64,000 bases of DNA, taken from Acidimicrobiales bacterium. GTDB taxonomy: Bacteria > Actinomycetota > Acidimicrobiia > Acidimicrobiales > Poriferisodalaceae. Location of the stretch: the NCBI GenBank assembly GCA_009843525.1, contig VYDH01000033.1, positions 124,001-188,000 of the forward strand. The letters are read 5' to 3'. The position numbers and the translations under genes were made by a program. Within the stretch, counting starts at the first letter, position 1, and every line of letters begins with the position of its first letter. Of the stretch, positions 1 to 64,000 are shown in pieces. The notes under the pieces were generated by a model, which ran no database searches, was not told the DNA's origin, and saw only the letters and a list, made by a program, of their open reading frames with translations.

Positions 1-339
1 GCCGATTGCCTCCAGCGCCTCGGCGCGCTGGCGCGTCACGCGCTCGACCATCACGTACCGCAGTGCTTCGCTGCACGTCTCGACGTGCGCGAGCACATCG
101 CTGCACAGCGTCCCGCGACCAGCGCCGCCCTCGACCACAACGAACGGGTCCGGCCGTCCCAGGTCGTCCCATGTGCGATCCAGGTATCGGGCGACGCACT
201 GGGCGAACAGCGCGCCCAGCTCGACCGATGTGGCGAAGTCTCCGCCCCGAGCCGCCGGCCGCCCCCCGCGCACGTAGAAGCCGGAAGGGCCGTAGAGCGC
301 CTCGTCCATGAATTCGTCGAAGCGGCGGATGTCAGGCAT
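1..339 (-). CDS. midA: MidA/NDUFAF7-family SAM-dependent methyltransferase (3' part outside window)
   Basis: The visible 113 residues are the N-terminus of a COG1565/DUF185 methyltransferase. It opens with RRFDEFMDEALYGPSGFY, then GGDFATSVELGALF and the SAM-binding glycine loop VVVEGGAGRGTLCSDVL. In mitochondria the homologue NDUFAF7 dimethylates an arginine of the complex I subunit NDUFS2 (NuoD) during assembly. The gene starts 37 nt after the nuoN1 stop on the same strand, so it is the last visible gene of the EFG-less nuo operon, which supports a complex I assembly role. ATG at 339 is chosen; an in-frame GTG at 351 is possible. The window ends inside the gene. Family call is solid; substrate is inferred. 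Confidence 0.85.
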   Translation of the reverse strand, partial: MPDIRRFDEFMDEALYGPSGFYVRGGRPAARGGDFATSVELGALFAQCVARYLDRTWDDLGRPDPFVVVEGGAGRGTLCSDVLAHVETCSEALRYVMVERVTRQRAEALEAIG

Positions 340-375
340 GGGGCTGGACACCGGGACCGTGCGCCCCGCCAGTGC

Positions 376-2055
376 TCAGCCGCCGAAGTGGAACGATGCG
401 ACGTCGCCGAAGTGGCTCACCAGACCCGGGAAGACGCCGAGCGCCAGCGTGGCAATTGCCGTGATCGCCAGCGCCGCTGCCAATGCCCCGGTCATGGGAA
501 TCTTGCCCGGAGTGAAGCGCACCATCGTGGCCTGACGGGTTTCGGTGGCCAACCACGCGTCGCCGTGCTCGTCCTGCTCGGCGGTCGCATCGGCCGAGCC
601 GACCGCTTCGTCAAGATCGATCTCGTCGTCGCCTCCGGAATCGACCCCCAGCGCCACCGTCTCGGGCACCGGCTGGAACCACATCTGCACCAGCACCCGG
701 GCGTAGTAGCCGAACGCAACCACTGCGTTCACCGCCACGATGACGGCGAGCACCCAGCCAGCGGGCGTGCTCGCATCGGCCAGCGCCCGGAAGATCACGA
801 ACTTGGCGAACCAGCCGCCCGCCGGCGGTATGCCGGCCAGCGCCGCCAGGAACAGCGTCATCAGCACCGTCATGCCGGGCGCATAGCTGAACAGCCCGCC
901 GTAGCTCGAGATCTCGCCTGAGCGGGTGCGCCGTGACACCGCCAGCACCACGCTGAACGCCCCCAGATTCATGAAGGCGTAGATGATGGCGTAGACGATG
1001 ATCGCCTCGTACGCGCTGGGCAGCACGTTGGTGGTGATGTCGGTGCCAGGGACGGTCCAGGCATCGCCCTCGAACGCCACGGCGAAGGGCACCAGCATGA
1101 AGCCGCCCTGCGCCACGCCCGAGTAGGCCAGCATCCGCACGATGTTCGTTTGGCGCAGCGCGATCAGGTTGCCCACGGTCATCGTCACCGCGGCCAGCAC
1201 CCAGAAGAACGGCTGCACGACGTCGGCGGCACCCTCGAAGGCCACGAACACCAGCGCCAGCAGCGCCACCAGGCCTGCCGCCTTCGACGCCACCGACAGG
1301 AACGCCGTGACCGGCGTGGGAGCACCCTCGTAGGTGTCGGGCGCCCACGTGTGGAACGGCACGGCCGACACCTTGAACGCGAAGCCGATCAGCACGAACA
1401 GGATCGCCACGATGACGATCGGGCTCGCGCCGTCGCCCGTCAGCGCGGCGGCAATGGTGCCGAAATCAGTGTCGCCGGCCACGCCGAACACCAGCGACAT
1501 GCCGTACAGCATCACCGCCGAGGCGAACACCCCCATCAGGTAGTACTTCAGGCCGGCCTCATTGGAACGGGGCCCGCCCTTGCGCCACGCCGCCAGCATG
1601 TACGCCGGGATCGACAGCAGCTCCAGCGCCACGAACACGCTCACCAGATCGCGCGAGCTGGCCATCATCACCATGCCCAGCAGCGAGGTCAGCAGCAGTG
1701 TGTAGTACTCGTTCTCGTAGTAGTCGCCCTCGCGCACGTAGTCGACCGACATCAGCACCACCAGGTACCCGGCCAGGATGAACAGCGCCTTGAGCACCAG
1801 CGAGAAGTCGTCGACGACGTAGGCCCCGCCGAACATGGGCCGCTCGGCGCCGTCGGCTGCCAGGGTCAGGATCGGCACCAGCGTGACCAGCAGGCCGACG
1901 CCGGTCAGCGTGGGCATGATCCGCTTGGCCTTGTCGTCGAACGCGATGTCGGCGACGGTCACCAGCGTGCCGACGGCCAGCAGGGTCAACTCGGGCGCGA
2001 GCGCGTGCCAGTCAAGATCCGGCCGCACAAACGCGAGAAGTGCCCCGAGGTTCAT
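376..2055 (-). CDS. nuoN: NADH-quinone oxidoreductase subunit N, EFG-less operon
   Basis: 559-residue polytopic membrane protein of the antiporter-like Mrp family, forming part of the proton-pumping arm of complex I. Family motifs visible are the Glu-bearing helix VALELLSIPAYMLAAW and WAPDTYEGAPTPVTAFLS. The last ~60 residues before the final helix hold an acidic insert (GVDSGGDDEIDLDEAVGSAD) not present in NuoN of the neighbouring 14-gene operon. It is last of eleven nuo genes in this operon and starts 2 nt after the nuoM1 stop, so translational coupling is likely. Confidence 0.95.
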   Translation of the reverse strand: MNLGALLAFVRPDLDWHALAPELTLLAVGTLVTVADIAFDDKAKRIMPTLTGVGLLVTLVPILTLAADGAERPMFGGAYVVDDFSLVLKALFILAGYLVVLMSVDYVREGDYYENEYYTLLLTSLLGMVMMASSRDLVSVFVALELLSIPAYMLAAWRKGGPRSNEAGLKYYLMGVFASAVMLYGMSLVFGVAGDTDFGTIAAALTGDGASPIVIVAILFVLIGFAFKVSAVPFHTWAPDTYEGAPTPVTAFLSVASKAAGLVALLALVFVAFEGAADVVQPFFWVLAAVTMTVGNLIALRQTNIVRMLAYSGVAQGGFMLVPFAVAFEGDAWTVPGTDITTNVLPSAYEAIIVYAIIYAFMNLGAFSVVLAVSRRTRSGEISSYGGLFSYAPGMTVLMTLFLAALAGIPPAGGWFAKFVIFRALADASTPAGWVLAVIVAVNAVVAFGYYARVLVQMWFQPVPETVALGVDSGGDDEIDLDEAVGSADATAEQDEHGDAWLATETRQATMVRFTPGKIPMTGALAAALAITAIATLALGVFPGLVSHFGDVASFHFGG

Positions 2056-2057
2056 CG

Positions 2058-3620
2058 TCAGCTCCCGGCCACCGCTGCGCTGATGCTCTCTGCGATGCCC
2101 ACCGACACGTCATCGACCACGCCGAAGATCAATCCGGGCACCCAGCCGAAGAGCACCATCGCGATGATGAGCGGCGTCCACGCTGCCCACTCGTAGCGAT
2201 TGACATCGGCGATCGTGTGGCCCTCCCATTCGGGCTTGGGCTCGCCGAACGCGCTGCGCTGGAACAGCCAAAGCAGGTACCCGGCGGCGAACACCGTTCC
2301 CACGGCGGCGATCACCATGTAGGTGCGGAAGGTCTCCTCCGGCAGGCCCGCACCGGGGTTGTAGGCCGACAAAATCGCCGGGAACTCGCCCCAGAATCCC
2401 GCCAGGCCCGGCAGGCCCAGCGACGCCATGGCCGAGATGGCCAAGATCCAGCCCATGCGAGGAGCCGATTTCAGCAGGCCGCCCAACCGGCTGATCTCCA
2501 GCGTGTGGTAGCGCTCCTTCACCGAGCCGGCCAGGAAGAAAAGCATCCCGGTGATGATCCCGTGGGCCACCATGCCGAACACCGCTGCGTTGATGCCGAT
2601 CGGGGTCAGTGTGGCGATGCCCAGCATCACGAAACCCATGTGCGCCACCGAGCTGAAGGCGATGAGTCGTTTCATGTCGGTCTGCGCCAGGCACCCCAGG
2701 GCGCCGTAGATGATGCCGATGACCGCCAACAGGCCGATCCACGGCGCCCACGCCGCAGCGCCCTCGGGCAGGAACGGCAGCGCGATCCGCACGAAGCCGT
2801 AGGTGCCGAGCTTCAGCAAGATGGCCGCCAGGATCACCGAGCCCACGGTGGGCGCCTCGGTGTGCGCGTCGGGCAGCCACGTGTGGAAGGGGAACATCGG
2901 CACCTTGATGCCGAAGCCCATGAACAAACCGGCGAAGATGATCGCCTGGGTGCCACGGGCCAGGTCGCCGCCCGCGGCGTCAGCCAGCACTCGCATGTCG
3001 AAGCTGCGCAGGTCCAGCCCGTTCGCGCCGGTGGCCACGAAGTACAGCGCCACGAAACTCACGATCATCAGCGCCGAGCCGAAGAGCGTGAACAAGAAGA
3101 ACTTCAGCGAGGCGTAGCGACGGTTCTCGCCGCCCCATACGCCGATCATGAAGTACATCGGCAGCAGCACGACCTCGAAGAAGACGAAGAACAGGATCAG
3201 GTCCTGCGCAACGAAGGTGCCGTTCATGCCTGATGCCAAAATCAGCATCAGGATCAGGAAGGCCTTGGCGTTGCCCGGCTCGGGGATGTGCTCCCACGAA
3301 TAGATCACGCACAGCGGGATGATCACCATCGACAGGATCAGCAGCGGCAGCGACAGGCCGTCGAGCCCCATGATGTAGTCGGCGTCGATGGCGTTGATCC
3401 AGCCCTTCTCCACGACGAACTGCAGCGATCCGGCGTTGCCGTAGTCGAAGGTGAACAGCAGGTACACGCCGACTGCCAGCGACGCCAGCGAGGCCCCGAG
3501 GGCGATGGTCTTCAGCTCGAGTTCGCGCGCACGGGGCACCGCCATCATCACGAGCGCGCCGACGGCCGGCAGGAACACCGCGAGCGTCAGCGCCCAAGCG
3601 TCGAATCCAGTTGCGTCCAC
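2058..3620 (-). CDS. nuoM: NADH-quinone oxidoreductase subunit M, EFG-less operon
   Basis: 520-residue antiporter-like pump subunit of the complex I membrane arm. Visible signatures are FFVFFEVVLLPMYFMIGVWG (helix carrying the conserved glutamate), FPFHTWLPDAHTEAPTVGSV and the lysine-bearing AAILLKLGTYGFVR segment. Length matches the family (about 500). It lies between nuoL1 and nuoN1; the 44-nt gap to nuoL1 is the longest spacing among the pump genes of this operon. Confidence 0.96.
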   Translation of the reverse strand: MDATGFDAWALTLAVFLPAVGALVMMAVPRARELELKTIALGASLASLAVGVYLLFTFDYGNAGSLQFVVEKGWINAIDADYIMGLDGLSLPLLILSMVIIPLCVIYSWEHIPEPGNAKAFLILMLILASGMNGTFVAQDLILFFVFFEVVLLPMYFMIGVWGGENRRYASLKFFLFTLFGSALMIVSFVALYFVATGANGLDLRSFDMRVLADAAGGDLARGTQAIIFAGLFMGFGIKVPMFPFHTWLPDAHTEAPTVGSVILAAILLKLGTYGFVRIALPFLPEGAAAWAPWIGLLAVIGIIYGALGCLAQTDMKRLIAFSSVAHMGFVMLGIATLTPIGINAAVFGMVAHGIITGMLFFLAGSVKERYHTLEISRLGGLLKSAPRMGWILAISAMASLGLPGLAGFWGEFPAILSAYNPGAGLPEETFRTYMVIAAVGTVFAAGYLLWLFQRSAFGEPKPEWEGHTIADVNRYEWAAWTPLIIAMVLFGWVPGLIFGVVDDVSVGIAESISAAVAGS

Positions 3621-3664
3621 TACGAAGCTCCCTGTTGGTTACGAACCTGCATGCCCATCGCCGG

Positions 3665-5854
<2,190 letters not shown>

Positions 5855-5864
5855 ACGCGCGCGC

Positions 5865-6164
5865 TCAGCCCTTCATCAGGTCGAACTCGTCGACCGCGAT
5901 CGACTTGCGGTTGCGGTACAGCAGCAGCACGATGGCCAGGCCCACGCCGACCTCGGCCGCTGCGACCGCAATGATGAACAGGGCGAAGACCTGCCCCGAC
6001 ACCACGTCGTGCTGCAGCCCGAACGCCACCAGGTTGAGGTTGACGGCGTTCAGCATCAGCTCGATCGACATCAGCACCATCACGCCGTTGCGGCGCGCCA
6101 GCACGCCATAGACGCCGACTGCGAACAGCAGCGCGCCGAGCAGCAGGAACTGGTTCAGCAGCAT
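5865..6164 (-). CDS. nuoK: NADH-quinone oxidoreductase subunit K, EFG-less operon
   Basis: 99-residue, three-helix proton channel subunit. The conserved helix-2 glutamate lies in [20 protein letters not shown] and the second acidic helix is [16 protein letters not shown]. Length is exactly that expected for NuoK. It begins 6 nt after nuoJ1 in a tightly spaced operon. Confidence 0.96.
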
Positions 6165-6170
6165 GAGCGC

Positions 6171-6665
6171 TCAGTCCCTGCGCGCCAGCACGACGGCACC
6201 GATCAGTGCGGCCAGCAGCAGCACCGAGACGGCTTCGAACGGGATGATGTATTGGGAGAAGACCGAGTCGGACACGTCGGCCGTGCGGAACACCGTATTG
6301 TCGGTGGCCAGCGAATCGGTGCCGAAACGGTCGATGAGGGCGTAGACGGTGATGCCGCCGAGGGCGAGCGCCGACAGCGCCGCAACCGGCCACGTGGCCC
6401 CGGTCATCTGGGGTATTCGCCCGATCGGCGCGCGGGTGAGCATGATGCCGAACAAAAACAGCACCATCACGGCGCCGATGTAGACGAGCACCTGCGTGGT
6501 GGCGATGAACTCAGCCGTCAGCAGCACGTAGTTGGCCGCAAGGCCGCCCAGCACCATCACCAGGAACAGCGCTGCGTGCACGATGTTGCGCGTCGAGACC
6601 ATGCCAATGGCAGCCAGCACGGTGATACCCGCGATGATGCCGAAGGCGATGTTCTGCGCAACCAT
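6171..6665 (-). CDS. nuoJ: NADH-quinone oxidoreductase subunit J, EFG-less operon
   Basis: 164-residue membrane subunit with five predicted helices. NuoJ signatures visible are STRNIVHAALFLVMVLGG and the helix TTQVLVYIGAVMVLFLFGIM, which contains the pi-bulge region important for coupling. C-terminus ends in the typical AALIGAVVLARRD. Starts 8 nt after the nuoI1 stop. Confidence 0.95.
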   Translation of the reverse strand: MVAQNIAFGIIAGITVLAAIGMVSTRNIVHAALFLVMVLGGLAANYVLLTAEFIATTQVLVYIGAVMVLFLFGIMLTRAPIGRIPQMTGATWPVAALSALALGGITVYALIDRFGTDSLATDNTVFRTADVSDSVFSQYIIPFEAVSVLLLAALIGAVVLARRD

Positions 6666-6673
6666 CGGGCGGC

Positions 6674-7261
6674 CTAGCTCCCGGCCTCGAGCTTGCGTGC
6701 CGGCGCGAAGTCATCAGTGCCGAACTCGGGAACCTTGCGCACCTTCTGCTCCGAGCCGGGCTCGTAGTCCAGGAATTCCGGCACCGTTTCCATCCACTCG
6801 CTGAGGCGGATGCGGTCGTGCAGCAGGTCGGCGATGTGGGGCTCGGAGTACTCGTACTCGGGCGTCCAGAACAGCGCGTCGAACGGGCACACCTCCACGC
6901 AGATGCCGCAGTACATGCACAGCGCGTAGTCGATGTCGAAGCGGTCGACCACGTTGACTGAGCGCACCGCGCCGCCGGCTCGCCGGGGCGGCGCCTTCAC
7001 CTTGTGGCCCTCGATGTAGATGCACCAGTCGGGGCAGGAACGCGAGCACAGCATGCAGGCCGTGCAGTTCTCCTCGTGCAGCGCGATCACGCCGCGCGCC
7101 CGGTCAGGCGGTGCTTCCTTCTCGTGCGGGTACTGCACGGTGACCGAGCCCTGCTGGGGCGCCGGGATGAGCGTGCGAATGCCTCGCTTGGGAAACAGCG
7201 TGCGCGCAGCGGTACGCGCCGTCACGCCGAGGCCCTTCAGGAGTCCGGGGAGCTGTGGCAT
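6674..7261 (-). CDS. nuoI: NADH-quinone oxidoreductase subunit I (two [4Fe-4S]), EFG-less operon
   Basis: 195-residue ferredoxin-like subunit carrying clusters N6a and N6b, which pass electrons to the NuoB cluster next to the quinone site. Both full motifs are present: [17 protein letters not shown] and [18 protein letters not shown]. All eight cysteines are intact, so the electron wire of this complex is complete from NuoI inward even though the operon has no NADH-oxidising module. It starts immediately before the nuoH1 stop codon (adjacent, no gap). Confidence 0.96.
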
Positions 7262-8290
7262 CTAGAGCACCACCTTGAAGATTCCGGTCACGACAATGTT
7301 GGCGAGCGAGAGCGGGATGAGGACCTTCCACGCGAACTTCTGCAGCTGGTCCTCGCGCAGGCGTGGGTAGGTGAAGCGGATCCAGAAGATGATGAAAGCC
7401 ACCAGCAGGATCTTGACGAGCATCACCACGGGGCCGAGCACGTTCAGCACCGGGGCATCGAAGTCGAAACCCGGGATCCACCAGCCGCCCAGGAACATCA
7501 CGGTGGCGAGCGCCGAGAAGGCGAATGCCGTGGCCACTTCGGCCATGAAGAACAGCAGGAAGCGGAAGCCCGTGTACTCCACGTGGAAGCCGCCGACGAG
7601 TTCAGTCTCGGCCACGGGCATGTCGAACGGCGTCTGGGTCAGCTCGGCCTGGGCGGCGATCATGAAGATCAGAAAGCCGACGAACTGCGTCAGGATGAAC
7701 GGGTTGCCGATGAGGCCGAAGCCGAAGATCTCGCCCTCCGCCTGGGCTCGCACGATCTGCTGCAAGTTGAGCGAGTCGGCCTGGATGACCACACCCATGA
7801 CCGCGAGGATCAGCGGCAACTCGTATGCGATGAGCTGACCCGCCGCACGCAGGCCGCCGAGCAGCGCGTACTTGTTGGCTGACGCCCAGCCGGCCATGAG
7901 CACGCCCAGCACCGACAGCGACGACACCGCCATCGCGTAGAAGATCCCCGTGTCGAGGTTCTCCACCACGGCGTCGGGGCCGGTGGGCAGCACCACGAAC
8001 AGCAGGAACGACGAGGCCAGCACCACCACGGGGGCTGCCCGGAACACTCGCCGGTCGGCGGCGGCGGGGTGGATGTCCTCCTTCTGGAGGAACTTCACCG
8101 CGTCGGCGATGAGCTGCAGCGTGCCGTAGGGGCCGACGTCCTGGGGGCCCAGCCGGCTCTGCATGAACGCCATCATCTTGAGCAGGAACAGGTAGCCCAG
8201 CATGAGTGCGGCTGTGGGGATGACGATGAGCGCGACACCCAGCTTGATGCTGGTCTCCGCCCAGTACGCCAGCCCCAGCAGGTCCGTCAC
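7262..8290 (-). CDS. nuoH: NADH-quinone oxidoreductase subunit H, EFG-less operon
   Basis: 342-residue membrane subunit that forms the quinone entry chamber. Motifs include MAFMQSRLGPQDVGPYGTLQ, the charged TM5-6 loop DMPVAETELVGGFHVEYTG and the C-terminal WIRFTYPRLREDQLQKF. A longer reading frame extends upstream to 8371 but overlaps nuoD and lacks family similarity there. GTG at 8290, which overlaps the nuoD1 stop as GTGA, gives the expected N-terminus [10 protein letters not shown] and is the likely translationally coupled start. Confidence 0.95.
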   Translation of the reverse strand: MTDLLGLAYWAETSIKLGVALIVIPTAALMLGYLFLLKMMAFMQSRLGPQDVGPYGTLQLIADAVKFLQKEDIHPAAADRRVFRAAPVVVLASSFLLFVVLPTGPDAVVENLDTGIFYAMAVSSLSVLGVLMAGWASANKYALLGGLRAAGQLIAYELPLILAVMGVVIQADSLNLQQIVRAQAEGEIFGFGLIGNPFILTQFVGFLIFMIAAQAELTQTPFDMPVAETELVGGFHVEYTGFRFLLFFMAEVATAFAFSALATVMFLGGWWIPGFDFDAPVLNVLGPVVMLVKILLVAFIIFWIRFTYPRLREDQLQKFAWKVLIPLSLANIVVTGIFKVVL

Positions 8291-9471
8291 CGGTCGATGT
8301 CCCCGAGGATGAAGTACAGCGAACCGAGAATGGTGATGATGTCGGGCACGTACGTGCCCCGCATCACCCACGGCACCACTGAGATGTTGCTGAAGCTGGG
8401 CGTGCGGATCTTCACCCGGAACGGACCGAGCCCGCCCTTGGACACCACGTAGTAGCCCATCTCGCCCAGCGGGTTCTCCGTGGAGACGTAGGCCTCACCC
8501 GCGGGCACCTTGATGATGCGCGGCACCTTGGCCATGATCGGGCCTGAGGGGATGCCGTCGAGCAGCTGGTCCACGATCTTGGTGGCCTCGCGGGTTTCCT
8601 GCAGGCGCACCCAGTAGCGGGCGAACGAGTCGCCGTCGGGATGGGTCCAGACCCGCCAGTCCACCTGGTCCCAGGCGAGGCCCGGGTTGGCATCGCGGCG
8701 CAGGTCCCAGTCGACCCCGCTGGCACGGAGGTTGGCGCCCGACAGGCCGTAGCTGAGCGCCACGTCACCCGGGATCACGCCGACGCTGCGACAGCGAGTC
8801 TGGAAGATCTCGTTGCCCATGAGCAGGTCTTCCATCTCGTCGCAGAAACCGCGCATCTTGGCCATGACAGCGTGCGTCTCGGCTATCCAGCCGCGGGGAA
8901 TGTCGTCTTTGAGGCCGCCGATGCGGTCGAAGTTGGGGTGGAAGCGACCGCCGGTGACTTCCTCGATCTGGTTGAGCACCCGCTCGCGGTCGCGGAAGGC
9001 GAAGAACACCGGGGTGAGCGCTCCGACCTGCACGCCCATGTCGCCCAGGAACAGCGACACGTTCGCGATGCGGCTCAGCTCGAACAGGATGGTGCGGATC
9101 CACTGCGCACGGGGCGGGGCCTCCACGCCCATCAGCTGCTCGGCCGCCAGGATGAACGGCACCTCGTTGGCGAAGCTGCCCAGCCAGTCGATGCGGTTGA
9201 TCAGCGTGGTGCACTGCGGGTAGGTGCGGACCTCGCACAGCTTCTCGTAGCCGCGGTGCATGTAGCCCATCAGCGGCTCGGCCGAAATGACCTGCTCGCC
9301 GTCGAGCTGGCAGGCGATGCGCAGCGTGCCGTGCGTGGCGGGGTGCTGCGGGCCGATGTTCAGCGTCATGTCGCCGGTGTCGAGTTCGACATTGACGCGG
9401 GCGTCGGCGGCCTGGGCCGCCACGTAGGCCTGCTGCTCACGCAGCGCTGATGCCGTCGGCGGGGGACTCAC
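8287..9471 (-). CDS. nuoD: NADH-quinone oxidoreductase subunit D, EFG-less operon
   Basis: 394-residue 49-kDa-type subunit forming the quinone-binding pocket with NuoB. The quinone-site motif [14 protein letters not shown] is intact and the C-terminus ends in the conserved ...[12 protein letters not shown]. Arg73 in the motif [10 protein letters not shown] matches the arginine that NDUFAF7 methylates in mitochondrial NDUFS2; the paralogue in the 14-gene operon has threonine there. GTG at 9471 overlaps the nuoC1 stop (GTGA), which fits the family N-terminus better than the upstream ATG at 9570 that would run deep into nuoC. Confidence 0.96.
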
Positions 9472-10217
9472 GTTCCGGCTCCCGACGCTTCGAACTCGGC
9501 CATCACCTCGGCCTCGAGCTGGGCTTCGAGCTCGGGCGGGATCTCTTCGATGTCGACCACGCCGGGCCACGGCTTGACCGCACGTGCCAGCAGGGGGAAG
9601 TCCTTGCGCAGCGGGTGACCCTCGAACTCCGTGGGCAGGTAGATGTGCGCCAAGTTCGGATGGCCGTCGAAGACGAGGCCGAACATCTCGTGGGCCTCTC
9701 GCTCGTGCCAGTCGGCCCCGGCGAAGACGTCGATGATCGACGGCACCGATGCGGGAGCACTGGACCCGTCGCTGCTGGCGGCCTCGGGCACATCAGCCTT
9801 GATGAGCACGGCGACGTGCCGGGCCGGCGAATGCAGTTGCGCAAGCAATTGGAAGCGGGTCTCGCCGCCGCCGCGCCGCACTGTCTCCTCGGCTGTGGCG
9901 CTGGAAGCCTCGTCATCTTCCTCGCCGACGCCAGCGGCGTCGAATTCGGTGTCCTCGTAGCGGCCTTCGGGCGCATCGGTCCAGTCGACGGCCGACAAGA
10001 ATCCGAAGTAGGCGAAGCCTGCATCGTGCAGCGCCGACATCGCGGCATGCCAATGCTCAATGTCGATGCGCAGCCAGAGGTTCTGGCCCGCTTCCACATG
10101 GGATTCGACCACCGCATCGCCGAGCAATTCGGACAGTTCGGCGGCGAGCGCGTCACGCGCCTCGTCGCCTGGCGCCGCAGCGCCGTCGGCCTGGTCGTCG
10201 CCGGTGTCGTCGGCCAT
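9468..10217 (-). CDS. nuoC: NADH-quinone oxidoreductase subunit C, EFG-less operon
   Basis: 249-residue 30-kDa-type subunit of the peripheral arm. The signature is [20 protein letters not shown] followed by [16 protein letters not shown]. Relative to the 176-residue NuoC of the neighbouring operon it has a longer acidic N-terminus and two inserts ([20 protein letters not shown] and around [13 protein letters not shown]). The ATG at 10217 lies 2 nt after the nuoB1 stop; an upstream extension to 10526 would overlap nuoB and has no family character. Confidence 0.95.
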
Positions 10218-10219
10218 GA

Positions 10220-10825
10220 CTACGGCTGCGCCGATCCCGCGGGTACTGCCGGCGCGCCTGCCGAGGTCGGCGCTGTGCTCGATGCGTTCGGCGCCGCCGG
10301 GACACGTGTCGATGATGATGTCGAGGGCGGCACCACTATCGGCTCGCCGCGCCAGCGTTCTTGCATGTCCTCGCGCTGGATGCGCTCCTGCAGCAGCACG
10401 ATGCCTTCCAGCAGCGCCTCGGGCCGCGGCGGGCAGCCGGGCACGTACACATCGACCGGAATGACCTGATCCACGCCCTTGGTCACCGAGTAGCTGTCCC
10501 AGTACGGCCCGCCGCAGTTGGCGCACGAGCCCATCGAGATGACGTATTTGGGCTCGGGCATCTGCTCGTACAGGCGGCGGATGACCGGCGCCATCTTGTC
10601 GGTGACGGTGCCGGAGATCACCACCAGATCGGCTTGGCGTGGGCTGGCCGGAAACGGAATGACGCCGAGGCGCATCACGTCATAGCGGGGCGAACCGAAT
10701 GCGGCGCCCATCTCGATGGCGCAGCACGCCAAGCCCCACTGGTACACCCACAGCGAGCGTGCCCGGCCGAAGTTCAGCAGCCAGCTCAGCGGCTTGGGCA
10801 GTTTGACCTTGTCGACCAGTGCCAT
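10220..10825 (-). CDS. nuoB: NADH-quinone oxidoreductase subunit B (cluster N2), EFG-less operon
   Basis: 201-residue PSST-type subunit holding the terminal [4Fe-4S] cluster N2. The four ligand cysteines are in [23 protein letters not shown] and [15 protein letters not shown]. The C-terminal ~45 residues are a low-complexity Ser/Ala/Pro tail beyond the usual family end. It begins 20 nt after the nuoA1 stop. Confidence 0.96.
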
Positions 10826-10845
10826 CGTGGGATTCCCTCAGCCCC

Positions 10846-11211
10846 TCACACCCAGCGCAGGACGCCTTTGCGCCATGCGTAGAACAGGCCCAGCACCAGG
10901 ATGAAGATGAAGATCGCCATCTCGACCAGGCCGAACAGGGCATACACGTCAAGCCGCGTCGCCCACGGAAAGATGAACACGGCCTCCACGTCGAACAGCA
11001 CGAACAGCACTGCGAACACGTAGTACCGGATCTGGCTCTGGGTCCAGTCGCTGCCGACCGGATCGACGCCGCTCTCGTATGCAATGAGCTTCTGAGGCGT
11101 CGGTCGCTGCGGCCGCAGGACGCGTGCGACTCCGAACATCGTGAAGGCCATCAAGACTGCCGCTGCGCCGAAGATTGCGACGGTCAGATAGCTCCGCAAG
11201 AGGTCGGACAC
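10846..11211 (-). CDS. nuoA: NADH-quinone oxidoreductase subunit A, EFG-less operon
   Basis: About 121-residue, three-helix subunit. NuoA signatures are AYESGVDPVGSDW (loop that senses quinone-site state) and RYYVFAVLFVLFDVEAVFIFPWA. First gene of the 11-gene operon nuoA-B-C-D-H-I-J-K-L-M-N; no nuoE, F or G is present between 376 and 11220. Start is uncertain: GTG at 11211 is chosen over the in-frame TTG at 11220; neither has a clear ribosome binding site. The 90 nt upstream could carry an internal promoter, but no convincing box is visible. Confidence 0.93.
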   Translation of the reverse strand: MSDLLRSYLTVAIFGAAAVLMAFTMFGVARVLRPQRPTPQKLIAYESGVDPVGSDWTQSQIRYYVFAVLFVLFDVEAVFIFPWATRLDVYALFGLVEMAIFIFILVLGLFYAWRKGVLRWV

Positions 11212-11310
11212 GGACCGCAACGCTAGCGACTTCGCGCCACCCTGCGCCGAATCATGTCGGGCGATTCAAGCGTTGGGGCGACGGCCTCAGGCGCGGTCAC
11301 TCAGCTCGCC

Positions 11311-11952
11311 TTATTGCATCGACATCGGCAAGTTGTCCGGAGTTGAGGGCTGTTGCGGTTGTGCCGGTTCGCCCTGACGCCGCTTTCGCACCCATATGCG
11401 CCAACCAACGACGGTGACGAGGCCGCACACGAAGACATAGAGCGTCACCGTGGTCTTGCTGACGGGCGGGAAAGCCCACTCCAGCAAAGGAGGCGCTGCG
11501 ACGTAGCCAGCGAGGTACGCAGGCAGGAATGCGCAGAAATAGGCCAGCCAGTGGCGCCGCGGCAGTGCCTCGCACAGCCGGCGGGGGTGCACGATAAGAC
11601 GCCATCGCCCGCGGCGGTTTGCCTTCTCCTGCCACAGGGCCTCTGGGGTCATGATCAGCGCATACAGCAGCGGGTAGATCGCGCTCACTGTGGCGGCGCC
11701 AATGATGATGTTGCGCCACAGGTGATAGTGGTACTCGTCGCGGCAGATGTGGCGGGGATCCTCAGGGCTTCCTTCGACGGCAACGCCGTCGATCTCGGTC
11801 CAGCCGAAGAAGCAATGCTCCAGGGGATGCGCCCCGGCCGGACTCGCTGCAACTGCCATCAACGTCAAGGGCAGCGCAACCAGGGCCAACACGGCCAGAG
11901 ATCGTCTAGCAGTCGTCATTGCAACGGAATAGGAGATCCAGCTGACCGACAT
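11311..11952 (-). CDS. Exported/membrane protein of unknown function between the two nuo operons
   Basis: 213 residues, not recognised. It has a signal-peptide-like N-terminus (SLAVLALVALPLTLMAVAASPAGA), then a short exported stretch rich in His, Cys and acidic residues (HPLEHCFFGW and HICRDEYHYHLW), then about four membrane helices and a basic/Pro-rich tail. The His/Cys spacing could bind a metal or heme, but no family motif is visible. It lies in the same orientation 21 nt downstream of nuoN2 and 90 nt upstream of nuoA1, so it is probably cotranscribed with one or both. ATG at 11952 used; ATG at 11919 is an alternative closer to the signal peptide. Confidence 0.65.
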   Translation of the reverse strand: MSVSWISYSVAMTTARRSLAVLALVALPLTLMAVAASPAGAHPLEHCFFGWTEIDGVAVEGSPEDPRHICRDEYHYHLWRNIIIGAATVSAIYPLLYALIMTPEALWQEKANRRGRWRLIVHPRRLCEALPRRHWLAYFCAFLPAYLAGYVAAPPLLEWAFPPVSKTTVTLYVFVCGLVTVVGWRIWVRKRRQGEPAQPQQPSTPDNLPMSMQ

Positions 11953-11973
11953 ACGACGACACGGTGCTTCCGT

Positions 11974-13550
11974 CTACAAGACGATCGACAGGATGGCGTC
12001 CCGGCTCCATTCGAGAAGCGTTTGCGGCAATACACCGACAACGACCGTCACTGCTACCGCGAGGCTGATAGCGAAGACCGATGTCAGGGGCAGGTTGCCC
12101 CAGCGCTGGCGGCTCGCCCGCGCGGTGGGGGTGCCGCCTTCGTCCTCGGACGAACCCTCCGGGGCGTACATGGCCAATACAACTCGCAGGTAGGCGAAGG
12201 CGCTCACCACTGCCGTGACCATCGCGACTGCGGGCAGGACGTAGCCGCGGGCGTCGACTGCCGCGAGGATGACCCCGAGCTTGGCCCAGAAGCCAGCTGT
12301 GAACGGAACTCCGGCCTGTGCCAGCAGCAGCACAGTGAAGGCCAGCGCCAGCACGGGGCGGCGACGTGCAAACCCGCCGTAGCGGCTGAGGGCGTGAGCG
12401 CTCGCATCAGGTTCCGACGACTGGAGCTCAGCGCCGACTACCGACAGCACCGCGAAACTGCCCAGCGCCATGAACGAGTAGACGATCAGGTAGAAGACCG
12501 ACGACGACACGGCGTCGCCGCCGCCTTCGGTCCATTGCACCAGTCCGCTGGTCGCGGGGACGGCGGAGAAGCCGACAAGCACGAAGCCTGCGTGGCTGAT
12601 CGAGCTGTAGGCCAGCATCCGCTTCACGTCGTTCTGGCAGATGGCCATGACCGCGCCGACAGCGAGCGTCGCGAACGCCAGCCCGATGAGGATCGGAGCC
12701 CACGCGATGCTCTGCTCTGCGACAGCCACGTACAGCACTCGCGCCAGCGCGGCGAAGCCGGCCGCCTTGGCGATCGACGCCAAGTAGCCGGTGACCGGGC
12801 TGGGCGCACCCTCGTACACGTCGGGCGCCCAGAAATGGAACGGGACGGCGGCCACCTTGAAGCCCAAGCCCACCAGCAGCAACGCGATGCCGGCAAGCAG
12901 CAGGTAGTCGGTTTCCCTGATGGAACCGAACAGGAAGCCGCCGATCCCGCTGAGGTTCGTGCTGCCCGTGGATCCGTACACCAGCGCGATGCCGTAGAGG
13001 AAGAACGCCGAGCTGAACGCCCCCAGCACGAAGTACTTCATGGCCGACTCGCGTGCCGACGCCCGCCGTCCCGCCAGTGCGATCAGCACGTACAGCGCGA
13101 TCGACAGCGACTCAAGACCGAGGAACAGCACGATGAGGTCGTTCGCACCGGCCATGACCACCGCCCCCGCGGCAGAGGCGAGCAGCAGCGCCGCGAACTC
13201 CGGTGGCGCCATCTCATAGCGGTCGAGGGCCGAATGCGCGACCAGCGCTGTCATGACCACACCGGCACCCACCAGCACCGTGAGCAGCAGGCTGAAGCCG
13301 TCGCTCACGAAGGCGTCCTTCAACGTGGAGCGTGGCGCGGATCCCCAGTCGTTCCACTGCACGGCGGCGGTGATGGCGGTGGCGGCACCGGTGGCGATCG
13401 TGACGATCGTGGATACCCATCCGGGCAGCGCCCGCGGCGCCAGCGAGGCCGCCAGCAGCAGCCCGAGCGCAGCGCCCACCAGGATGATCTGCGGGGTGAG
13501 CACCCACCAGTCGACGGCCGGGGCGTCGAACGCGATCTCGACTTGGGCCA

Positions 13551-13551
<1 letters not shown>
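11974..13551 (-). CDS. nuoN: NADH-quinone oxidoreductase subunit N, 14-gene operon
   Basis: 525-residue antiporter-like pump subunit. Motifs are FLGLESLSIALYVLIALAG (helix with the conserved Glu) and FHFWAPDVYEGAPSPVTGYL. It closes the complete nuoA-N operon and lacks the acidic C-terminal insert found in the paralogue at 376-2055. Its start overlaps the nuoM2 stop by one base. Confidence 0.95.
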
Positions 13552-15143
<1,592 letters not shown>

Positions 15144-15145
15144 GG

Positions 15146-17053
15146 CTAGGACACGCCCCGCAGCGCGAGCCAGACGACGAGGATGATCGCACCGACGGCA
15201 ACGCCCGATGCGTAGTGCCGCAGGTAGCCCGACTGCAGCGGCCGCACCGCCTCGCCGAGCATGCGCACCAGCCGCGCGACACCGTTGACGGCACCGTCGA
15301 CGAAGCGCCGGTCAGCCGTGGCTGCGGCCTCGAACGCCTTGGTGCCGGGGCCGCCGACGAAGTTCGAGATGGTCGAGTCCACGTAGAAGACGTTCTGCAG
15401 CAGCGCGGGTTCGAGCCGGTCGGTGGGAATGCGCGCCTGCAGCCACGCCCGGATCGCGAACGCGATGCCCCCGAGTGCCGCCACAATGGCAATCAGCGCC
15501 AGGCCCACCTTGGTGCCCGTGCCCGAAGCGAATTCGTGCTCGTGGGCCAGCACCGGCTCCAGGAAATGTTCGAGCACCAGCCAATCGCCCACCAGCGGCA
15601 GGTTCATGATGCCGCCGATGGCCGCCGCGCCTGCCAGCAGCACGAGCGGCAGCGTCATGGTCGGCGGTGACTCATGCGGGTGGGCGCTGTCGTCCCAGCG
15701 CTGGCCCCCGAAGAACACCAGGAAGGTCTGGCGGCTCATGTAGTAGGCGGTCAGCAAGGCTGTGACGAGGCCCACGGCCCACAGCAGCTTGCCTATGTCG
15801 GGCTGCTCCCACGCTGCCAGCAGGATCTCGTCTTTCGACCAGAAACCCGACAGCGGCGGCACACCGGCAATCGCCAGCCATCCCACGATGAACGTGATGG
15901 CGGTGACGGGCATGAGCAGCCGCAGGCCGCCCATGCGACGCATGTCCTGCTCGTCGCCGAGGCCGTGGATGACCGAGCCCGATCCCAGGAACAACAGCCC
16001 CTTGAAGAAGGCGTGCGTGACCACGTGGAAGATGGCCGCCACATATGCGCCCGAGCCGATCGCCAGGAACATGTAGCCCAGTTGGCTCACCGTCGAGTAG
16101 GCCAGCACTCTCTTGATGTCGTGCTGCGCCACCGCAGCGAGCGCCGCAAACAACGCCGTGGCAGCACCGACGATGGCGATGACCAACAGCGCTGACTTCG
16201 ACGCGTCCAGCACTGGGTTGAGCCTGACCAGCAGGTACACGCCGGCGGTGACCATCGTGGCCGCGTGCACCATGGCAGAAACCGGTGTCGGGCCCTCCAT
16301 GGCGTCGGGCAGCCAGACGTACAGCGGCAGCTGAGCTGACTTGCCCGCAGCCGCCAAAAGCAGCAGCAGCGAGGCAGCCGTGGCCGTGCCGGTGGCCAGC
16401 GCCGGCGCCCCTGCCGCAAGCCCGGCGTAGGACACCGTGCCGAGCGTCGTCCACAGCAGGAACGTGGCGATCATGAAGCCGAAGTCGCCGATCCGGTTGG
16501 TGACGAAGGCTTTCTTGCCGGCGGTAGCAGCGGTGGGCCGCTCGTGCCAGAACGAGATGAGCAGATAGGAGCACGTGCCGACGCCCTCCCAGCCGAGGAA
16601 GGTGACCACGAGGTTCTCGCCCAGCACCAGCATGAGCATCGAGAACAGGAACAGATTCAGGTACAGGAAGAACTTCGAGTACTTCGGATCGCCGTGCATG
16701 TAGCCGACCGAGTACAGGTGGATGAGCGTGCCGACACCGGTCACGAACAGCGCCATCGTCATCGACAGCGGGTCCACCAAGAGCGCAGCGTCGACCTCGA
16801 GGCCGCCGATCGGCATCCACTCGAACAGCGTTGAGGTGAACGAGCGCCCGCCTCGCCCCCCGGCCCCGCCCCTGGTGGCCGACTCGAGCCCCAGCAGTCC
16901 GCCGAACGTGACGAGCGTGAACAGGAACGACCCGGCACTGGCCGCAGTGGCCAGCCAGCCGGCCCGGGGTTCGCCCAGGCGCGGTCCGGCCAGCAGCAGT
17001 ACTGCGAACCCGGCGAGGGGCAGCGCGGGAATGAGCCATACCAGTTCGACCAT
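15146..17053 (-). CDS. nuoL: NADH-quinone oxidoreductase subunit L, 14-gene operon
   Basis: 635-residue distal pump subunit, of standard family length. Visible motifs are GWEGVGTCSYLLISFWHERP, LYVWLPDAMEGPTPVSAM and GFWSKDEILLAAW. A short Gly/Arg-rich stretch (RGGAGGRGGRSF) follows the second helix. It lacks the long His/Asp-rich insert of the paralogous NuoL. Starts 4 nt after nuoK2. Confidence 0.96.
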   Translation of the reverse strand: MVELVWLIPALPLAGFAVLLLAGPRLGEPRAGWLATAASAGSFLFTLVTFGGLLGLESATRGGAGGRGGRSFTSTLFEWMPIGGLEVDAALLVDPLSMTMALFVTGVGTLIHLYSVGYMHGDPKYSKFFLYLNLFLFSMLMLVLGENLVVTFLGWEGVGTCSYLLISFWHERPTAATAGKKAFVTNRIGDFGFMIATFLLWTTLGTVSYAGLAAGAPALATGTATAASLLLLLAAAGKSAQLPLYVWLPDAMEGPTPVSAMVHAATMVTAGVYLLVRLNPVLDASKSALLVIAIVGAATALFAALAAVAQHDIKRVLAYSTVSQLGYMFLAIGSGAYVAAIFHVVTHAFFKGLLFLGSGSVIHGLGDEQDMRRMGGLRLLMPVTAITFIVGWLAIAGVPPLSGFWSKDEILLAAWEQPDIGKLLWAVGLVTALLTAYYMSRQTFLVFFGGQRWDDSAHPHESPPTMTLPLVLLAGAAAIGGIMNLPLVGDWLVLEHFLEPVLAHEHEFASGTGTKVGLALIAIVAALGGIAFAIRAWLQARIPTDRLEPALLQNVFYVDSTISNFVGGPGTKAFEAAATADRRFVDGAVNGVARLVRMLGEAVRPLQSGYLRHYASGVAVGAIILVVWLALRGVS

Positions 17054-17057
17054 GAGT

Positions 17058-17372
17058 TCAGCCCTTCAGGGCCGACAGATCGTCCGCTGTCGCACGAGGC
17101 GAGGCGCGCAGCACCGCCACCACCAGACCGAGACCGACCACCACCTCGGCCGCTGCCACGACCAAGACGAAAAGCACCACCGTGTGCCCATGCACGTCGC
17201 CGAAGCGGTCGGCGAAGGCAATGAAGCTGAGATTCACGCCGTTGAGCATCAGCTCGACGCACATGAGCATGATCAGCGGGTTGCGCCGCACCAGCAGGCC
17301 CGTGCCGCCAATGAGGAACAGCATTGCCCCGAGCGTCAGGTACCAGCCGGTGGTCACATCGAGGCCGCTCAC
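17058..17372 (-). CDS. nuoK: NADH-quinone oxidoreductase subunit K, 14-gene operon
   Basis: 104-residue three-helix channel subunit with the conserved glutamates in MLMCVELMLNGVNLSFIAF and VVAAAEVVVGLGLVV. GTG at 17372 overlaps the nuoJ2 stop codon (GTGA), a coupled start; the reading frame is open much further upstream but that part is antisense to nuoJ and nuoI in another frame and has no family character. Confidence 0.95.
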   Translation of the reverse strand: MSGLDVTTGWYLTLGAMLFLIGGTGLLVRRNPLIMLMCVELMLNGVNLSFIAFADRFGDVHGHTVVLFVLVVAAAEVVVGLGLVVAVLRASPRATADDLSALKG

Positions 17373-17989
17373 TGGCGTGCCTCCTGAGACGCCGGAGCGT
17401 TCTCGGCAGGCGCTGATTCGCCGCCGTGCTCGCTGTAACCACTGCGTCGCGCAAGGATCACCGTGCCGATGACCGCCACGATGAGCAGCAGCGACGTCAG
17501 CTCGAACGCATACACGTATTCGGAGAACAGCGACCGGGCGATCGCGCTCACGTCGGTTGCGTAGCTCGTGGCGGGCGCGTCGGCTTCGGTTACGACGATG
17601 CCCGCTCTCTCCAGCTCGTACGAATGAGCGCCCTTGAAGATCCGGTCGACCGCGGCGACCAGCCAGACCAGCACCGCGGCACCGCCGAGGCCGAACGCGG
17701 CCGCGGTCCATCGCTGAGCCGGCAAGGCGCCCAGCGACAGCTCGGCGGCTCGGTCCACACCCAGCAGCATGATGACGAACAGGAACAGCACCACGATGGC
17801 GCCGGCGTACACGATGACCTGCACGGCGGCGATGAAGTGGGCCTGCAGCGCGACAAACAGCACCGCGATGCCGAACAGCGTCATCACCAGCATGAGCGCC
17901 GCGTGCACCGGATTGCGCGACAGCACCACGCCGACCGCGCCGACGAGACATGCGGCACCGGCCACCGCAAACACCACCACTTCGACCAT
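17369..17989 (-). CDS. nuoJ: NADH-quinone oxidoreductase subunit J, 14-gene operon
   Basis: 206-residue membrane subunit. Signatures are LSRNPVHAALMLVMTLFGIAV and AAVQVIVYAGAIVVLFLFVIML. The C-terminal ~25 residues (GESAPAENAPASQEARQ) are a hydrophilic extension not seen in the paralogue. Start overlaps the nuoI2 stop by one base. Confidence 0.95.
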   Translation of the reverse strand: MVEVVVFAVAGAACLVGAVGVVLSRNPVHAALMLVMTLFGIAVLFVALQAHFIAAVQVIVYAGAIVVLFLFVIMLLGVDRAAELSLGALPAQRWTAAAFGLGGAAVLVWLVAAVDRIFKGAHSYELERAGIVVTEADAPATSYATDVSAIARSLFSEYVYAFELTSLLLIVAVIGTVILARRSGYSEHGGESAPAENAPASQEARQ

Positions 17990-18672
17990 CAGTGATGATC
18001 TCCTGCGCCAGGCGCATGGCTGTGCTCGTCGAGGTCGGCCGGCTCGCCGCCGGGTGCGGGCGGGTCGTCTTCGCCGCCGTCATAGTCGGCGTGCTGGCCC
18101 TGCTCGGGCGCTCGCACGCCGTAACCCAATTCGCCGCTCCAGCCGACCCGGCCCTCGTAGTCGGGCTGGCCTGACGGCGAGGTGGCCCGCATCCAGCCCG
18201 AGGTGTGCTCGTCGTCGCCGTCGTGCCACAGCTCCCACGGCTGGCGCCGTGGACGGCCGTCGTCGTCGGTGAGCAGTTCGTCCTTGGTGTAGATGGCGTC
18301 GCGGCGGGTGGGGAAGCTGAACTCGAAGACCTTCGTCTCGGTGATGGCCTCGGTCGGGCAGGCTTCCACGCACAGGTCGCAGTGGATGCAGCGCAGGTAG
18401 TTGATCTCGTAGACGTAGCCGTAGCGCTCCCCCGGCGACACCGGGTCGTCGGGCGGGTTGTCGGCCCCGCGGACGTAGATGCACCGGGCCGGGCAGACAC
18501 CCGCGCACAGCTCGCACCCGATGCACTTCTCCATGCCGTCGGGGTAGCGGTTGAGCACGTGACGCCCATGGAAGCGGGGCGGCTTCGGCCGCTTCTCCTG
18601 GGGGTACTCGGTGGTGACCCGCTCACCGAAGAGCTTGCCGAACGTGACCTTGAAGCCGTCGAGGTAGCCCAT
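17989..18672 (-). CDS. nuoI: NADH-quinone oxidoreductase subunit I, 14-gene operon
   Basis: 227-residue subunit with two complete [4Fe-4S] motifs, [18 protein letters not shown] and [17 protein letters not shown], for clusters N6a and N6b. A ~60-residue acidic and His-rich C-terminal tail (ending [12 protein letters not shown]) is absent from the paralogue in the 11-gene operon. Its start overlaps the nuoH2 stop by one base. Confidence 0.96.
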
Positions 18673-19949
18673 CAGCCGTCCTCTCCCGGGCCGGCTGCAT
18701 CTGGCGATGCGCCTGCCGGCATCATCTCCTCAGGATCGTGATCGCCAAGGTCCTCGATAACGGTGTTGCGCTTGGCTGCCCGCAGGGCCGCCGCCAGCAA
18801 CGTCCAACCCAGCGCGAGACCAACAGCGCTCACGCCCAGCACCACCACCACTTCTTGCAGCGGGCTCCAGCCCTGATCAATCACTAGCTGTCGCAGGCCC
18901 AAGAACATCAGCCAGAACAGCATCACGGGGATGAGCACCTTCCAGCCCAGCGACATCAGCTGGTCGTAGCGCAGGCGGGGCAGCGTGGCACGGAACCAGA
19001 CGAAGACGAACAGGAAGGCGAACACCTTGGCCAGGAACCACACGGTCGGCCACAACCATGTCCAGCCGAAGAACACCGGCCCGGCCGTGCCGCCGAAGAA
19101 CAGTGTCACCATGATCGCCGACATCGTGATCACGTTCATGAACTCGGCCAGGAAGAACAGAGCGAACCGGATCGACGAGTACTCCGTGTGGAAACCGCCG
19201 ACAAGTTCCTGCTCGGCTTCGACGAGATCGAACGGGGGACGGTTCAACTCCGCGGTGGCAGAGATCAGGAACACCAGAAACGGAACGAAGCCTGTCGTGA
19301 TGAGGAGCCACTCATCCACGCCGCCCGCCTGAGCCCTCACGATCTCGTGAGTGGACAGCGTGCCTGCGGTGATCACCACGGCGACAACGGACATGCCCAG
19401 CGCGGCTTCATACGAGATGGCCTGCGCCGAGGCCCGCACCGACCCGATGAGCGGGTACTTCGAGCCCGAGGACCAGCCCGCCAGCATCACGCCGTAGACA
19501 GCGACCGACGACATCGCGAGCAGCAGCAGGATGCCGACCGGCGGATCGGCCACCTGCAGGATGGTTTCCTTGCCGAAGAGCGTGACCGTGCCGCTGCGGC
19601 CCGGAGTATCGGTGAAGACGCCGCCGATCGGCACGATCGCGAAGGCGACGAACGCTGTGACCGCCGAGATGTAGGGCGCCAGCCGGAACACGAGGGGGTC
19701 GGCATTGGCGGGGCGGAGGTCTTCCTTGAAGAAGAACTTGACGCCGTCGGCGAAGGCCTGCAGCAGGCCCCACGGCCCGGCCACGTTGGGGCCGATGCGG
19801 TGCTGCATGTCCGAGATCAGCTTGCGCTCGAACCAGATCATGAACATGGTGGCGAGCAGCAGGGCAGCGAACGCCACGAGCACCTTGATGCCCATGATGC
19901 CGATGTCGCCCCAGTCGACTCCATCCGCGAACAGCGGGTCGCCGGTCAT
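18672..19949 (-). CDS. nuoH: NADH-quinone oxidoreductase subunit H, 14-gene operon
   Basis: 425-residue quinone-chamber subunit. Motifs are [20 protein letters not shown], the acidic loop [20 protein letters not shown] and [20 protein letters not shown]. It is about 80 residues longer than NuoH of the other operon, with an extra C-terminal helix and a hydrophilic end ([11 protein letters not shown]). It overlaps the nuoG stop by 4 nt. Confidence 0.96.
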
Positions 19950-22435
19950 CTCGGCGCCTCGCCGCCGCGTGTCTCGATCCGCACATCCGTGACCGGTGCC
20001 GTCGCGTCGATCAATGCCCCCACATCGATGTGAGGCGAGGGGAACAGCACCACGACGTTGCCGCGGGCAATGCCGGCATCGGCCACGATCGGCAGGCGCA
20101 GCGCACCGCGGTCGGAGTGCACTTCGACTTCAGTGCCCGATTCGACGCCGACTCGCTCCAAGTCGACCGGGTGCACGCGCAGCACCGTGTCGGCCGCCAG
20201 CGACGCCAATGCCGGCGCCTGGCTGACCGTCACGCCGCCGTCGTACAGCTTGCGGCTGCAGACCAGGCGGAGGCCGTAGGCGTCTCGCGCCGGTGCCACG
20301 TGTTCGGGCGGGAACTCGGGCTCGAAGGCCGCTCCCGACGCCACCACCCCGTCAGCGGCAAGTTCCGGGCCGATCGCCCCAGCATGCGTGGTGCATACAG
20401 CCGCGATCTCTGCAGTGATCTCTTCGACCGACACGAAGCCGAGATCGAGGCCACACAGCACGGCCAGCTCGGCCGCGATCATCCAGTCGGGGCGGGCTGA
20501 ACCCGGCGCCGTCACCAACTCGCCAACGGCTGAGACGCGTCCCTCCAGGTTGGTTGTGGTGCCCGATTTCTCCCCGAAAACGGCGGCAGGCAGCACGATG
20601 TCGGCTTCCGCCACCGATTGGCTCACGAACGAGTCCACCGCCACCACCGTGCCCGCGCCGGACACGCCGAGGCGCGCCAGCATGCTGTCGGGGAAATCGG
20701 TCAAAGGATCGGCGCCGAGCAGGAAGAGCACGTCGATCTCGCCGGAGGCGGCTGCGGTGAGGATTCCCGTGGCGTCGTGCCCGCGCTCGCCAGGCAGCTC
20801 GCCCCACGCCGACGCGAGCTCCGGCGGCGGGCTGGCGCTCAGTGCCCGCCCCGGGAGCATCCCGGGCGCCAAGCCCATGTCGAGCGCGCCGCGGACGTTG
20901 CCTCGTCGTGCGGCGACCAGGAAGCGGGCGTGGGGGACGCGAGCGCTGATCACCGAGGCCACCTCAGCCGTCGCCTCGGCCGACTCCGACACCGACGACC
21001 GGCCCAGCACCACGACGACCGAGCCAGATGCCAGCTCGCCGGCCAGCGGGTCGTCGCCGTCGAGCAGGTTCCGCAGCACCGATGCTGCCTCGCCGCCTCG
21101 GCACTGCTCGGCGCGAACTGCGTTTCGCGTCAGACCAGTGGTGGTCGGAGCAATCTCGACCAAGCGGGTGGTGCCCGCTCGCGCCGCGCCGCGCAGGCGC
21201 AGGTGCAGCACCGGCAGCTCCTCGCGGAGGTCGCCGCATACCAGCAGCGTCGTGTCGGCGCTGCACGCCTCATCGATCGTCGCTGCCGGCAGGCCCACCG
21301 CCAGCTCTGCGGGCAGCCCGTCGCTGAGCTGCGCATCCACGTGGTCGGTACGCAGCACTGTGCGGGCCAGCTTCGACCAGGCGTAGGCATCCTCGTTGGT
21401 GCCGCGGGCACCGCCGAGCACGGCGATCGCGCCGGGTCGGGCCGCCCTGATCGCAGCAGCCACCGCACCGAGGGCATTCGCCCAGTCGGTCGGCTGGAAG
21501 CGTCGCAGCGGCTCATCGTCGGAGAGGTCCGAGGTGGTGCCCGACGGCACCCGGGCCTGCAGCGGCGTCGTCACCCGGTTGGGGCTCGCCACCGAGCCGA
21601 AGGCAAAGCGACCCTTGTCGCACAGCCAGCCATGGTTGACCGGGTCGATGTCGACACCGAGATAGCGCACCAACTCATTGCGAGACGACTGCACCGCGAT
21701 CCGGCAGCCCACTGAGCACGTCGTGCAGGTGGACTCGGTCTCGACGAGATCCCACGGCCGCGCTTTGAAGCGGTAGGGCGCTGCGGTGAGCGCACCGACA
21801 GGGCAGATCTGAACCGTGTTGCCCGAGAAGTACGACGAGAAGGGCTCGCCGGGGAAGGTGAGCACCTGGGTCTCGTTGCCGCGCTCGGTGAAATCGATGA
21901 GCGGGTCGCCGGCGATCTCATCCGCAAACCGGGTGCATCGGTCGCACAGGATGCAGCGCTCACGGTCGAGGTGCACCAGCTCGGAGATGGGGATCGGCTT
22001 TTCGAAGTGCCGTTTCTCCTCGACGAACCTGGACTCGCCCGGGCCATAGGCCATGGTCTGGTCCTGCAGGGGGCACTCGCCGCCCTTGTCGCAGACCGGG
22101 CAGTCGAGCGGGTGGTTGATGAGCAGCAGCTCGAGCACGCCTTCCTGTGCACGCTGCGTGCGCTCGCTGGCGGTGTCCACCACCATCTGCGGCGAGACCG
22201 GGACCATGCAGGATGCCTGCAGTTGAGGCCCGCGGCCGGTGTCGATCTCGACGAGGCACATGCGGCACATGCCGACCGAGCTCATCCGCTCGTGGTAACA
22301 GAAGCGCGGGATGTGCACTCCGGCACGCTCCGCTGCTGCGATGACGAGTTCGCCCGGTTGCGCATCGACGGCGACGCCGTTGATCGTCACCTCGACGGTG
22401 CTCGGCGCTGCCTGCCCAGCCGCTGTGTCAGACAC
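19946..22435 (-). CDS. nuoG: NADH-quinone oxidoreductase subunit G
   Basis: 829-residue largest peripheral subunit, carrying electrons from NuoF towards NuoI. The N-terminal [2Fe-2S] site is in FCYHERMSSVGMCRMCLVEI, cluster N5 in HPLDCPVCDKGGECPLQ, and another [4Fe-4S] in CILCDRCTRF with ICPVGAL. A further motif, CTTCSVGC plus a later Cys in GWLCDKGRF, matches the ligands of the off-pathway cluster N7, present only in some bacteria. The remainder is a molybdopterin-oxidoreductase-like fold. GTG at 22435 gives VSDTAAGQAAPSTVEVTING; an upstream ATG at 22477 would overlap nuoF by 50 nt. Confidence 0.96.
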   Translation of the reverse strand: MSDTAAGQAAPSTVEVTINGVAVDAQPGELVIAAAERAGVHIPRFCYHERMSSVGMCRMCLVEIDTGRGPQLQASCMVPVSPQMVVDTASERTQRAQEGVLELLLINHPLDCPVCDKGGECPLQDQTMAYGPGESRFVEEKRHFEKPIPISELVHLDRERCILCDRCTRFADEIAGDPLIDFTERGNETQVLTFPGEPFSSYFSGNTVQICPVGALTAAPYRFKARPWDLVETESTCTTCSVGCRIAVQSSRNELVRYLGVDIDPVNHGWLCDKGRFAFGSVASPNRVTTPLQARVPSGTTSDLSDDEPLRRFQPTDWANALGAVAAAIRAARPGAIAVLGGARGTNEDAYAWSKLARTVLRTDHVDAQLSDGLPAELAVGLPAATIDEACSADTTLLVCGDLREELPVLHLRLRGAARAGTTRLVEIAPTTTGLTRNAVRAEQCRGGEAASVLRNLLDGDDPLAGELASGSVVVVLGRSSVSESAEATAEVASVISARVPHARFLVAARRGNVRGALDMGLAPGMLPGRALSASPPPELASAWGELPGERGHDATGILTAAASGEIDVLFLLGADPLTDFPDSMLARLGVSGAGTVVAVDSFVSQSVAEADIVLPAAVFGEKSGTTTNLEGRVSAVGELVTAPGSARPDWMIAAELAVLCGLDLGFVSVEEITAEIAAVCTTHAGAIGPELAADGVVASGAAFEPEFPPEHVAPARDAYGLRLVCSRKLYDGGVTVSQAPALASLAADTVLRVHPVDLERVGVESGTEVEVHSDRGALRLPIVADAGIARGNVVVLFPSPHIDVGALIDATAPVTDVRIETRGGEAPR

Positions 22436-23894
22436 GGACGGACACCTCCGACACTGATCCAGATGCTGGGCTGCCAAGCAGGCCAGTGCTTGATGCCGAG
22501 CCGTGAGACGGCCCGGTCTCGAGATGCGCGTTCGGGGCCACCCGAGCCTCGAACTCCTCGGGGAACAACGTCATGGCCGAGTGCAGCGGCGCGAATGCCG
22601 AGGGACCTACGAAGCAGATGGTGGTCATCTGGTACGGGAACGGCTTCGCCTCGAGGCCTCGTTCGGGAACCGCGGCGTGAGGGAAGTCTCCCGGGCTGAT
22701 CGAAGCGCCGACCTCGAGCAGCACCTCGAGGTCGCGTGGCGTGCCCGTGCCGTCGCACACGCGCCGCAGCACTCGCTCCAGCCAGGTAGCCCCTTCCCGG
22801 CACGGCACGCACTTGCCGCATGACTCGTGCGCGTAGAACTTGGTCAACGTCAGCGCCGCGGCGGGGATGTCGGTGGTGTCGTCCATCACCATCACCGCGC
22901 CCGAGCCCAGCATCGAGCCCTGCGGGCCCACTTCGGAGGCCTCGAAGGGAAGGTCGAGCTGTGCCGGCGTGAACCACGGGGCTGAGCCGCCGCCGGGCAC
23001 GAACGCCTTCAGCTTCCGGCCGGGACGCAGGCCTCCGCAGTAGTCCTCGCCGTAGATGAGGTCACGGAACGTGGTGGTGCCGTTGGTGATCTCGTACACG
23101 CCGGGGCGCTGAACGTGACCGCTGACAGCGATCATGCGCGTGCCCGGCGAGGTGGGCGTGCCGATGGCCGTGAATGCCGCAGCGCCATTGCGCATGATCC
23201 ACGGCAGGTTTGCCAGCGTCTCCACGTTGTTGACGATGGTCGGCTGGCCGTACAGACCGATGGCGGCCGGGAAGTAGGGAGGCTTGAGCCGCGGCATGCC
23301 GCGGTTGCCCTCCAGGCTCTCGATGAGCGCCGTCTCCTCACCCACCACGTAGGCGCCGGCGCCCCAGTGCAGCACGATGTCGACCGAGAAGTCGGTGCCG
23401 CAGATGTTGCGGCCCACCCAGCCGGCCTCGTAGGCCTCGTTGAGGGCCTGTGCCACCCGCTCCTGCGCGACGGCCATCTCGCCTCGGATGTACAGGAAGC
23501 ACTGCGACAGCCCGACTGCGTAGCAAGCGATGAGGCACCCCTCGATGAGCTGATGCGGGTCGAGCTCCATCAGCAGTCGGTCCTTGTAGGTGCCGGGCTC
23601 GGATTCGTCGCCGTTCACTACGAGGTAGCGAGGCCACACACCAGGCGGGCAGAAGCCCCACTTCACCCCGGCGGGGAAGCCGGCGCCGCCGCGCCCGAGC
23701 AGGGTCGCGCTGCGTACCTCGCCGTGGACGTCATCGGGTGTGCGCCCCAAGGCGGCACGCAATCCCTCGTAGCCGCCAGTGGCCAGGTAGCGCTCGAGCG
23801 TGTAGCTGTCGGGATGGTCGAATCGCTCGGTGACGATGCGGGGCGCGTCGTTGGCTACGAAACCAGGCGCGTGGGGAATCGTGTACGACGCCAT
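22428..23894 (-). CDS. nuoF: NADH-quinone oxidoreductase subunit F (NADH/FMN site)
   Basis: 488-residue NADH-oxidising flavoprotein of complex I. The FMN/NADH-binding glycine loop is LLGRGGAGFPAGVKW, followed by VVNGDESEPGTYKDR and WGAGAYVVGEETALIESLEG. The [4Fe-4S] N3 ligands are in ESCGKCVPCREG and TICFVGPSA. Only one copy exists in the window, so the 11-gene operon would have to borrow this module or use another donor. Starts 73 nt after nuoE, the largest gap in this operon. Confidence 0.97.
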   Translation of the reverse strand: MASYTIPHAPGFVANDAPRIVTERFDHPDSYTLERYLATGGYEGLRAALGRTPDDVHGEVRSATLLGRGGAGFPAGVKWGFCPPGVWPRYLVVNGDESEPGTYKDRLLMELDPHQLIEGCLIACYAVGLSQCFLYIRGEMAVAQERVAQALNEAYEAGWVGRNICGTDFSVDIVLHWGAGAYVVGEETALIESLEGNRGMPRLKPPYFPAAIGLYGQPTIVNNVETLANLPWIMRNGAAAFTAIGTPTSPGTRMIAVSGHVQRPGVYEITNGTTTFRDLIYGEDYCGGLRPGRKLKAFVPGGGSAPWFTPAQLDLPFEASEVGPQGSMLGSGAVMVMDDTTDIPAAALTLTKFYAHESCGKCVPCREGATWLERVLRRVCDGTGTPRDLEVLLEVGASISPGDFPHAAVPERGLEAKPFPYQMTTICFVGPSAFAPLHSAMTLFPEEFEARVAPNAHLETGPSHGSASSTGLLGSPASGSVSEVSVRV

Positions 23895-23967
23895 CAGCTG
23901 AGCCTTCCGCTGAGCATGTCGCCGTCGGACGTGGAGCGGCCGCCAACGCGGCGGCGGTCAACCCCCT

Positions 23968-24600
23968 TCATGAGGCCCCTCCACTGGATACCCCGTCTGC
24001 AACGGCCAGCCACACGGGCTCTTCGGCGACCGCTTCGGGAGGCACGGCGCCGACTGCTCGGCCGGCCGGGATGTGCTGGCGAACGCGAGCGGTGACCCCG
24101 TGCGGCGGGATCTCGTCGTCGAGAGCGCCCGCAGCGAGGTCGTCAACGAGCTGGTCGAACCCATCGGCGTCAACCCGATAGCGGTAGCGGTAGTTGACCT
24201 GCAGGCAGGGCGCCTCGGTGCAGGCGGCCTGGCACTCCGCTGATGCCAGCGTGAACAAGCCGTCGGGGGTGGTGCCGCCAGCGCGCACGCCCAGTCGCTC
24301 CTCGGCGTGCTCCATGAGCTCGGCGGCGCCCGCCAGCGCGCACGACATGGTGGCGCAGATGTTCACGAGGAACTTGCCGACGGGCTCCCGCTTGAACATC
24401 TCGTAGAACGAACAGGTGCCGAGCACCTCGGCAGGCGTGGTGTCGACGAGCTCGGCGATCTCCACCATGGCCTCTTCAGTGACCCAACCGGCCTGTGCCT
24501 GTGCTACATGCAACAGCGGGATCATCGCCGACCGACGCTTCGGGTAGCGGCCGATGATCTCGTGCGCCAGCGTGCGGTTCTCCTCGGTAAAGAAAGTCAT
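23968..24600 (-). CDS. nuoE: NADH-quinone oxidoreductase subunit E ([2Fe-2S])
   Basis: 210-residue thioredoxin-like ferredoxin subunit of the NADH module. The four ligands of cluster N1a are in ICATMSCALAGA and ECQAACTEAPCLQVNY, and the upstream GTCSFYEMFKREPVG is typical. The last ~60 residues extend beyond the family core. Its start overlaps the nuoD2 stop by 4 nt. Confidence 0.96.
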   Translation of the reverse strand: MTFFTEENRTLAHEIIGRYPKRRSAMIPLLHVAQAQAGWVTEEAMVEIAELVDTTPAEVLGTCSFYEMFKREPVGKFLVNICATMSCALAGAAELMEHAEERLGVRAGGTTPDGLFTLASAECQAACTEAPCLQVNYRYRYRVDADGFDQLVDDLAAGALDDEIPPHGVTARVRQHIPAGRAVGAVPPEAVAEEPVWLAVADGVSSGGAS

Positions 24601-25886
24601 CTATCGACCTCGCCCATGATCGGGTCGACGGAGGAGATGATGGCGATGGCGTCGGCCAGCAGGCCTCCGTACATCAGATGAGGCAGGCTTTGCAGGTTCA
24701 CGAACGAGGGCGCGCGAATGTGCACCCGCTGCGGCTTCGGCCCGCCGTCGGAGACCAGGTAGCAGCCCAGCTCGCCCCGGGGCGACTCGACCGCCACGTA
24801 CGTCTCTCCGGGCGGCACCCGAAAGCCCTCGGTGAAGATCTTGAAGTGGTGGATCAGCGCTTCCATCGACTCGTCGATGCGAGCCCGCGGAGGCGGCGTG
24901 ACCTTGCGATCCTCGGTGCGGTAAGGACCCTTCGGCATCTTGTCCAAGCACTGCTCCACGATGCGCATCGACTCGCGGATCTCGTTCAGGCGGATGGAGT
25001 ACCGGTCGAACGTGTCACCGTAGGCGCCTACTACGACGTCGAAGTCGACCTCGTCATAGGCCAGGTACGGCATGGTGCGGCGCAGGTCCCACGCCTCGCC
25101 GGTGCTGCGCAGCAGCGGCCCCGTCGCCGACATGGCGATGGCCTCGTCGGCGGTGATGACGCCGACGCCTTGGGTGCGGTCTCGCCAGATCGGCTGACCG
25201 GTCATCAACGTGTCGAACTGCTCGAGCCGGTCGGGCAGCACTGTCAAGATGCGCTCCACGTCGTCCTGCCAACCGTCGGGCAGGTCGGCTGCCACGCCGC
25301 CGGGGCGGATGTAGTTGTGGTTCATCCGCAAGCCGGTGACGCTCTCGAAGAACCGCAGGATCTCCTCGCGTTCCTTCCACCCGTAGAGCATCATCCCGAC
25401 TGCGCCGAGATCCATGCCGTTGGTCGCGAGAAACAGCAGGTGGGAGCTCATCCGGTTCAGCTCGCACATCAGCATGCGGATCCACGTGGCTCGCGGCGGG
25501 ATCTCCGTTCCCAGAAGATCCTCAACCGCGAGGCAGAACACCAGCTCCGTGAACAGCGGTGAGGCGTAATCCATGCGGGTGACGTTCGTCGGCCCCTGCA
25601 GGAACGTGAGATCCTCCGCAGTCTTCTCCATCCCTGTGTGCAGGTAGCCGATGATCGGCTTGGAACGCAGCACCGTCTCGCCTTGGAGCTCCATCGCTAT
25701 GCGCAGCACGCCGTGGGTGGATGGGTGTTGCGGGCCCATGTTGATGAGCATCGGCCCGTCGCCAGGCTCTGCTGTCACGGCCTCCACGTCATCTTCGACA
25801 ACAGCGGCGTCTAGTGCAGCCTCTTCGGAGATTCGCAGCACGGCGTCTGTCGGTCGGTGGATGGCAGGGGCCGTTACGGTGCTCAT
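24597..25886 (-). CDS. nuoD: NADH-quinone oxidoreductase subunit D, 14-gene operon
   Basis: 429-residue quinone-pocket subunit with NMGPQHPSTHGVLR and the C-terminal IISSVDPIMGEVDR. At the position of the methylatable arginine of NDUFS2 it has threonine (GYLHTGMEKT, Thr84), as in Thermus-type enzymes, unlike the paralogue at 8287-9471. A ~40-residue acidic N-terminal extension precedes the core. Overlaps the nuoC2 stop by 4 nt. Confidence 0.96.
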   Translation of the reverse strand: MSTVTAPAIHRPTDAVLRISEEAALDAAVVEDDVEAVTAEPGDGPMLINMGPQHPSTHGVLRIAMELQGETVLRSKPIIGYLHTGMEKTAEDLTFLQGPTNVTRMDYASPLFTELVFCLAVEDLLGTEIPPRATWIRMLMCELNRMSSHLLFLATNGMDLGAVGMMLYGWKEREEILRFFESVTGLRMNHNYIRPGGVAADLPDGWQDDVERILTVLPDRLEQFDTLMTGQPIWRDRTQGVGVITADEAIAMSATGPLLRSTGEAWDLRRTMPYLAYDEVDFDVVVGAYGDTFDRYSIRLNEIRESMRIVEQCLDKMPKGPYRTEDRKVTPPPRARIDESMEALIHHFKIFTEGFRVPPGETYVAVESPRGELGCYLVSDGGPKPQRVHIRAPSFVNLQSLPHLMYGGLLADAIAIISSVDPIMGEVDR

Positions 25887-26413
25887 CTGCCTTCCACCGC
25901 CTTGAACTGCACCGGGATGGCACCGATGGCGTAGTCCTTGCGCAGCGGATGGCCTTCCCAGTCGGGCGGCATGAGAATGCGGCTCGGATCGGGGTGTTCA
26001 CTGAAGCTGATGCCGAACAGGTCGGCCGCCTCCCGCTCGGGTGCCTCGGCGCCCGGGTACAGGCCCACCGCGGAGGGCACCTGCGGATCGTCGGCCGGTA
26101 CTTGGGTGCGGATGCGCAGCCGGCGCCGGCCACGGAGATCCAGCAGGTTCACCACCACTTCGAAGCGTTCCGGCTCGATGCCGGGCGCTACGGCGCGAGT
26201 GCGATTCGTGAGGCCGTCCACCGCACACACGTCAACACACAGCTCGTAGCCATCGGCGGCGGCCATGCCGAGCACGTCGAGGTACTCGTCGCGGCTGGGA
26301 TGCAGCACCTGCTGGCCACGCTCGTCAGTGCACGGCACGCCGAACATGGTCGGCGGCTCAGCGATCTCTGTCGCTGGCGCGGCGTCGTCGGCTGCTACGC
26401 CCTCGTCTGCCAT
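25883..26413 (-). CDS. nuoC: NADH-quinone oxidoreductase subunit C, 14-gene operon
   Basis: 176-residue 30-kDa-type subunit with EAPEREAADLFGISFSEHPD and [14 protein letters not shown]. The ATG at 26413 overlaps the nuoB2 stop by one base; a longer frame upstream is an out-of-frame shadow of nuoB. It is shorter than the paralogue and lacks the acidic inserts. Confidence 0.94.
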   Translation of the reverse strand: MADEGVAADDAAPATEIAEPPTMFGVPCTDERGQQVLHPSRDEYLDVLGMAAADGYELCVDVCAVDGLTNRTRAVAPGIEPERFEVVVNLLDLRGRRRLRIRTQVPADDPQVPSAVGLYPGAEAPEREAADLFGISFSEHPDPSRILMPPDWEGHPLRKDYAIGAIPVQFKAVEGR

Positions 26414-27003
26414 CAGCGCGCCGCCGTGCCCGATCGCGGCACACCATGTGCCGCCAGGTCCACCGCAGCGCCGCCGCCGCGCTCGGCCCGACGCTGGGTC
26501 AGCTCGCCGGTACGGATCTTCTCGTGCAGGGCAAGGATCGCATGCAGCAGCGTCTCGGGCCCCGGCGGGCAACCGGGTGCGTACATGTCGACCGGAACAA
26601 CTTGGTCGACGCCCTGCACGATGGCGTAGTTGTTGAACATGCCGCCGCTGGACGCGCACACACCCATCGACAGCACCCACTTGGGCTCCATCATCTGGTC
26701 GTAGATCTGGCGCAGCACGGGTGCCATCTTCTGGCTGACGCGGCCCGCAACGATCATCAGATCGGCTTGGCGAGGCGATGCGCGGAACGTCTCCATGCCG
26801 AAGCGGGCCAGGTCGTAGTGGGCCGTGCCCGTCGCCATCATCTCGATGGCGCAGCAGGCGAGCCCGAAGGTGGCCGGCATCAGGCTGCGCCGACGTGCCC
26901 ACTTCACCAGTTCCTCCACCGGTGCGGTGAAGACGTTGTGACCGAGCCCGGCGAGACCGTCGTCGATGCCGAGCCGCGACTTGAGGTCGTCGATGCCTGC
27001 CAT
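26413..27003 (-). CDS. nuoB: NADH-quinone oxidoreductase subunit B, 14-gene operon
   Basis: 196-residue subunit holding cluster N2. Ligand cysteines are in [24 protein letters not shown] and [16 protein letters not shown] at 27003, overlapping the nuoA2 stop by one base, gives [12 protein letters not shown]; an upstream start at 27048 would intrude into nuoA2. The C-terminal ~30 residues are Arg/Gly-rich. Confidence 0.95.
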
Positions 27004-27515
27004 CAGCCTGCCGCCGTACCGCTGCTGGGTTGCTGTGCGCCGCTCCACGCGGCGGCGGGAATCTGCTCACGCCCTGTCAGCCCGACCGTGCGCACGCCCT
27101 GGACTCCGCTGCGGCTGGCTGGCGGCAGCGGGAGGACGCGGCGCTTGCGCGGGCCCCACTCCAGCCCGCCCATCGCCAGCTCGTAAACGAACGACAGGAA
27201 GAAGATCACGACGAAGATCAGCATCGCCATGAATCCGAAGAGGCCGAGCTGGCCGTTCGCGACCGCCCACGGGTACAGGAAGACGATCTCGATGTCGAAC
27301 ATGATGAAGAGCATCGCCACGAGGTAGAAGCGCACCGGGAATCGCTCGGGAATGGCGGCCTGGTCGACGATGCCGCATTCGTACGACGCCAGCTTGGCAT
27401 TCGTGCTGCGCTGGGGTGCCAGCAGCCGCGAGGCGATGATGCTCACCAGCACGAACAGCACAGCTAGCACGCCGAGAACCAACACCGGCAGGTATTCCGC
27501 CAAGCCGCTGTTCAT
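27003..27515 (-). CDS. nuoA: NADH-quinone oxidoreductase subunit A, 14-gene operon
   Basis: 170-residue three-helix subunit with [20 protein letters not shown] and [22 protein letters not shown] ~50-residue hydrophilic C-terminal extension follows the last helix, unusual for NuoA (normally about 120). First gene of the complete operon nuoA-B-C-D-E-F-G-H-I-J-K-L-M-N. Only 69 nt separate it from the upstream membrane protein gene, so read-through from the cytochrome bc genes is plausible. Confidence 0.94.
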
Positions 27516-27584
27516 GCGCTGGACCCCCTCGGCGCGTCGGTAATCAGATGCCGGCCCCAGTCTGGCCCAAGAATCGGCAACTGT

Positions 27585-28481
27585 TCACTGGCCCGCAGCT
27601 TCGCGCACCGCCCAGATTGCCTGATCCCGTCGATGCAGGTGGTAGCAGCCCAAGCCGAACAGCAGGGCTGAGAAGATCGTGAGCAGTGCCGGGCGGAGCC
27701 GCACGCTGCCGTGGTCACGCACCAGCACAACCGAATACACCGGCTCGTTCTCGTCGATCTGCGGATCAGGCACCACGATCTTCCCGTCGTCGCCGAACAC
27801 GTTCGGATCGATCTCGACCCTCGGCAGGTACGGCTGGATCTGCACGACGGCATAGTGCGGCCTGCCCCTGCTCGGCAGGAAGTACTGCGTGACGGCGTTG
27901 TCGGGAATGCTCAACGGCCGGTACCGCTCGCCGCCCCGGATCAGCACCCGGTACGTCTTGTACTCGTCCGCGGCCGAGAACAAGCACGAATTGACCGCCA
28001 GCAACCGGCGCGGGTCGGCACCGTCGCAGACGACATGTCCATCGGCCGCTGAGCGGGCGTCTGCCGCAAACGCCTGGGCTTCGACAATCTCGGGATCGAC
28101 GATCTCCTCGGCGTCCTCGTCCGACTTCTCCTTGACAACGATCTCAATCCAGCCCGAGGGCGACTGATCGACCGGGACGCCCTCGAGCTGCTGCACTTCG
28201 TCGACCAGCACCGTCGCGGGATTGGAGGTCACCTGCAGCACGTTCCATCCGGGCTGGCTGCCGATCCATCCGATGCCGAACACCCACCACACGATGGACA
28301 TCAACAGCATCCAGCCCCACAGCCCGGTCCACGCGACCAGGAAGCCAAGACGGACCCCGAGGTTGGTGGCCAGCAGCAGGTACACCGATCCGCACAGCAC
28401 GGCGATGCCGATGATGACCGCCAAGTATCCGGTGAGAACCGGATCCCAGCTGACGATGCCGAGCAGGTGCGAGGCGGTCAT
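27585..28481 (-). CDS. Membrane protein of unknown function in the cytochrome bc cluster
   Basis: 298 residues, not recognised. About three membrane helices lie in the first 80 residues (WDPVLTGYLAVIIGIAVLCG, YLLLATNLGVRLGFLVAW and WGWMLLMSIVWWVFGIGWIG), then a ~180-residue soluble domain with no cofactor motif, and a final helix near residue 270. It starts within the stop region of the diheme cytochrome c gene (4-nt overlap) and precedes nuoA2, so it is probably an accessory subunit or assembly protein of the bc complex. No sequence similarity to a named family is evident to me. Confidence 0.7.
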   Translation of the reverse strand: MTASHLLGIVSWDPVLTGYLAVIIGIAVLCGSVYLLLATNLGVRLGFLVAWTGLWGWMLLMSIVWWVFGIGWIGSQPGWNVLQVTSNPATVLVDEVQQLEGVPVDQSPSGWIEIVVKEKSDEDAEEIVDPEIVEAQAFAADARSAADGHVVCDGADPRRLLAVNSCLFSAADEYKTYRVLIRGGERYRPLSIPDNAVTQYFLPSRGRPHYAVVQIQPYLPRVEIDPNVFGDDGKIVVPDPQIDENEPVYSVVLVRDHGSVRLRPALLTIFSALLFGLGCYHLHRRDQAIWAVREAAGQ

Positions 28482-29743
28482 TCGTTGTCTCCCGCTTCGT
28501 GCAGCCGATCAAAGCCGATCGCGGCCTGGCGCTGCGGGTCAAGGCTTCGTTCGTACTCGACGATCTTCCGGATGTCGTCTTCGGTCAGCACCCGCTTGAA
28601 GCCGGGCATGCCATAGTTGCCGAGGCGTGCGAACTGACCGTACGCCACATTGTCCGCAGCACCATCCGCGACGAACTTGATGTGATCTTCGATGTCGGGG
28701 AACAGCCGCGCAAGGCTCACGCTGTTGAGCGCCGGTCCGTAGCGGCCGGCGCCGTCGGGTCCGGGAAGCACCTCCACCGTTCCGCCGTTATTGGGCAGCT
28801 GCGCGGTGCCGCGGCCCGGCCAGCGCGGCGTGTGGCACCGGGCGCAATGCAGATCGAACAAGATCTTCCCGTCCGACGCTCCCGCGTACACGTCCGACGC
28901 TCGGGCAGCCTCGAACCGGGCCGTGGCCCGAGCGTGGGCCTCCTCGTTGAGCGGATCGTCGTCCAAGGCATCTGCTGCTTCGTCCACCAAGATTTGGGCG
29001 ACTTCGTCGTCTCCTACTGCGGACGCGACGATCTCGCGGAGGACCTCGTCGTCCGCGGCATCTGCTGCGTCTTGGTCTGCGCCGATCCGGTTGGCCCACA
29101 GCCACGCCACGAGGTCGTCGATCTGCTGGTCGTTGTACGGACCGCCGCCGTCGAGGCCCCACGCCGGCATCACGCCTCGGCCATACACCAGGATCTGCCG
29201 CACCTCGGTGACCTCGTCGAGGGTCTCGGCATCGGTGTCGAAACGCGTGAACACGTCGTCGAGAGACGGTGCCTCCCACGTCGTGTTGATGATGAAGGAC
29301 TCCTTGTCAGAGAACTGGTGGCCGATGTCAAGCACCACCGGTGCGAAGCGCGCGCCGCCGAGATCAGCGCCGTGGCAGTCGAAACACTCCGCAGCGGTTG
29401 CGACAGCCTCACCGCGACTCACGGCCGCCTCGGAGAACGACGTCTCCGCACCTGAACGGCGCCCGCCTTCGAGCATCCAGTAGACGGGCAGGACGAGCGC
29501 CATGATCAGCAGCATCAACACACCGAAGGCTTGGACCTTTTCCAGCCTGCGGCCCTCGAGTTCCTCGTCGTCGGGCAGGTTGCCGCGGTTGGGCGCCAAC
29601 TCGATCTCGCTGCCGGCCTCGGACTTCGCCTGGCGGATGTTGACGAAGACGTAGATCGCCCAGCCCACCACGACGACCGCTAGGAGCACGATCGCGATCG
29701 AACGCTCCGTGCTGACGGCCAGCATGTGACTGACCTCAGGCAC
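28478..29743 (-). CDS. Membrane-anchored diheme cytochrome c of the bc complex
   Basis: 421 residues. Two N-terminal helices (about 15-35 and 73-90) anchor two c-type heme domains: CFDCH at 120-124 with likely axial Met in GRGVMPAW, and CARCH at 300-304 with likely axial Met in NYGMPGF. About 70 acidic, Ala-rich residues link the domains. It follows the Rieske gene with an 8-nt overlap (ATG 29743; ATG 29725 is an alternative), as expected for the electron acceptor of the Rieske protein. Actinobacterial QcrC is also diheme, but this protein has its helices at the N-terminus, so orthology is uncertain. Confidence 0.85.
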   Translation of the reverse strand: MPEVSHMLAVSTERSIAIVLLAVVVVGWAIYVFVNIRQAKSEAGSEIELAPNRGNLPDDEELEGRRLEKVQAFGVLMLLIMALVLPVYWMLEGGRRSGAETSFSEAAVSRGEAVATAAECFDCHGADLGGARFAPVVLDIGHQFSDKESFIINTTWEAPSLDDVFTRFDTDAETLDEVTEVRQILVYGRGVMPAWGLDGGGPYNDQQIDDLVAWLWANRIGADQDAADAADDEVLREIVASAVGDDEVAQILVDEAADALDDDPLNEEAHARATARFEAARASDVYAGASDGKILFDLHCARCHTPRWPGRGTAQLPNNGGTVEVLPGPDGAGRYGPALNSVSLARLFPDIEDHIKFVADGAADNVAYGQFARLGNYGMPGFKRVLTEDDIRKIVEYERSLDPQRQAAIGFDRLHEAGDNE

Positions 29744-30623
29744 AGTGAGGCCCCTCGAGGCCCTGGCCCGTGCTGTCAGTGCCGATCGCCGGTCCCTGCG
29801 ACACCTTGCCGGTGTCGACGAAGACGTTGCCGCCCTCGATGGTCACCGGGAAGCGGTCCATGCCACGGGGTGCCGGCCCGGACTTCTTCTCGCCGACGCG
29901 GTTGTACTTCGAGCCGTGGCACGGGCACTCGAACCACTGCGAGCTGCCGCACACCGGCACCTTGCAGCCCAGGTGCGGGCAGACCTGCCACAGCGCGACA
30001 TAGCCCAGCCGCATGCCCTCGAGCACCGCACCGCCGTACACCGCCTCGGCGTTGGACAGCGTCGCGGAATCGGTGGGGTAGGGCTGGATGTAGCTCTGCG
30101 CCTCGGAGAAGTACGAGAAGTTCTCGGCCGGAGTGGACGACGAGATCGCCTCGTCAACCGATGCGACCGTACCGATCTTGATCTTCGAGCCGAATCCGCC
30201 GGTCGGGCGCGGCCACAGGAAGGCGAGCATGGCCGCATTGAACGTGCCCAGACCGGTCGCCATCAGCAACACCGAGGACCGGTTCAGGAACTGCCGACGG
30301 GTGACACCCACCTCGTCAGACGGCGGCGGTGCCCAGTCCTGCGGCAGCTCGGGCTCTGCGATCGCGACAGGCGACGGGCGACGCTCGGCGGCCACGGCGC
30401 GTTCCAGCTCCTGTGCCTCGGCGCTGACACCGAACGCACCGGCGTCGTCGCTGGCAGCGGCGTCGTCGCCGGCACTGGCCGCCAGCTCGTCCCGGCGCCG
30501 GGTCTCGCGTGACAGGTGCCCCAGGCCGGTGGCGTCCCGGCGGCGCAAGGAGACGAACGCGACCACGGCACCCAGCACGACGATGACCGGGATGGCAATC
30601 GCGAGAATGGTTCCGGTGGACAT
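29736..30623 (-). CDS. qcrA: Rieske [2Fe-2S] iron-sulfur protein
   Basis: 295-residue Rieske subunit of a cytochrome bc complex. Cluster ligands are Cys215 and His217 in CPHLGC and Cys233 and His236 in CPCHGS, with the disulfide pair Cys220/Cys235. A helix at residues 3-25 and a second at about 115-137, preceded by the twin-arginine-like TRRQFLNRSS, give a long N-terminal region as in actinobacterial QcrA. It lies between cytochrome b subunit IV and the diheme cytochrome c in one operon. Confidence 0.95.
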   Translation of the reverse strand: MSTGTILAIAIPVIVVLGAVVAFVSLRRRDATGLGHLSRETRRRDELAASAGDDAAASDDAGAFGVSAEAQELERAVAAERRPSPVAIAEPELPQDWAPPPSDEVGVTRRQFLNRSSVLLMATGLGTFNAAMLAFLWPRPTGGFGSKIKIGTVASVDEAISSSTPAENFSYFSEAQSYIQPYPTDSATLSNAEAVYGGAVLEGMRLGYVALWQVCPHLGCKVPVCGSSQWFECPCHGSKYNRVGEKKSGPAPRGMDRFPVTIEGGNVFVDTGKVSQGPAIGTDSTGQGLEGPHCA

Positions 30624-30635
30624 GCCGACGTGCTC

Positions 30636-31403
30636 CTACAGGTGGAATATGCCGTGCAGACCGGTGTCCCACGGGTAGGTGAAGTTGAAGCCCTGCCCCC
30701 GGAAGAACGAGCCGATGATCACCAGCACCGCCCAGAACATGAGGTGGATCGTCTGGACCGAGATGGCGAACTTGCGGTCTTCGGGACGCAGAGAGGGGTT
30801 CTTGTCGACATAGGGGGCGAAGGCCAGCAGTATGAGCGCAACGCCGGGGATGGTCACGCCGGCGATCATCGGGTCGAACATCGTCAGCAGTTCCTGCAGG
30901 CCCAGGAAGTACCACGGCGCCTTGGACGGGTTGGGCGTCTCGTTGTGGTTGGCGAGCTCGAGCAGCGGTGCGTTGATGAACAGCGAGAAGACCAGCGTGA
31001 AGGCCGTGATGAACAGTGCAGCGGTGAATTCGGCGGCCAGCAAGTGCGGCCAGACGTGGACCTTGTCGCCCGGGCTGGCCTTGACATCCTGGATCGAGCC
31101 CGACTTGACGACCGTCAGCAGCCGGTGAGTGTTGCCTGCGGGCCCTGCCATCAGCGGCGGCAGAGCGGTGGCCACGCCCCCGCCCGCAGCAGCGGGACCG
31201 CCGGCCTGAGCCATACCGGCAACTGCGGGTGCGCCGCCGGGCTGCTGGCTGGCTTCCAGCAAGGAGCGAGGGATCGTGACACCGTCATCGTCGTCGGGCT
31301 GCGCGGCAGCCGGCGCCTCGCCCTCGCCCGGCGCGGGCGCGCCAGTTGCGCGGGCCCTGGCTTCGGCGCTGCGGCGCAGGAGGTGTTCGGGGATCTCAGT
31401 CAT
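30636..31403 (-). CDS. Cytochrome b C-terminal half (subunit-IV-like)
   Basis: 255 residues: a ~105-residue hydrophilic Ala/Pro-rich N-terminus, then three membrane helices matching the C-terminal half of cytochrome b (PetD-like), including KAPWYFLGLQELL. The quinol-oxidation-site PEWY motif reads APWY at 162-165, so the usual glutamate is a proline. The N-terminus MTEIPEHLLRRS recurs in the cytochrome c at 33465-34244, and a related VTIPRSLLEAS follows at 42-52. Separate gene from the b6-like half, starting 27 nt after it. Confidence 0.92.
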   Translation of the reverse strand: MTEIPEHLLRRSAEARARATGAPAPGEGEAPAAAQPDDDDGVTIPRSLLEASQQPGGAPAVAGMAQAGGPAAAGGGVATALPPLMAGPAGNTHRLLTVVKSGSIQDVKASPGDKVHVWPHLLAAEFTAALFITAFTLVFSLFINAPLLELANHNETPNPSKAPWYFLGLQELLTMFDPMIAGVTIPGVALILLAFAPYVDKNPSLRPEDRKFAISVQTIHLMFWAVLVIIGSFFRGQGFNFTYPWDTGLHGIFHL

Positions 31404-31430
31404 GCTGATGGCTCGGGACGTTCAGGCTTC

Positions 31431-32231
31431 CTACAGCGGCCCCGAAATGCCTCCGTCCTTTCTCACTCTCCAGAAGTGGATCGCCATGAAGATGACGATG
31501 ACAAAGGGGAGCATCAAGACGTGCAGCACGTACCAGCGCAATAACGTCTCGGCTCCGATCTGTTGGCCGCCTAGTAGGACGAACCGGACTTGTTCGCCGA
31601 ATACCGGCGTGAAGCCCATCATGTTCGTGCCCACCGTGACCGCCCACAGCGCGAGCTGATCCCACGGCAGCAGGTAGCCGGTGAAGGCGAGCAGCAAGGT
31701 GAGCTGCAGCAGCATGACGCCGACGACCCAATTGAACTCTCGCGGTGCCTTGTAAGCACCGTGATAGAAGACGCGGGCCATGTGCAGGAACACCGTGATC
31801 ACCATGAGGTGCGCAGCCCATCGATGCATGTTGCGCACGAGCAGACCGAACGCCACCTGCGTGTGGAGGCTCTCGATGTCTGCCCAAGCCGCCGTGTCGG
31901 TCGGCCGGTAGAAGAACATCAGGAAGATGCCCGTGATCGTCAGCAGGATGAACAGGAAGAAGCTCAGACCGCCCAGGCACAGCGTGTAGCTCACCTTCAC
32001 GGCGTGCCGCTTCACCTTCACCGGGTGAAGGTGGTACAGGACGCTGTTCATGATGACGTAGGACCGGTTCCGGGGGCTGTCGGTGTAGCCCTTGCGGAAG
32101 ATCGACCCGGGCCGGAAGATCGACGTCCAGAACTGGCTGTCCTGCATCCAATCGGCCGCCTGCTGCTGCGCGTTCTGGAGACGCTGCGGCAGCTTCGGCT
32201 TGGTATCGGGGGACTCGAGCGTGTTCGCCAT
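31431..32231 (-). CDS. Cytochrome b N-terminal half (b6-like) with candidate heme ci cysteine
   Basis: 266 residues with four helices. The four heme b ligands are His136 (NMHRW), His150 (FLHMARV), His237 (VLHVLML) and His252 (AIHFWR), with the b6-type spacing of 14 and 15. Cys85 in YTLCLGG sits where cytochrome b6 has the cysteine that binds heme ci. Other b6 motifs are FYRPT, TGYLLPWDQ and the C-terminal RKDGGISGPL. So this is a b6f-type split cytochrome b, unlike the fused QcrB usual in Actinobacteria. Confidence 0.95.
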   Translation of the reverse strand: MANTLESPDTKPKLPQRLQNAQQQAADWMQDSQFWTSIFRPGSIFRKGYTDSPRNRSYVIMNSVLYHLHPVKVKRHAVKVSYTLCLGGLSFFLFILLTITGIFLMFFYRPTDTAAWADIESLHTQVAFGLLVRNMHRWAAHLMVITVFLHMARVFYHGAYKAPREFNWVVGVMLLQLTLLLAFTGYLLPWDQLALWAVTVGTNMMGFTPVFGEQVRFVLLGGQQIGAETLLRWYVLHVLMLPFVIVIFMAIHFWRVRKDGGISGPL

Positions 32232-32294
32232 ATCTCTTCGATCTAGGTGGACCGGGTCCTTCGCAGTCTCAGCAGTACGGGCATTCCCGCCGGC

Positions 32295-32711
32295 CTACAG
32301 GCGCATCCCGTAGGCGTAACCGTGGGTGTGGGTGCGGCCGTGGACGTCGCCCGACGGCGGAGGGTTGTTGCTGACCCGCCCCAGCGTGATCACGCCGGTC
32401 GGGCAGCGGTCGACGCACAGTGCGCAGCGGGTGCACACGTCGTCGTCGATGATGAAAATGGCGTTGTCGGTGGGATCCAGCCCCGGCAGATCCACACCGA
32501 CGGCCTCGTCGACCGCCTCGGTGGACACGTACCAGATGCACTTCCACGGACAGATGTCCACGCAGCCCTCGCACTGAATGCACTCGGACTGGTCGATGTT
32601 GATGAACTGCTTGGGCTTGACGGCCGCATCGAGGTATGAGGCGTCGACCTGCTGCAGCAGGTAGTCATCCCGGAACTTGGGCATCGGCGGGTTCGCATCG
32701 TTCGCAGCCAT
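32295..32711 (-). CDS. Two-cluster [4Fe-4S] ferredoxin of the bc gene cluster
   Basis: 138 residues with two full [4Fe-4S] motifs: CIQCEGCVDICPW (Cys44, 47, 50, 54) and CTRCALCVDRCPTG (Cys93, 96, 99, 103). The clusters are separated by about 40 residues, longer than in small bacterial ferredoxins, and a His-rich tail follows. ATG at 32711 is chosen because upstream sequence in the frame is antisense-like and overlaps the next gene. It sits between the small membrane protein and cytochrome b, so it may be a peripheral subunit or electron donor or acceptor of the bc complex, or feed the EFG-less complex I. Confidence 0.9.
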   Translation of the reverse strand: MAANDANPPMPKFRDDYLLQQVDASYLDAAVKPKQFINIDQSECIQCEGCVDICPWKCIWYVSTEAVDEAVGVDLPGLDPTDNAIFIIDDDVCTRCALCVDRCPTGVITLGRVSNNPPPSGDVHGRTHTHGYAYGMRL

Positions 32712-32722
32712 TCGTCTTGCCC

Positions 32723-33157
32723 TCAGTTGCCTTTGACCAGTGGACGGCCGTAGTCGGAGATCGGCTCGGCGGCGGGTTGGGCCTTGTCGCGCTTCTGCCA
32801 CCACATCGCCAGCACCGGCAATCCGATGAACGCGATCAGGTGCTCGATGACGACCACGATGTCGCTGACCTTCTTGAGGTCGATGCGCGTCGGCGGGAAC
32901 AGGATCGGCGACTCCATGAACTGGCCTTCGGTGACCAGGAAGCGCTCCACCGACCAGCCCCACTCGTTGTCGGTCAGGCGGATCCAGCGGTCGGGCACGA
33001 TGCCGAATACCAGCAGCATCAGCATGAAGACGTAGGCGGCCCCGAGCATGGCTTCGCCCCAGGTAGTGGGGCGGTCGGTCGGGCGGCGCTTGCCGTACCA
33101 CACCAGCAGGTAGACCATCAGCGCGGTGACGAGGATCGATGTGACGAGTGCAACCAC
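32723..33157 (-). CDS. Small membrane protein, first gene of the bc/nuo super-cluster
   Basis: 144 residues, not recognised. Helices lie at about 3-20, 33-54 and 100-118; the middle loop holds DRWIRLTDNEWGWSVERFLV. GTG at 33157 is preceded by a good ribosome binding site (GGGAGGA, about 8 nt upstream). It heads the minus-strand run of bc and nuo genes, 11 nt before the ferredoxin gene, so it is probably a subunit or assembly factor of the bc complex. Confidence 0.7.
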   Translation of the reverse strand: MVALVTSILVTALMVYLLVWYGKRRPTDRPTTWGEAMLGAAYVFMLMLLVFGIVPDRWIRLTDNEWGWSVERFLVTEGQFMESPILFPPTRIDLKKVSDIVVVIEHLIAFIGLPVLAMWWQKRDKAQPAAEPISDYGRPLVKGN

Positions 33158-33464
33158 TCGGTGTTCCTCCCGCGTTCTCCCGTCGGCGTGTCAGGACTGC
33201 TGCGACCTGGCCCAATCGATAGTGCATCGAGTGCGTCAGCCGCAGCGAGACCGGGGCAAAGATTACCGGCGCCCCGGCCATGGCGCGTGATGTTCTAGCA
33301 CGACCGTCAGCACTCGCCACAATCGGGGCTCAGCTTCTTGCTGCGCCATCGGCGTGGCTGCATGGCAGACTTGCGCCTCGGTGCGTTCGGGCGCGTATCG
33401 TGCCCTGCGAACTTGGCACTGCCGCTGTGCCAGAACCCCTGGGGGCGACCCCGCGGAGGATCCC
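33158..33464. promoter_or_regulatory. Divergent intergenic region between bc/nuo cluster and cytochrome c
   Basis: 307 nt separate the divergent genes at 33157 (minus) and 33465 (plus), so promoters for both respiratory units must lie here. On the minus strand a TATCGAT (33215-33221) could be a -10 element, but no good -35 is seen at standard distance. GGAGGA at 33455-33460 is the ribosome binding site for the plus-strand gene. Antisense reading frames in this stretch have no protein-like character. Confidence 0.5.
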
Positions 33465-34244
33465 GTGACCGAAGTTCCCGAGTACCTGCTGGAGCGCTCG
33501 CGACAGCGTCGCATCGCGCTGGGGGTCCTCGAAGACGACGGCAGCGGTGGCGGCGGTGATGCGGGCGCGGCGGCACCCGCAGCCGGAGCAGCTGCGGCCG
33601 CTGGGCCGACCCAAGCCGAGATGATTGCTGCCGCGCGCGAGGCGGCACAGCTCGAAGTCGAACCTGAGGCTCCGCCCGATCCGTCATGGGTGATCGCGGC
33701 CCAGACGCGACATCGGATTCCGATCTGGGTGCTGCCCGTGCTGTTCTGCCTGCCGCTGTGGGCGTTTGTGTACGTGAAGCTGACCGAGCCGCCCCCCGAG
33801 CCGATCACCGCTATCAACGAGGGAGCGACCACCTACGCGGTGCGGTGCTCAAGCTGTCACGGCGGTGACGGTTCTGGCTCCGATGGAGGCTTGGTGGGAC
33901 GCCCGCTGTGGAACGGCGAGGTACTGCTGACGTTCCCGAGCCTGGACGACTCGTTCATCGAGTGGATCTCGGTGGGCTCCGAAGGCCTCGGGCTCGGGCA
34001 GGTCTACGGCGATCCCAACCGGCCCGGCGGCGCACACATCTCCGGCGGCAGCGATAACGCCGCGGCTATGCCCGCGTTCGGCGATGTGCTCAATGAGCAT
34101 CAGCTCTATTCGGTCGCGCGATATGTGCGCGAGGTGATCGGCGGTGAAGCGATCAGCGACGAAGTGGCAGCCGAGCGCGATGCCGAGTGGGAGCATCTCG
34201 GCGGCGGCGCCCTCACCGGCGGCGGGGGTGGCGGCGGCCATTAG
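33465..34244 (+). CDS. Membrane-anchored monoheme cytochrome c
   Basis: 259 residues. An N-terminal cytoplasmic, Gly/Ala-rich stretch begins VTEVPEYLLERS, matching the N-terminus of the cytochrome b subunit-IV-like protein. One helix (about 86-105, IPIWVLPVLFCLPLWAFVYV) is followed by a cytochrome c domain with CSSCH at 128-132 and a likely axial Met in AAMPAFGD. GTG at 33465 is chosen because GGAGGA lies 4 nt upstream. Divergent from the bc cluster, it may shuttle electrons from the bc complex to the oxidase. Confidence 0.88.
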   Translation: MTEVPEYLLERSRQRRIALGVLEDDGSGGGGDAGAAAPAAGAAAAAGPTQAEMIAAAREAAQLEVEPEAPPDPSWVIAAQTRHRIPIWVLPVLFCLPLWAFVYVKLTEPPPEPITAINEGATTYAVRCSSCHGGDGSGSDGGLVGRPLWNGEVLLTFPSLDDSFIEWISVGSEGLGLGQVYGDPNRPGGAHISGGSDNAAAMPAFGDVLNEHQLYSVARYVREVIGGEAISDEVAAERDAEWEHLGGGALTGGGGGGGH

Positions 34245-34253
34245 CGCCATGCC

Positions 34254-35519
34254 TTGAGTGAGACACTCGATTGCGATGTGCTCGTCGTCGGTGGCGGGCC
34301 AGCGGGTAGCGCTGCCGCGTACTGGCTCGCACAGGCGGGACGAGATGTGCTGCTCATCGAGCGCTCGACCCATCCGCGCGAACGTGTTTGCGGCGACGCA
34401 CTCACACCGATTGCTGTGGGCGAGCTCATCGACATGGGCTGTGACCCCGGCACCGCACGCTGGCACCGCCATCACGGTCTGCGGATCACCGCCCATGGGC
34501 AGAGCCTCGAGGTGTCGTGGCCCCAGGGGGAGAGGTGGCCTGGCTATGGCGTGGTAGTGCGCCGGTCACGCCTCGACGCGCTGGCACTCGCCCGGGCACA
34601 GTCGGCGGGGGCGCGCGTGCTCATTGGCACGGAGGTCACAGCTCCGCTGATCACCGATGGTCACCTGCGTGGCTGCATCGCTCAGGGCGGCAGCGGAGCG
34701 CTGCACGACGACGTGGTTGCGCGCGCCCGTTACATCGTGATCGCCGACGGTCCGCGTTCGAACTTCGGCCGGGCGCTCGGCACCGTGCGCACCCGGACCT
34801 ATGCGCAGGGACTGGCGATGCGCGCCTACTACCCCACCCCGCGTCACACCGAGCCGTGGATCGAGTCGGTCTTTGCGTTGGCCGATCGCGCCGGGAGCCA
34901 GCTGCCGGGCTATGGCTGGGTGTTTCCGGTTGGTGATGGCACGGCCAATGTGGGAGTGGGCCTGCTCAGCCATCACTACGGGAACGAGGCCATATCCCTG
35001 GAGCACCTCTTTGAACAGTGGACTCAGCAGATCCCTGCTCACTGGGAGATCGATCCTGCCGGTCCTCGCAGCGAACCGGCAGGCGGCCGATTGCCGATGG
35101 GAGGATCGGTTCGCCCACGCTCGGGACCGAATTGGGTGGTGGTCGGCGACGCAGCAGGCAGTGTCAATCCCTGGAACGGCGATGGCGTCGGCCCGGCACT
35201 GGCAACTGGCCGGCTTGCCGCCGAGGTCATCGGGCGGGCGCTCGACGCCGACGACGGACTCGAGCTGCGGCGCTACGAGGCTGTGCTGGCCGAGCGCTGG
35301 GAGCGATACCACCATCTCGGTCGGTTGACGACCCGCGCGCTGGGCCGGCCCGGGCTGATGAGGAAGCTGACACAGCTCGCGATCCGCTCCCCCCGCATGG
35401 GGAACCTGGCCATGCGCGTCTCGACAGATCTGCTGCAGGGCAGAGCCAGCCCGCGCGGCCCCCGCGGCATCTACCGGGCGGCTGCCGGGATGGCACGGCT
35501 CTGGCGCGACCGCACCTGA
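34254..35519 (+). CDS. Geranylgeranyl-reductase-family flavoprotein (possible menaquinone reductase)
   Basis: 421-residue FAD-dependent oxidoreductase. The dinucleotide-binding loop is CDVLVVGGGPAGSAAAYWLA, then RERVCGDALTP (family cysteine) and the second FAD motif VVVGDAAGSVNPWNGDGVGPAL. The family includes archaeal lipid reductases and mycobacterial MenJ, which saturates one isoprene unit of menaquinone. Its place 10 nt after a cytochrome c gene and beside the bc/nuo cluster suggests a menaquinone role here (inference). TTG at 34254 is the only plausible start; no strong ribosome binding site is visible. Confidence 0.85.
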   Translation: MSETLDCDVLVVGGGPAGSAAAYWLAQAGRDVLLIERSTHPRERVCGDALTPIAVGELIDMGCDPGTARWHRHHGLRITAHGQSLEVSWPQGERWPGYGVVVRRSRLDALALARAQSAGARVLIGTEVTAPLITDGHLRGCIAQGGSGALHDDVVARARYIVIADGPRSNFGRALGTVRTRTYAQGLAMRAYYPTPRHTEPWIESVFALADRAGSQLPGYGWVFPVGDGTANVGVGLLSHHYGNEAISLEHLFEQWTQQIPAHWEIDPAGPRSEPAGGRLPMGGSVRPRSGPNWVVVGDAAGSVNPWNGDGVGPALATGRLAAEVIGRALDADDGLELRRYEAVLAERWERYHHLGRLTTRALGRPGLMRKLTQLAIRSPRMGNLAMRVSTDLLQGRASPRGPRGIYRAAAGMARLWRDRT

Positions 35520-35640
35520 CGGAGTTCTGATCAATTCGGTTCAGCCAGTTTGCAGACCACCGCGGAATTTGAATCCGCATCGGTAGATGGCCTTCCCGGG
35601 CGGTATGTTCGGTTCAGACAGCCCGCAGGGAGACGTGAGC

Positions 35641-35832
35641 GTGCAAACGACGAAAATCGTCTACTGGCAAGACGGCGAGTGGTGGCTCGGCTACCTCGAG
35701 GATTTCCCCGACTACTGGACCCAAGGCGAGACCTTGGAGGACCTCGAGGAGCACCTGCGCGATCTGCACGCGGATCTGACGAGCGGTGAGCTGCCTGGCG
35801 TGCGTCACGTCGCTGATCTCACGCTGGCGTGA
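35641..35832 (+). CDS. HicB-like small protein, no HicA partner
   Basis: About 63 residues with the HicB-type partial RNase H fold pattern: TKIVYWQDGEWWLGYLEDFPDYWTQG then ETLEDLEEHLRDLHADL. HicB proteins are antitoxins of HicA toxins, but no HicA frame lies within a few hundred bases, and the C-terminal DNA-binding part of full HicB is missing. GTG at 35641 is chosen because GGGAG lies 8 nt upstream; GTG 35635 and ATG 35587 are alternatives. It may be a stand-alone member of the family. Confidence 0.65.
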   Translation: MQTTKIVYWQDGEWWLGYLEDFPDYWTQGETLEDLEEHLRDLHADLTSGELPGVRHVADLTLA

Positions 35833-35907
35833 AGCGAACTGAGCTCGTCAGGCGAATCCGTTCGACTGGGGTGCAAGTGGTCTCGAAGTGCTCTCGCCCC
35901 GCATCGG

Positions 35908-37203
35908 TCAGCCGGTGTGACTGCTTGCCGCGACGGCAGCATCGGCGATGTTGGTGAGGGCTTCGTCGATGACGTCGGGTGTATGGGCGAGGCCGACAAA
36001 GATCGCTTCGTAGGCGCCGGGGGCGAATGCCACGCCACGCTTCAGCAGCTCGGCGTGCAGACGGGCATAGGCCCGCTCGTCGGTCGTGCGGGCATCGTCG
36101 TAGTCAACCGGGGCCCAACCAGGCTCGGCAGCCGGGCCGCAGTACAGGCCCACGAGCGTGCCAACTTGGACGACGGCGGCGTCGAAGCCTGAACGTGTCA
36201 GCACGTCACGCAAGCCGTTGGCGAACTGACCGGCACGGGACTCCAGCTCCGCATAGGCGGCCGGCGTGAGCTGCTCCAGCACAGCAAGCCCTGCCGCTGT
36301 CGCGAGCGGGTTGCCCGACAGCGTCCCGGCTTGGTACACGGGACCGTTCGGTGCCAGCGTCTCCATGATCTCGGAGCCAGCGCCGAGGGCGCCGATGGGC
36401 AGGCCGCCACCGATGACCTTGCCGAAGCAGGAGATGTCAGGCGTGACGCCGTACCGCTCGGCCGCGCCGCCCGGACCCAGACGGAAGCCGGTGATGACCT
36501 CGTCAAAGATCAGCAGGGCGCCCGCCTCGGTGCATGCTTGGCGCAAGCCCGCCAGGAAGCCTGGCACCGGCGGCACCAAGCCCATGTTCGCCGCCACGGG
36601 CTCCACCACCACGGCAGCTACCTGGTCGTCGAGTTCCGGCACAGCGTTGTAGGGCGCCACCACAGTGTCGGCCACGGCGCTCGGCGGCACTCCGGCCGAA
36701 CCGGACAGGCCCAGCGTGGCCACACCGCTCCCGCCGGCAGCCAGCAGCGCATCAGCATGGCCGTGGTAACAGCCTGCGAACTTGACGATCCGGGGCCGCC
36801 CGGTGAAACCTCGCGCCAGCCGGACGGCCGTCATGGTGGCTTCGGTGCCGCTGCTGGTCAGACGAACCTGGTCGACTCCCGACCCGACACTGGCGATGTG
36901 CTCGGCGAGAGTCACCTCGCGCTCGGTGGGTGCGCCGTAAGACGTCCCTTCCGCCGCGGCAGCGGCCACCGCCTCGGTGACGGCCGCATCAGCGTGGCCG
37001 AGGATGATCGCGCCGTACGACTGCACGAAGTCGATGAACCGCTGACCTTCTGCGTCAATTACGTATGGCCCGCTGGCCGAGGCCACGAAGTACGGCGTTC
37101 CGCCGACGGACCCGAAGGCACGCACGGGTGAGTTGACGCCGCCCGGAATGACACGTCGCGCTGCGTCGAACAATCCGGCGTTTGTCGGATGCAGCTCGGT
37201 CAC
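35908..37203 (-). CDS. hemL: Glutamate-1-semialdehyde 2,1-aminomutase
   Basis: 431-residue PLP enzyme making 5-aminolevulinate in the C5 heme pathway. Signatures are VIPGGVNSPVRAFG, DEVITGFRLGPGGAAE and the PLP-lysine motif CFGKVIGGGLPIGALG. GTG at 37203 is chosen: it gives the normal length and has a TACGCT -10 box 7 nt upstream, suggesting a leaderless transcript. Upstream in-frame starts at 37254 and 37314 would add a non-conserved Arg-rich stretch. It follows hemD in the cluster hemA-hemC-hemD-hemL but apparently has its own promoter. Confidence 0.97.
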   Translation of the reverse strand: MTELHPTNAGLFDAARRVIPGGVNSPVRAFGSVGGTPYFVASASGPYVIDAEGQRFIDFVQSYGAIILGHADAAVTEAVAAAAAEGTSYGAPTEREVTLAEHIASVGSGVDQVRLTSSGTEATMTAVRLARGFTGRPRIVKFAGCYHGHADALLAAGGSGVATLGLSGSAGVPPSAVADTVVAPYNAVPELDDQVAAVVVEPVAANMGLVPPVPGFLAGLRQACTEAGALLIFDEVITGFRLGPGGAAERYGVTPDISCFGKVIGGGLPIGALGAGSEIMETLAPNGPVYQAGTLSGNPLATAAGLAVLEQLTPAAYAELESRAGQFANGLRDVLTRSGFDAAVVQVGTLVGLYCGPAAEPGWAPVDYDDARTTDERAYARLHAELLKRGVAFAPGAYEAIFVGLAHTPDVIDEALTNIADAAVAASSHTG

Positions 37204-37210
37204 GGCTCGC

Positions 37211-37216
37211 AGCGTA
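37211..37216 (-). promoter_or_regulatory. Likely -10 box (TACGCT) of leaderless hemL
   Basis: TACGCT on the minus strand lies 7 nt before the hemL GTG, the TANNNT spacing expected of a leaderless actinobacterial promoter. It sits inside the 3' end region of hemD upstream sequence. Confidence 0.6.
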
Positions 37217-37231
37217 GGGGTGCCAACGTGC

Positions 37232-38020
37232 TCAGGAGCCCGCCGGACGGTCATCGGCGCGCAGCGCCGTCGCGACTGCGTCGACGAGGCCTGCGTCGGT
37301 GGGTCCGTCGGCAACTGCAGCGACCGGCACGTCGGCCTGTTGGCAGGCGGCGGCGGTGGTTCGGCCGATGCACACGATCTTGCCGGTCACTCCTTGCGAG
37401 CCCATCTGCGACAGGTGGCCGCGCACGGCCGACGGCGACGCGAATACCACGGCATCTGCGCCGGACATGTCAGCGATGAGATGATCGGACAACGTGGGCG
37501 TGACGATGCGGTAGGCGCTCACGGCATCAACGTTCCAGCCACGGGCACGCAGCCCATCGGCCAGTTCCGGTCGGGCCTGTGCTGACTGCGGCACGAAGCA
37601 CCAATCGTCCGCGCGGGGATCGGGAAACGCCTCGGCGAGCCCGGCAGCATCGGATTGCTCTGGCAAGAGATTGACCGGCCGACCGATTTCAGCCTCGACG
37701 CGCGCTGCCGTGGAAGGTCCGACAGCCGCTGTGCGGATGCGCGCGAAACGACGGCGAACGCCACGTCGATCTGCGCGAGCGAATGTGGCTGCCACGGCGT
37801 TCGAAGATGTGAAGGCGACCCAGCTGAACTGTTCGAGCCGCAGCAGAGCGTCATCAAGTGGTTGACCGCCATCGAGTGGGGGCACCACCGCAATGGCCGG
37901 GGCGATGACAGGCCGCGCCCCGTGCGTGCGAAGCGCTGCTGCCAAGGGGCCGGCCTGGTGCGATGCCCGTGTGACGACAACAGTGCGATCGGCGAGCGCG
38001 CCGAGGGGATCCTCAGGCAT
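37232..38020 (-). CDS. hemD: Uroporphyrinogen-III synthase
   Basis: 262-residue two-domain enzyme that closes and flips ring D of hydroxymethylbilane. Sequence is divergent as is usual for HemD; landmarks are DRTVVVTRASHQAGPL at the N-terminus, FTSSNAVAATF, ADAVVFASPSAVRGHL and IGRTTAAA near the C-terminus. ATG at 38020 overlaps the hemC stop by 8 nt. Position after hemC is the classic order. A separate fused methyltransferase domain, seen in some actinobacterial HemD, is absent. Confidence 0.9.
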   Translation of the reverse strand: MPEDPLGALADRTVVVTRASHQAGPLAAALRTHGARPVIAPAIAVVPPLDGGQPLDDALLRLEQFSWVAFTSSNAVAATFARADRRGVRRRFARIRTAAVGPSTAARVEAEIGRPVNLLPEQSDAAGLAEAFPDPRADDWCFVPQSAQARPELADGLRARGWNVDAVSAYRIVTPTLSDHLIADMSGADAVVFASPSAVRGHLSQMGSQGVTGKIVCIGRTTAAACQQADVPVAAVADGPTDAGLVDAVATALRADDRPAGS

Positions 38021-38927
38021 CGTCGACCCGAGCGGCCCACATGGCGGCGTCTGTGCCGGTTCGATCCAACAGCTCGCGGGCCACTGCTTCGCCCAGCGCC
38101 TCGCCGACGGCACCGCTTCTCACTGCACGCACGATGTCGCCCCGATCTGGCGTCGCGAGCAGCGCGCTCATGACCAGACCTCCGTCGGCGTTGATCGTTG
38201 CGTAGGCACCCGTGGGCAGCTCGCAGCCGCCGCCGAGCGTCCGCAGGAACGAGCGCTCGGCACCAACGCATCGCGTTGTCACCTCGTCAATGATGGAGCC
38301 CACTGCAGCGGCCGTGTCGGCGTCGCCGGTGCGGTGCTCGACAGCAATGGCACCTTGCCCAACCTGGGGCACCAACTCGTCGGCACTGAATCGCTGTGCG
38401 ATCAGGTGGGACTCGCCGAGACGTTCAAGCGCCGCCGACGCCACGGCCACCGCGTCGATGTCTGGCTGCGCGGCTGCGGCGATTCGACGAGCCATGTTGC
38501 CGCGCAGCCCCGTGAAGCGCAGATCCCCCCGCAGCGCCGCTAGCTGGCACTGGCGACGCTGTGACCCGGTCGCCACGACACCTCCGCGGGGAATCTCATC
38601 AAGCGCTAGGCCGATCAGCGCGTCGCGCGCGTCGCCCCGCACCAGGCAGCCTGCCAGCGTCAAGCCCGGGGTCGGCTCAGACCGCATGTCCTTGGCGCTG
38701 TGCACGGCTATGTCGGCGCGCCCATCGAGCACTGCCGCTTGCACCTCGGTCACGAACACGCCCCTGCCGGACATCTCCGAAATCGGCGTGGACAGGTCGA
38801 GATCGCCGGTGGTGCGAACGGGCACGAGCTCGACGTCACCCTGGGCGGATCCGGCTGCTTCCAGCGCAGTTGCGACAGCGCGCGCCTGCCAGGTTGCCAG
38901 CGGGCTCGATCGTGTCGCGATCCTCAC
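38013..38927 (-). CDS. hemC: Hydroxymethylbilane synthase (porphobilinogen deaminase)
   Basis: 304 residues. Motifs are RIATRSSPLATWQA at the start, the active-site DIAVHSAKDM, and LGGGCELPTGAYA, which holds the cysteine that anchors the dipyrromethane cofactor. GTG start at 38927, 11 nt after the hemA stop. hemB, which would supply its substrate, is not in the window. Confidence 0.97.
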   Translation of the reverse strand: MRIATRSSPLATWQARAVATALEAAGSAQGDVELVPVRTTGDLDLSTPISEMSGRGVFVTEVQAAVLDGRADIAVHSAKDMRSEPTPGLTLAGCLVRGDARDALIGLALDEIPRGGVVATGSQRRQCQLAALRGDLRFTGLRGNMARRIAAAAQPDIDAVAVASAALERLGESHLIAQRFSADELVPQVGQGAIAVEHRTGDADTAAAVGSIIDEVTTRCVGAERSFLRTLGGGCELPTGAYATINADGGLVMSALLATPDRGDIVRAVRSGAVGEALGEAVARELLDRTGTDAAMWAARVDDA

Positions 38928-38938
38928 GCAGCCAGCAT

Positions 38939-40198
38939 CTAGAGGTCGAACAGGTCGCGCACTGAGTCTGCGAGCCGGTCGCCCTTGGCCTTGCCCGCCG
39001 CGGACCTCAACGCCACGGTGGGCTCGTGCATCAGCTTGTTGACGAGCGCGGCGGTCGCGCGCTCGAGCGCCTCGCGTGCGTCGTCGTCGAGATCGGGGTG
39101 GGCCGCCAATGCGCGTTCGAGCTCGGATTGGCGCACTGCTTCGGCCTTGCCGCGCAGCGATTCGATGAGCGGGGCCATCTCCCGGGCAGTGCGGTCGGCG
39201 GAGAAACGCTCCGTCTCGTCAGCCAGGATCGATTCGACCGCCGCCACCTCCGCTTGCCGGCCAGCCTGACCGACCTCAGCAAATCGCGACAGGTCATCCA
39301 TGTCGAGGAGGGTGACACCGGGAAGGCGAGCTACAGCCGGGTCGACATCCCGCGGCACGGCAATGTCCACGATCAGCAGCGGGCGACCGGCGCGTCGCTC
39401 AATGATCGCTCCGACGCTGGCGTGGTCGACGATCACCGAACTGGCACCGGTGGACGTCAGCAGCAGATCAACCTCGACCAACGCATCTTCCAGGCTTCCG
39501 AGCGGCAGGTGGTGGCCTCCGACCCGAGCTGCCAAGGCTTCGGCGTGCGAAGGCGTGCGGTTGGCTACCTGCACTGCTGCAGGACCAGCTGCCGCGAGCG
39601 CGACGATCATGCCCTCGGCCATTTCGCCGGCGCCCACGACGAGCACCTGAGCATCCTCCAATGTGCCGAGGTGGTTCTTGGCCATGCTCACTGCCGCGTG
39701 GCTGATCGAAGCAGTCCCCCGTGCGATGCCAGTCTCGGTGCGTGCGCGCTTGCCGGCACTGACGCTGTGTCGGAAGAGATGATTCAGGACTGCGCCCGTT
39801 GCGCCCTCGGTTCGTGCCGTGTCCCATGCGGTGCGGACTTGGCCCAAGATCTCGTGCTCCCCGACCACGGCGGATTCCAGGCCGCTGGCCACACGGAACA
39901 GGTGACGCGCCGCGTCGTCGTCGTAGTGGACGTAGAGATGGTCGGACAGCTCGGCGGGCGCTGCACCCGACAGCGTGCAGAAGAAATCGCGCATCTCGCC
40001 GAACGCCGCATGGAATTTCTCGGCTACGACGTACGCCTCGGTGCGGTTGCACGTGGACACGACCACGGCCTCGCTGACGTTCGCGCACGACGCGAGATCA
40101 GCAAGTCGTTTCGGCACGTCGGCGGCGGCAACCGTGCAGCGCTCCAATAGCTCAAGCGGTGCGCTGCGATGGCTCACGCCCATGACAACGATGGACAC
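38939..40198 (-). CDS. hemA: Glutamyl-tRNA reductase
   Basis: 419-residue NADPH-dependent enzyme giving glutamate-1-semialdehyde, the substrate of HemL at 35908-37203. The N-terminus VSIVVMGVSHRSAPLELLER, catalytic-cysteine motif STCNRTEAYV, GEHEILGQVR and the nucleotide loop VLVVGAGEMAEGM are all present. GTG at 40198 fits the family start; the frame stays open to 40282 but that extension is Arg-rich and not conserved. Confidence 0.96.
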   Translation of the reverse strand: MSIVVMGVSHRSAPLELLERCTVAAADVPKRLADLASCANVSEAVVVSTCNRTEAYVVAEKFHAAFGEMRDFFCTLSGAAPAELSDHLYVHYDDDAARHLFRVASGLESAVVGEHEILGQVRTAWDTARTEGATGAVLNHLFRHSVSAGKRARTETGIARGTASISHAAVSMAKNHLGTLEDAQVLVVGAGEMAEGMIVALAAAGPAAVQVANRTPSHAEALAARVGGHHLPLGSLEDALVEVDLLLTSTGASSVIVDHASVGAIIERRAGRPLLIVDIAVPRDVDPAVARLPGVTLLDMDDLSRFAEVGQAGRQAEVAAVESILADETERFSADRTAREMAPLIESLRGKAEAVRQSELERALAAHPDLDDDAREALERATAALVNKLMHEPTVALRSAAGKAKGDRLADSVRDLFDL

Positions 40199-40306
40199 GA
40201 GGACTACCCAGGGTTCGGAAATGCGGCCCGCACAGTCTCGCCGATCCGGCACCCCGTTTCCACGCGTTCGACAGAAGATCACGCAGCAAATGAAGTGACA
40301 GAGCGA

Positions 40307-40396
40307 TCAGTCGAGCGCCACGAGCAGCTGGATGGTTGCGGCGAGCAGGATGACCGCAGCGAGCGCGGCCAGCACGAGCGCTGTTCGAGGTCTCAT
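40307..40396 (-). CDS. Possible 29-residue membrane peptide upstream of hemA
   Basis: A short frame starting MRPRTALVLAALAAVILL and ending in LLVALD encodes one membrane helix after a basic N-terminus. ATG at 40396 is preceded by GAGAGGG with a 4-nt spacer, one of the better ribosome binding sites in this region, and it begins 9 nt after the stop of the upstream gene, so translation by coupling is plausible. No family is recognised. It could be chance, given the Ala/Leu bias of GC-rich frames. Confidence 0.4.
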   Translation of the reverse strand: MRPRTALVLAALAAVILLAATIQLLVALD

Positions 40397-40405
40397 TTCA
40401 CCCTC

Positions 40406-41230
40406 TCATGTCGCAGCGCGTAGCCGGATCTCAGTACCCACTGCGAAGCCAAGATGAGCGACGCTCCCGCCGGCGATCGTCAACTCGAGCAAGCCGAAGG
40501 GATCGTCGCACAGGGCGAGGCTGCCTGTGTCCGTCGACCCCGCAGGCGCCAGCCGGACCGACTGCGAATTCGCTGCCGCGGGCTGTGACGCACTCGCGCC
40601 TGCCGTCCATTCCATGACCAGGAGATCGCCGAGGGCTGCCAGCGTCTCGCGGTCGACGTTGAGCTGCACCGTGCCCCAGCGCGTCACCGACAACACTTCC
40701 GCGATCACCGAACCGTCGTCTTCGACGCGGGGCACCGCAACGAGCGACGGCAACAGCAGCGAGGGGTCGATCGGCGCACCCAACGCTTCAATCGGCGCTC
40801 CGGCCGCCAGCAGACCGGCTGCGGGCGCGAGCACATCGCGCGCCGGGTGAAGCACGGATTGGGGATCACCGCAGGCGGCGGTCACGATGCGTACTGCGAT
40901 GTCTGCGCCACCGACCGCCGCGGTGGCAGCCGCCAGCACGCCGTTGTCGGGGCCGACCAGCATCGACTGGCCGTCACCGACCGAGATCGCGATGGCGGAC
41001 CTGTCCAAACGGCGTCCCACCGATGCGAGCACTACGCCCGGCGCTAGGTGCGGCACGCTGCGCGCCAGCATCAAGGCCGCTGTGCGCGTATCTCCTGGAT
41101 CGATGTCGTGGCACAGGTCGATCACGGCGGCATGGGGAGCGGCCTGTCGCACGATCGAGTGAATGACGCCCACCGACTCGTCTGCGGTGCCCAGATCGCT
41201 CAAGCACGTGACCGTGTCAAAACCCGTCAT
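40406..41230 (-). CDS. SAM hydroxide adenosyltransferase family (DUF62) protein
   Basis: 274 residues of the fluorinase-like COG1912 family, which hydrolyses S-adenosylmethionine to adenosine and methionine. Landmarks are TCLSDLGTADESVGVIHSIV (normally TLTDFGxxDxYVG), VIDLCHDIDPGDTRTAALML and the LVGPDNGVLAAA motif. The C-terminal beta-barrel domain is shortened. Partners nearby are the heme genes downstream and proC upstream; no metabolic link is evident. Family assignment is good; the altered first motif makes activity less certain. Confidence 0.8.
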   Translation of the reverse strand: MTGFDTVTCLSDLGTADESVGVIHSIVRQAAPHAAVIDLCHDIDPGDTRTAALMLARSVPHLAPGVVLASVGRRLDRSAIAISVGDGQSMLVGPDNGVLAAATAAVGGADIAVRIVTAACGDPQSVLHPARDVLAPAAGLLAAGAPIEALGAPIDPSLLLPSLVAVPRVEDDGSVIAEVLSVTRWGTVQLNVDRETLAALGDLLVMEWTAGASASQPAAANSQSVRLAPAGSTDTGSLALCDDPFGLLELTIAGGSVAHLGFAVGTEIRLRAAT

Positions 41231-41329
41231 GGTTGCAGAGCGTCTCGCGGTGACACCCTTATCTCCCGCTCTTGTTCGCAGTCTCGATTGGATACGGGCT
41301 CACGAGCCGCTCGGGCCACGGGCGCTCGA

Positions 41330-42121
41330 TCACGCTGAGCCGAGTTCGACGGAGCGGCGCGTGGCTGCTTCGACGGCCGCAGCGAATGCGGCGCGCACGC
41401 CGTGGCGCTCCAGCTCCCGGAGGCCAGCCGCCGTCGTGCCGCCCGGCGACGTCACGTCGGCACGCAGATCGGCCGGCGAACGTCCCTCAGCCAGCAGAGT
41501 CGCGGCACCCAGCAGAGTCTGGTTGGCCAATTCCACCGCCACCGGTCGTCCCAGGCCCATGAGCACGCCCGCCTCGATCATTGCCTCGGCCACCAGGAAG
41601 ACATACGCCGGTCCCGATCCCGACAGGCCGGTCACCGCATCCATCAGGTGCTCAGGGACGCGCACAACCCGGCCCACTGCACCAAGGATCTCTTCGGCCC
41701 ATCCGAGGTCATCTTCGGTGGCTCGGTCGTTGCCGCAGATCGCCGCCGCACCCTCGGACACCAGTGCGGGTGTGTTCGGCATGGCACGCACGATCGGGAC
41801 GCCGGTGCCGGCAGCGACGTCCAGCGTCGGGAGCGTGACCCCGGCGGCGATCGAGAGGATGCGGTCGGTGCCAGCGGCCGTGACTGCGGCGGCAACGGTC
41901 GGGATGACGTCGGGCTTGGTGGCGAGGATGGCGCCGGCAGAGGCCGCAACGTCACCGGACACAGCGATGCCGTAACGGTCGGCCAACTCATCACGGCGCG
42001 TGACAATCGGCTCAGCAACGCAGATGCTCTCGGCACTGCGGCCGGCTGCGAGCAATCCGCCCAGCAATGCTTCGCCCATCTTGCCGCCGCCGACGATCAG
42101 CAGTTCGACCTTGTCCGCCAT
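41330..42121 (-). CDS. proC: Pyrroline-5-carboxylate reductase
   Basis: 263-residue last enzyme of proline synthesis. NADP-binding loop is LLIVGGGKMGEALLGGLL; family signature LSGSGPAYVFLVAEAMIEAG and the TSPGGTTAAGLRELE motif follow. ATG at 42121 has a TACCGT -10 box 6 nt upstream, indicating leaderless transcription; an upstream frame to 42244 is not conserved. Confidence 0.97.
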   Translation of the reverse strand: MADKVELLIVGGGKMGEALLGGLLAAGRSAESICVAEPIVTRRDELADRYGIAVSGDVAASAGAILATKPDVIPTVAAAVTAAGTDRILSIAAGVTLPTLDVAAGTGVPIVRAMPNTPALVSEGAAAICGNDRATEDDLGWAEEILGAVGRVVRVPEHLMDAVTGLSGSGPAYVFLVAEAMIEAGVLMGLGRPVAVELANQTLLGAATLLAEGRSPADLRADVTSPGGTTAAGLRELERHGVRAAFAAAVEAATRRSVELGSA

Positions 42122-42127
42122 GCGGTC

Positions 42128-42133
42128 ACGGTA
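42128..42133 (-). promoter_or_regulatory. Likely -10 box (TACCGT) of leaderless proC
   Basis: TACCGT on the minus strand, 6 nt before the proC ATG, fits the TANNNT box of a leaderless promoter. Confidence 0.6.
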
Positions 42134-42170
42134 CCGGACCGCATCGGGACCACTGCCTAGCCAATGGCGG

Positions 42171-42231
42171 TGCCGGGGCACTCGCGGTGAGTGGGACGCT
42201 TCCCTGCGGCCTGCTGGCGAGTGCCCCGGCA
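42171..42231. repeat. 15-bp perfect inverted repeat, intergenic hairpin
   Basis: TGCCGGGGCACTCGC (42171-42185) and its exact reverse complement (42217-42231) enclose a 31-nt loop. It lies between the YbjN-like gene and proC. No run of T follows on either strand, so it is not a canonical intrinsic terminator; it may end transcription of mshA-ybjN in a T-less manner or be a dispersed palindrome. A hairpin of the same build is at 50931-50996. The following 42232-42282 is relatively AT-rich with no other signal. Confidence 0.7.
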
Positions 42232-42282
42232 AGTACCAAATCAATCAGAAATCAATGAAAGGCGTCAAATGATTTTCGCGGG

Positions 42283-42759
42283 TTACTGCTGGAAACCGAG
42301 GCGGATCAGCGTCGTGAAATCACGCTCGATGTACGCCCACAGCGACCCGACGATCCGGTCCAGCTCGTCTTCGTCGACGCAGTGGGTGGGCAGCTCCCCC
42401 GTCAGATACACGGCATCCTCGGGGCCGACGCCGTATTGAGCGCCCACCAGTGAATAGTTGCGGCGCAGGACGAAGTCGGCCACCACCTCCGCCCGATGCT
42501 GTGGCGTCGGGAGGACGTAGGACTCGTAGGCCAGCGTGCGCTGGCGCAGCGTCAACCAGATAGCGATGACATCTCGTGACTCCCCGGCCAGACGCACATA
42601 CCAGCGCCGCGGCACCTCGGGGTCACGGGTCACGTCGAGCAGCATCGGGCGTTCGTCGGGACCGCCGTCGGCCTGTGAGCGGGCCCAGTCCGCGAGCCAG
42701 TCGTCCATGCGGCCCTCGAGCCGGTCGAGCTCGGCGTCGGTAGCCGGCCGGCGGGTCAT
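42283..42759 (-). CDS. YbjN-domain protein (type III secretion chaperone-like fold)
   Basis: 158 residues resembling the YbjN/CesT-like family: LDVTRDPEVPRRWYVRLAGESRDVIAIWLTLRQRTLAYESYVLP, then an N-R-N-Y-S-L-V-G stretch and a C-terminal helix (DELDRIVGSLWAYIERDF). In mycobacteria a YbjN-like gene (Rv0487) likewise follows mshA (Rv0486). Starts 19 nt after the mshA stop, so the two form an operon. Molecular function unknown. Confidence 0.75.
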   Translation of the reverse strand: MTRRPATDAELDRLEGRMDDWLADWARSQADGGPDERPMLLDVTRDPEVPRRWYVRLAGESRDVIAIWLTLRQRTLAYESYVLPTPQHRAEVVADFVLRRNYSLVGAQYGVGPEDAVYLTGELPTHCVDEDELDRIVGSLWAYIERDFTTLIRLGFQQ

Positions 42760-42778
42760 GGGGCGCTTGTGGTGAGCG

Positions 42779-44050
42779 TCACAGGCAGGCGACGAGCTCG
42801 CGCCGGGCCGCGGTGTCCAGCACTTCCAGCGCTACGGCCGCACTCGCCCGCCAGTTGTAGCGCTCGGCGCGGCGAGAACCGGCGTCGCCGAGGCGCAGCG
42901 CCAGCAGCGGATCAGCGAGGATGTCGATGACCCGGCGGGCGAACGCGTCGCTGCTGCGGTCGGCGATGAGGTAACCGGTATCGCCCTCCACGACGTTGTC
43001 GCGCAGACCGCCGACATCGGACGCCACGACCGGTGTGCCGCAAGCTGCGGCTTCGAGCGCGACCAATCCGAACGATTCCGAACGGCTGGGCACCAAGCAC
43101 ACGTCGGCGGCCCGGTAGTAGGTCGACAGCAGGTAGTGCGGGAGCGGATCGACGAACCGCACATGGTCCGTAACCGCCAAGTCGTCCGTCAGGGCCTTCA
43201 AGCGGGCCAGTGTGACCTCGCCCTCCGGACCGCTGGGCCCTCCCACGATGACGAGCTGGGTATGGGCCCCCGCCGCACCAGCAGCTCTTGTGGCTGCGAG
43301 CGTTTCAATCGCCAATTCGGCGCCCTTCAGTGGCTGCAGGCGGCCGACGAACAGCAGCACCGGTCCTTGCGGGAGGCCGATCGCCGCACGCGCCGCATGG
43401 CGCTGACCCGGCGCGAACATTGCCCGGTCGACGCCGGGTGTCAGCACGTGGAGGCGCTCGGGCGCGACGTCGTACAACGATCTGAGCTGGGCAGCCTCAG
43501 CGGCGCCGGAGGTGAACACGACGTCCGCGCAGTCGATGACTCGTTGCTCAGCGTCGCCGCGGTGGCGCGGCTCGGCATCGCCGTTGCTCGTCTTGACGCG
43601 CCCCAGCGTGTGAAAGGTGACCGCCAGGGGAATGTCGAGGCGGTGCTTGAGCTGATGCCCGGCCATTCCGCTCAACCAGTAGTGAGCGTGAATGGCGTCG
43701 ACCGGGCGGTGTGCGAGGTGCTCGCCGACTCTGCCGGCAAATGCCGACACGACCGCCGGCAGATCATCCTTGTCGAGCGATGGGGCGCCGGCATCGATGT
43801 GGAATACCACCACGCCCGACTCCACTTCGAGCTGGTCGGGCTGCGATGGATCGGTGCGGCGTGTGTAGATGTCGCAGTCGACACCGAGATGCGCCAGCGC
43901 GGCAGTGAGTTCGCGCACGTACACGTTCAAGCCGCCGCCATCACCGCTGCCGGGCTGGCGCAACGGCGAGGTGTGCATGCACAACACGGCAACCCGCAAT
44001 ACGCGACCGTGCTCGCCGAGCATCTGGCGGTCGGGTGCTTCGGGTGCCAC
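42779..44050 (-). CDS. mshA: D-inositol-3-phosphate glycosyltransferase (mycothiol synthesis)
   Basis: 423-residue GT4 enzyme joining N-acetylglucosamine to inositol 3-phosphate, first step of mycothiol, the thiol of Actinobacteria. Motifs are PGSGDGGGLNVYVREL, IHAHYWLSGMAGHQL, FTSGAAEAAQL and the donor-site SRSESFGLVALEAAACGTPVVASDVGGLRD. GTG at 44050 has a TAGCGT box 8 nt upstream (leaderless). Good lineage marker. Confidence 0.95.
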   Translation of the reverse strand: MAPEAPDRQMLGEHGRVLRVAVLCMHTSPLRQPGSGDGGGLNVYVRELTAALAHLGVDCDIYTRRTDPSQPDQLEVESGVVVFHIDAGAPSLDKDDLPAVVSAFAGRVGEHLAHRPVDAIHAHYWLSGMAGHQLKHRLDIPLAVTFHTLGRVKTSNGDAEPRHRGDAEQRVIDCADVVFTSGAAEAAQLRSLYDVAPERLHVLTPGVDRAMFAPGQRHAARAAIGLPQGPVLLFVGRLQPLKGAELAIETLAATRAAGAAGAHTQLVIVGGPSGPEGEVTLARLKALTDDLAVTDHVRFVDPLPHYLLSTYYRAADVCLVPSRSESFGLVALEAAACGTPVVASDVGGLRDNVVEGDTGYLIADRSSDAFARRVIDILADPLLALRLGDAGSRRAERYNWRASAAVALEVLDTAARRELVACL

Positions 44051-44058
44051 GGCCGATA

Positions 44059-44064
44059 ACGCTA
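44059..44064 (-). promoter_or_regulatory. Likely -10 box (TAGCGT) of leaderless mshA
   Basis: TAGCGT on the minus strand, 8 nt before the mshA GTG, fits a leaderless promoter. Confidence 0.55.
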
Positions 44065-44122
44065 CGCAGATCGCCGCAGCGTCACGAACTGAGTGAACCG
44101 CCGCTCCGCGCCGGGCGGACGT

Positions 44123-45136
44123 TCAGATGGCGAGGAGCCCCAAGCCCCACATCCACGCCAGGGCCGTGACGCTCAGCGAATCGAGCCTGCGCACGGCCCA
44201 CTCGGTGGCCAGTCGCTGCCACGCTCGCTGGAGCCCGGCGGCGGAGTCCGCTGCGCTGCGGCCGGCGGCTGATCGACTGTCGGCGTTCTGCTTGTCTGCT
44301 TGGAGATGCTCTCGACGCGCGGCGAGCGCCGTGTGCGGCCGGGCGAGCGCGGGGCCGAGCGGCAGCGTCAGCGCCGCGAGCACGCCGAACTTGGTGACAT
44401 CGGCGGGCGCAAACGGCGGCACGCTCAAGCCGGTCAGGGCAAAGACGGCGATCACAGCAGCGATCGCTCCCATCAGCGGACCGCGCAGTCCCGGCTGCCG
44501 ACCCGATGCACTGAGGTGAGCACTGGCGTCGTAAGCCGCGGCGGCACTCACGAGCACGAATGCCGCTCCCAGCGAATAGCGGGCGACGGCCGCCAAGCAC
44601 GCAGCCGTGACGCCGACCTGCATCCACGTGCGAATCAGCAGTCCCGCACCGGCCAGAAACCGCAACGGTGACGCCTGTCCCCCGAGCACAGCCCCGCCTG
44701 GGCCGCGGGGTCGCAAGGCTGCGACCACGATGAAGCTGGCGGCGACCGCCGCGCCGACAACAACCCCTGCGAGGCGGGTGTCGAGGACACCGGCGAATCC
44801 GACTGCGCCGGCAAGCGCGGCAGCGGGCAGCCGGTGACTCTGGGGAAGCACCATCGACTCGGCAATCTGCAGTCTCGCCCCGGTTCCCCTCGACGGTGGA
44901 CGTGTCGCTTCGGCGCGGCTGCAAACGCTCGCCGCCTGCCAGGCGCCGAGCATCGCTACCGCTGTCATGGCGATGCCGAACGTCGCCGCCCCCGCCCACA
45001 AGACACCGATCAGCCCGGCGAACCAGATCAGTCCTCCACTGATGGTGGCATCCTCCAATGCGACCGCAGGGCCGAGCCACTGCGCTGCTGCAGAGGTTCG
45101 CGGCCGCGCCGGCCCAAGCTCCGGCGACGCTGCCAC
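44123..45136 (-). CDS. Polytopic membrane protein of unknown function
   Basis: 337 residues with about seven to eight hydrophobic segments and a ~60-residue hydrophilic C-terminal region before a last helix. The stretch FVLVSAAAAYDASAHLSASG faintly recalls the region before the catalytic motif of CdsA-type cytidylyltransferases, but the diagnostic motif is missing, so no function is assigned. GTG at 45136 lies 14 nt after the moaD-like stop, making an operon. High Ala content (about one in five). Confidence 0.7.
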   Translation of the reverse strand: MAASPELGPARPRTSAAAQWLGPAVALEDATISGGLIWFAGLIGVLWAGAATFGIAMTAVAMLGAWQAASVCSRAEATRPPSRGTGARLQIAESMVLPQSHRLPAAALAGAVGFAGVLDTRLAGVVVGAAVAASFIVVAALRPRGPGGAVLGGQASPLRFLAGAGLLIRTWMQVGVTAACLAAVARYSLGAAFVLVSAAAAYDASAHLSASGRQPGLRGPLMGAIAAVIAVFALTGLSVPPFAPADVTKFGVLAALTLPLGPALARPHTALAARREHLQADKQNADSRSAAGRSAADSAAGLQRAWQRLATEWAVRRLDSLSVTALAWMWGLGLLAI

Positions 45137-45150
45137 CGTGCAGCCGCCGC

Positions 45151-45393
45151 TCAGCCGCCCGAGACGGGCGGCAGGACGGCGATCTCGTCTCCGGTGCTGA
45201 GCTGCGACTCCCCGAGCGCCGGTTCGCCGTTCAGCCAGACCCTGCTGGCGGCCAGCACAGCACTGAAGCCCTCGCCGAAGCTCGCCTTCGCCCAGTCCAG
45301 TGCCTCGGCGACCGAGGACGCCTCGATCTGAGTGCTGCCGACGCCAGCCGCTTCGCGCGCCCCCGCGAACAGGCGGATCGTCACCGTCGGCAT
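45151..45393 (-). CDS. MoaD/ThiS-family sulfur carrier protein
   Basis: 80-residue beta-grasp protein ending in the diagnostic Gly-Gly (AVLPPVSGG), the site of thiocarboxylation. N-terminus is MPTVTIRLFAGAREAAGV, closest to MoaD of molybdopterin synthase; no moaE or activating enzyme is nearby. ATG at 45393 has TAGCAT 7 nt upstream (leaderless). The frame extends upstream to 45690 only as an Arg-rich artefact. Confidence 0.88.
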   Translation of the reverse strand: MPTVTIRLFAGAREAAGVGSTQIEASSVAEALDWAKASFGEGFSAVLAASRVWLNGEPALGESQLSTGDEIAVLPPVSGG

Positions 45394-45400
45394 CGCCGCG

Positions 45401-45406
45401 ATGCTA
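45401..45406 (-). promoter_or_regulatory. Likely -10 box (TAGCAT) of leaderless moaD-like gene
   Basis: TAGCAT on the minus strand, 7 nt before the ATG; divergent from the phosphatase promoter box at 45442-45447. Confidence 0.6.
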
Positions 45407-45441
45407 CCGATCACGTCCCAGAGGCAGCGAGGATGAGCCTC

Positions 45442-45447
45442 TAGGGT
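45442..45447 (+). promoter_or_regulatory. Likely -10 box (TAGGGT) of leaderless histidine phosphatase gene
   Basis: TAGGGT, 8 nt before the GTG at 45456, fits a leaderless promoter. Confidence 0.55.
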
Positions 45448-45455
45448 CGGGCGCC

Positions 45456-46160
45456 GTGACACAGCATTCAGAGTTGCTGGCGGTGCGGCATGGTCAATCC
45501 GAATGGAACCTGCGCGGCCGCTGGCAGGGACAGGCCGATCCCGTATTGACCGATCTCGGCGAGCGACAGGCGGAGATTGCCGCCGACGCCTTGGCAACGA
45601 CTCTCGCTGCCGCGGACGACAGCTGGCGGACGCCGGTGATGCGGGGGCGCGATCTGCACACCGGTCGGCATGCGTTCGACCTGCCCGCATTCGACCTGAT
45701 CGTCTCCAGCGATCTGCAACGGGCGCGGCGGACCGCCGAGATCATTGCCAAGCAGCTCGGCGTGAGCGACGTGGTGACCGATGAGGCACTGCGCGAGCGC
45801 AGTGCGGGACCGTGGGAAGGCCTCACCCGGGCCGAAATCGACGAGGGCTGGCCCGGCGATGTCGCAGCGAGGAGGTGGCCGCCGGGCTTCGAGTCTGAAG
45901 ACAGCATTGCCCGGCGGCTGTTGCCGGCGTTGCGTCGGCATATGTCTGTCTGCGGCCGCGTCCTGCTCGTGGGCCACGCGGGTGTGCTCAAGACGATCGA
46001 CGCGCGGGTGGGTCTCGGCGACGAGCGGGTGCCGAACCTGGCAGGCCGCTGGTACTGGCTCGACGGCGCTGCAGCCGACGCCGCCTGGAGCTGGGATCAG
46101 CTGGAGCCCCGCAACCGAGTCGAACTGGTCTCGTCGAGCATCGACCTCACCATCGAGTAG
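45456..46160 (+). CDS. Histidine phosphatase (phosphoglycerate mutase-like)
   Basis: 234 residues. Catalytic motif LLAVRHGQSEWNLRGRWQG, the acid motif EALRERSAGPWEGLTRAEI and the second histidine in VLLVGHAGVLKTID. An insert near residue 55 (DDSWRTPVMRGRDLH) is unusual. Mycobacteria carry gpm1 near mshA, but this protein is more like the broad-specificity phosphatases. GTG at 45456 agrees with a leaderless promoter; earlier codons in the frame are Arg-rich artefact. Confidence 0.85.
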   Translation: MTQHSELLAVRHGQSEWNLRGRWQGQADPVLTDLGERQAEIAADALATTLAAADDSWRTPVMRGRDLHTGRHAFDLPAFDLIVSSDLQRARRTAEIIAKQLGVSDVVTDEALRERSAGPWEGLTRAEIDEGWPGDVAARRWPPGFESEDSIARRLLPALRRHMSVCGRVLLVGHAGVLKTIDARVGLGDERVPNLAGRWYWLDGAAADAAWSWDQLEPRNRVELVSSSIDLTIE

Positions 46161-46187
46161 CCGCGCTGGCTCTCAGGACGCCGCCAC

Positions 46188-46385
46188 TCAGGACTCAGTG
46201 AGCCAGGCCGTTGCCGCTGCGGCATCGATGTCGTCGTCGGCCAGCAGGCTCAAGGTTCGCTCGGCTCGTGCCAGATCGTCCTCGATGGCATCCAGCTCGG
46301 CGTCGCTCAGCAGCTCCGACTCGGGGGGCGCAGCGGGAGTCGCGGCCGGCGAAGGCGGCTCTTCGGGCCCGGATGCTGGAGACAC
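46188..46385 (-). CDS. Small acidic protein, unknown
   Basis: 65 residues: a Pro/Ala-rich start then an acidic helix ELLSDAELDAIEDDLARAER and a C-terminal DDDIDAAAATAWL. No family recognised. GTG at 46385 has TAGCCT 7 nt upstream, the leaderless pattern of its neighbours, which is the best evidence that it is real. Confidence 0.5.
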   Translation of the reverse strand: MSPASGPEEPPSPAATPAAPPESELLSDAELDAIEDDLARAERTLSLLADDDIDAAAATAWLTES

Positions 46386-46392
46386 TGGCGTC

Positions 46393-46398
46393 AGGCTA
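46393..46398 (-). promoter_or_regulatory. Likely -10 box (TAGCCT) of small acidic gene
   Basis: TAGCCT on the minus strand, 7 nt before the GTG at 46385. Confidence 0.5.
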
Positions 46399-46465
46399 GA
46401 GCGAGAAGCCCCGCCAGTAGCCTCGATACGAGTGCCGGAGCGCCGGATCGGTGCCTGCGGACATC

Positions 46466-46538
46466 GGGCCGCTAGCTCATCGGGTAGAGCAGGGGACTTT
46501 TAATCCCAAGGTGCCGGGTTCGAGTCCCGGGCGGCCTA
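46466..46538 (+). tRNA. tRNA-Lys (anticodon UUU)
   Basis: 73-nt cloverleaf. Acceptor arms GGGCCGC and GCGGCCT pair with one G-U at the top; D arm TAGCTCATCGGGTAGAGC; anticodon loop CTTTTAA reading TTT; T arm CCGGG-TTCGAGT-CCCGG; discriminator A. The first anticodon-stem pair is G-A. CCA is not encoded and must be added. It lies between the small acidic gene and dut. Confidence 0.97.
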
Positions 46539-46581
46539 CCGCAGCAGCAATCGCCGGCATCGAGCCAGCTCAGGCCTCACC

Positions 46582-46587
46582 TACAGT
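46582..46587 (+). promoter_or_regulatory. Likely -10 box (TACAGT) of leaderless dut
   Basis: TACAGT, 7 nt before the GTG at 46595; this spacing decides between three adjacent GTG codons for the dut start. Confidence 0.6.
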
Positions 46588-46594
46588 GCTCGCC

Positions 46595-47032
46595 GTGGTG
46601 GCAGTTCCGATACGGCGACTCGACCCCGACCTTCCGCTTCCGGCGTACGCCAAGCCCGGCGACGCAGGATGCGACCTGCTGGCCGCCGAGACGGTCACGC
46701 TGGCCGCAGCCGGCGGCCGGGCCATGGTGCCTACCGGTATCGCTGTGGCAATCCCGCCCGGCTACGCAGGTTTCGTGCAGCCCCGCAGCGGGTTGGCGTG
46801 GCGGCACGGGGTCACCTGCGTCAACTCGCCTGGCTTGATCGACAGCGGCTACCGGGACGAGCTGCGGGTGCTGCTGCTGAACACCGATCCCAGCGAGTCC
46901 TACGAAATCCAGCGCGGCGACCGGATCGCCCAGCTGGTCATACAGCGCGTCGAGCAAGCCGAGTGGCACGAGGTGGAAACGCTCGACGAGACCGAGCGGG
47001 GCCTTGGAGGGTTCGGGCACTCGGGTCGCTGA
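46595..47032 (+). CDS. dut: Deoxyuridine 5'-triphosphate nucleotidohydrolase
   Basis: 145-residue trimeric dUTPase, removing dUTP and giving dUMP. All five motifs are present in order: [50 protein letters not shown] and the C-terminal P-loop-like [14 protein letters not shown] at 46595 matches the family start and the leaderless box. Confidence 0.97.
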
Positions 47033-47084
47033 AGCCAGGCATCGTTCGCTTCGGTTGTCACACCCCATCTGTAGCCATGTCAGC

Positions 47085-47375
47085 ATGGCCACGAAGCCGC
47101 CGACGCAGCCACCGCTCACCCTGTTCGATGTGTCTCAGTTCGAATTCGAGACCGATCACACGGCCAAAGCGCCATCGCGGCCCCCGTCCACGGGGCTGGC
47201 GACCAGCGGCCTTGCTGTCGCAGGCGCTGCTCGAAGGATCGCGAGCGCCGAAGTCGTGAAGGCCCGCAGGCGCCGCGCCCGTGCGCGTCTGGCGAAGCGT
47301 CGTTACCTCGCTGACACCGAGGGTTACGAGCGCATCGAGCAAACTCGCCGCGCCTTGAGCCTCGTGGCCGACTAG
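47085..47375 (+). CDS. Small basic protein, unknown
   Basis: 96 residues: MATKPPTQPPLTLFDVSQFE, then a Gly/Ala stretch and a strongly basic helix (VKARRRRARARLAKRRYL). No family recognised; nucleic acid binding is possible from charge alone. Its stop overlaps the 3' end of the potassium channel gene by 4 nt (convergent). Confidence 0.5.
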   Translation: MATKPPTQPPLTLFDVSQFEFETDHTAKAPSRPPSTGLATSGLAVAGAARRIASAEVVKARRRRARARLAKRRYLADTEGYERIEQTRRALSLVAD

Positions 47376-48187
47376 CGCTCGCCGTCGCCGGCTGCGTCTT
47401 GACGCAGGGCAGCCTCGGCCATGTGCGCTCCGCCGATCTGGTGCGGGTTGATGACGCGATCGGCACCGGCTTGTTGCAGCTTCGGCAACGCGTCGCCCGA
47501 ATTGGCTCTCGCCACGATGAACAGCTCGGGGCACAGGGCGCGGGCGCTCAAGGCCACATAGAGATTGTCGGCGTCGGAATCCAAAGCCACCACCAGCGAA
47601 CTGGCCCGCTCGAGCCCGGCATTCCGCAAGGTGCTGTCGTGGGTGGCGTCGCCGGGCACCAAGTGCAGATCACCGGGATCGACGTCGGAGTCACTGTCGA
47701 TGAGCACCACATCGGTGCCTGCGTCGATCATTGCCGCGGCGATGGCTTGGCCGACTTGGCCGTAGCCGCAGACCACCGCGTGGCCGGAAAGACTGTCGAT
47801 GGAGCGCTGCATGCGTCGCCTCCTGATGTGGTCGTCGAGCCGTCCCTCGAACAGCATTTCAATGACAACACCGACGGTGTACAGCGACGTGCCGGTGCCG
47901 AGCAGGATGAGTGCGATCGTGAAGATCTGGTAGCGGCCTCCTGTGCCCGCCGGATCGCTGTAGCCAACCGTCGAGACGGTGATGACCGTCTGATACAGCG
48001 CGTCGAGCGGATCGAGGCCGAGCAGCACATAACCCGTCGTGCCGGCTGCCAAGATGACCGCGAGCACCGTGAGGCCGGCAATGAGCCGCTCAACGGGCTC
48101 AAGGCCGCCGGAAACGAGGCGCCGCCGCGATCCGCCGCGAGATCGCTGAGCGCGGCGCGCCTGCCGTCGTCCCAACACGACCTTCAT
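47372..48187 (-). CDS. Two-helix potassium channel with RCK (TrkA-N) domain
   Basis: 271 residues. A basic N-terminus, helix, pore loop with selectivity filter TVITVSTVGYSD, second helix, then a cytosolic Rossmann RCK domain opening HAVVCGYGQVGQAIAAAMI with acidic VVLIDSDSD. The architecture is that of MthK-like ligand-gated channels. ATG at 48187 has TAGCGT 7 nt upstream; the frame continues to 48232 but would overlap the divergent orn promoter. Confidence 0.92.
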   Translation of the reverse strand: MKVVLGRRQARRAQRSRGGSRRRLVSGGLEPVERLIAGLTVLAVILAAGTTGYVLLGLDPLDALYQTVITVSTVGYSDPAGTGGRYQIFTIALILLGTGTSLYTVGVVIEMLFEGRLDDHIRRRRMQRSIDSLSGHAVVCGYGQVGQAIAAAMIDAGTDVVLIDSDSDVDPGDLHLVPGDATHDSTLRNAGLERASSLVVALDSDADNLYVALSARALCPELFIVARANSGDALPKLQQAGADRVINPHQIGGAHMAEAALRQDAAGDGER

Positions 48188-48194
48188 CGATGGA

Positions 48195-48200
48195 ACGCTA
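48195..48200 (-). promoter_or_regulatory. Likely -10 box (TAGCGT) of leaderless potassium channel gene
   Basis: TAGCGT on the minus strand, 7 nt before the ATG; back-to-back with the orn promoter box at 48227-48232. Confidence 0.6.
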
Positions 48201-48226
48201 TTGCGGCCAGCAGCCCGGGTCGTGCC

Positions 48227-48232
48227 TACCAT
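48227..48232 (+). promoter_or_regulatory. Likely -10 box (TACCAT) of leaderless orn
   Basis: TACCAT, 7 nt before the GTG at 48240; this places the start downstream of the ATG at 48231 that overlaps the box. Confidence 0.5.
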
Positions 48233-48239
48233 GCAGCCC

Positions 48240-48839
48240 GTGATGGTCTGGCTTGACCTGGAGATGACCGGGTTGGATCACCGGCGCCATCGGATCGTGG
48301 AGATCGCGACAGTGATCACCGACGATGCCCTCGACGTGATTGCCACTGGACCGTCGTTGGTCATCGGGGCATCCCAAGCCGACCTGGACGCGATGGACCC
48401 GGAAGTCCACACCATGCATGCCAGCACCGGGCTGCTCGACGAGATCGGAGTGTCGCAGATCACCGTGGCCGAAGCGCAGGAACGCACGCTCGCGTTCGTG
48501 ACCGAACACGTTCCCGAGCCGCGCACCGCTCCGCTGTGCGGCAATTCGATCGGGACCGACCGTCGCTTTTTGGACCAGTACATGCCGGCGCTGGAAGAGC
48601 ACCTGCACTATCGGGTGGTCGACGTGTCGTCGATCAAGGAGCTCGCCAAGCGCTGGCGGCCAACCATCGCTGCGGCCTGGGCGGATCTGAGCCGATCCCG
48701 CGCCGGCACCACCAAGCATCGGGCGCTCGACGACGTGCTCGAAAGCATCGATGAACTGCGCTTCTACCGCGACCAGTGGCTTCAGCCGAGTGCGACTGGC
48801 CCGGCCGCCGAGCCCGACACAGAATCGAACGCTCCTTAG
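48240..48839 (+). CDS. orn: Oligoribonuclease
   Basis: About 199-residue DEDDh 3'-5' exonuclease that finishes RNA and pGpG degradation. Catalytic motif VMVWLDLEMTGLDHRRHRIVEIA, then LCGNSIGTDRRFLDQYMP and the C-terminal HRALDDVLESIDELRFYR with the catalytic His-Asp. GTG at 48240 chosen from the leaderless box; ATG 48231 and 48243 are close alternatives. Confidence 0.96.
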   Translation: MMVWLDLEMTGLDHRRHRIVEIATVITDDALDVIATGPSLVIGASQADLDAMDPEVHTMHASTGLLDEIGVSQITVAEAQERTLAFVTEHVPEPRTAPLCGNSIGTDRRFLDQYMPALEEHLHYRVVDVSSIKELAKRWRPTIAAAWADLSRSRAGTTKHRALDDVLESIDELRFYRDQWLQPSATGPAAEPDTESNAP

Positions 48840-48857
48840 AAGGTTGGGGCGGCTCGC

Positions 48858-48863
48858 TAGTCT
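48858..48863 (+). promoter_or_regulatory. Likely -10 box (TAGTCT) of leaderless hydrolase gene
   Basis: TAGTCT, exactly 7 nt before the GTG at 48871. Confidence 0.6.
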
Positions 48864-48870
48864 GCACCCC

Positions 48871-49959
48871 GTGTCACGCCCGACTCGCGAGGAGCAGATG
48901 CCGCCCGACGGCAAGATCACTGAACTCGCGCCGGACGTGCGCCGGCTGCAGTTGCCGATGTCCATGCCCGGTCTCGGGCATGTGAACTGCTACATCCTCG
49001 ACGACGATCGCGGCGCCGCCCTCGTCGATCCCGGCCTGCCGGGCCCGGCCAACTGGAAAGCGCTCATGGCGGGGCTGGCCGAAGCCGAAGTGCCGCCGGA
49101 GCGCATCCACTCGATCATCGTCACCCACAGCCATCCGGATCACTTCGGGGCGGCAGGCCGTTTCGTCCGCGAGTACGGCGCCGACCTGGTGACCCATCGC
49201 ACGTTCCGGCTGTGGTGGGACACCGCCGATGAAGACGAGGAAGCCCTGGAGCAGGTGTCGTCCGACGGGGAGAACAACGAGCTCGTGGCCGACCCCGTGC
49301 ATGGCGGGCGCGACACCGGACCGGGCGGCCCCACGCCTTGGGGCGGCCAGCGCTACAAGATGCCCATCCGGGCCAAGCTCGGCTATTGGGCGATGCGCAA
49401 CGGGTGGGGCGGACGCTGGTTCGCCACCCCTCAGCCCACGCACCACGTCGAAGACGCCGACCGGATCAAGCTGGCGCGGCGCGAGTTCGTGGCAGTGCAC
49501 ACACCCGGGCACACCATCGACCACCTGTGCCTGTTCGATCCCGAGGGCGGGCTGATGATCTGCGGCGACCATGTCCTGCCCACGATCACACCGCACATCT
49601 CGGGGATCACCACGGCGCGTGACCCGCTGAAGGACTTCTTCACCAGCCTCGACCGGGTTGCCAGCTTCGACGGCGTCACCATGGGCTTGCCGGCCCATGG
49701 CCAGCCGTTCACCGACCTGTCGGGACGGGTGGAGGACATCAAGCGTCACCACAACGAGCGCCTGGACCTGCTTCGCACCTCCTCGGACCGGCTCGGCCGA
49801 GCGCCCGTGCAGGACTACATGAAGCAGCTGTTCAAGGAGCGTTCGTGGGGCCCGATGGCCGAGTCGGAGACGTTCGCTCACTTGGAGCATCTGCGCTACA
49901 TCGGCGAAGTCAGCGTCTCCCGGCGGGCCGACGACGTCCTCGAATACGAGTTCGACTGA
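48871..49959 (+). CDS. Metallo-beta-lactamase-fold hydrolase
   Basis: 362 residues. The zinc motif is VTHSHPDHFGAAGRF, with further ligands in VHTPGHTIDHL, MICGDHVLP and GLPAHGQPF. A ~75-residue insert (about 120-195, with GGRDTGPGGPTPWGGQRYKM) separates the first and second metal motifs. C-terminal winged-helix-like region is typical of LACTB2-like MBL proteins. Two starts are possible: GTG 48871 (leaderless box) or ATG 48898 (GAGGAG 3 nt upstream). Substrate unknown. Confidence 0.88.
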   Translation: MSRPTREEQMPPDGKITELAPDVRRLQLPMSMPGLGHVNCYILDDDRGAALVDPGLPGPANWKALMAGLAEAEVPPERIHSIIVTHSHPDHFGAAGRFVREYGADLVTHRTFRLWWDTADEDEEALEQVSSDGENNELVADPVHGGRDTGPGGPTPWGGQRYKMPIRAKLGYWAMRNGWGGRWFATPQPTHHVEDADRIKLARREFVAVHTPGHTIDHLCLFDPEGGLMICGDHVLPTITPHISGITTARDPLKDFFTSLDRVASFDGVTMGLPAHGQPFTDLSGRVEDIKRHHNERLDLLRTSSDRLGRAPVQDYMKQLFKERSWGPMAESETFAHLEHLRYIGEVSVSRRADDVLEYEFD

Positions 49960-49972
49960 AAATAACTTGACA
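49959..49972 (+). promoter_or_regulatory. Candidate WhiB7-type promoter element upstream of whiB
   Basis: AAAATAA (49959-49965) is followed one base later by a perfect -35 hexamer TTGACA (49967-49972). An AT-rich tract just upstream of the -35 is the site contacted by the AT-hook of WhiB7 in mycobacteria. No good -10 lies 16-19 nt downstream (best TGCTGT at 49991), which fits an activator-dependent promoter but also leaves the call open. It overlaps the stop of the preceding gene. Confidence 0.45.
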
Positions 49973-50215
49973 CGGCATGCCGCGACGTGGTGCTGTTGGC
50001 GCCGCTGCGGCCTATCGTCGGGTATCCGCAGCTGGCCACCAGCCCCGACCTTTCGCCCGATTGGATCCCCAATGTTCGACCACGGCGCCTACACCACAGC
50101 GCGTGCCTGCGGGTATCGCGTACGGGTGCCGGCAACTGGCGTGCGCTGTTGGCGGCCCGTCACGCGCATGCGGGAGCGCGGCACGGCCATCGGTCGGCTC
50201 GCGGCAGTGGGTCCC

Positions 50216-50314
50216 ATGCCGGTCATGTTCCAGCATGCGGTGCGCGGTCACGGTGCCAACCCGACGGCAACGACCAAGCGTCACCGCCTGCGGCCTTCGG
50301 AGTATCTGATGTAG
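50216..50314 (+). CDS. Possible leader peptide (uORF) of whiB
   Basis: A 32-codon frame, MPVMFQHAVRGHG...SEYLM, ends 27 nt before the terminator. It is unlike any known protein. The same frame is open back to an ATG at 50072 (MFDHGAYTT) and beyond. Ribosome binding site is weak. Proposed only because of its position before the terminator. Confidence 0.35.
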   Translation: MPVMFQHAVRGHGANPTATTKRHRLRPSEYLM

Positions 50315-50340
50315 TCCACTGAGACACCAGAACTCTCCGA

Positions 50341-50371
50341 ACGGCCGCTGGGACAACCCGGCGGCCGTTTT
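50341..50371 (+). terminator. Intrinsic terminator inside the whiB leader
   Basis: ACGGCCGCTGGG - ACAA - CCCGGCGGCCGT forms a 12-bp stem (one G-T wobble) with a tetraloop, followed by TTTT. It lies 80 nt upstream of the whiB start, with no gene immediately before it on this strand except the small leader frame, so it most likely attenuates whiB transcription. Confidence 0.8.
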
Positions 50372-50450
50372 GCGTTTCCGGTGCACGCACCGACACCACT
50401 GCCCTTGAACCACAACCGCTTCGCAACCCACACCACACAGGAGAAAGCTC

Positions 50451-50804
50451 ATGCTGGAACTGGTCATCGACAACACCAACAGCACAGCGGCCCTCACCAA
50501 TGAGGGCTGGCGCGCACGGGGTCGCTGCCGCGATCTCGTGGGCACCCTGACGCCGCTGTTCTTCTCGGAGAACTTCTACGAGATCGCCCGCGCCAAGGCC
50601 ATCTGCGCGGCATGCCCGGTGGTGAGCGAGTGCTTCGACGCCGCCAAGGCACGCCACGAGCCATGGGGCGTGTGGGGCGGCGAGCTCTTCGAGAACGGGC
50701 GCGTATGCAGGGACAAACGCCCGCGGGGCCGGCCGCCCAGAAGCGGTCACCCGCAACTCGTGATCGAGGAGGTGCCGCTGCCTCCCGACTTGGCCCGCGC
50801 CTGA
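50451..50804 (+). CDS. WhiB-family [4Fe-4S] regulator with AT-hook (WhiB7-like)
   Basis: 117 residues. Cluster ligands are Cys26, Cys52, Cys55 and Cys61 (ICAACPVVSEC); the GVWGG turn is at 73-77. The C-terminus carries RPRGRPP, an AT-hook like that of WhiB7, the activator of intrinsic antibiotic resistance. Other WhiB proteins of this lineage may also carry such a tail, so the WhiB7 label is tentative. ATG at 50451 has AGGAG 7 nt upstream. Confidence 0.88.
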   Translation: MLELVIDNTNSTAALTNEGWRARGRCRDLVGTLTPLFFSENFYEIARAKAICAACPVVSECFDAAKARHEPWGVWGGELFENGRVCRDKRPRGRPPRSGHPQLVIEEVPLPPDLARA

Positions 50805-50930
50805 GTCTTCCCCTGCTCAGGCGCGTCCTCCGAGTGGACCCGGCCCCTGCGGCGGGTCCCTCCGCTGGGTCTGCCGACCCCTCCGGCAAACCCGGCACCC
50901 AAGGCCTGCACTGCCCCCGCAGGCCTCATC

Positions 50931-50996
50931 AAGACGGCCCGCCCCGGTGAACTGAGGCTGCCCGAAATGGGCGGCTGGCAGCCCCGGGGCGGGCCG
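50931..50996. repeat. Long three-tier intergenic hairpin (15-bp perfect outer arms)
   Basis: Outer arms GACGGCCCGCCCCGG (50931-50945) and exact complement (50982-50996) enclose a second pair GGCTGCC/GGCAGCC (50954-50960 and 50975-50981) and a third GCCC/GGGC around GAAAT. No T-run follows. It occupies the otherwise empty 50805-51102 between whiB and the thioredoxin-like gene, in which no gene is seen. Confidence 0.7.
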
Positions 50997-51087
50997 TCGA
51001 GCGGTGATGCGAAGCAGCCATCGGCGATCGTCGGCGCGGCCCCATTTGCCGCTGCCGTCCTGAATCCATCGCCGCAAATGGCGCAAG

Positions 51088-51093
51088 TAGCCT
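51088..51093 (+). promoter_or_regulatory. Possible -10 box (TAGCCT) of thioredoxin-like gene
   Basis: TAGCCT, 9 nt before the ATG at 51103; slightly longer than the usual leaderless spacing. Confidence 0.4.
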
Positions 51094-51102
51094 CGCCTCT
51101 GC

Positions 51103-51843
51103 ATGGACTCACCGGGCGGCGCACGCTGGCGGGCACAGCTCAGGGGCTGGCGCGGCGGGCTGTTCGCCCTGCTCGGCCTCTACGCGCTCGGGGCGACGGT
51201 GTTCCTGCTGGCCGGCGGAGGTCAGCCCGCCATGACCTCGCTGGTGGCGATGGAAGCCGAGGTCGAAGGCGGGGATGCTGCAGCGAATGCCAGCCAGGTC
51301 AGCTCAGTCGACTCGGCCAGTGCCGAAGGGGCTGTGCCTGATGGGGACGGATCGGATGCCGCAGCCACCGCAGCGTCAGAACTGCCTCCGGACTGCAACG
51401 ACATCGACCCCGTCGAGCACGACGTGGATCCGGGCCTGACCGGCGTGCACGCGTTGGGGTTCGTGACGCTCGAGGAGCAATTGGCAGCATTCGCCGGGTA
51501 TGAGGGCTGCCCCCTCATCGTGAATTTCTTCGCGTCGTGGTGCGTGCCCTGTGTCACCGAGATGCCCGACTTCGAACGCTTCTGGAATGATCACGGCACG
51601 CAGGTTGCCGTGCTGGGTCTGGCGGCCAATGATCGACTGGAAGACGCCATTGCTACCGTGGCCGACCGCGGCGTGACCTACCCCACCGGGCTCGACGAGG
51701 GCGAGCTGTTCATCGACTTCGGCGGGCTGGGCATGCCCACCACGGTGTTCGTGTCGCCCGAAGGCCAGATTCTCGAGACACACAGCGGCCTGCTCACCCT
51801 CGAAGACATCACCACCCGAGCAGAGGAGCACTTCGGACTATGA
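51103..51843 (+). CDS. Membrane-anchored TlpA/ResA-like thioredoxin
   Basis: 246 residues. One N-terminal helix (about 18-38) anchors an extracytoplasmic domain; a ~60-residue Ala/Asp/Ser linker precedes a thioredoxin fold with the redox pair in NFFASWCVPCVTEMP (Cys147, Cys150) and the cis-proline in LGMPTTVFV. It is followed 25 nt later by ccdA, the membrane protein that reduces such thioredoxins, typically for cytochrome c maturation. Confidence 0.92.
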   Translation: MDSPGGARWRAQLRGWRGGLFALLGLYALGATVFLLAGGGQPAMTSLVAMEAEVEGGDAAANASQVSSVDSASAEGAVPDGDGSDAAATAASELPPDCNDIDPVEHDVDPGLTGVHALGFVTLEEQLAAFAGYEGCPLIVNFFASWCVPCVTEMPDFERFWNDHGTQVAVLGLAANDRLEDAIATVADRGVTYPTGLDEGELFIDFGGLGMPTTVFVSPEGQILETHSGLLTLEDITTRAEEHFGL

Positions 51844-51868
51844 GGACAAAGCGACTGCACGGCGGGCC

Positions 51869-52786
51869 ATGAACAGCGCTCGACTCACCTTCGCCTTCAC
51901 CGCTGGCATCGTGGCCACGGTGAACCCGTGCGGCTTCGCCATGCTGCCCGCGTACCTGTCGTTCTTCTTGGGCATCGACCGCCGCGCCAGCGAGGGCAGC
52001 TCTCGCGCCGGCGTCGGGCGGGCACTGGCCACCGGCGCCGTCGTCACTGCCGGCATTGTCGTGGTGTTCGGCATCGTTGGCATCGCGCTGTCGGCGGGTC
52101 TGAGCGCCCTGCGCGACTACGTGCCGTGGGCAGCCATCGTGATCGGTGTCGGCCTCATCGCACTCGGCGTCGCCATCCTGGCCGGCTTTCGCCTGACGGC
52201 ATACCTGCCCAAGTTCGAGCGAGGCGCCTCAGGGCGGGACGTACGCTCGCTGTTCCTGTTCGGCGTCAGCTATGCGGTGGCGTCGGTGTCATGCGGGCTG
52301 GCGACGTTCCTGGTGGTGGTCACCGCGTCGGCCGGCGACGACAGCTTCGTCGGCGGCATCGTGTCGTTCGTCCTGTATGCGCTCGGCATGGGTCTGGTGC
52401 TCACCTCGCTGGCCGTCAGCCTCGCGCTGGCTCGCGGCTGGCTGCTGAGCAAGCTCCGCGTGCTCATGCGCTACACCGACAACATCGCTGCAGCGCTGAT
52501 GATCGCCGCGGGCTTCTTCACCATCTGGTACTGGATCGTCGATCTGACCGACCGCAGCGGCGACGGGCTGGTGGTGACGGTCGAACGGTGGAGCAGCAGC
52601 CTGAGCAACTGGGTCGCCTCAGTCGGCGGGCTGCGACTGGGTCTCGTGATGAGCATCGTGCTCGCCATCGGCGGCATGGCCATGCTCGTGTCCGGTCGCG
52701 GTGGCGACGACTCAGCGGCATCGGACCACGCCGACGAACCCTCCGGGCCCGACCAAGCGGGCAGTGCCGTTGAGGTGCTGAACTAA
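51869..52786 (+). CDS. ccdA: CcdA-type membrane thiol-disulfide transporter
   Basis: 305 residues, DsbD beta-domain family with about seven helices. The characteristic start is FTAGIVATVNPCGFAMLPAYLSFFLG, with the reactive Cys in NPCGF and its partner in VASVSCGLATFLVV. Together with the preceding thioredoxin it would deliver electrons across the membrane to apocytochromes c, matching the cytochrome c genes of this window. Hydrophilic C-terminal tail. Confidence 0.93.
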   Translation: MNSARLTFAFTAGIVATVNPCGFAMLPAYLSFFLGIDRRASEGSSRAGVGRALATGAVVTAGIVVVFGIVGIALSAGLSALRDYVPWAAIVIGVGLIALGVAILAGFRLTAYLPKFERGASGRDVRSLFLFGVSYAVASVSCGLATFLVVVTASAGDDSFVGGIVSFVLYALGMGLVLTSLAVSLALARGWLLSKLRVLMRYTDNIAAALMIAAGFFTIWYWIVDLTDRSGDGLVVTVERWSSSLSNWVASVGGLRLGLVMSIVLAIGGMAMLVSGRGGDDSAASDHADEPSGPDQAGSAVEVLN

Positions 52787-52792
52787 GCCACC

Positions 52793-53491
52793 GTGGCACT
52801 GCACCTGAAGGACCGCACGCTCCTCGACGCTGAGCGGCCATTTGCCGAGCTGCTCGGCCGGCCAGGTGTGACCGAGGTGCTGCGACTCCGTTCGCGATTC
52901 GGATTCATGGCCTTTCACGGCGGGTGGCTCGAAGAGGTCACCGACGACATCGCCGCGGCGGCCGCCGAGCGCAGCGGCGCCTCGGTGTACGCGTGCCTGC
53001 AGGGTCCCGACGATCAGTGGCACCTGCCCAGCCACTGCTTCGATCCCGCAGATTCGCCTGTGCTGCGCGAGTTCCTCGACCACGTCGACGTCGTCGTGGC
53101 CGTCCACGGCTTCGGCAGCCCCCGCCTATTGCGGGCAGTGCTGCTGGGCGGGCGCAATCGGACGCTCGCGGCCCACGTCGCGGTGCACCTGATCGGGCGG
53201 CTGCCCCACTACGAGGTCCTTCACCGTCTCGACGAGATCCCCAAGACATTGGCCGGCCAGCACCCGCGCAACCCGTGCAACCTGCCCCGCAACGGCGGCG
53301 TCCAGATCGAGCTGCCGCCGCGCATCCGCGGCAAGAGCCCGATGTGGACAGGATTCCGCGGTCCCGGACGGGTGCCCCATCACGAGGCACTCATCGAAGG
53401 TCTAACGGCCGCGGCCCGTGCGTGGCCGCAGACCAGCGCCGCGGCCGGCGACGGTCGTGCGCCGGAGCCCGCGACATCGGCAGCGGGTTGA
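52793..53491 (+). CDS. Poly-gamma-glutamate hydrolase family (DUF867-like) protein
   Basis: 232 residues. Zinc-amidohydrolase-like motifs are FMAFHGGWLEEVTDDIAAAA and VVVAVHGFGSP, with the late HPRNPCNLPRNGGVQIELPP. These match the PghP/YjqB-type family, which hydrolyses gamma-glutamyl polymers. GTG or nearby start at 52793, 6 nt after ccdA, so probably cotranscribed. Substrate in this organism unknown. Confidence 0.65.
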   Translation: MALHLKDRTLLDAERPFAELLGRPGVTEVLRLRSRFGFMAFHGGWLEEVTDDIAAAAAERSGASVYACLQGPDDQWHLPSHCFDPADSPVLREFLDHVDVVVAVHGFGSPRLLRAVLLGGRNRTLAAHVAVHLIGRLPHYEVLHRLDEIPKTLAGQHPRNPCNLPRNGGVQIELPPRIRGKSPMWTGFRGPGRVPHHEALIEGLTAAARAWPQTSAAAGDGRAPEPATSAAG

Positions 53492-53516
53492 GCCCTCGCC
53501 ACCAGGCGACGTGGCG

Positions 53517-53930
53517 ATGAGGCTGCGCATCATTGCGACGGTCGCCATTGCGGGCGTTGCCGGCGCGGCTGTCCGATGGGCTCTGAGGACAGGACTTGAC
53601 AGCGAGTGGGCGCTGTTCGTGGCCAACGTGGTCGGCTGCAGCGTGGTCGGCTGGGCGACCGCTCGTCACGAGCGAGCCCGGCACCGCAGGCCAGCTGGGG
53701 TGGGCATCGGAGGCGTGGGCCGAAGCGATGCCAGCCTCTCGGTTGGTCTGACGATGGGTTTCTGCGGGGCGCTGACCAGCATGTCGGCGCTTGCGCTGCA
53801 GCTCGCGGGGCACCTCGACCATGGGCGCGTCGCAACGGCAGGAGCGTGGCTCGGCCTGACGATTGCAGCCTGCACCGCGGCATTTGTCGTGAGCCGCTGC
53901 GCCGTGCTCGTGTACGCGAGGCGGCCATGA
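53517..53930 (+). CDS. crcB: CrcB/Fluc fluoride channel subunit 1
   Basis: 137 residues, four helices. Fluc landmarks are GVAGAAVRWALR, the pore Asn in ALFVANVVGCSVVGW and GFCGALTSMSALAL (normally GFxGGxTTFSTF, here altered). Exports fluoride as an antiparallel dimer; two tandem genes imply a heterodimer. GTG at 53511 is an alternative start. Confidence 0.85.
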   Translation: MRLRIIATVAIAGVAGAAVRWALRTGLDSEWALFVANVVGCSVVGWATARHERARHRRPAGVGIGGVGRSDASLSVGLTMGFCGALTSMSALALQLAGHLDHGRVATAGAWLGLTIAACTAAFVVSRCAVLVYARRP

Positions 53931-54256
53931 CGACGCTGGTCGTGGCCGTGGGTTTCGGCGCGGCCGCCGCGGCGGGCACGGTGATGCGCTGGAGAATCAG
54001 CACCGCGCTCGGACCAGGCGGAACGATGCTCATCAACATCGCAGGCGCTTTCGCACTCGGGCTGCTCGCGAGCACATCGGGCGCTGCGGCAACCGTCCTC
54101 GGCACCGCGGGCCTCGGCGCCCTCACCACCGTCTCGGGGATCCTTCCTGAGTCGGCTCGACTCTCCCGAGCCAGCCCGCTGCTGGCGCTCGGCTACATCT
54201 CCCTGACGATCACCGGCGCCACCGCCGCAGCCGCCGCCGGCCTCGCCCTCTCATAG
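53927..54256 (+). CDS. crcB: CrcB/Fluc fluoride channel subunit 2
   Basis: 109 residues, shorter than subunit 1. Landmarks are AAGTVMRWRI, MLINIAGAFALGLLA and LGALTTVSGILPE. ATG at 53927 overlaps the stop of the first crcB (ATGA). Its C-terminal end AAAAAGLALS recurs as a fragment at 58112-58159, on the far side of the restriction-modification genes. The 145 nt that follow (54257-54401) hold a weak CCTGAG/CTCAGG hairpin only. Confidence 0.82.
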   Translation: MTTLVVAVGFGAAAAAGTVMRWRISTALGPGGTMLINIAGAFALGLLASTSGAAATVLGTAGLGALTTVSGILPESARLSRASPLLALGYISLTITGATAAAAAGLALS

Positions 54257-54401
54257 CTGTGGTGTCCATGGACCTGAGGCGGGCTGCGCTCAGGTGAAGA
54301 CGGGTAACGATCCACCAGCCATGGTCACCTCTATCCACCTCCTCCAGTCTTCGACTGGCGTGACCTCTCAGACTGTCGAGATTCACGGTGTCGCCACCGG
54401 C

Positions 54402-55427
54402 CTAACTTCGGAGCTCGTCAGCGCGCTGGACCCACGCCTCGGAGACGATCGTCGACACGGCGAAGATGTCGAGGCCGGTCGCGTCCAGTAGGCGATTTCG
54501 GACTCGCATGATCTCATCCATGTATGGCGCATATCGCGTGAGGAGCGCGTCAACCTCTTCCGACCTACCAAATCGGGCGATGGCTTGGGGATTGAAGTGA
54601 GGTTCGCCCGTGAGGATCGCGTACTCGATTCCGGTCATTGCAGCGAGGCGCCGCAGTTCGTCGTCGGAGTAGATCTCACTGGGCCAACTTCCGGCCTTTT
54701 CCGAGTTGTGTGTCCTGCAGAGCAACGTGGCGTTCTCGGTGGTGAGAGGCCAGAGGAAGACAGCTGGAAGGGTGTGGTCGAGGTGTCGCTCGCTGGTCTT
54801 GTCCACTGCGGTGAGGTCGATCCCACACTTGAAGCAACTGCCGCCGAAGCGCTGGATAACCGCGGCCGAATCGATGCGTTGCCCACCACCGAGTTCGATG
54901 TACAAACGCCGCTTCTGCGCAGCCTCGCGATGTTGGTCCGCGGTTCGCGTTTGGTTCTTGATCGAGTTGTAGACCTTCTTGCACAGTCTGCACTCGCTCT
55001 GCCGCTTGGTCTTCCGAGCCGCGTGGTTATCGAACGCGTCGAGTGGCTTGAGAGTGTTGCAGATGACGCAGTATTTGAAACGTCCGGCCTCGGCGAGGTA
55101 GTCGTCTACGAGGACGGCGAACTTGCCCTCCTCGATGACGAGGTCCTCCTCAATGTCGCGCAGGATGAAGTTGTAGAAGCTGACCTCGTCTCCACTGCGG
55201 TGTAGGAAGTCGCAGAGCGGGCACGGGATATCGAAGGCGTCACCGATCTCGTCGTCGCGAACGATGATCCACTGCGTGCAGTTTGCGTTGAGGCAGTTGA
55301 ACCCGCGGAACGCGACATCGCCCATCCCGACAACATGGTCCGCCCGGATCCGATCCGTCTTCTCAACTCTCGTGTAGGCGGCTCGTCGCGGCATCTGGCC
55401 CGTTTCTCCGACCTCGACCGGCGACAA
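54402..55427 (-). CDS. HNH restriction endonuclease
   Basis: 341 residues. C-terminal HNH site: Cys198/Cys201, then RHLDHTLP (His215, Asp217, His218), Asn232 and CRTHN (Cys237, His240). Four more Cys-pairs (45/50, 69/72, 120/123, 146/149) suggest zinc ribbons that may read DNA. It lies 56 nt downstream of two methyltransferase genes on the same strand, so it is the nuclease of a type II system. ATG at 55394 is an alternative start. GC content is visibly below that of flanking genes. Confidence 0.82.
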   Translation of the reverse strand: MSPVEVGETGQMPRRAAYTRVEKTDRIRADHVVGMGDVAFRGFNCLNANCTQWIIVRDDEIGDAFDIPCPLCDFLHRSGDEVSFYNFILRDIEEDLVIEEGKFAVLVDDYLAEAGRFKYCVICNTLKPLDAFDNHAARKTKRQSECRLCKKVYNSIKNQTRTADQHREAAQKRRLYIELGGGQRIDSAAVIQRFGGSCFKCGIDLTAVDKTSERHLDHTLPAVFLWPLTTENATLLCRTHNSEKAGSWPSEIYSDDELRRLAAMTGIEYAILTGEPHFNPQAIARFGRSEEVDALLTRYAPYMDEIMRVRNRLLDATGLDIFAVSTIVSEAWVQRADELRS

Positions 55428-55483
55428 GGTCGCCGCGATGTGAATCTACGCTGCGCGGGCCAGAGGCGCAGACTCCCGCTCAC

Positions 55484-56662
55484 TCATGGTCGACGACGAG
55501 CGAATAGGTACCAGTGGGCGACCGTCGCTCCCTTGTCTCGGAGTCCGTGAGTCTCCGTGTCCTCGACGTTTTCACGGCCGGTGTACGCAATCTCGAACCA
55601 AGGATCGATCTCGGGCCTGATCGCCGCGGCCATATTTACTCTTGCGGTCTCGCCGAGATGAAGAATGAACAAGCCGTCCGGCCGCAGCATCGCGTGCATG
55701 GCTCTTGCCAGCTCCCGATAAGGCCCCATCCCGGATCGCTGCTGTACGTCGATGTAGCGCTGCGGCTCAGTGTCGAAGTCATGTCGGTCCCAGCCCGTGA
55801 ACCAGAGCCGGAGCCAATTTGAGGACCAGAAACGAAGTGACCTGGCGAAGGGCGGCGAGGTGATGACGGCATCGACGGGACACCTAACGGGCACCTCACG
55901 ACAATCTGCTTCGTAAGCCTCGCCGTCGAGGGAGCCGGACGCCAAACCCTCAAGCTCTGGCAACACGCGGGCGAGGCGAGTCTCGAGACGTTCGATGACG
56001 CCCCGATACTCGAAAGGACCGGACGGTGCGAGAGGGGTGACCGGGTGTGAGCGTCTTGAGAGGGCATACGGACGATTGCCATGCAAGATGTGGAGCAGGC
56101 TTGAGAACACCACGTCTCTTGTCGGGCATGGCTCAAGGTCTTCCTTGAAAGCCTGCCGTGCGATGAGGACTTCCCGAAGGGTGTCTTCATGAAAATAGCT
56201 CCGGATCGGACCGTTTAGTCCGAAATCCACGTCGACCTCCCGAGTCAGCTCCGACAGTTCGGGGCCCTCGAGGATGCGCCCTTTCAAGTCCGCCACGAGA
56301 TCCGCTACTGCCGATGGATCAAACGGCTCAAGCTTCGCCCTGGTTACGGATGCGGCGAGTGGACTGAGGTCACTGCCGACACCGACTCGACCCTGACGCC
56401 GCGCTTCGAGAGGAATGGTGCCGACCCCGGCCATCGGGTCAAGCACGCGGTCTCCCGGCTCTGTGAACCACTCGATGAGGAACTTCGCGATCGAAGGCTT
56501 CAGCTTGCCCTGGTAGGAACAGAGCGAGTGGAGGATTCCGCCCCAGTTCCGTCGGCAGAATGGTTCGCTCTTGTAGGGGGCGAGGCCGCAAAAGCGACTC
56601 GCCCTTTCGGCGAGGTCTCCATGCGGCACGGCGATGGCGTCGAGAAGCGACAACTGGCTCAT
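55484..56662 (-). CDS. DNA methyltransferase (SPPF class), restriction-modification
   Basis: 392 residues. SAM-binding motif I is RVLDPMAGVGTIPLEA (73-88) and catalytic motif IV is ITSPPFARS (268-272 core), the S-P-P-F form usual for N4-cytosine (less often N6-adenine) methylation. The ~180 residues between them probably include target recognition. Its start overlaps the stop of the partner methyltransferase by one base. Confidence 0.88.
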   Translation of the reverse strand: MSQLSLLDAIAVPHGDLAERASRFCGLAPYKSEPFCRRNWGGILHSLCSYQGKLKPSIAKFLIEWFTEPGDRVLDPMAGVGTIPLEARRQGRVGVGSDLSPLAASVTRAKLEPFDPSAVADLVADLKGRILEGPELSELTREVDVDFGLNGPIRSYFHEDTLREVLIARQAFKEDLEPCPTRDVVFSSLLHILHGNRPYALSRRSHPVTPLAPSGPFEYRGVIERLETRLARVLPELEGLASGSLDGEAYEADCREVPVRCPVDAVITSPPFARSLRFWSSNWLRLWFTGWDRHDFDTEPQRYIDVQQRSGMGPYRELARAMHAMLRPDGLFILHLGETARVNMAAAIRPEIDPWFEIAYTGRENVEDTETHGLRDKGATVAHWYLFARRRP

Positions 56663-57903
56663 TACACGGCCTTCATTCGGATAAGCACCTGTGTCAGTTC
56701 TGTACCGTCGTAGGACCGCCTCGTGCGAAGCGGTTCGATGCTCTCGACAAGCCAGCCTTCTAGCGCTGCGGTCGCAGCCAGCAGTTCATGAGTTGGCACG
56801 TTGACGCCGCAGAACCGACTGTCTCCGATGTCGAGCAGCCAAGTCGCTCCGGGCCGCGAGCTACGTCTGACAGCCGCCGCCACTCGACGCATGTCTGAGA
56901 AGTACATGCGAACCATCGCCGGAATGCGCTGGTCGTACGCCACCTCGTCGAGCCGGCATGCGATCTCCTCGACCTCCGGCATCGTCGTCGGGTCCTCGCG
57001 CTTCTTCGAAATGTTGTTTATGCCAGCAGCAATGGTCGCGAGACGAAGGTCTGCTAAGTCGCTTTCATCAGGGATGAAGCCGAGCGCAAGCAGTTCGAGC
57101 TTGGTGTTCCGGCAGTAGTTGGTGCCGTTGAGGTAGGGCGGCGAGGTAATAATCAGGTCGGCGCTTGGATCGAGTTCAGGAAGCGACCGCGCATCGGAAC
57201 CTACCTGTACCGCTTGCCCGGCGATGGTGTGACCTGCAGTCTCGATGTCGTGGGCGAAGACTCTCAACTGATCAGATATCAGTGGCAGCAATGGTGCCGG
57301 ATCGGGATCTCCGGAGCGCCGTTTGCGAAGATCCGTTCGCCGAATCATGTTGCTCGCTGGGATCAGTGAAGTGGCGACTGCGAGTTTGGCTAGGTCGCGG
57401 ATCTCAGGTCGGCAGCCTTCGCATAGCTGAAGCGCCCCAAGCGCATCAGCGGCGACGCCGTCGGGAAAGAAGCAACGTCGCCGGTCAGCTTCAATCAATG
57501 GATGCTCCGAGTCCACAAGTGGTACCGGCCCGTGTGTGAGAGCCGCAGCGAGGGATGCGAGATCTGCCACAGCATCCGAGTTTGCAGCGGCCCTGGCCTT
57601 GTTGATCTTCACGTCGGCGACCCAGGCAAGGTAGGGGTTGACCTCCGAGAAGAAGCAGTCGTGGCCATGTTCGGCTGCTGCCAGCGCCGTGGTCCCAGAG
57701 CCGCCAAATGGGTCCAGGATTACCTGAGCATCGGGGAACTCACTTAGGGCGGAAGCGACAAGATCTGCGCTGTATCCCTCGACGAACGAGTACCAACGGT
57801 GAATCGGCCTATGCCGATTGTCATCAAATACTCCGAGCCGTCTCGCTGTGGCCGCATGGCCTGCGGCGATGGGAACGTCGAAAAGAACTTGCGTGGTGTT
57901 CAC
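56662..57903 (-). CDS. DNA methyltransferase (SPPY class), restriction-modification
   Basis: 413 residues. Motif I is VILDPFGGSGTTALAA (61-76), motif IV is IITSPPYLNGTNY (253-257 core). First gene of the three-gene cassette. Two different methyltransferases beside one nuclease usually mean an asymmetric recognition site, one enzyme per strand. GC content is low for this chromosome (some stretches near 50%), suggesting acquisition by transfer. Confidence 0.88.
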   Translation of the reverse strand: MNTTQVLFDVPIAAGHAATARRLGVFDDNRHRPIHRWYSFVEGYSADLVASALSEFPDAQVILDPFGGSGTTALAAAEHGHDCFFSEVNPYLAWVADVKINKARAAANSDAVADLASLAAALTHGPVPLVDSEHPLIEADRRRCFFPDGVAADALGALQLCEGCRPEIRDLAKLAVATSLIPASNMIRRTDLRKRRSGDPDPAPLLPLISDQLRVFAHDIETAGHTIAGQAVQVGSDARSLPELDPSADLIITSPPYLNGTNYCRNTKLELLALGFIPDESDLADLRLATIAAGINNISKKREDPTTMPEVEEIACRLDEVAYDQRIPAMVRMYFSDMRRVAAAVRRSSRPGATWLLDIGDSRFCGVNVPTHELLAATAALEGWLVESIEPLRTRRSYDGTELTQVLIRMKAV

Positions 57904-58111
57904 GGGCTACTCCGGCCGCTTGGTGCTTGCTGCTGAGCGAGGAGCTCTTCGCAGCTGTCTTGTTGAGGGTCGGCCGGAGAACAAACAGACGCTGGCCGTC
58001 CGAGAGCGCCTGCTTTCGACCCTACTGAAGGGGTACGACAACTAGCGGTAAAGCGGAAAGCCATCACCACCTGAGGTCTAGCCGACGAGGCCGTCCGAGA
58101 CGGTGTTGGGG

Positions 58112-58159
58112 GTGACCGGCAGCTTCGCCGCAGCCGCTGCCGGCCTCGCTCTCGCCTGA
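58112..58159 (+). pseudogene. Decayed crcB 3'-end fragment
   Basis: Sixteen codons reading VTGSFAAAAAGLALA-stop match the end of the second crcB (ITGATAAAAAGLALS-stop, 54209-54256), with 36 of 48 bases identical and the central block nearly so. No upstream crcB sequence is left. It lies between the restriction-modification genes and serS, so those genes appear to have entered at or near the 3' end of a crcB gene. The rest of the 57904-58284 gap has no gene. Confidence 0.6.
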
Positions 58160-58188
58160 CTTAGTGACACAGCCGCGAGAGCTGCGGA

Positions 58189-58278
58189 GGCGGCAGGGAA
58201 CTCTACGACGTTGCGACCAGCTGGATCGCTGGTCGCAGAGGGTCCTGCCGCCACCGCAGCGGGCGCATCTACCCGCTG
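58189..58278. repeat. Hairpin-forming region downstream of serS
   Basis: GCGACCAGC / GCTGGTCGC (58213-58221, 58228-58236) is a perfect 9-bp stem with a 6-nt loop, flanked by the outer pair GGCGGCAGG / CCTGCCGCC (58189-58197, 58244-58252). A separate 7-bp stem CAGCGGG / CCCGCTG (58257-58263, 58272-58278) lies just after the serS stop. No T-run, so a T-less terminator for serS is possible. Confidence 0.5.
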
Positions 58279-58284
58279 GGCTCG

Positions 58285-59538
58285 CTAGGCAGGGGCGGGG
58301 ATCTCGGTGAAGTTGAGCCAGGGGTGGAGCACTTCTGGTACGGCGATGGAGCCGTCGGGGCGCTGGTGGTTCTCCATGATGAACACGAGCGTGCGGCCGA
58401 CGGCGCATGCCGTGCCGTTCAGGGTGTGGACCAGCCCGTGGCCGTCGTCGTCGAACCAGCGGGTGCCCAGGCGCCGGGCCGAGTAATCGGTGTAGTTCGA
58501 GCATGAGGTGACCTCGCGGTACGCCCGCTCCGACGGCAGCCACACCTCAAGGTCGTACTTCTTGGCCGCCGCAGCACCCAGGTCGCCGGCCGCCACGTTG
58601 ATGACCCGGTAGGGCAGGTCGAGCGAGCCGACGATTTCCTCCTGTATGGCGCGCAGCGCCTCCAGCTCGTCCCAACTCGTGTCCGAGTCGCAGAACGAGA
58701 ACATCTCGACCTTGTCGAACTGGTGCACACGGAAGATGCCGCGGGTGTCCTTGCCGTACGTGCCGGCCTCGCGCCGGAAACACGATGAGAACCCGGCATA
58801 GCGCGACGGCAGCCCGGCCCGGTCCAGCCGCTCGCCCCGGTGCAGGCCCGCCAGCGCTACCTCGGATGTCCCGATCAGGAACAGGTCGTCGCCGTCGATC
58901 TCGTACACCTGGTGGCGGTCGGCGGGGAAGAACCCGGCCTCGGTCATCATCTCCTCGCGCACGAGCACTGGCGGCACGACAGGCAGGAAGCCGTCGCGCT
59001 CCAGCAGGTCCATCGTCCACTGCACGAGGGCGAATTCCAGCCGCACCGCCGCGCCCTTGAGGTAGGCGAACCGCGAGCCGCTGTTGCGGGCACCGCTCTC
59101 GGAGTCGACTAGGCCGGCCAGCGCTCCGATCTCGGCATGGTCGTGAGCAGGCGGATCGCCTCGCTCCCCCACCTCACGCACGGTTTCGAAGTGCTCCTCG
59201 CCGCCAGACGGCACCTCGGCCGCGGCCGGGTTGGGAACCTGCAGTGCCAGCTCGGTTCGCCGCTCGGCAGCTTCCCGCTCGGAGACCTCAAGGCGTTCCA
59301 CCTCTTCCTTGAGACGCGCCGCCTCGGCGATCTTCGCCGGGCGTTCGTCGGGGGCCGCCCGCCCGATCTCGCGCGATGCGGCGTTCTGCGCCGCCCGCGC
59401 CTGCTCAGCCTGGTGGGTGACTGCCCGCCACGCCTCGTCGGCCGCGAGCACCTCGTCGATGAACTCCGGCGAAGCGCCCTTGCGGGCTGCGCCATCTCGA
59501 TATGCGGCGTCATCCCGAAGCCGGCGGAGGTCGATCAC
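58285..59538 (-). CDS. serS: Serine-tRNA ligase
   Basis: 417-residue class II synthetase. N-terminal coiled coil (about 30-100), then motif 2 FRREAGTYGKDTRGIFRVHQF and motif 3 NGTACAVGRTLVFIMENHQ. GTG at 59538 has a TAGCTT box 8 nt upstream (leaderless). Length matches the family. Confidence 0.97.
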   Translation of the reverse strand: MIDLRRLRDDAAYRDGAARKGASPEFIDEVLAADEAWRAVTHQAEQARAAQNAASREIGRAAPDERPAKIAEAARLKEEVERLEVSEREAAERRTELALQVPNPAAAEVPSGGEEHFETVREVGERGDPPAHDHAEIGALAGLVDSESGARNSGSRFAYLKGAAVRLEFALVQWTMDLLERDGFLPVVPPVLVREEMMTEAGFFPADRHQVYEIDGDDLFLIGTSEVALAGLHRGERLDRAGLPSRYAGFSSCFRREAGTYGKDTRGIFRVHQFDKVEMFSFCDSDTSWDELEALRAIQEEIVGSLDLPYRVINVAAGDLGAAAAKKYDLEVWLPSERAYREVTSCSNYTDYSARRLGTRWFDDDGHGLVHTLNGTACAVGRTLVFIMENHQRPDGSIAVPEVLHPWLNFTEIPAPA

Positions 59539-59546
59539 GCCGGGTG

Positions 59547-59552
59547 AAGCTA
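59547..59552 (-). promoter_or_regulatory. Likely -10 box (TAGCTT) of leaderless serS
   Basis: TAGCTT on the minus strand, 8 nt before the serS GTG. Confidence 0.55.
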
Positions 59553-59621
59553 CCGGCGTCTGGGGCCCGCGCCGGGTTGCCGGTGCTTGCGCACTTGCTC
59601 GGCGCCCGCAAGCATCGCCAG

Positions 59622-61376
59622 ATGCCAGATCACGCGCCGGCCCCAGACCGGCACCTCCGCTTCGAAGCTTCTGACACGCCCCCGCTGCCGCTCACGGCCG
59701 GGCTGGGCCTGCAGTTCGCCATCCTGGCCATCGCCGGCATCGTGCTGACGCCTGCCATCGTTGTCCGAGCCGCCGATGGCACAGACGAGTACCTGGCGTG
59801 GGCCGTGTTTGCCGCCGCGGCGATCAGCGGCGTCAGCACGATCCTGCAGGCGGTCCGCTTCGGACGCATCGGCGCCGGTTACGTGCTGCTGATGGGCACC
59901 TCCGGCGCCTTCATCGCGGTCTGCGTCACAGCGCTCACCGACGGCGGGCCGGGGCTCTTGGCCACCTTGGTCGTGGCCTCGTCGCTGTTCCAGTTCCTGC
60001 TGGCTGCGAAGCTCTCACTGTTCCGGCGCCTGTTCACGCCGACCGTTGCCGGCACCGTGGTCATGCTCATCGCGGTCTCGGTGATGCCGCTCATCTTCGA
60101 CATGGTGGCTGCCTCTCCCGAAGACGCTGCCGCGGCGAGTGCGCCCGTGAGCGCCCTCGTGGCTGTCGGCGTCATTGTCGTGATCGCGCTCAAGGCCCGC
60201 GGGAGTCTCCGCCTGTGGGCGCCGGTGATCGGCATCGTGGTCGGATCAGTCATCGCGGCGTTCTTCGGGCTGTACGACTTCGACCGGATCGCCGAGGCGG
60301 GCTGGATCGGACTGCCCGACGGCGGCTGGCCCGGTTTCGACTTCACGTTCGGATCCGAGTTCTGGATCCTCTTGCCTGGTTTCATATTCGCCACCCTCAT
60401 CGGCGCGATCGAGACCATCGGCGACTCGGTGGCCATCCAGCGAGTGTCCTGGCGGCGGCCCCGCGCCGTCGACTACCGGGCAGTGCAGGGCGCTGTCGCC
60501 GCCGACGGCACCGGCAACCTGCTGTCGGGACTGGCCGGCACGGTGCCCAACACCACCTATTCCATGAGCATCTCCGTCACCGAGCTGACCGGCGTGGCGG
60601 CGCGCCGGGTCGGCGTGGCCATCGGCGCCGCGTTCGTCGTGATGGCATTCGTGCCGAAGGCGCTGGCCGTGGTGATGGCGGTGCCCGACGCCGTCGTCGC
60701 GGCATACGCAACGATCCTGCTGGCAATGCTGTTCGTCACCGGCATGCAGATCGTCGTCGCCGACGCCACCGACTACCGCAAGGGGCTGATCGCGGGTTTC
60801 TCGTTCTGGATCGGCGTGGGCTTCCAGAACGGCGTGATCTTCCCGGCGTATCTCGACGGCTTCGCGGGCGGATTCCTCAACAACGGCATGACGGCCGGCG
60901 GGCTGGCGGCGATTGTGCTGACGCTGTTCACCGAGGTCAGCCAGGCGCGCCCCAAGCGGCTCCGATGCGATCTGGCGACGTCGTCATTGCCGCAGATCCG
61001 GGTGTTCTTGGGCCGGTTCGCCGATCGCAATGGCTGGAGCCGGGCGATGTCGGACCGCCTCGACACAGTGGCCGAAGAGTCGCTGCTGACACTGACCGGC
61101 GCCGGGAGACCCGAGAGCGCCAGCGAGACTCGAGCCCTGCGGTTGACAGCGAGCAAGCAGGACGGCGGTGCCGTTCTTGAGTTCGTGGCCGCGGCGAGCG
61201 AGGAGAACATCGAGGACCGGCTCGCTGTGCTGGACTCGCAGAGCGTCGAGCGGCCAGTCGAACGGGATCTCTCGCTTCGCATGCTGCAGCATCACGCCGC
61301 GTCGGTGCATCATCAGCAGTATCACGAGGTGGATATCGTGACCGTTCACGTTGACGTGCCCGATCCAAGAGGCTGA
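59622..61376 (+). CDS. Xanthine/uracil permease with C-terminal ATPase-like domain
   Basis: 584 residues. The first ~440 are a NAT/NCS2 nucleobase transporter: LGLQFAILAIAGIVLTP, the family signature region GAIETIGDSVAIQ and TGNLLSGLAGTVPNTTYSMS. The last ~140 are soluble: FADRNGWSRAMSDRLDTVAEESL, then EFVAAASEENIEDRLAVL and HHAASVHHQQYHEVDIVTVHV, resembling a GHKL (histidine-kinase-like ATPase) fold with an N-box-like EESLL. ATG at 59622 is the likely start. Substrate not determined by sequence. Confidence 0.85.
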   Translation: MPDHAPAPDRHLRFEASDTPPLPLTAGLGLQFAILAIAGIVLTPAIVVRAADGTDEYLAWAVFAAAAISGVSTILQAVRFGRIGAGYVLLMGTSGAFIAVCVTALTDGGPGLLATLVVASSLFQFLLAAKLSLFRRLFTPTVAGTVVMLIAVSVMPLIFDMVAASPEDAAAASAPVSALVAVGVIVVIALKARGSLRLWAPVIGIVVGSVIAAFFGLYDFDRIAEAGWIGLPDGGWPGFDFTFGSEFWILLPGFIFATLIGAIETIGDSVAIQRVSWRRPRAVDYRAVQGAVAADGTGNLLSGLAGTVPNTTYSMSISVTELTGVAARRVGVAIGAAFVVMAFVPKALAVVMAVPDAVVAAYATILLAMLFVTGMQIVVADATDYRKGLIAGFSFWIGVGFQNGVIFPAYLDGFAGGFLNNGMTAGGLAAIVLTLFTEVSQARPKRLRCDLATSSLPQIRVFLGRFADRNGWSRAMSDRLDTVAEESLLTLTGAGRPESASETRALRLTASKQDGGAVLEFVAAASEENIEDRLAVLDSQSVERPVERDLSLRMLQHHAASVHHQQYHEVDIVTVHVDVPDPRG

Positions 61377-61414
61377 GCCCCGGGCCCGCGCAGGCACCGC
61401 AGGGGGACGCTCCC

Positions 61415-63199
61415 ATGAACGAACCGTCCTACGACGTCGTCTGGCCCGGAGCGCCGTCAGGCATCGAGCAACGGGAGCTGGCACCGAGGCTCGATACGTT
61501 GGCCGGCAAGCGGATCGGGTTCCTGTGGGACTACCTGTTCCGCGGCGATGAGCTGTTCCCGATTCTCGAGCGCGAGCTCGCTGCCCGCTACGAGGGCGTG
61601 ACGTTCGTGGGCTACGAGACATTCGGCAACACCCACGGCGGCGACGAGGCCGCGGTCATCGACCGCCTGCCTGACTCGCTGCGTTCGCGAGCTGTTGACG
61701 CCGTGGTGTCGGGCATGGGCTGCTGAGGCAGCTGCACGCCCGCCGTGGCGCGGGCAGCAGTCGCATCCGAAGCCGCAGGGGTGCCGTCGGTCTCGATCGT
61801 GTGCGAGAGCTTCGACGGCCAGGCCGCCGCGACCGCAAAGGGGCACGGATTCGAGCAGCTCCCGCTGGCGATCACCGTGGGCCACGTGGATGCCCAGTCC
61901 GCTTCGGATATGGAGAGCAACTTCGTCAATCACACCGTGGACGCCATCGTCGCCGGGCTGACCGGAGCATCTGCCGCACGCAACGGGACGAACGGCCGCG
62001 TCGCCCGCAGCGATCCGGCCGAGGGCAACGAGCGCTCGCTCGGCCCCTCCACGCTCGACTCAGCATCGCTCAACCCAGCCCCGTACGACACCGTGGCCAG
62101 TGGTTCGATCGACGAGATCAACGACGCCTTCGCCGAACGGGGATGGTCCGACGGCCTGCCGATCGTGCCGCCGACGGTGGATCGTGTTGAGCGCTTCCTG
62201 GCCGGCACGGGCTTGGACCCCCTGCAATCACTGGGCATTGCCCGAACTACCGGCCGCGACATGACCGTGTGGTCGGTGGCAACCAACGCCGTCATGGCCG
62301 GCTGCGAGCCGCGACACCTGGGTGTGCTGCTGGCCGCAGCACGCATCCTGGCCGACCCGCACTATGGCGCAGAGCACTCGGGCAACACCACCGGCGCCGA
62401 CGCGCTGATGATCCTCGACGGTCCGAATGCGACGGCCCTGGGCTTCAACTCCGGCGTCGGGGCACTGCGCGACGGTGTGCGCGCCAACACCAGCGTCGGC
62501 CGCTGGTTGCGGCTCTACCAGCGCAACGTGTTCGGTTTCACTGCGGCCGAGCACGACAAGTCCACCTTCGGGAACTCGTTCCGCGTGGTGCTGTGCGAAG
62601 ACGCCACCGCCCTCGCCGACATCGGCTGGGACCCCGTCAGCGCCGAGTTCGGTTTCGGCGCTGACGATGACGTGCTGACCATGGCCCGCTTCAACAGTGG
62701 TGCCATCGTCGGCAGCGCGTTCGGTTCCACTCCCGACGAGATCGTGCCGTATCTTGCCGACGGCTTGGCGCGGATCACCGGCTGGGACCTGGGGCACTTG
62801 TACGGGCTCGGGCGCATGCACTACCGGCCGCTGCTGGTGCTGTCGCCGATCCTGGCGCGCACCTGCGCAACTTCGGGCTGGACCAAGGCGAACCTGGCCG
62901 AGGCGCTCTTCGAGCACGCTCGCATCCCGGCGTGGCGCTTCGAGAAGCTCATCGGCGAGTGGACCAACCTGGCGGCAGGCCGTCCCCAGCTCACCGACGT
63001 CGTCGCCGCCGGCGATCTGCCGTCGCAGTTCGCCGAATCAGACGATCCCGACCGCCTGGTGCCAATCGTCTCGGAGCCGGCAAAGTTCGTGATCGCGGTC
63101 GCAGGCGACGCGAACCGCACCAACGCCTACGTATTCAGCCACGACGGCCCCCACGGCGACTACACCGCCGCCGCGGTCGAGCAGCTCAGCCTCGACTGA
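61415..63199 (+). CDS. UGSC-family selenoprotein (in-frame TGA = selenocysteine)
   Basis: 594 residues when the TGA at 61724-61726 is read as selenocysteine (residue 104): ...VVSGMGC-U-GSCTPAVARA.... This is the defining C-U-G-S-C motif of the UGSC family. Residues 1 to about 185 form that domain (KRIGFLWDYLFRGDELFP at the start). A second domain from about 225 (FAERGWSDGLPIVPPTVDRV) to the end has no known function. A hairpin directly after the TGA looks like a bacterial SECIS. GGGGGA lies 7 nt before the ATG. Standard gene callers split this into two ORFs (61415-61726 and 61745-63199). selA, selB, selC and selD are not in the window. Confidence 0.88.
61732..61760 (+). promoter_or_regulatory. 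Candidate SECIS element of the UGSC selenoprotein
   Basis: CTGC/GCAG (61732-61735, 61757-61760) and GCCCGC/GCGGGC (61738-61743, 61750-61755) form a bulged stem with apical loop CGTGGC. The loop starts 17 nt after the TGA and holds a G-U, as SelB-binding bacterial SECIS hairpins do. Confidence 0.65.
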
Positions 63200-63237
63200 C
63201 GGCCGGCTCAGCTGCGCGACGCCATGCCCAGCGAAGC

Positions 63238-63621
63238 TCAGCAGTCGAGGTTGGGACTGAGGTCGCAGCCGGCGGGGTCGGTCCAGAACAGCATCGAGGT
63301 GCCCATCGCCGCGTAGACCGCGATAGCGAGCACCAGCCCTCCTACGAACATCCACGTGAACAGCTTGTTGTCGAAGCGCAGGTGCATGAAGTAGGCCACG
63401 ACGATCTCGAACTTGACGACCATCAGTATCAGCAGCAACGGCACTTCCAGCGGGCCGACCCTGTCATCGAAGAAGTAGATCAGCACTTCGGCCGCCGTGA
63501 GCACGGCGAGCAGCAGGGCGACCTTGATGTAGCCGAAGTCGCTCAGGCCGTGGTCATGATCGTCGTGAGCCTCGTCGGAGGGGTGGATCTCTTCGGATGC
63601 GGCTTCGGTGGCGGTGCTCAT
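63238..63621 (-). CDS. Cytochrome c oxidase subunit IV (prokaryotic COX4 family)
   Basis: 127 residues. A His/Asp-rich N-terminal tail (DEAHDDHDHGLSDFGY) precedes three helices: IKVALLLAVLTAAEVLIYFF, LLLILMVVKFEIVVAYFMHLRFD and the last near WMFVGGLVLAIAVY. This is the COX4_pro pattern of aa3-type oxidases. Starts 11 nt after subunit III. Confidence 0.9.
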   Translation of the reverse strand: MSTATEAASEEIHPSDEAHDDHDHGLSDFGYIKVALLLAVLTAAEVLIYFFDDRVGPLEVPLLLILMVVKFEIVVAYFMHLRFDNKLFTWMFVGGLVLAIAVYAAMGTSMLFWTDPAGCDLSPNLDC

Positions 63622-63632
63622 CGCTGCACTTC

Positions 63633-64000
63633 CTACGGGATCAGGTACACGACCGCGAAGATCACGATCCAGACGATGTCGACGAAGTGCCAGTACAGGC
63701 CGATGATCTCGACGGTCTCTGCTCGCTCAGGACCGATGATCCCTCGATTGATCATCGCCCACAGCGTGACCAGCATGATGATGCCCAGCGACACGTGGAC
63801 GCCGTGGAAGCCGGTCAGCGTGTAGAAGGCCGACGACGAGATGCTGACGGTGAAGCCGAGGCCTTCCCGGTAGAAGCTCGTGAACTCGTATACCTGACCG
63901 GCGATGAACACGGCACCCTGTGCTGCAGTGGTCAGCAGCCACAGCTTGCAGCGCTCCATCTCGCCCCTGGCGATCGCCGACACCGCGAGCACCATGGTGA
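63633..64000 (-). CDS. ctaE: Cytochrome c oxidase subunit III (5' end outside window)
   Basis: The C-terminal ~122 residues are visible. Typical subunit III helices are AAQGAVFIAGQVYEFTSFYREGL, SAFYTLTGFHGVHVSLGIIML and VEIIGLYWHFVDIVWIVIFAVVYL, with the conserved GFHGVHV and WHFVD motifs. The gene continues beyond 64000. Confidence 0.95.
   Translation of the reverse strand, partial: TMVLAVSAIARGEMERCKLWLLTTAAQGAVFIAGQVYEFTSFYREGLGFTVSISSSAFYTLTGFHGVHVSLGIIMLVTLWAMINRGIIGPERAETVEIIGLYWHFVDIVWIVIFAVVYLIP

Follow-up and report, generated by a model that had tools for sequence, protein, structure and literature searches.

A highly probable selenoprotein of an Acidimicrobiales bacterium that unites UGSC with its habitual gene neighbour, and a likely remote relation of UGSC to GrdB/PrdB

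The window analysed here is a stretch of 64,000 nucleotides from an Acidimicrobiales bacterium (GenBank assembly GCA_009843525.1, contig VYDH01000033.1, positions 124,001 to 188,000 of the forward strand), and window coordinates below are counted from its first letter. A gene with an in-frame TGA codon lies near its end, together with the following features:

59502..61376, + strand, NCS2 xanthine/uracil-type permease, directly upstream (above the Pfam cut-offs, below those of NCBIfam)
61415..63199, + strand, putative complete selenoprotein gene, UGSC domain plus C-terminal partner domain (594 residues, Sec at 104)
61436..61963, + strand, UGSC domain, residues 8-183 (PF24696, 105 bits)
61721..61723, + strand, Cys103, immediately N-terminal of Sec in the fused type (sequence comparison)
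61724..61726, + strand, TGA codon, predicted selenocysteine 104, motif C103-U104-G-S-C107 (conservation at close loci, Cys relatives, sel genes)
61733..61735, + strand, Cys107, second member of the UxxC pair (65/65 alignment rows, of which the separate UGSC rows had been selected for the motif)
61738..61755, + strand, SECIS-like hairpin core, stem GCCCGC/GCGGGC, loop CGUGGC (stem/loop and codon conservation)
61985..62068, + strand, low-confidence linker, residues 191-218 (pLDDT below 50)
62078..63184, + strand, C-terminal partner domain, about residues 222-590 (a separate gene adjoining UGSC at other loci)
62303..62305, + strand, Cys297 of the partner domain, in NAVMAGC (near-invariant, 99% of 79 rows)

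The reading frame starts at ATG 61415, runs for 103 codons ending in AVVSGMGC and reaches TGA 61724-61726; the same frame continues with GSCTPAVARA for 490 open codons up to a terminal TGA at 63197-63199, giving 594 residues when the first TGA (codon 104) is translated as Sec. The original prediction had described this interrupted frame, and its coordinates and length were reproduced. Third-position G+C is 0.85 before the TGA and 0.86 after it. A mechanical list of open reading frames yields exactly two frames here, consistent with two separate proteins, the first stopping at TGA 61724 and the second restarting at GTG 61745 with no recoding, but such a break would cut the UGSC domain at its motif. 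A UGSC gene on plasmid pFER4 of Paracoccus ferrooxidans (L186:6390-6959, + strand) is split by its annotation in this very way into two hypothetical proteins; this plasmid also carries selB, about 4 kb downstream of the gene. This is the splitting that had been anticipated from automatic annotation, to which genes of the window type can be subject.

Relatives of the fused gene were collected at 23 loci in named metagenome genomes, mostly of Acidimicrobiia, and in 198 sampled genomes of the order. In tblastn alignments that did not require a TGA, the codon aligned with residue 104 is TGA in 44 of 44 close loci, drawn from the 53 loci L029-L081, nine of which gave no close match over this residue; the 44 loci amount to 38 distinct aligned stretches, with some genes fetched twice and the window's own copy (L052) included. 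No TGA-free allele occurs among the close relatives at these 44 loci. With the genome a draft and the frame interrupted just once, a pseudogene or a sequencing error might be suspected, the more so as one relative (G017:C148) has an additional TAA. Nevertheless, independently assembled genomes share this TGA at protein identities as low as about 52%, and the genome containing the window has five UGSC genes with one TGA each (5/5). Conservation across the close loci excludes a chance stop, and we consider this explanation practically negligible. The original prediction had also proposed a comparison with UGSC proteins carrying Cys at the TGA position; five such remoter proteins were found (L091, L095, L111, L114, and L115), L091 being a remote fused form with a frame of 710 aa, and Cys versions also occur in the plasmid UGSC proteins L184, L187, L189, L190, L191, and L193.

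The genome containing the window (G000) comprises 3.34 Mb in 43 contigs and is 93.8% complete. It has the full set of genes whose absence, according to the original prediction, would have refuted a selenoprotein: one copy of selA (381 bits), selB adjoining selA on the same contig (277 bits, above the cut-off), selD (352 bits), and tRNA-Sec, which has the anticodon TCA, scores 66 bits, and is also called by ARAGORN. The selD gene (L090; G000:C5:68078-69031, − strand) has an internal, in-frame TGA, and its product is for this reason perhaps itself a selenoprotein. Across the order, 87 of the 95 genomes with UGSC have a selA match of at least 150 bits. Three of the others (G053, G155, and G180) have UGSC rows without a stop and no selA match of this strength, and the rest below this threshold comprise G018, with only a weak UGSC match, and G001, G063, G170, and G197, which are 78-90% complete. 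Thirty genomes of the order have selA without UGSC, and selA is kept in G019, whose UGSC includes no TGA row, and in G127, which has a mixed set.

Downstream of the TGA, a bulged hairpin with a loop containing G and U had been proposed to begin after 5 nt. The hairpin and its G/U loop are indeed present, but the conserved part is confined to the inner 6-bp stem with the loop CGUG.., 11 nt 3' of the TGA, and the lower part of the predicted fold, in which the proposed start lies, varies between relatives. G and U in the hairpin loop matter to SelB. We compared 25 distinct sequences of 35 fusions and 21 of 26 separate UGSC genes, after discarding a chance frame in L056; a broken fusion that turned up as both L048 and L073 was not among the 35. 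The stem is intact in 25/25 distinct fusion rows, in all of which the loop starts with CGUG. Fold energy alone is weak evidence for the hairpin: the window RNA reaches -23.4 kcal/mol, with a z of -1.68 against dinucleotide shuffles, 14 of 200 of which fold as well, and against synonymous shuffles z is -0.40 for the window, -0.51 on average for the 35 fusions (27 negative), and -1.04 for the 26 separate UGSC genes (22 negative).

Codon use, unlike energy, is strong evidence for the hairpin. Among 21 fusions less than 80% identical, the Thr, Pro, Ala, Val, and Arg codons at +4, +5, +6, +7, and +9 are invariant. The residue at +8 is not conserved, and variation is also seen in the Ala codon at +10, which extends beyond the stem by its third base. 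Elsewhere in the gene, only 1 of 222 conserved degenerate positions reaches a top-codon share of 0.97, the mean being 0.60. In the separate UGSC genes this position is taken by a stem of 8 bp, topped by a GUN loop in 18 of 21 rows, and two-sided changes occur: pair 21-27 is G-C in 4 rows and C-G in 17, and pair 16-32 is U-A in 17, G-C in 2, and unpaired in 2. Of these 8 stem positions, only 1-5 are paired in each of the five Cys forms. The fused-type stem is invariant and therefore gives no covariation signal, and an Rfam search returned no SECIS match at the hairpin. The codon, stem, and loop patterns are those expected of a SelB-binding hairpin beneath a coding sequence. With the TGA conserved at every close locus, Cys in its place in remoter relatives, the Sec genes present, and the hairpin codons frozen, two separate proteins are very improbable; the window gene almost certainly encodes one 594-residue selenoprotein in which UGA 104 is decoded as Sec, as originally predicted.

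The N-terminal half belongs to the known UGSC family, as judged by its Pfam profile: PF24696 scores 105 bits against a gathering cut-off of 25, and the U/C-G-S-C motif is present as UGSC at residues 104-107. The family assignment of the original prediction is upheld by this match, but the NCBIfam UGSC model (NF041046) gives 54.3 bits, below its curated cut-off of 125. The N-terminal domain, Sec in UGSC, and a SECIS-like hairpin downstream are what the window protein has in common with this family. It differs from separate UGSC proteins in its fused partner domain and in the residue before Sec, which is Cys in the fused type (CUGSC), whereas the separate UGSC proteins listed have mostly Asp and some His or Asn there. 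The Cys-Sec pair of the CUGSC type resembles the GCUG end of mammalian thioredoxin reductase.

A fused UGSC selenoprotein is a known kind of object, since a fusion of UGSC with a conserved domain termed 'Unknown_1', of unknown function, appears in Figure S1A of a 2008 ocean survey (PMC2398784), which we liken to the window protein by its description only. The survey text counts UGSC among the commonest selenoprotein families, with 255 sequences, and calls its fold likely thioredoxin-like (PMC2398784). Reviews of 2022 and 2026 list UGSC among predicted selenoproteins, with no function given in the passages concerned (PMC9312934, PMC13188914), and the literature searched, mostly abstracts, nowhere mentions that UGSC has a standing partner or is related to GrdB.

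The second domain had been described as long and of unknown role. Neither Pfam nor NCBIfam gave a match over residues 222-590, or to the corresponding domain of four separate G000 proteins, and the domain represents a widespread protein family with no model in either database. It is not without a genomic context, for it generally accompanies UGSC genes. Its near-invariant residues are Gly247, Gly296, Cys297, and Arg363, and plasmid records that name the domain call it hypothetical. Profiles built from 15 fusions detect 89 frames with the partner domain, 71 with UGSC, and 39 with both. The four separate UGSC genes of G000 each lie near a partner gene, directly adjoining it in L082, L084, and L085 and with one gene between in L083, and the fifth UGSC gene is the fusion. 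Further fused forms were seen in L091 and Variovorax (both with Cys), in G538 (with Sec), and in Sporomusa and Vibrio (with no motif). The last two lie on plasmids (L188:2887-8041 and L194:4061-8068), near genes for aconitase X and DUF126 proteins.

A survey of the phylum gave 47 UGSC rows above the cut-off in 396 genomes, and the partner lies near UGSC or is fused to it in 44 of the 47 (31/31 in L153-L183, 5/5 in G000, L056 and L120, and 6/9 of the remainder). A six-frame scan found both the core gene and the partner in L164, L171, L172, and L178. The E-values of the later partner HMMs are not independent, these HMMs having been built partly from the same loci, but the partner had already been detected in many of them by the earlier HMM, made from the 15 fusions, which likewise detects it in the six loci of the remaining nine. 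UGSC stands without a partner in the examined stretch at G053:C23 and G242:C612, both near a contig end, and at G344:C68, an apparent UGSC fragment of about 60 residues (L202:3966-4160, + strand). L121 and L122, whose UGSC rows fall below the cut-off, contain neither UGSC nor partner by profiles.

Plasmids carry the same pair in haloarchaea, alpha- and betaproteobacteria, and Arthrobacter. Searching them by tblastn with the L085 proteins returned 24 records for the partner and 15 for UGSC, and 15 of 15 UGSC matches lie on the same strand as a partner match and within 0.4 kb of it. Nine partner records had no UGSC match at the tblastn threshold; four of these were examined (L187, L188, L189, and L194), and a UGSC-like domain was found by profile in each, weakly in L188 and L194. 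Among the 198 genomes of the order, 95 have UGSC and 95 match the window protein (P0001), with both in 93, neither in 101, and one only in 4. This cross-table is not fully independent, since P0001 contains both domains, although most of the P0001 rows listed fall in the partner domain. We conclude from this gene association that UGSC and its partner very probably form a functional pair, to which the window fusion is a natural witness, the partner usually being a separate neighbour of UGSC genes.

Several observations link the pair to thioredoxin. We called 31 partner proteins, 17 of them over 430 aa; 12 of these 17 have both CxxC and TVPT in an N-terminal domain, two have TVPT only, and three have neither motif. 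Among nine separate partner proteins scanned, Pfam thioredoxin was matched in one (L086), below the cut-off. Of 11 annotated plasmid regions, three have a gene named trxB close to the pair, in the order trxB-trxA-partner-UGSC beside the Cys pair of Arthrobacter ERGS1:01 (L190), and the other 8 have none; Pfam confirms thioredoxin and pyridine-nucleotide disulphide oxidoreductases near plasmid pairs. The 25 families listed for 39 actinobacterial neighbours include no thioredoxin reductase.

We then considered whether UGSC itself might be a selenoprotein of thioredoxin-like fold that acts on proteins as a thiol-disulfide oxidoreductase, the second domain serving as a redox relay. The UxxC motif, common to the window protein and thioredoxin-like UxxC selenoproteins, would fit this, as would the near-invariant Cys297. 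An AlphaFold model made on 108 aligned sequences (107 of 112 references plus P0001) reached a pLDDT of 88.7 and a pTM of 0.90; a single-sequence model of P0001, with a pLDDT of 36, was discarded. The UGSC part of the good model shows a repeated, parallel strand-helix order, with Sec after strand 96-102 at the start of a helix; in this model the order is Rossmann-like and differs from that of thioredoxin. Foldseek found no PDB match to it at E <= 0.001; ribose-binding proteins are among the partial matches, and no thioredoxin is among the 50 of 1386 matches listed. The highest-ranked Foldseek rows, fumarate hydratase and FtsZ (rmsd near 19) among them, were not treated as meaningful. P0001 has no match in a PDB sequence search and none to Pfam thioredoxin at E <= 1, and the partner proteins often carry a thioredoxin-like domain of their own, with which the UGSC profile aligns at an hhalign probability of only 0.2%. 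Altogether, we regard a thioredoxin-like fold as improbable.

A different relation emerged when the profile of 68 UGSC domains was compared with one of 23 Sec-domain sequences, 14 of the GrdB type (UGT) and nine with UPxC, which we take to be PrdB-like. GrdB is the selenoprotein B of glycine/sarcosine/betaine reductase (PF07355) and PrdB belongs to D-proline reductase. The hhalign probability is 95.9 (E 5e-9 for a single comparison) over 92 columns, Sec falling on Sec, with the similar motif UG[ST]xT. It remains 92.4 with the motif masked, against at most 1.3 in 60 column shuffles and 2.3 for a reversed alignment. By subset, the probability is 34 with the 14 GrdB-type sequences alone and 90.7 with the nine PrdB-like alone. 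The partner domain gives 1.4 with the same GrdB/PrdB profile, that is, no match, and the window protein differs further from GrdB/PrdB in having no PF07355 match at E <= 1 (HMMER). A PDB sequence search with a GrdB found no solved relative. From these profile comparisons, UGSC is likely a remote homologue of the Sec domain of GrdB/PrdB. GrdB-like proteins with a UGT motif also occur in Actinomycetota genomes (L123 and L125-L137, with TGA read as Sec).

Thioredoxin is the electron source of GrdB and also the likely electron source of the UGSC pair. UGA 104 is very probably decoded as Sec, aided by the SelB-type hairpin that follows it, and in the mechanism that we propose UGSC and its partner would form one Sec- (or Cys-) dependent reductase. 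U104 would attack a small organic substrate, the product would be released as U104 forms a selenenylsulfide with C107 (or with C103, or with C297 of the partner), and the oxidised enzyme would be reset by thioredoxin and thioredoxin reductase. We give an even chance to the reading of the pair as a thioredoxin-fed GrdB-like reductase, and consider the explanation as a whole, which joins the selenoprotein and the pair to this reductase, to be probable.

The gene neighbourhoods bear on what such an enzyme might act upon. A conserved operon for the fused type was considered and rejected: among 17 loci, whose neighbourhoods were judged by protein starts, only the closest relatives of the window gene have the NCS2 permease in this position. 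The neighbours of other pairs vary from locus to locus, and in 39 of 43 same-strand neighbours scanned no family was matched more than twice. One UGSC gene of G000 (L085:6611-9311, + strand) has a nitrile hydratase alpha gene and a short gene before it and its partner gene after it. Another partner/UGSC pair lies directly after a homocysteine S-methyltransferase family gene (L084:3662-6663, + strand), closest to betaine-homocysteine methyltransferase, below the cut-off of that model. Plasmid pairs have as neighbours CoA transferases, members of the isocitrate lyase/PEP mutase family, phosphosulfolactate synthase-like proteins, TRAP/TTT binding proteins, and organic-acid transporters. These neighbours point to no single substrate.

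Such variability, and the lack of an operon common to the fused type beyond its closest relatives at the 17 loci, would also suit a GrdB-like protein whose Sec/Cys pair serves detoxification, by reduction of a peroxide, a metal or an electrophile, instead of cleaving a catabolic substrate. Several plasmid pairs are nevertheless placed among catabolic genes (the CoA transferases, the isocitrate lyase/PEP mutase family, and the TRAP/TTT binding proteins), and the homocysteine methyltransferase and nitrile hydratase genes beside two pairs of G000 likewise argue against detoxification, which we consider unlikely. Under the reductase reading that we prefer, UGSC and its partner might constitute a widespread, unrecognised class of GrdB-like selenoenzymes, with Cys versions in haloarchaea and others, run by thioredoxin and opening catabolic pathways by reductive cleavage, of which the window fusion would be the version in one piece, its active site bearing a Cys-Sec pair; for this wider proposal our confidence is tentative, somewhat short of even. 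The near-constant partner, the thioredoxin link, and the GrdB/PrdB relation would together make UGSC a testable enzyme.

Other genes of the window were noted by eye. Two adjacent frames on the − strand (55484-57903 and 54402-55427) have SPP[YF]-type motifs and look DNA methyltransferase-like, and a frame resembling an HNH endonuclease was noted with them. Downstream of the fusion, genes resembling those for cytochrome c oxidase subunits occupy 63238-64000 (− strand), and similar ones lie near the fusion in several close relatives.
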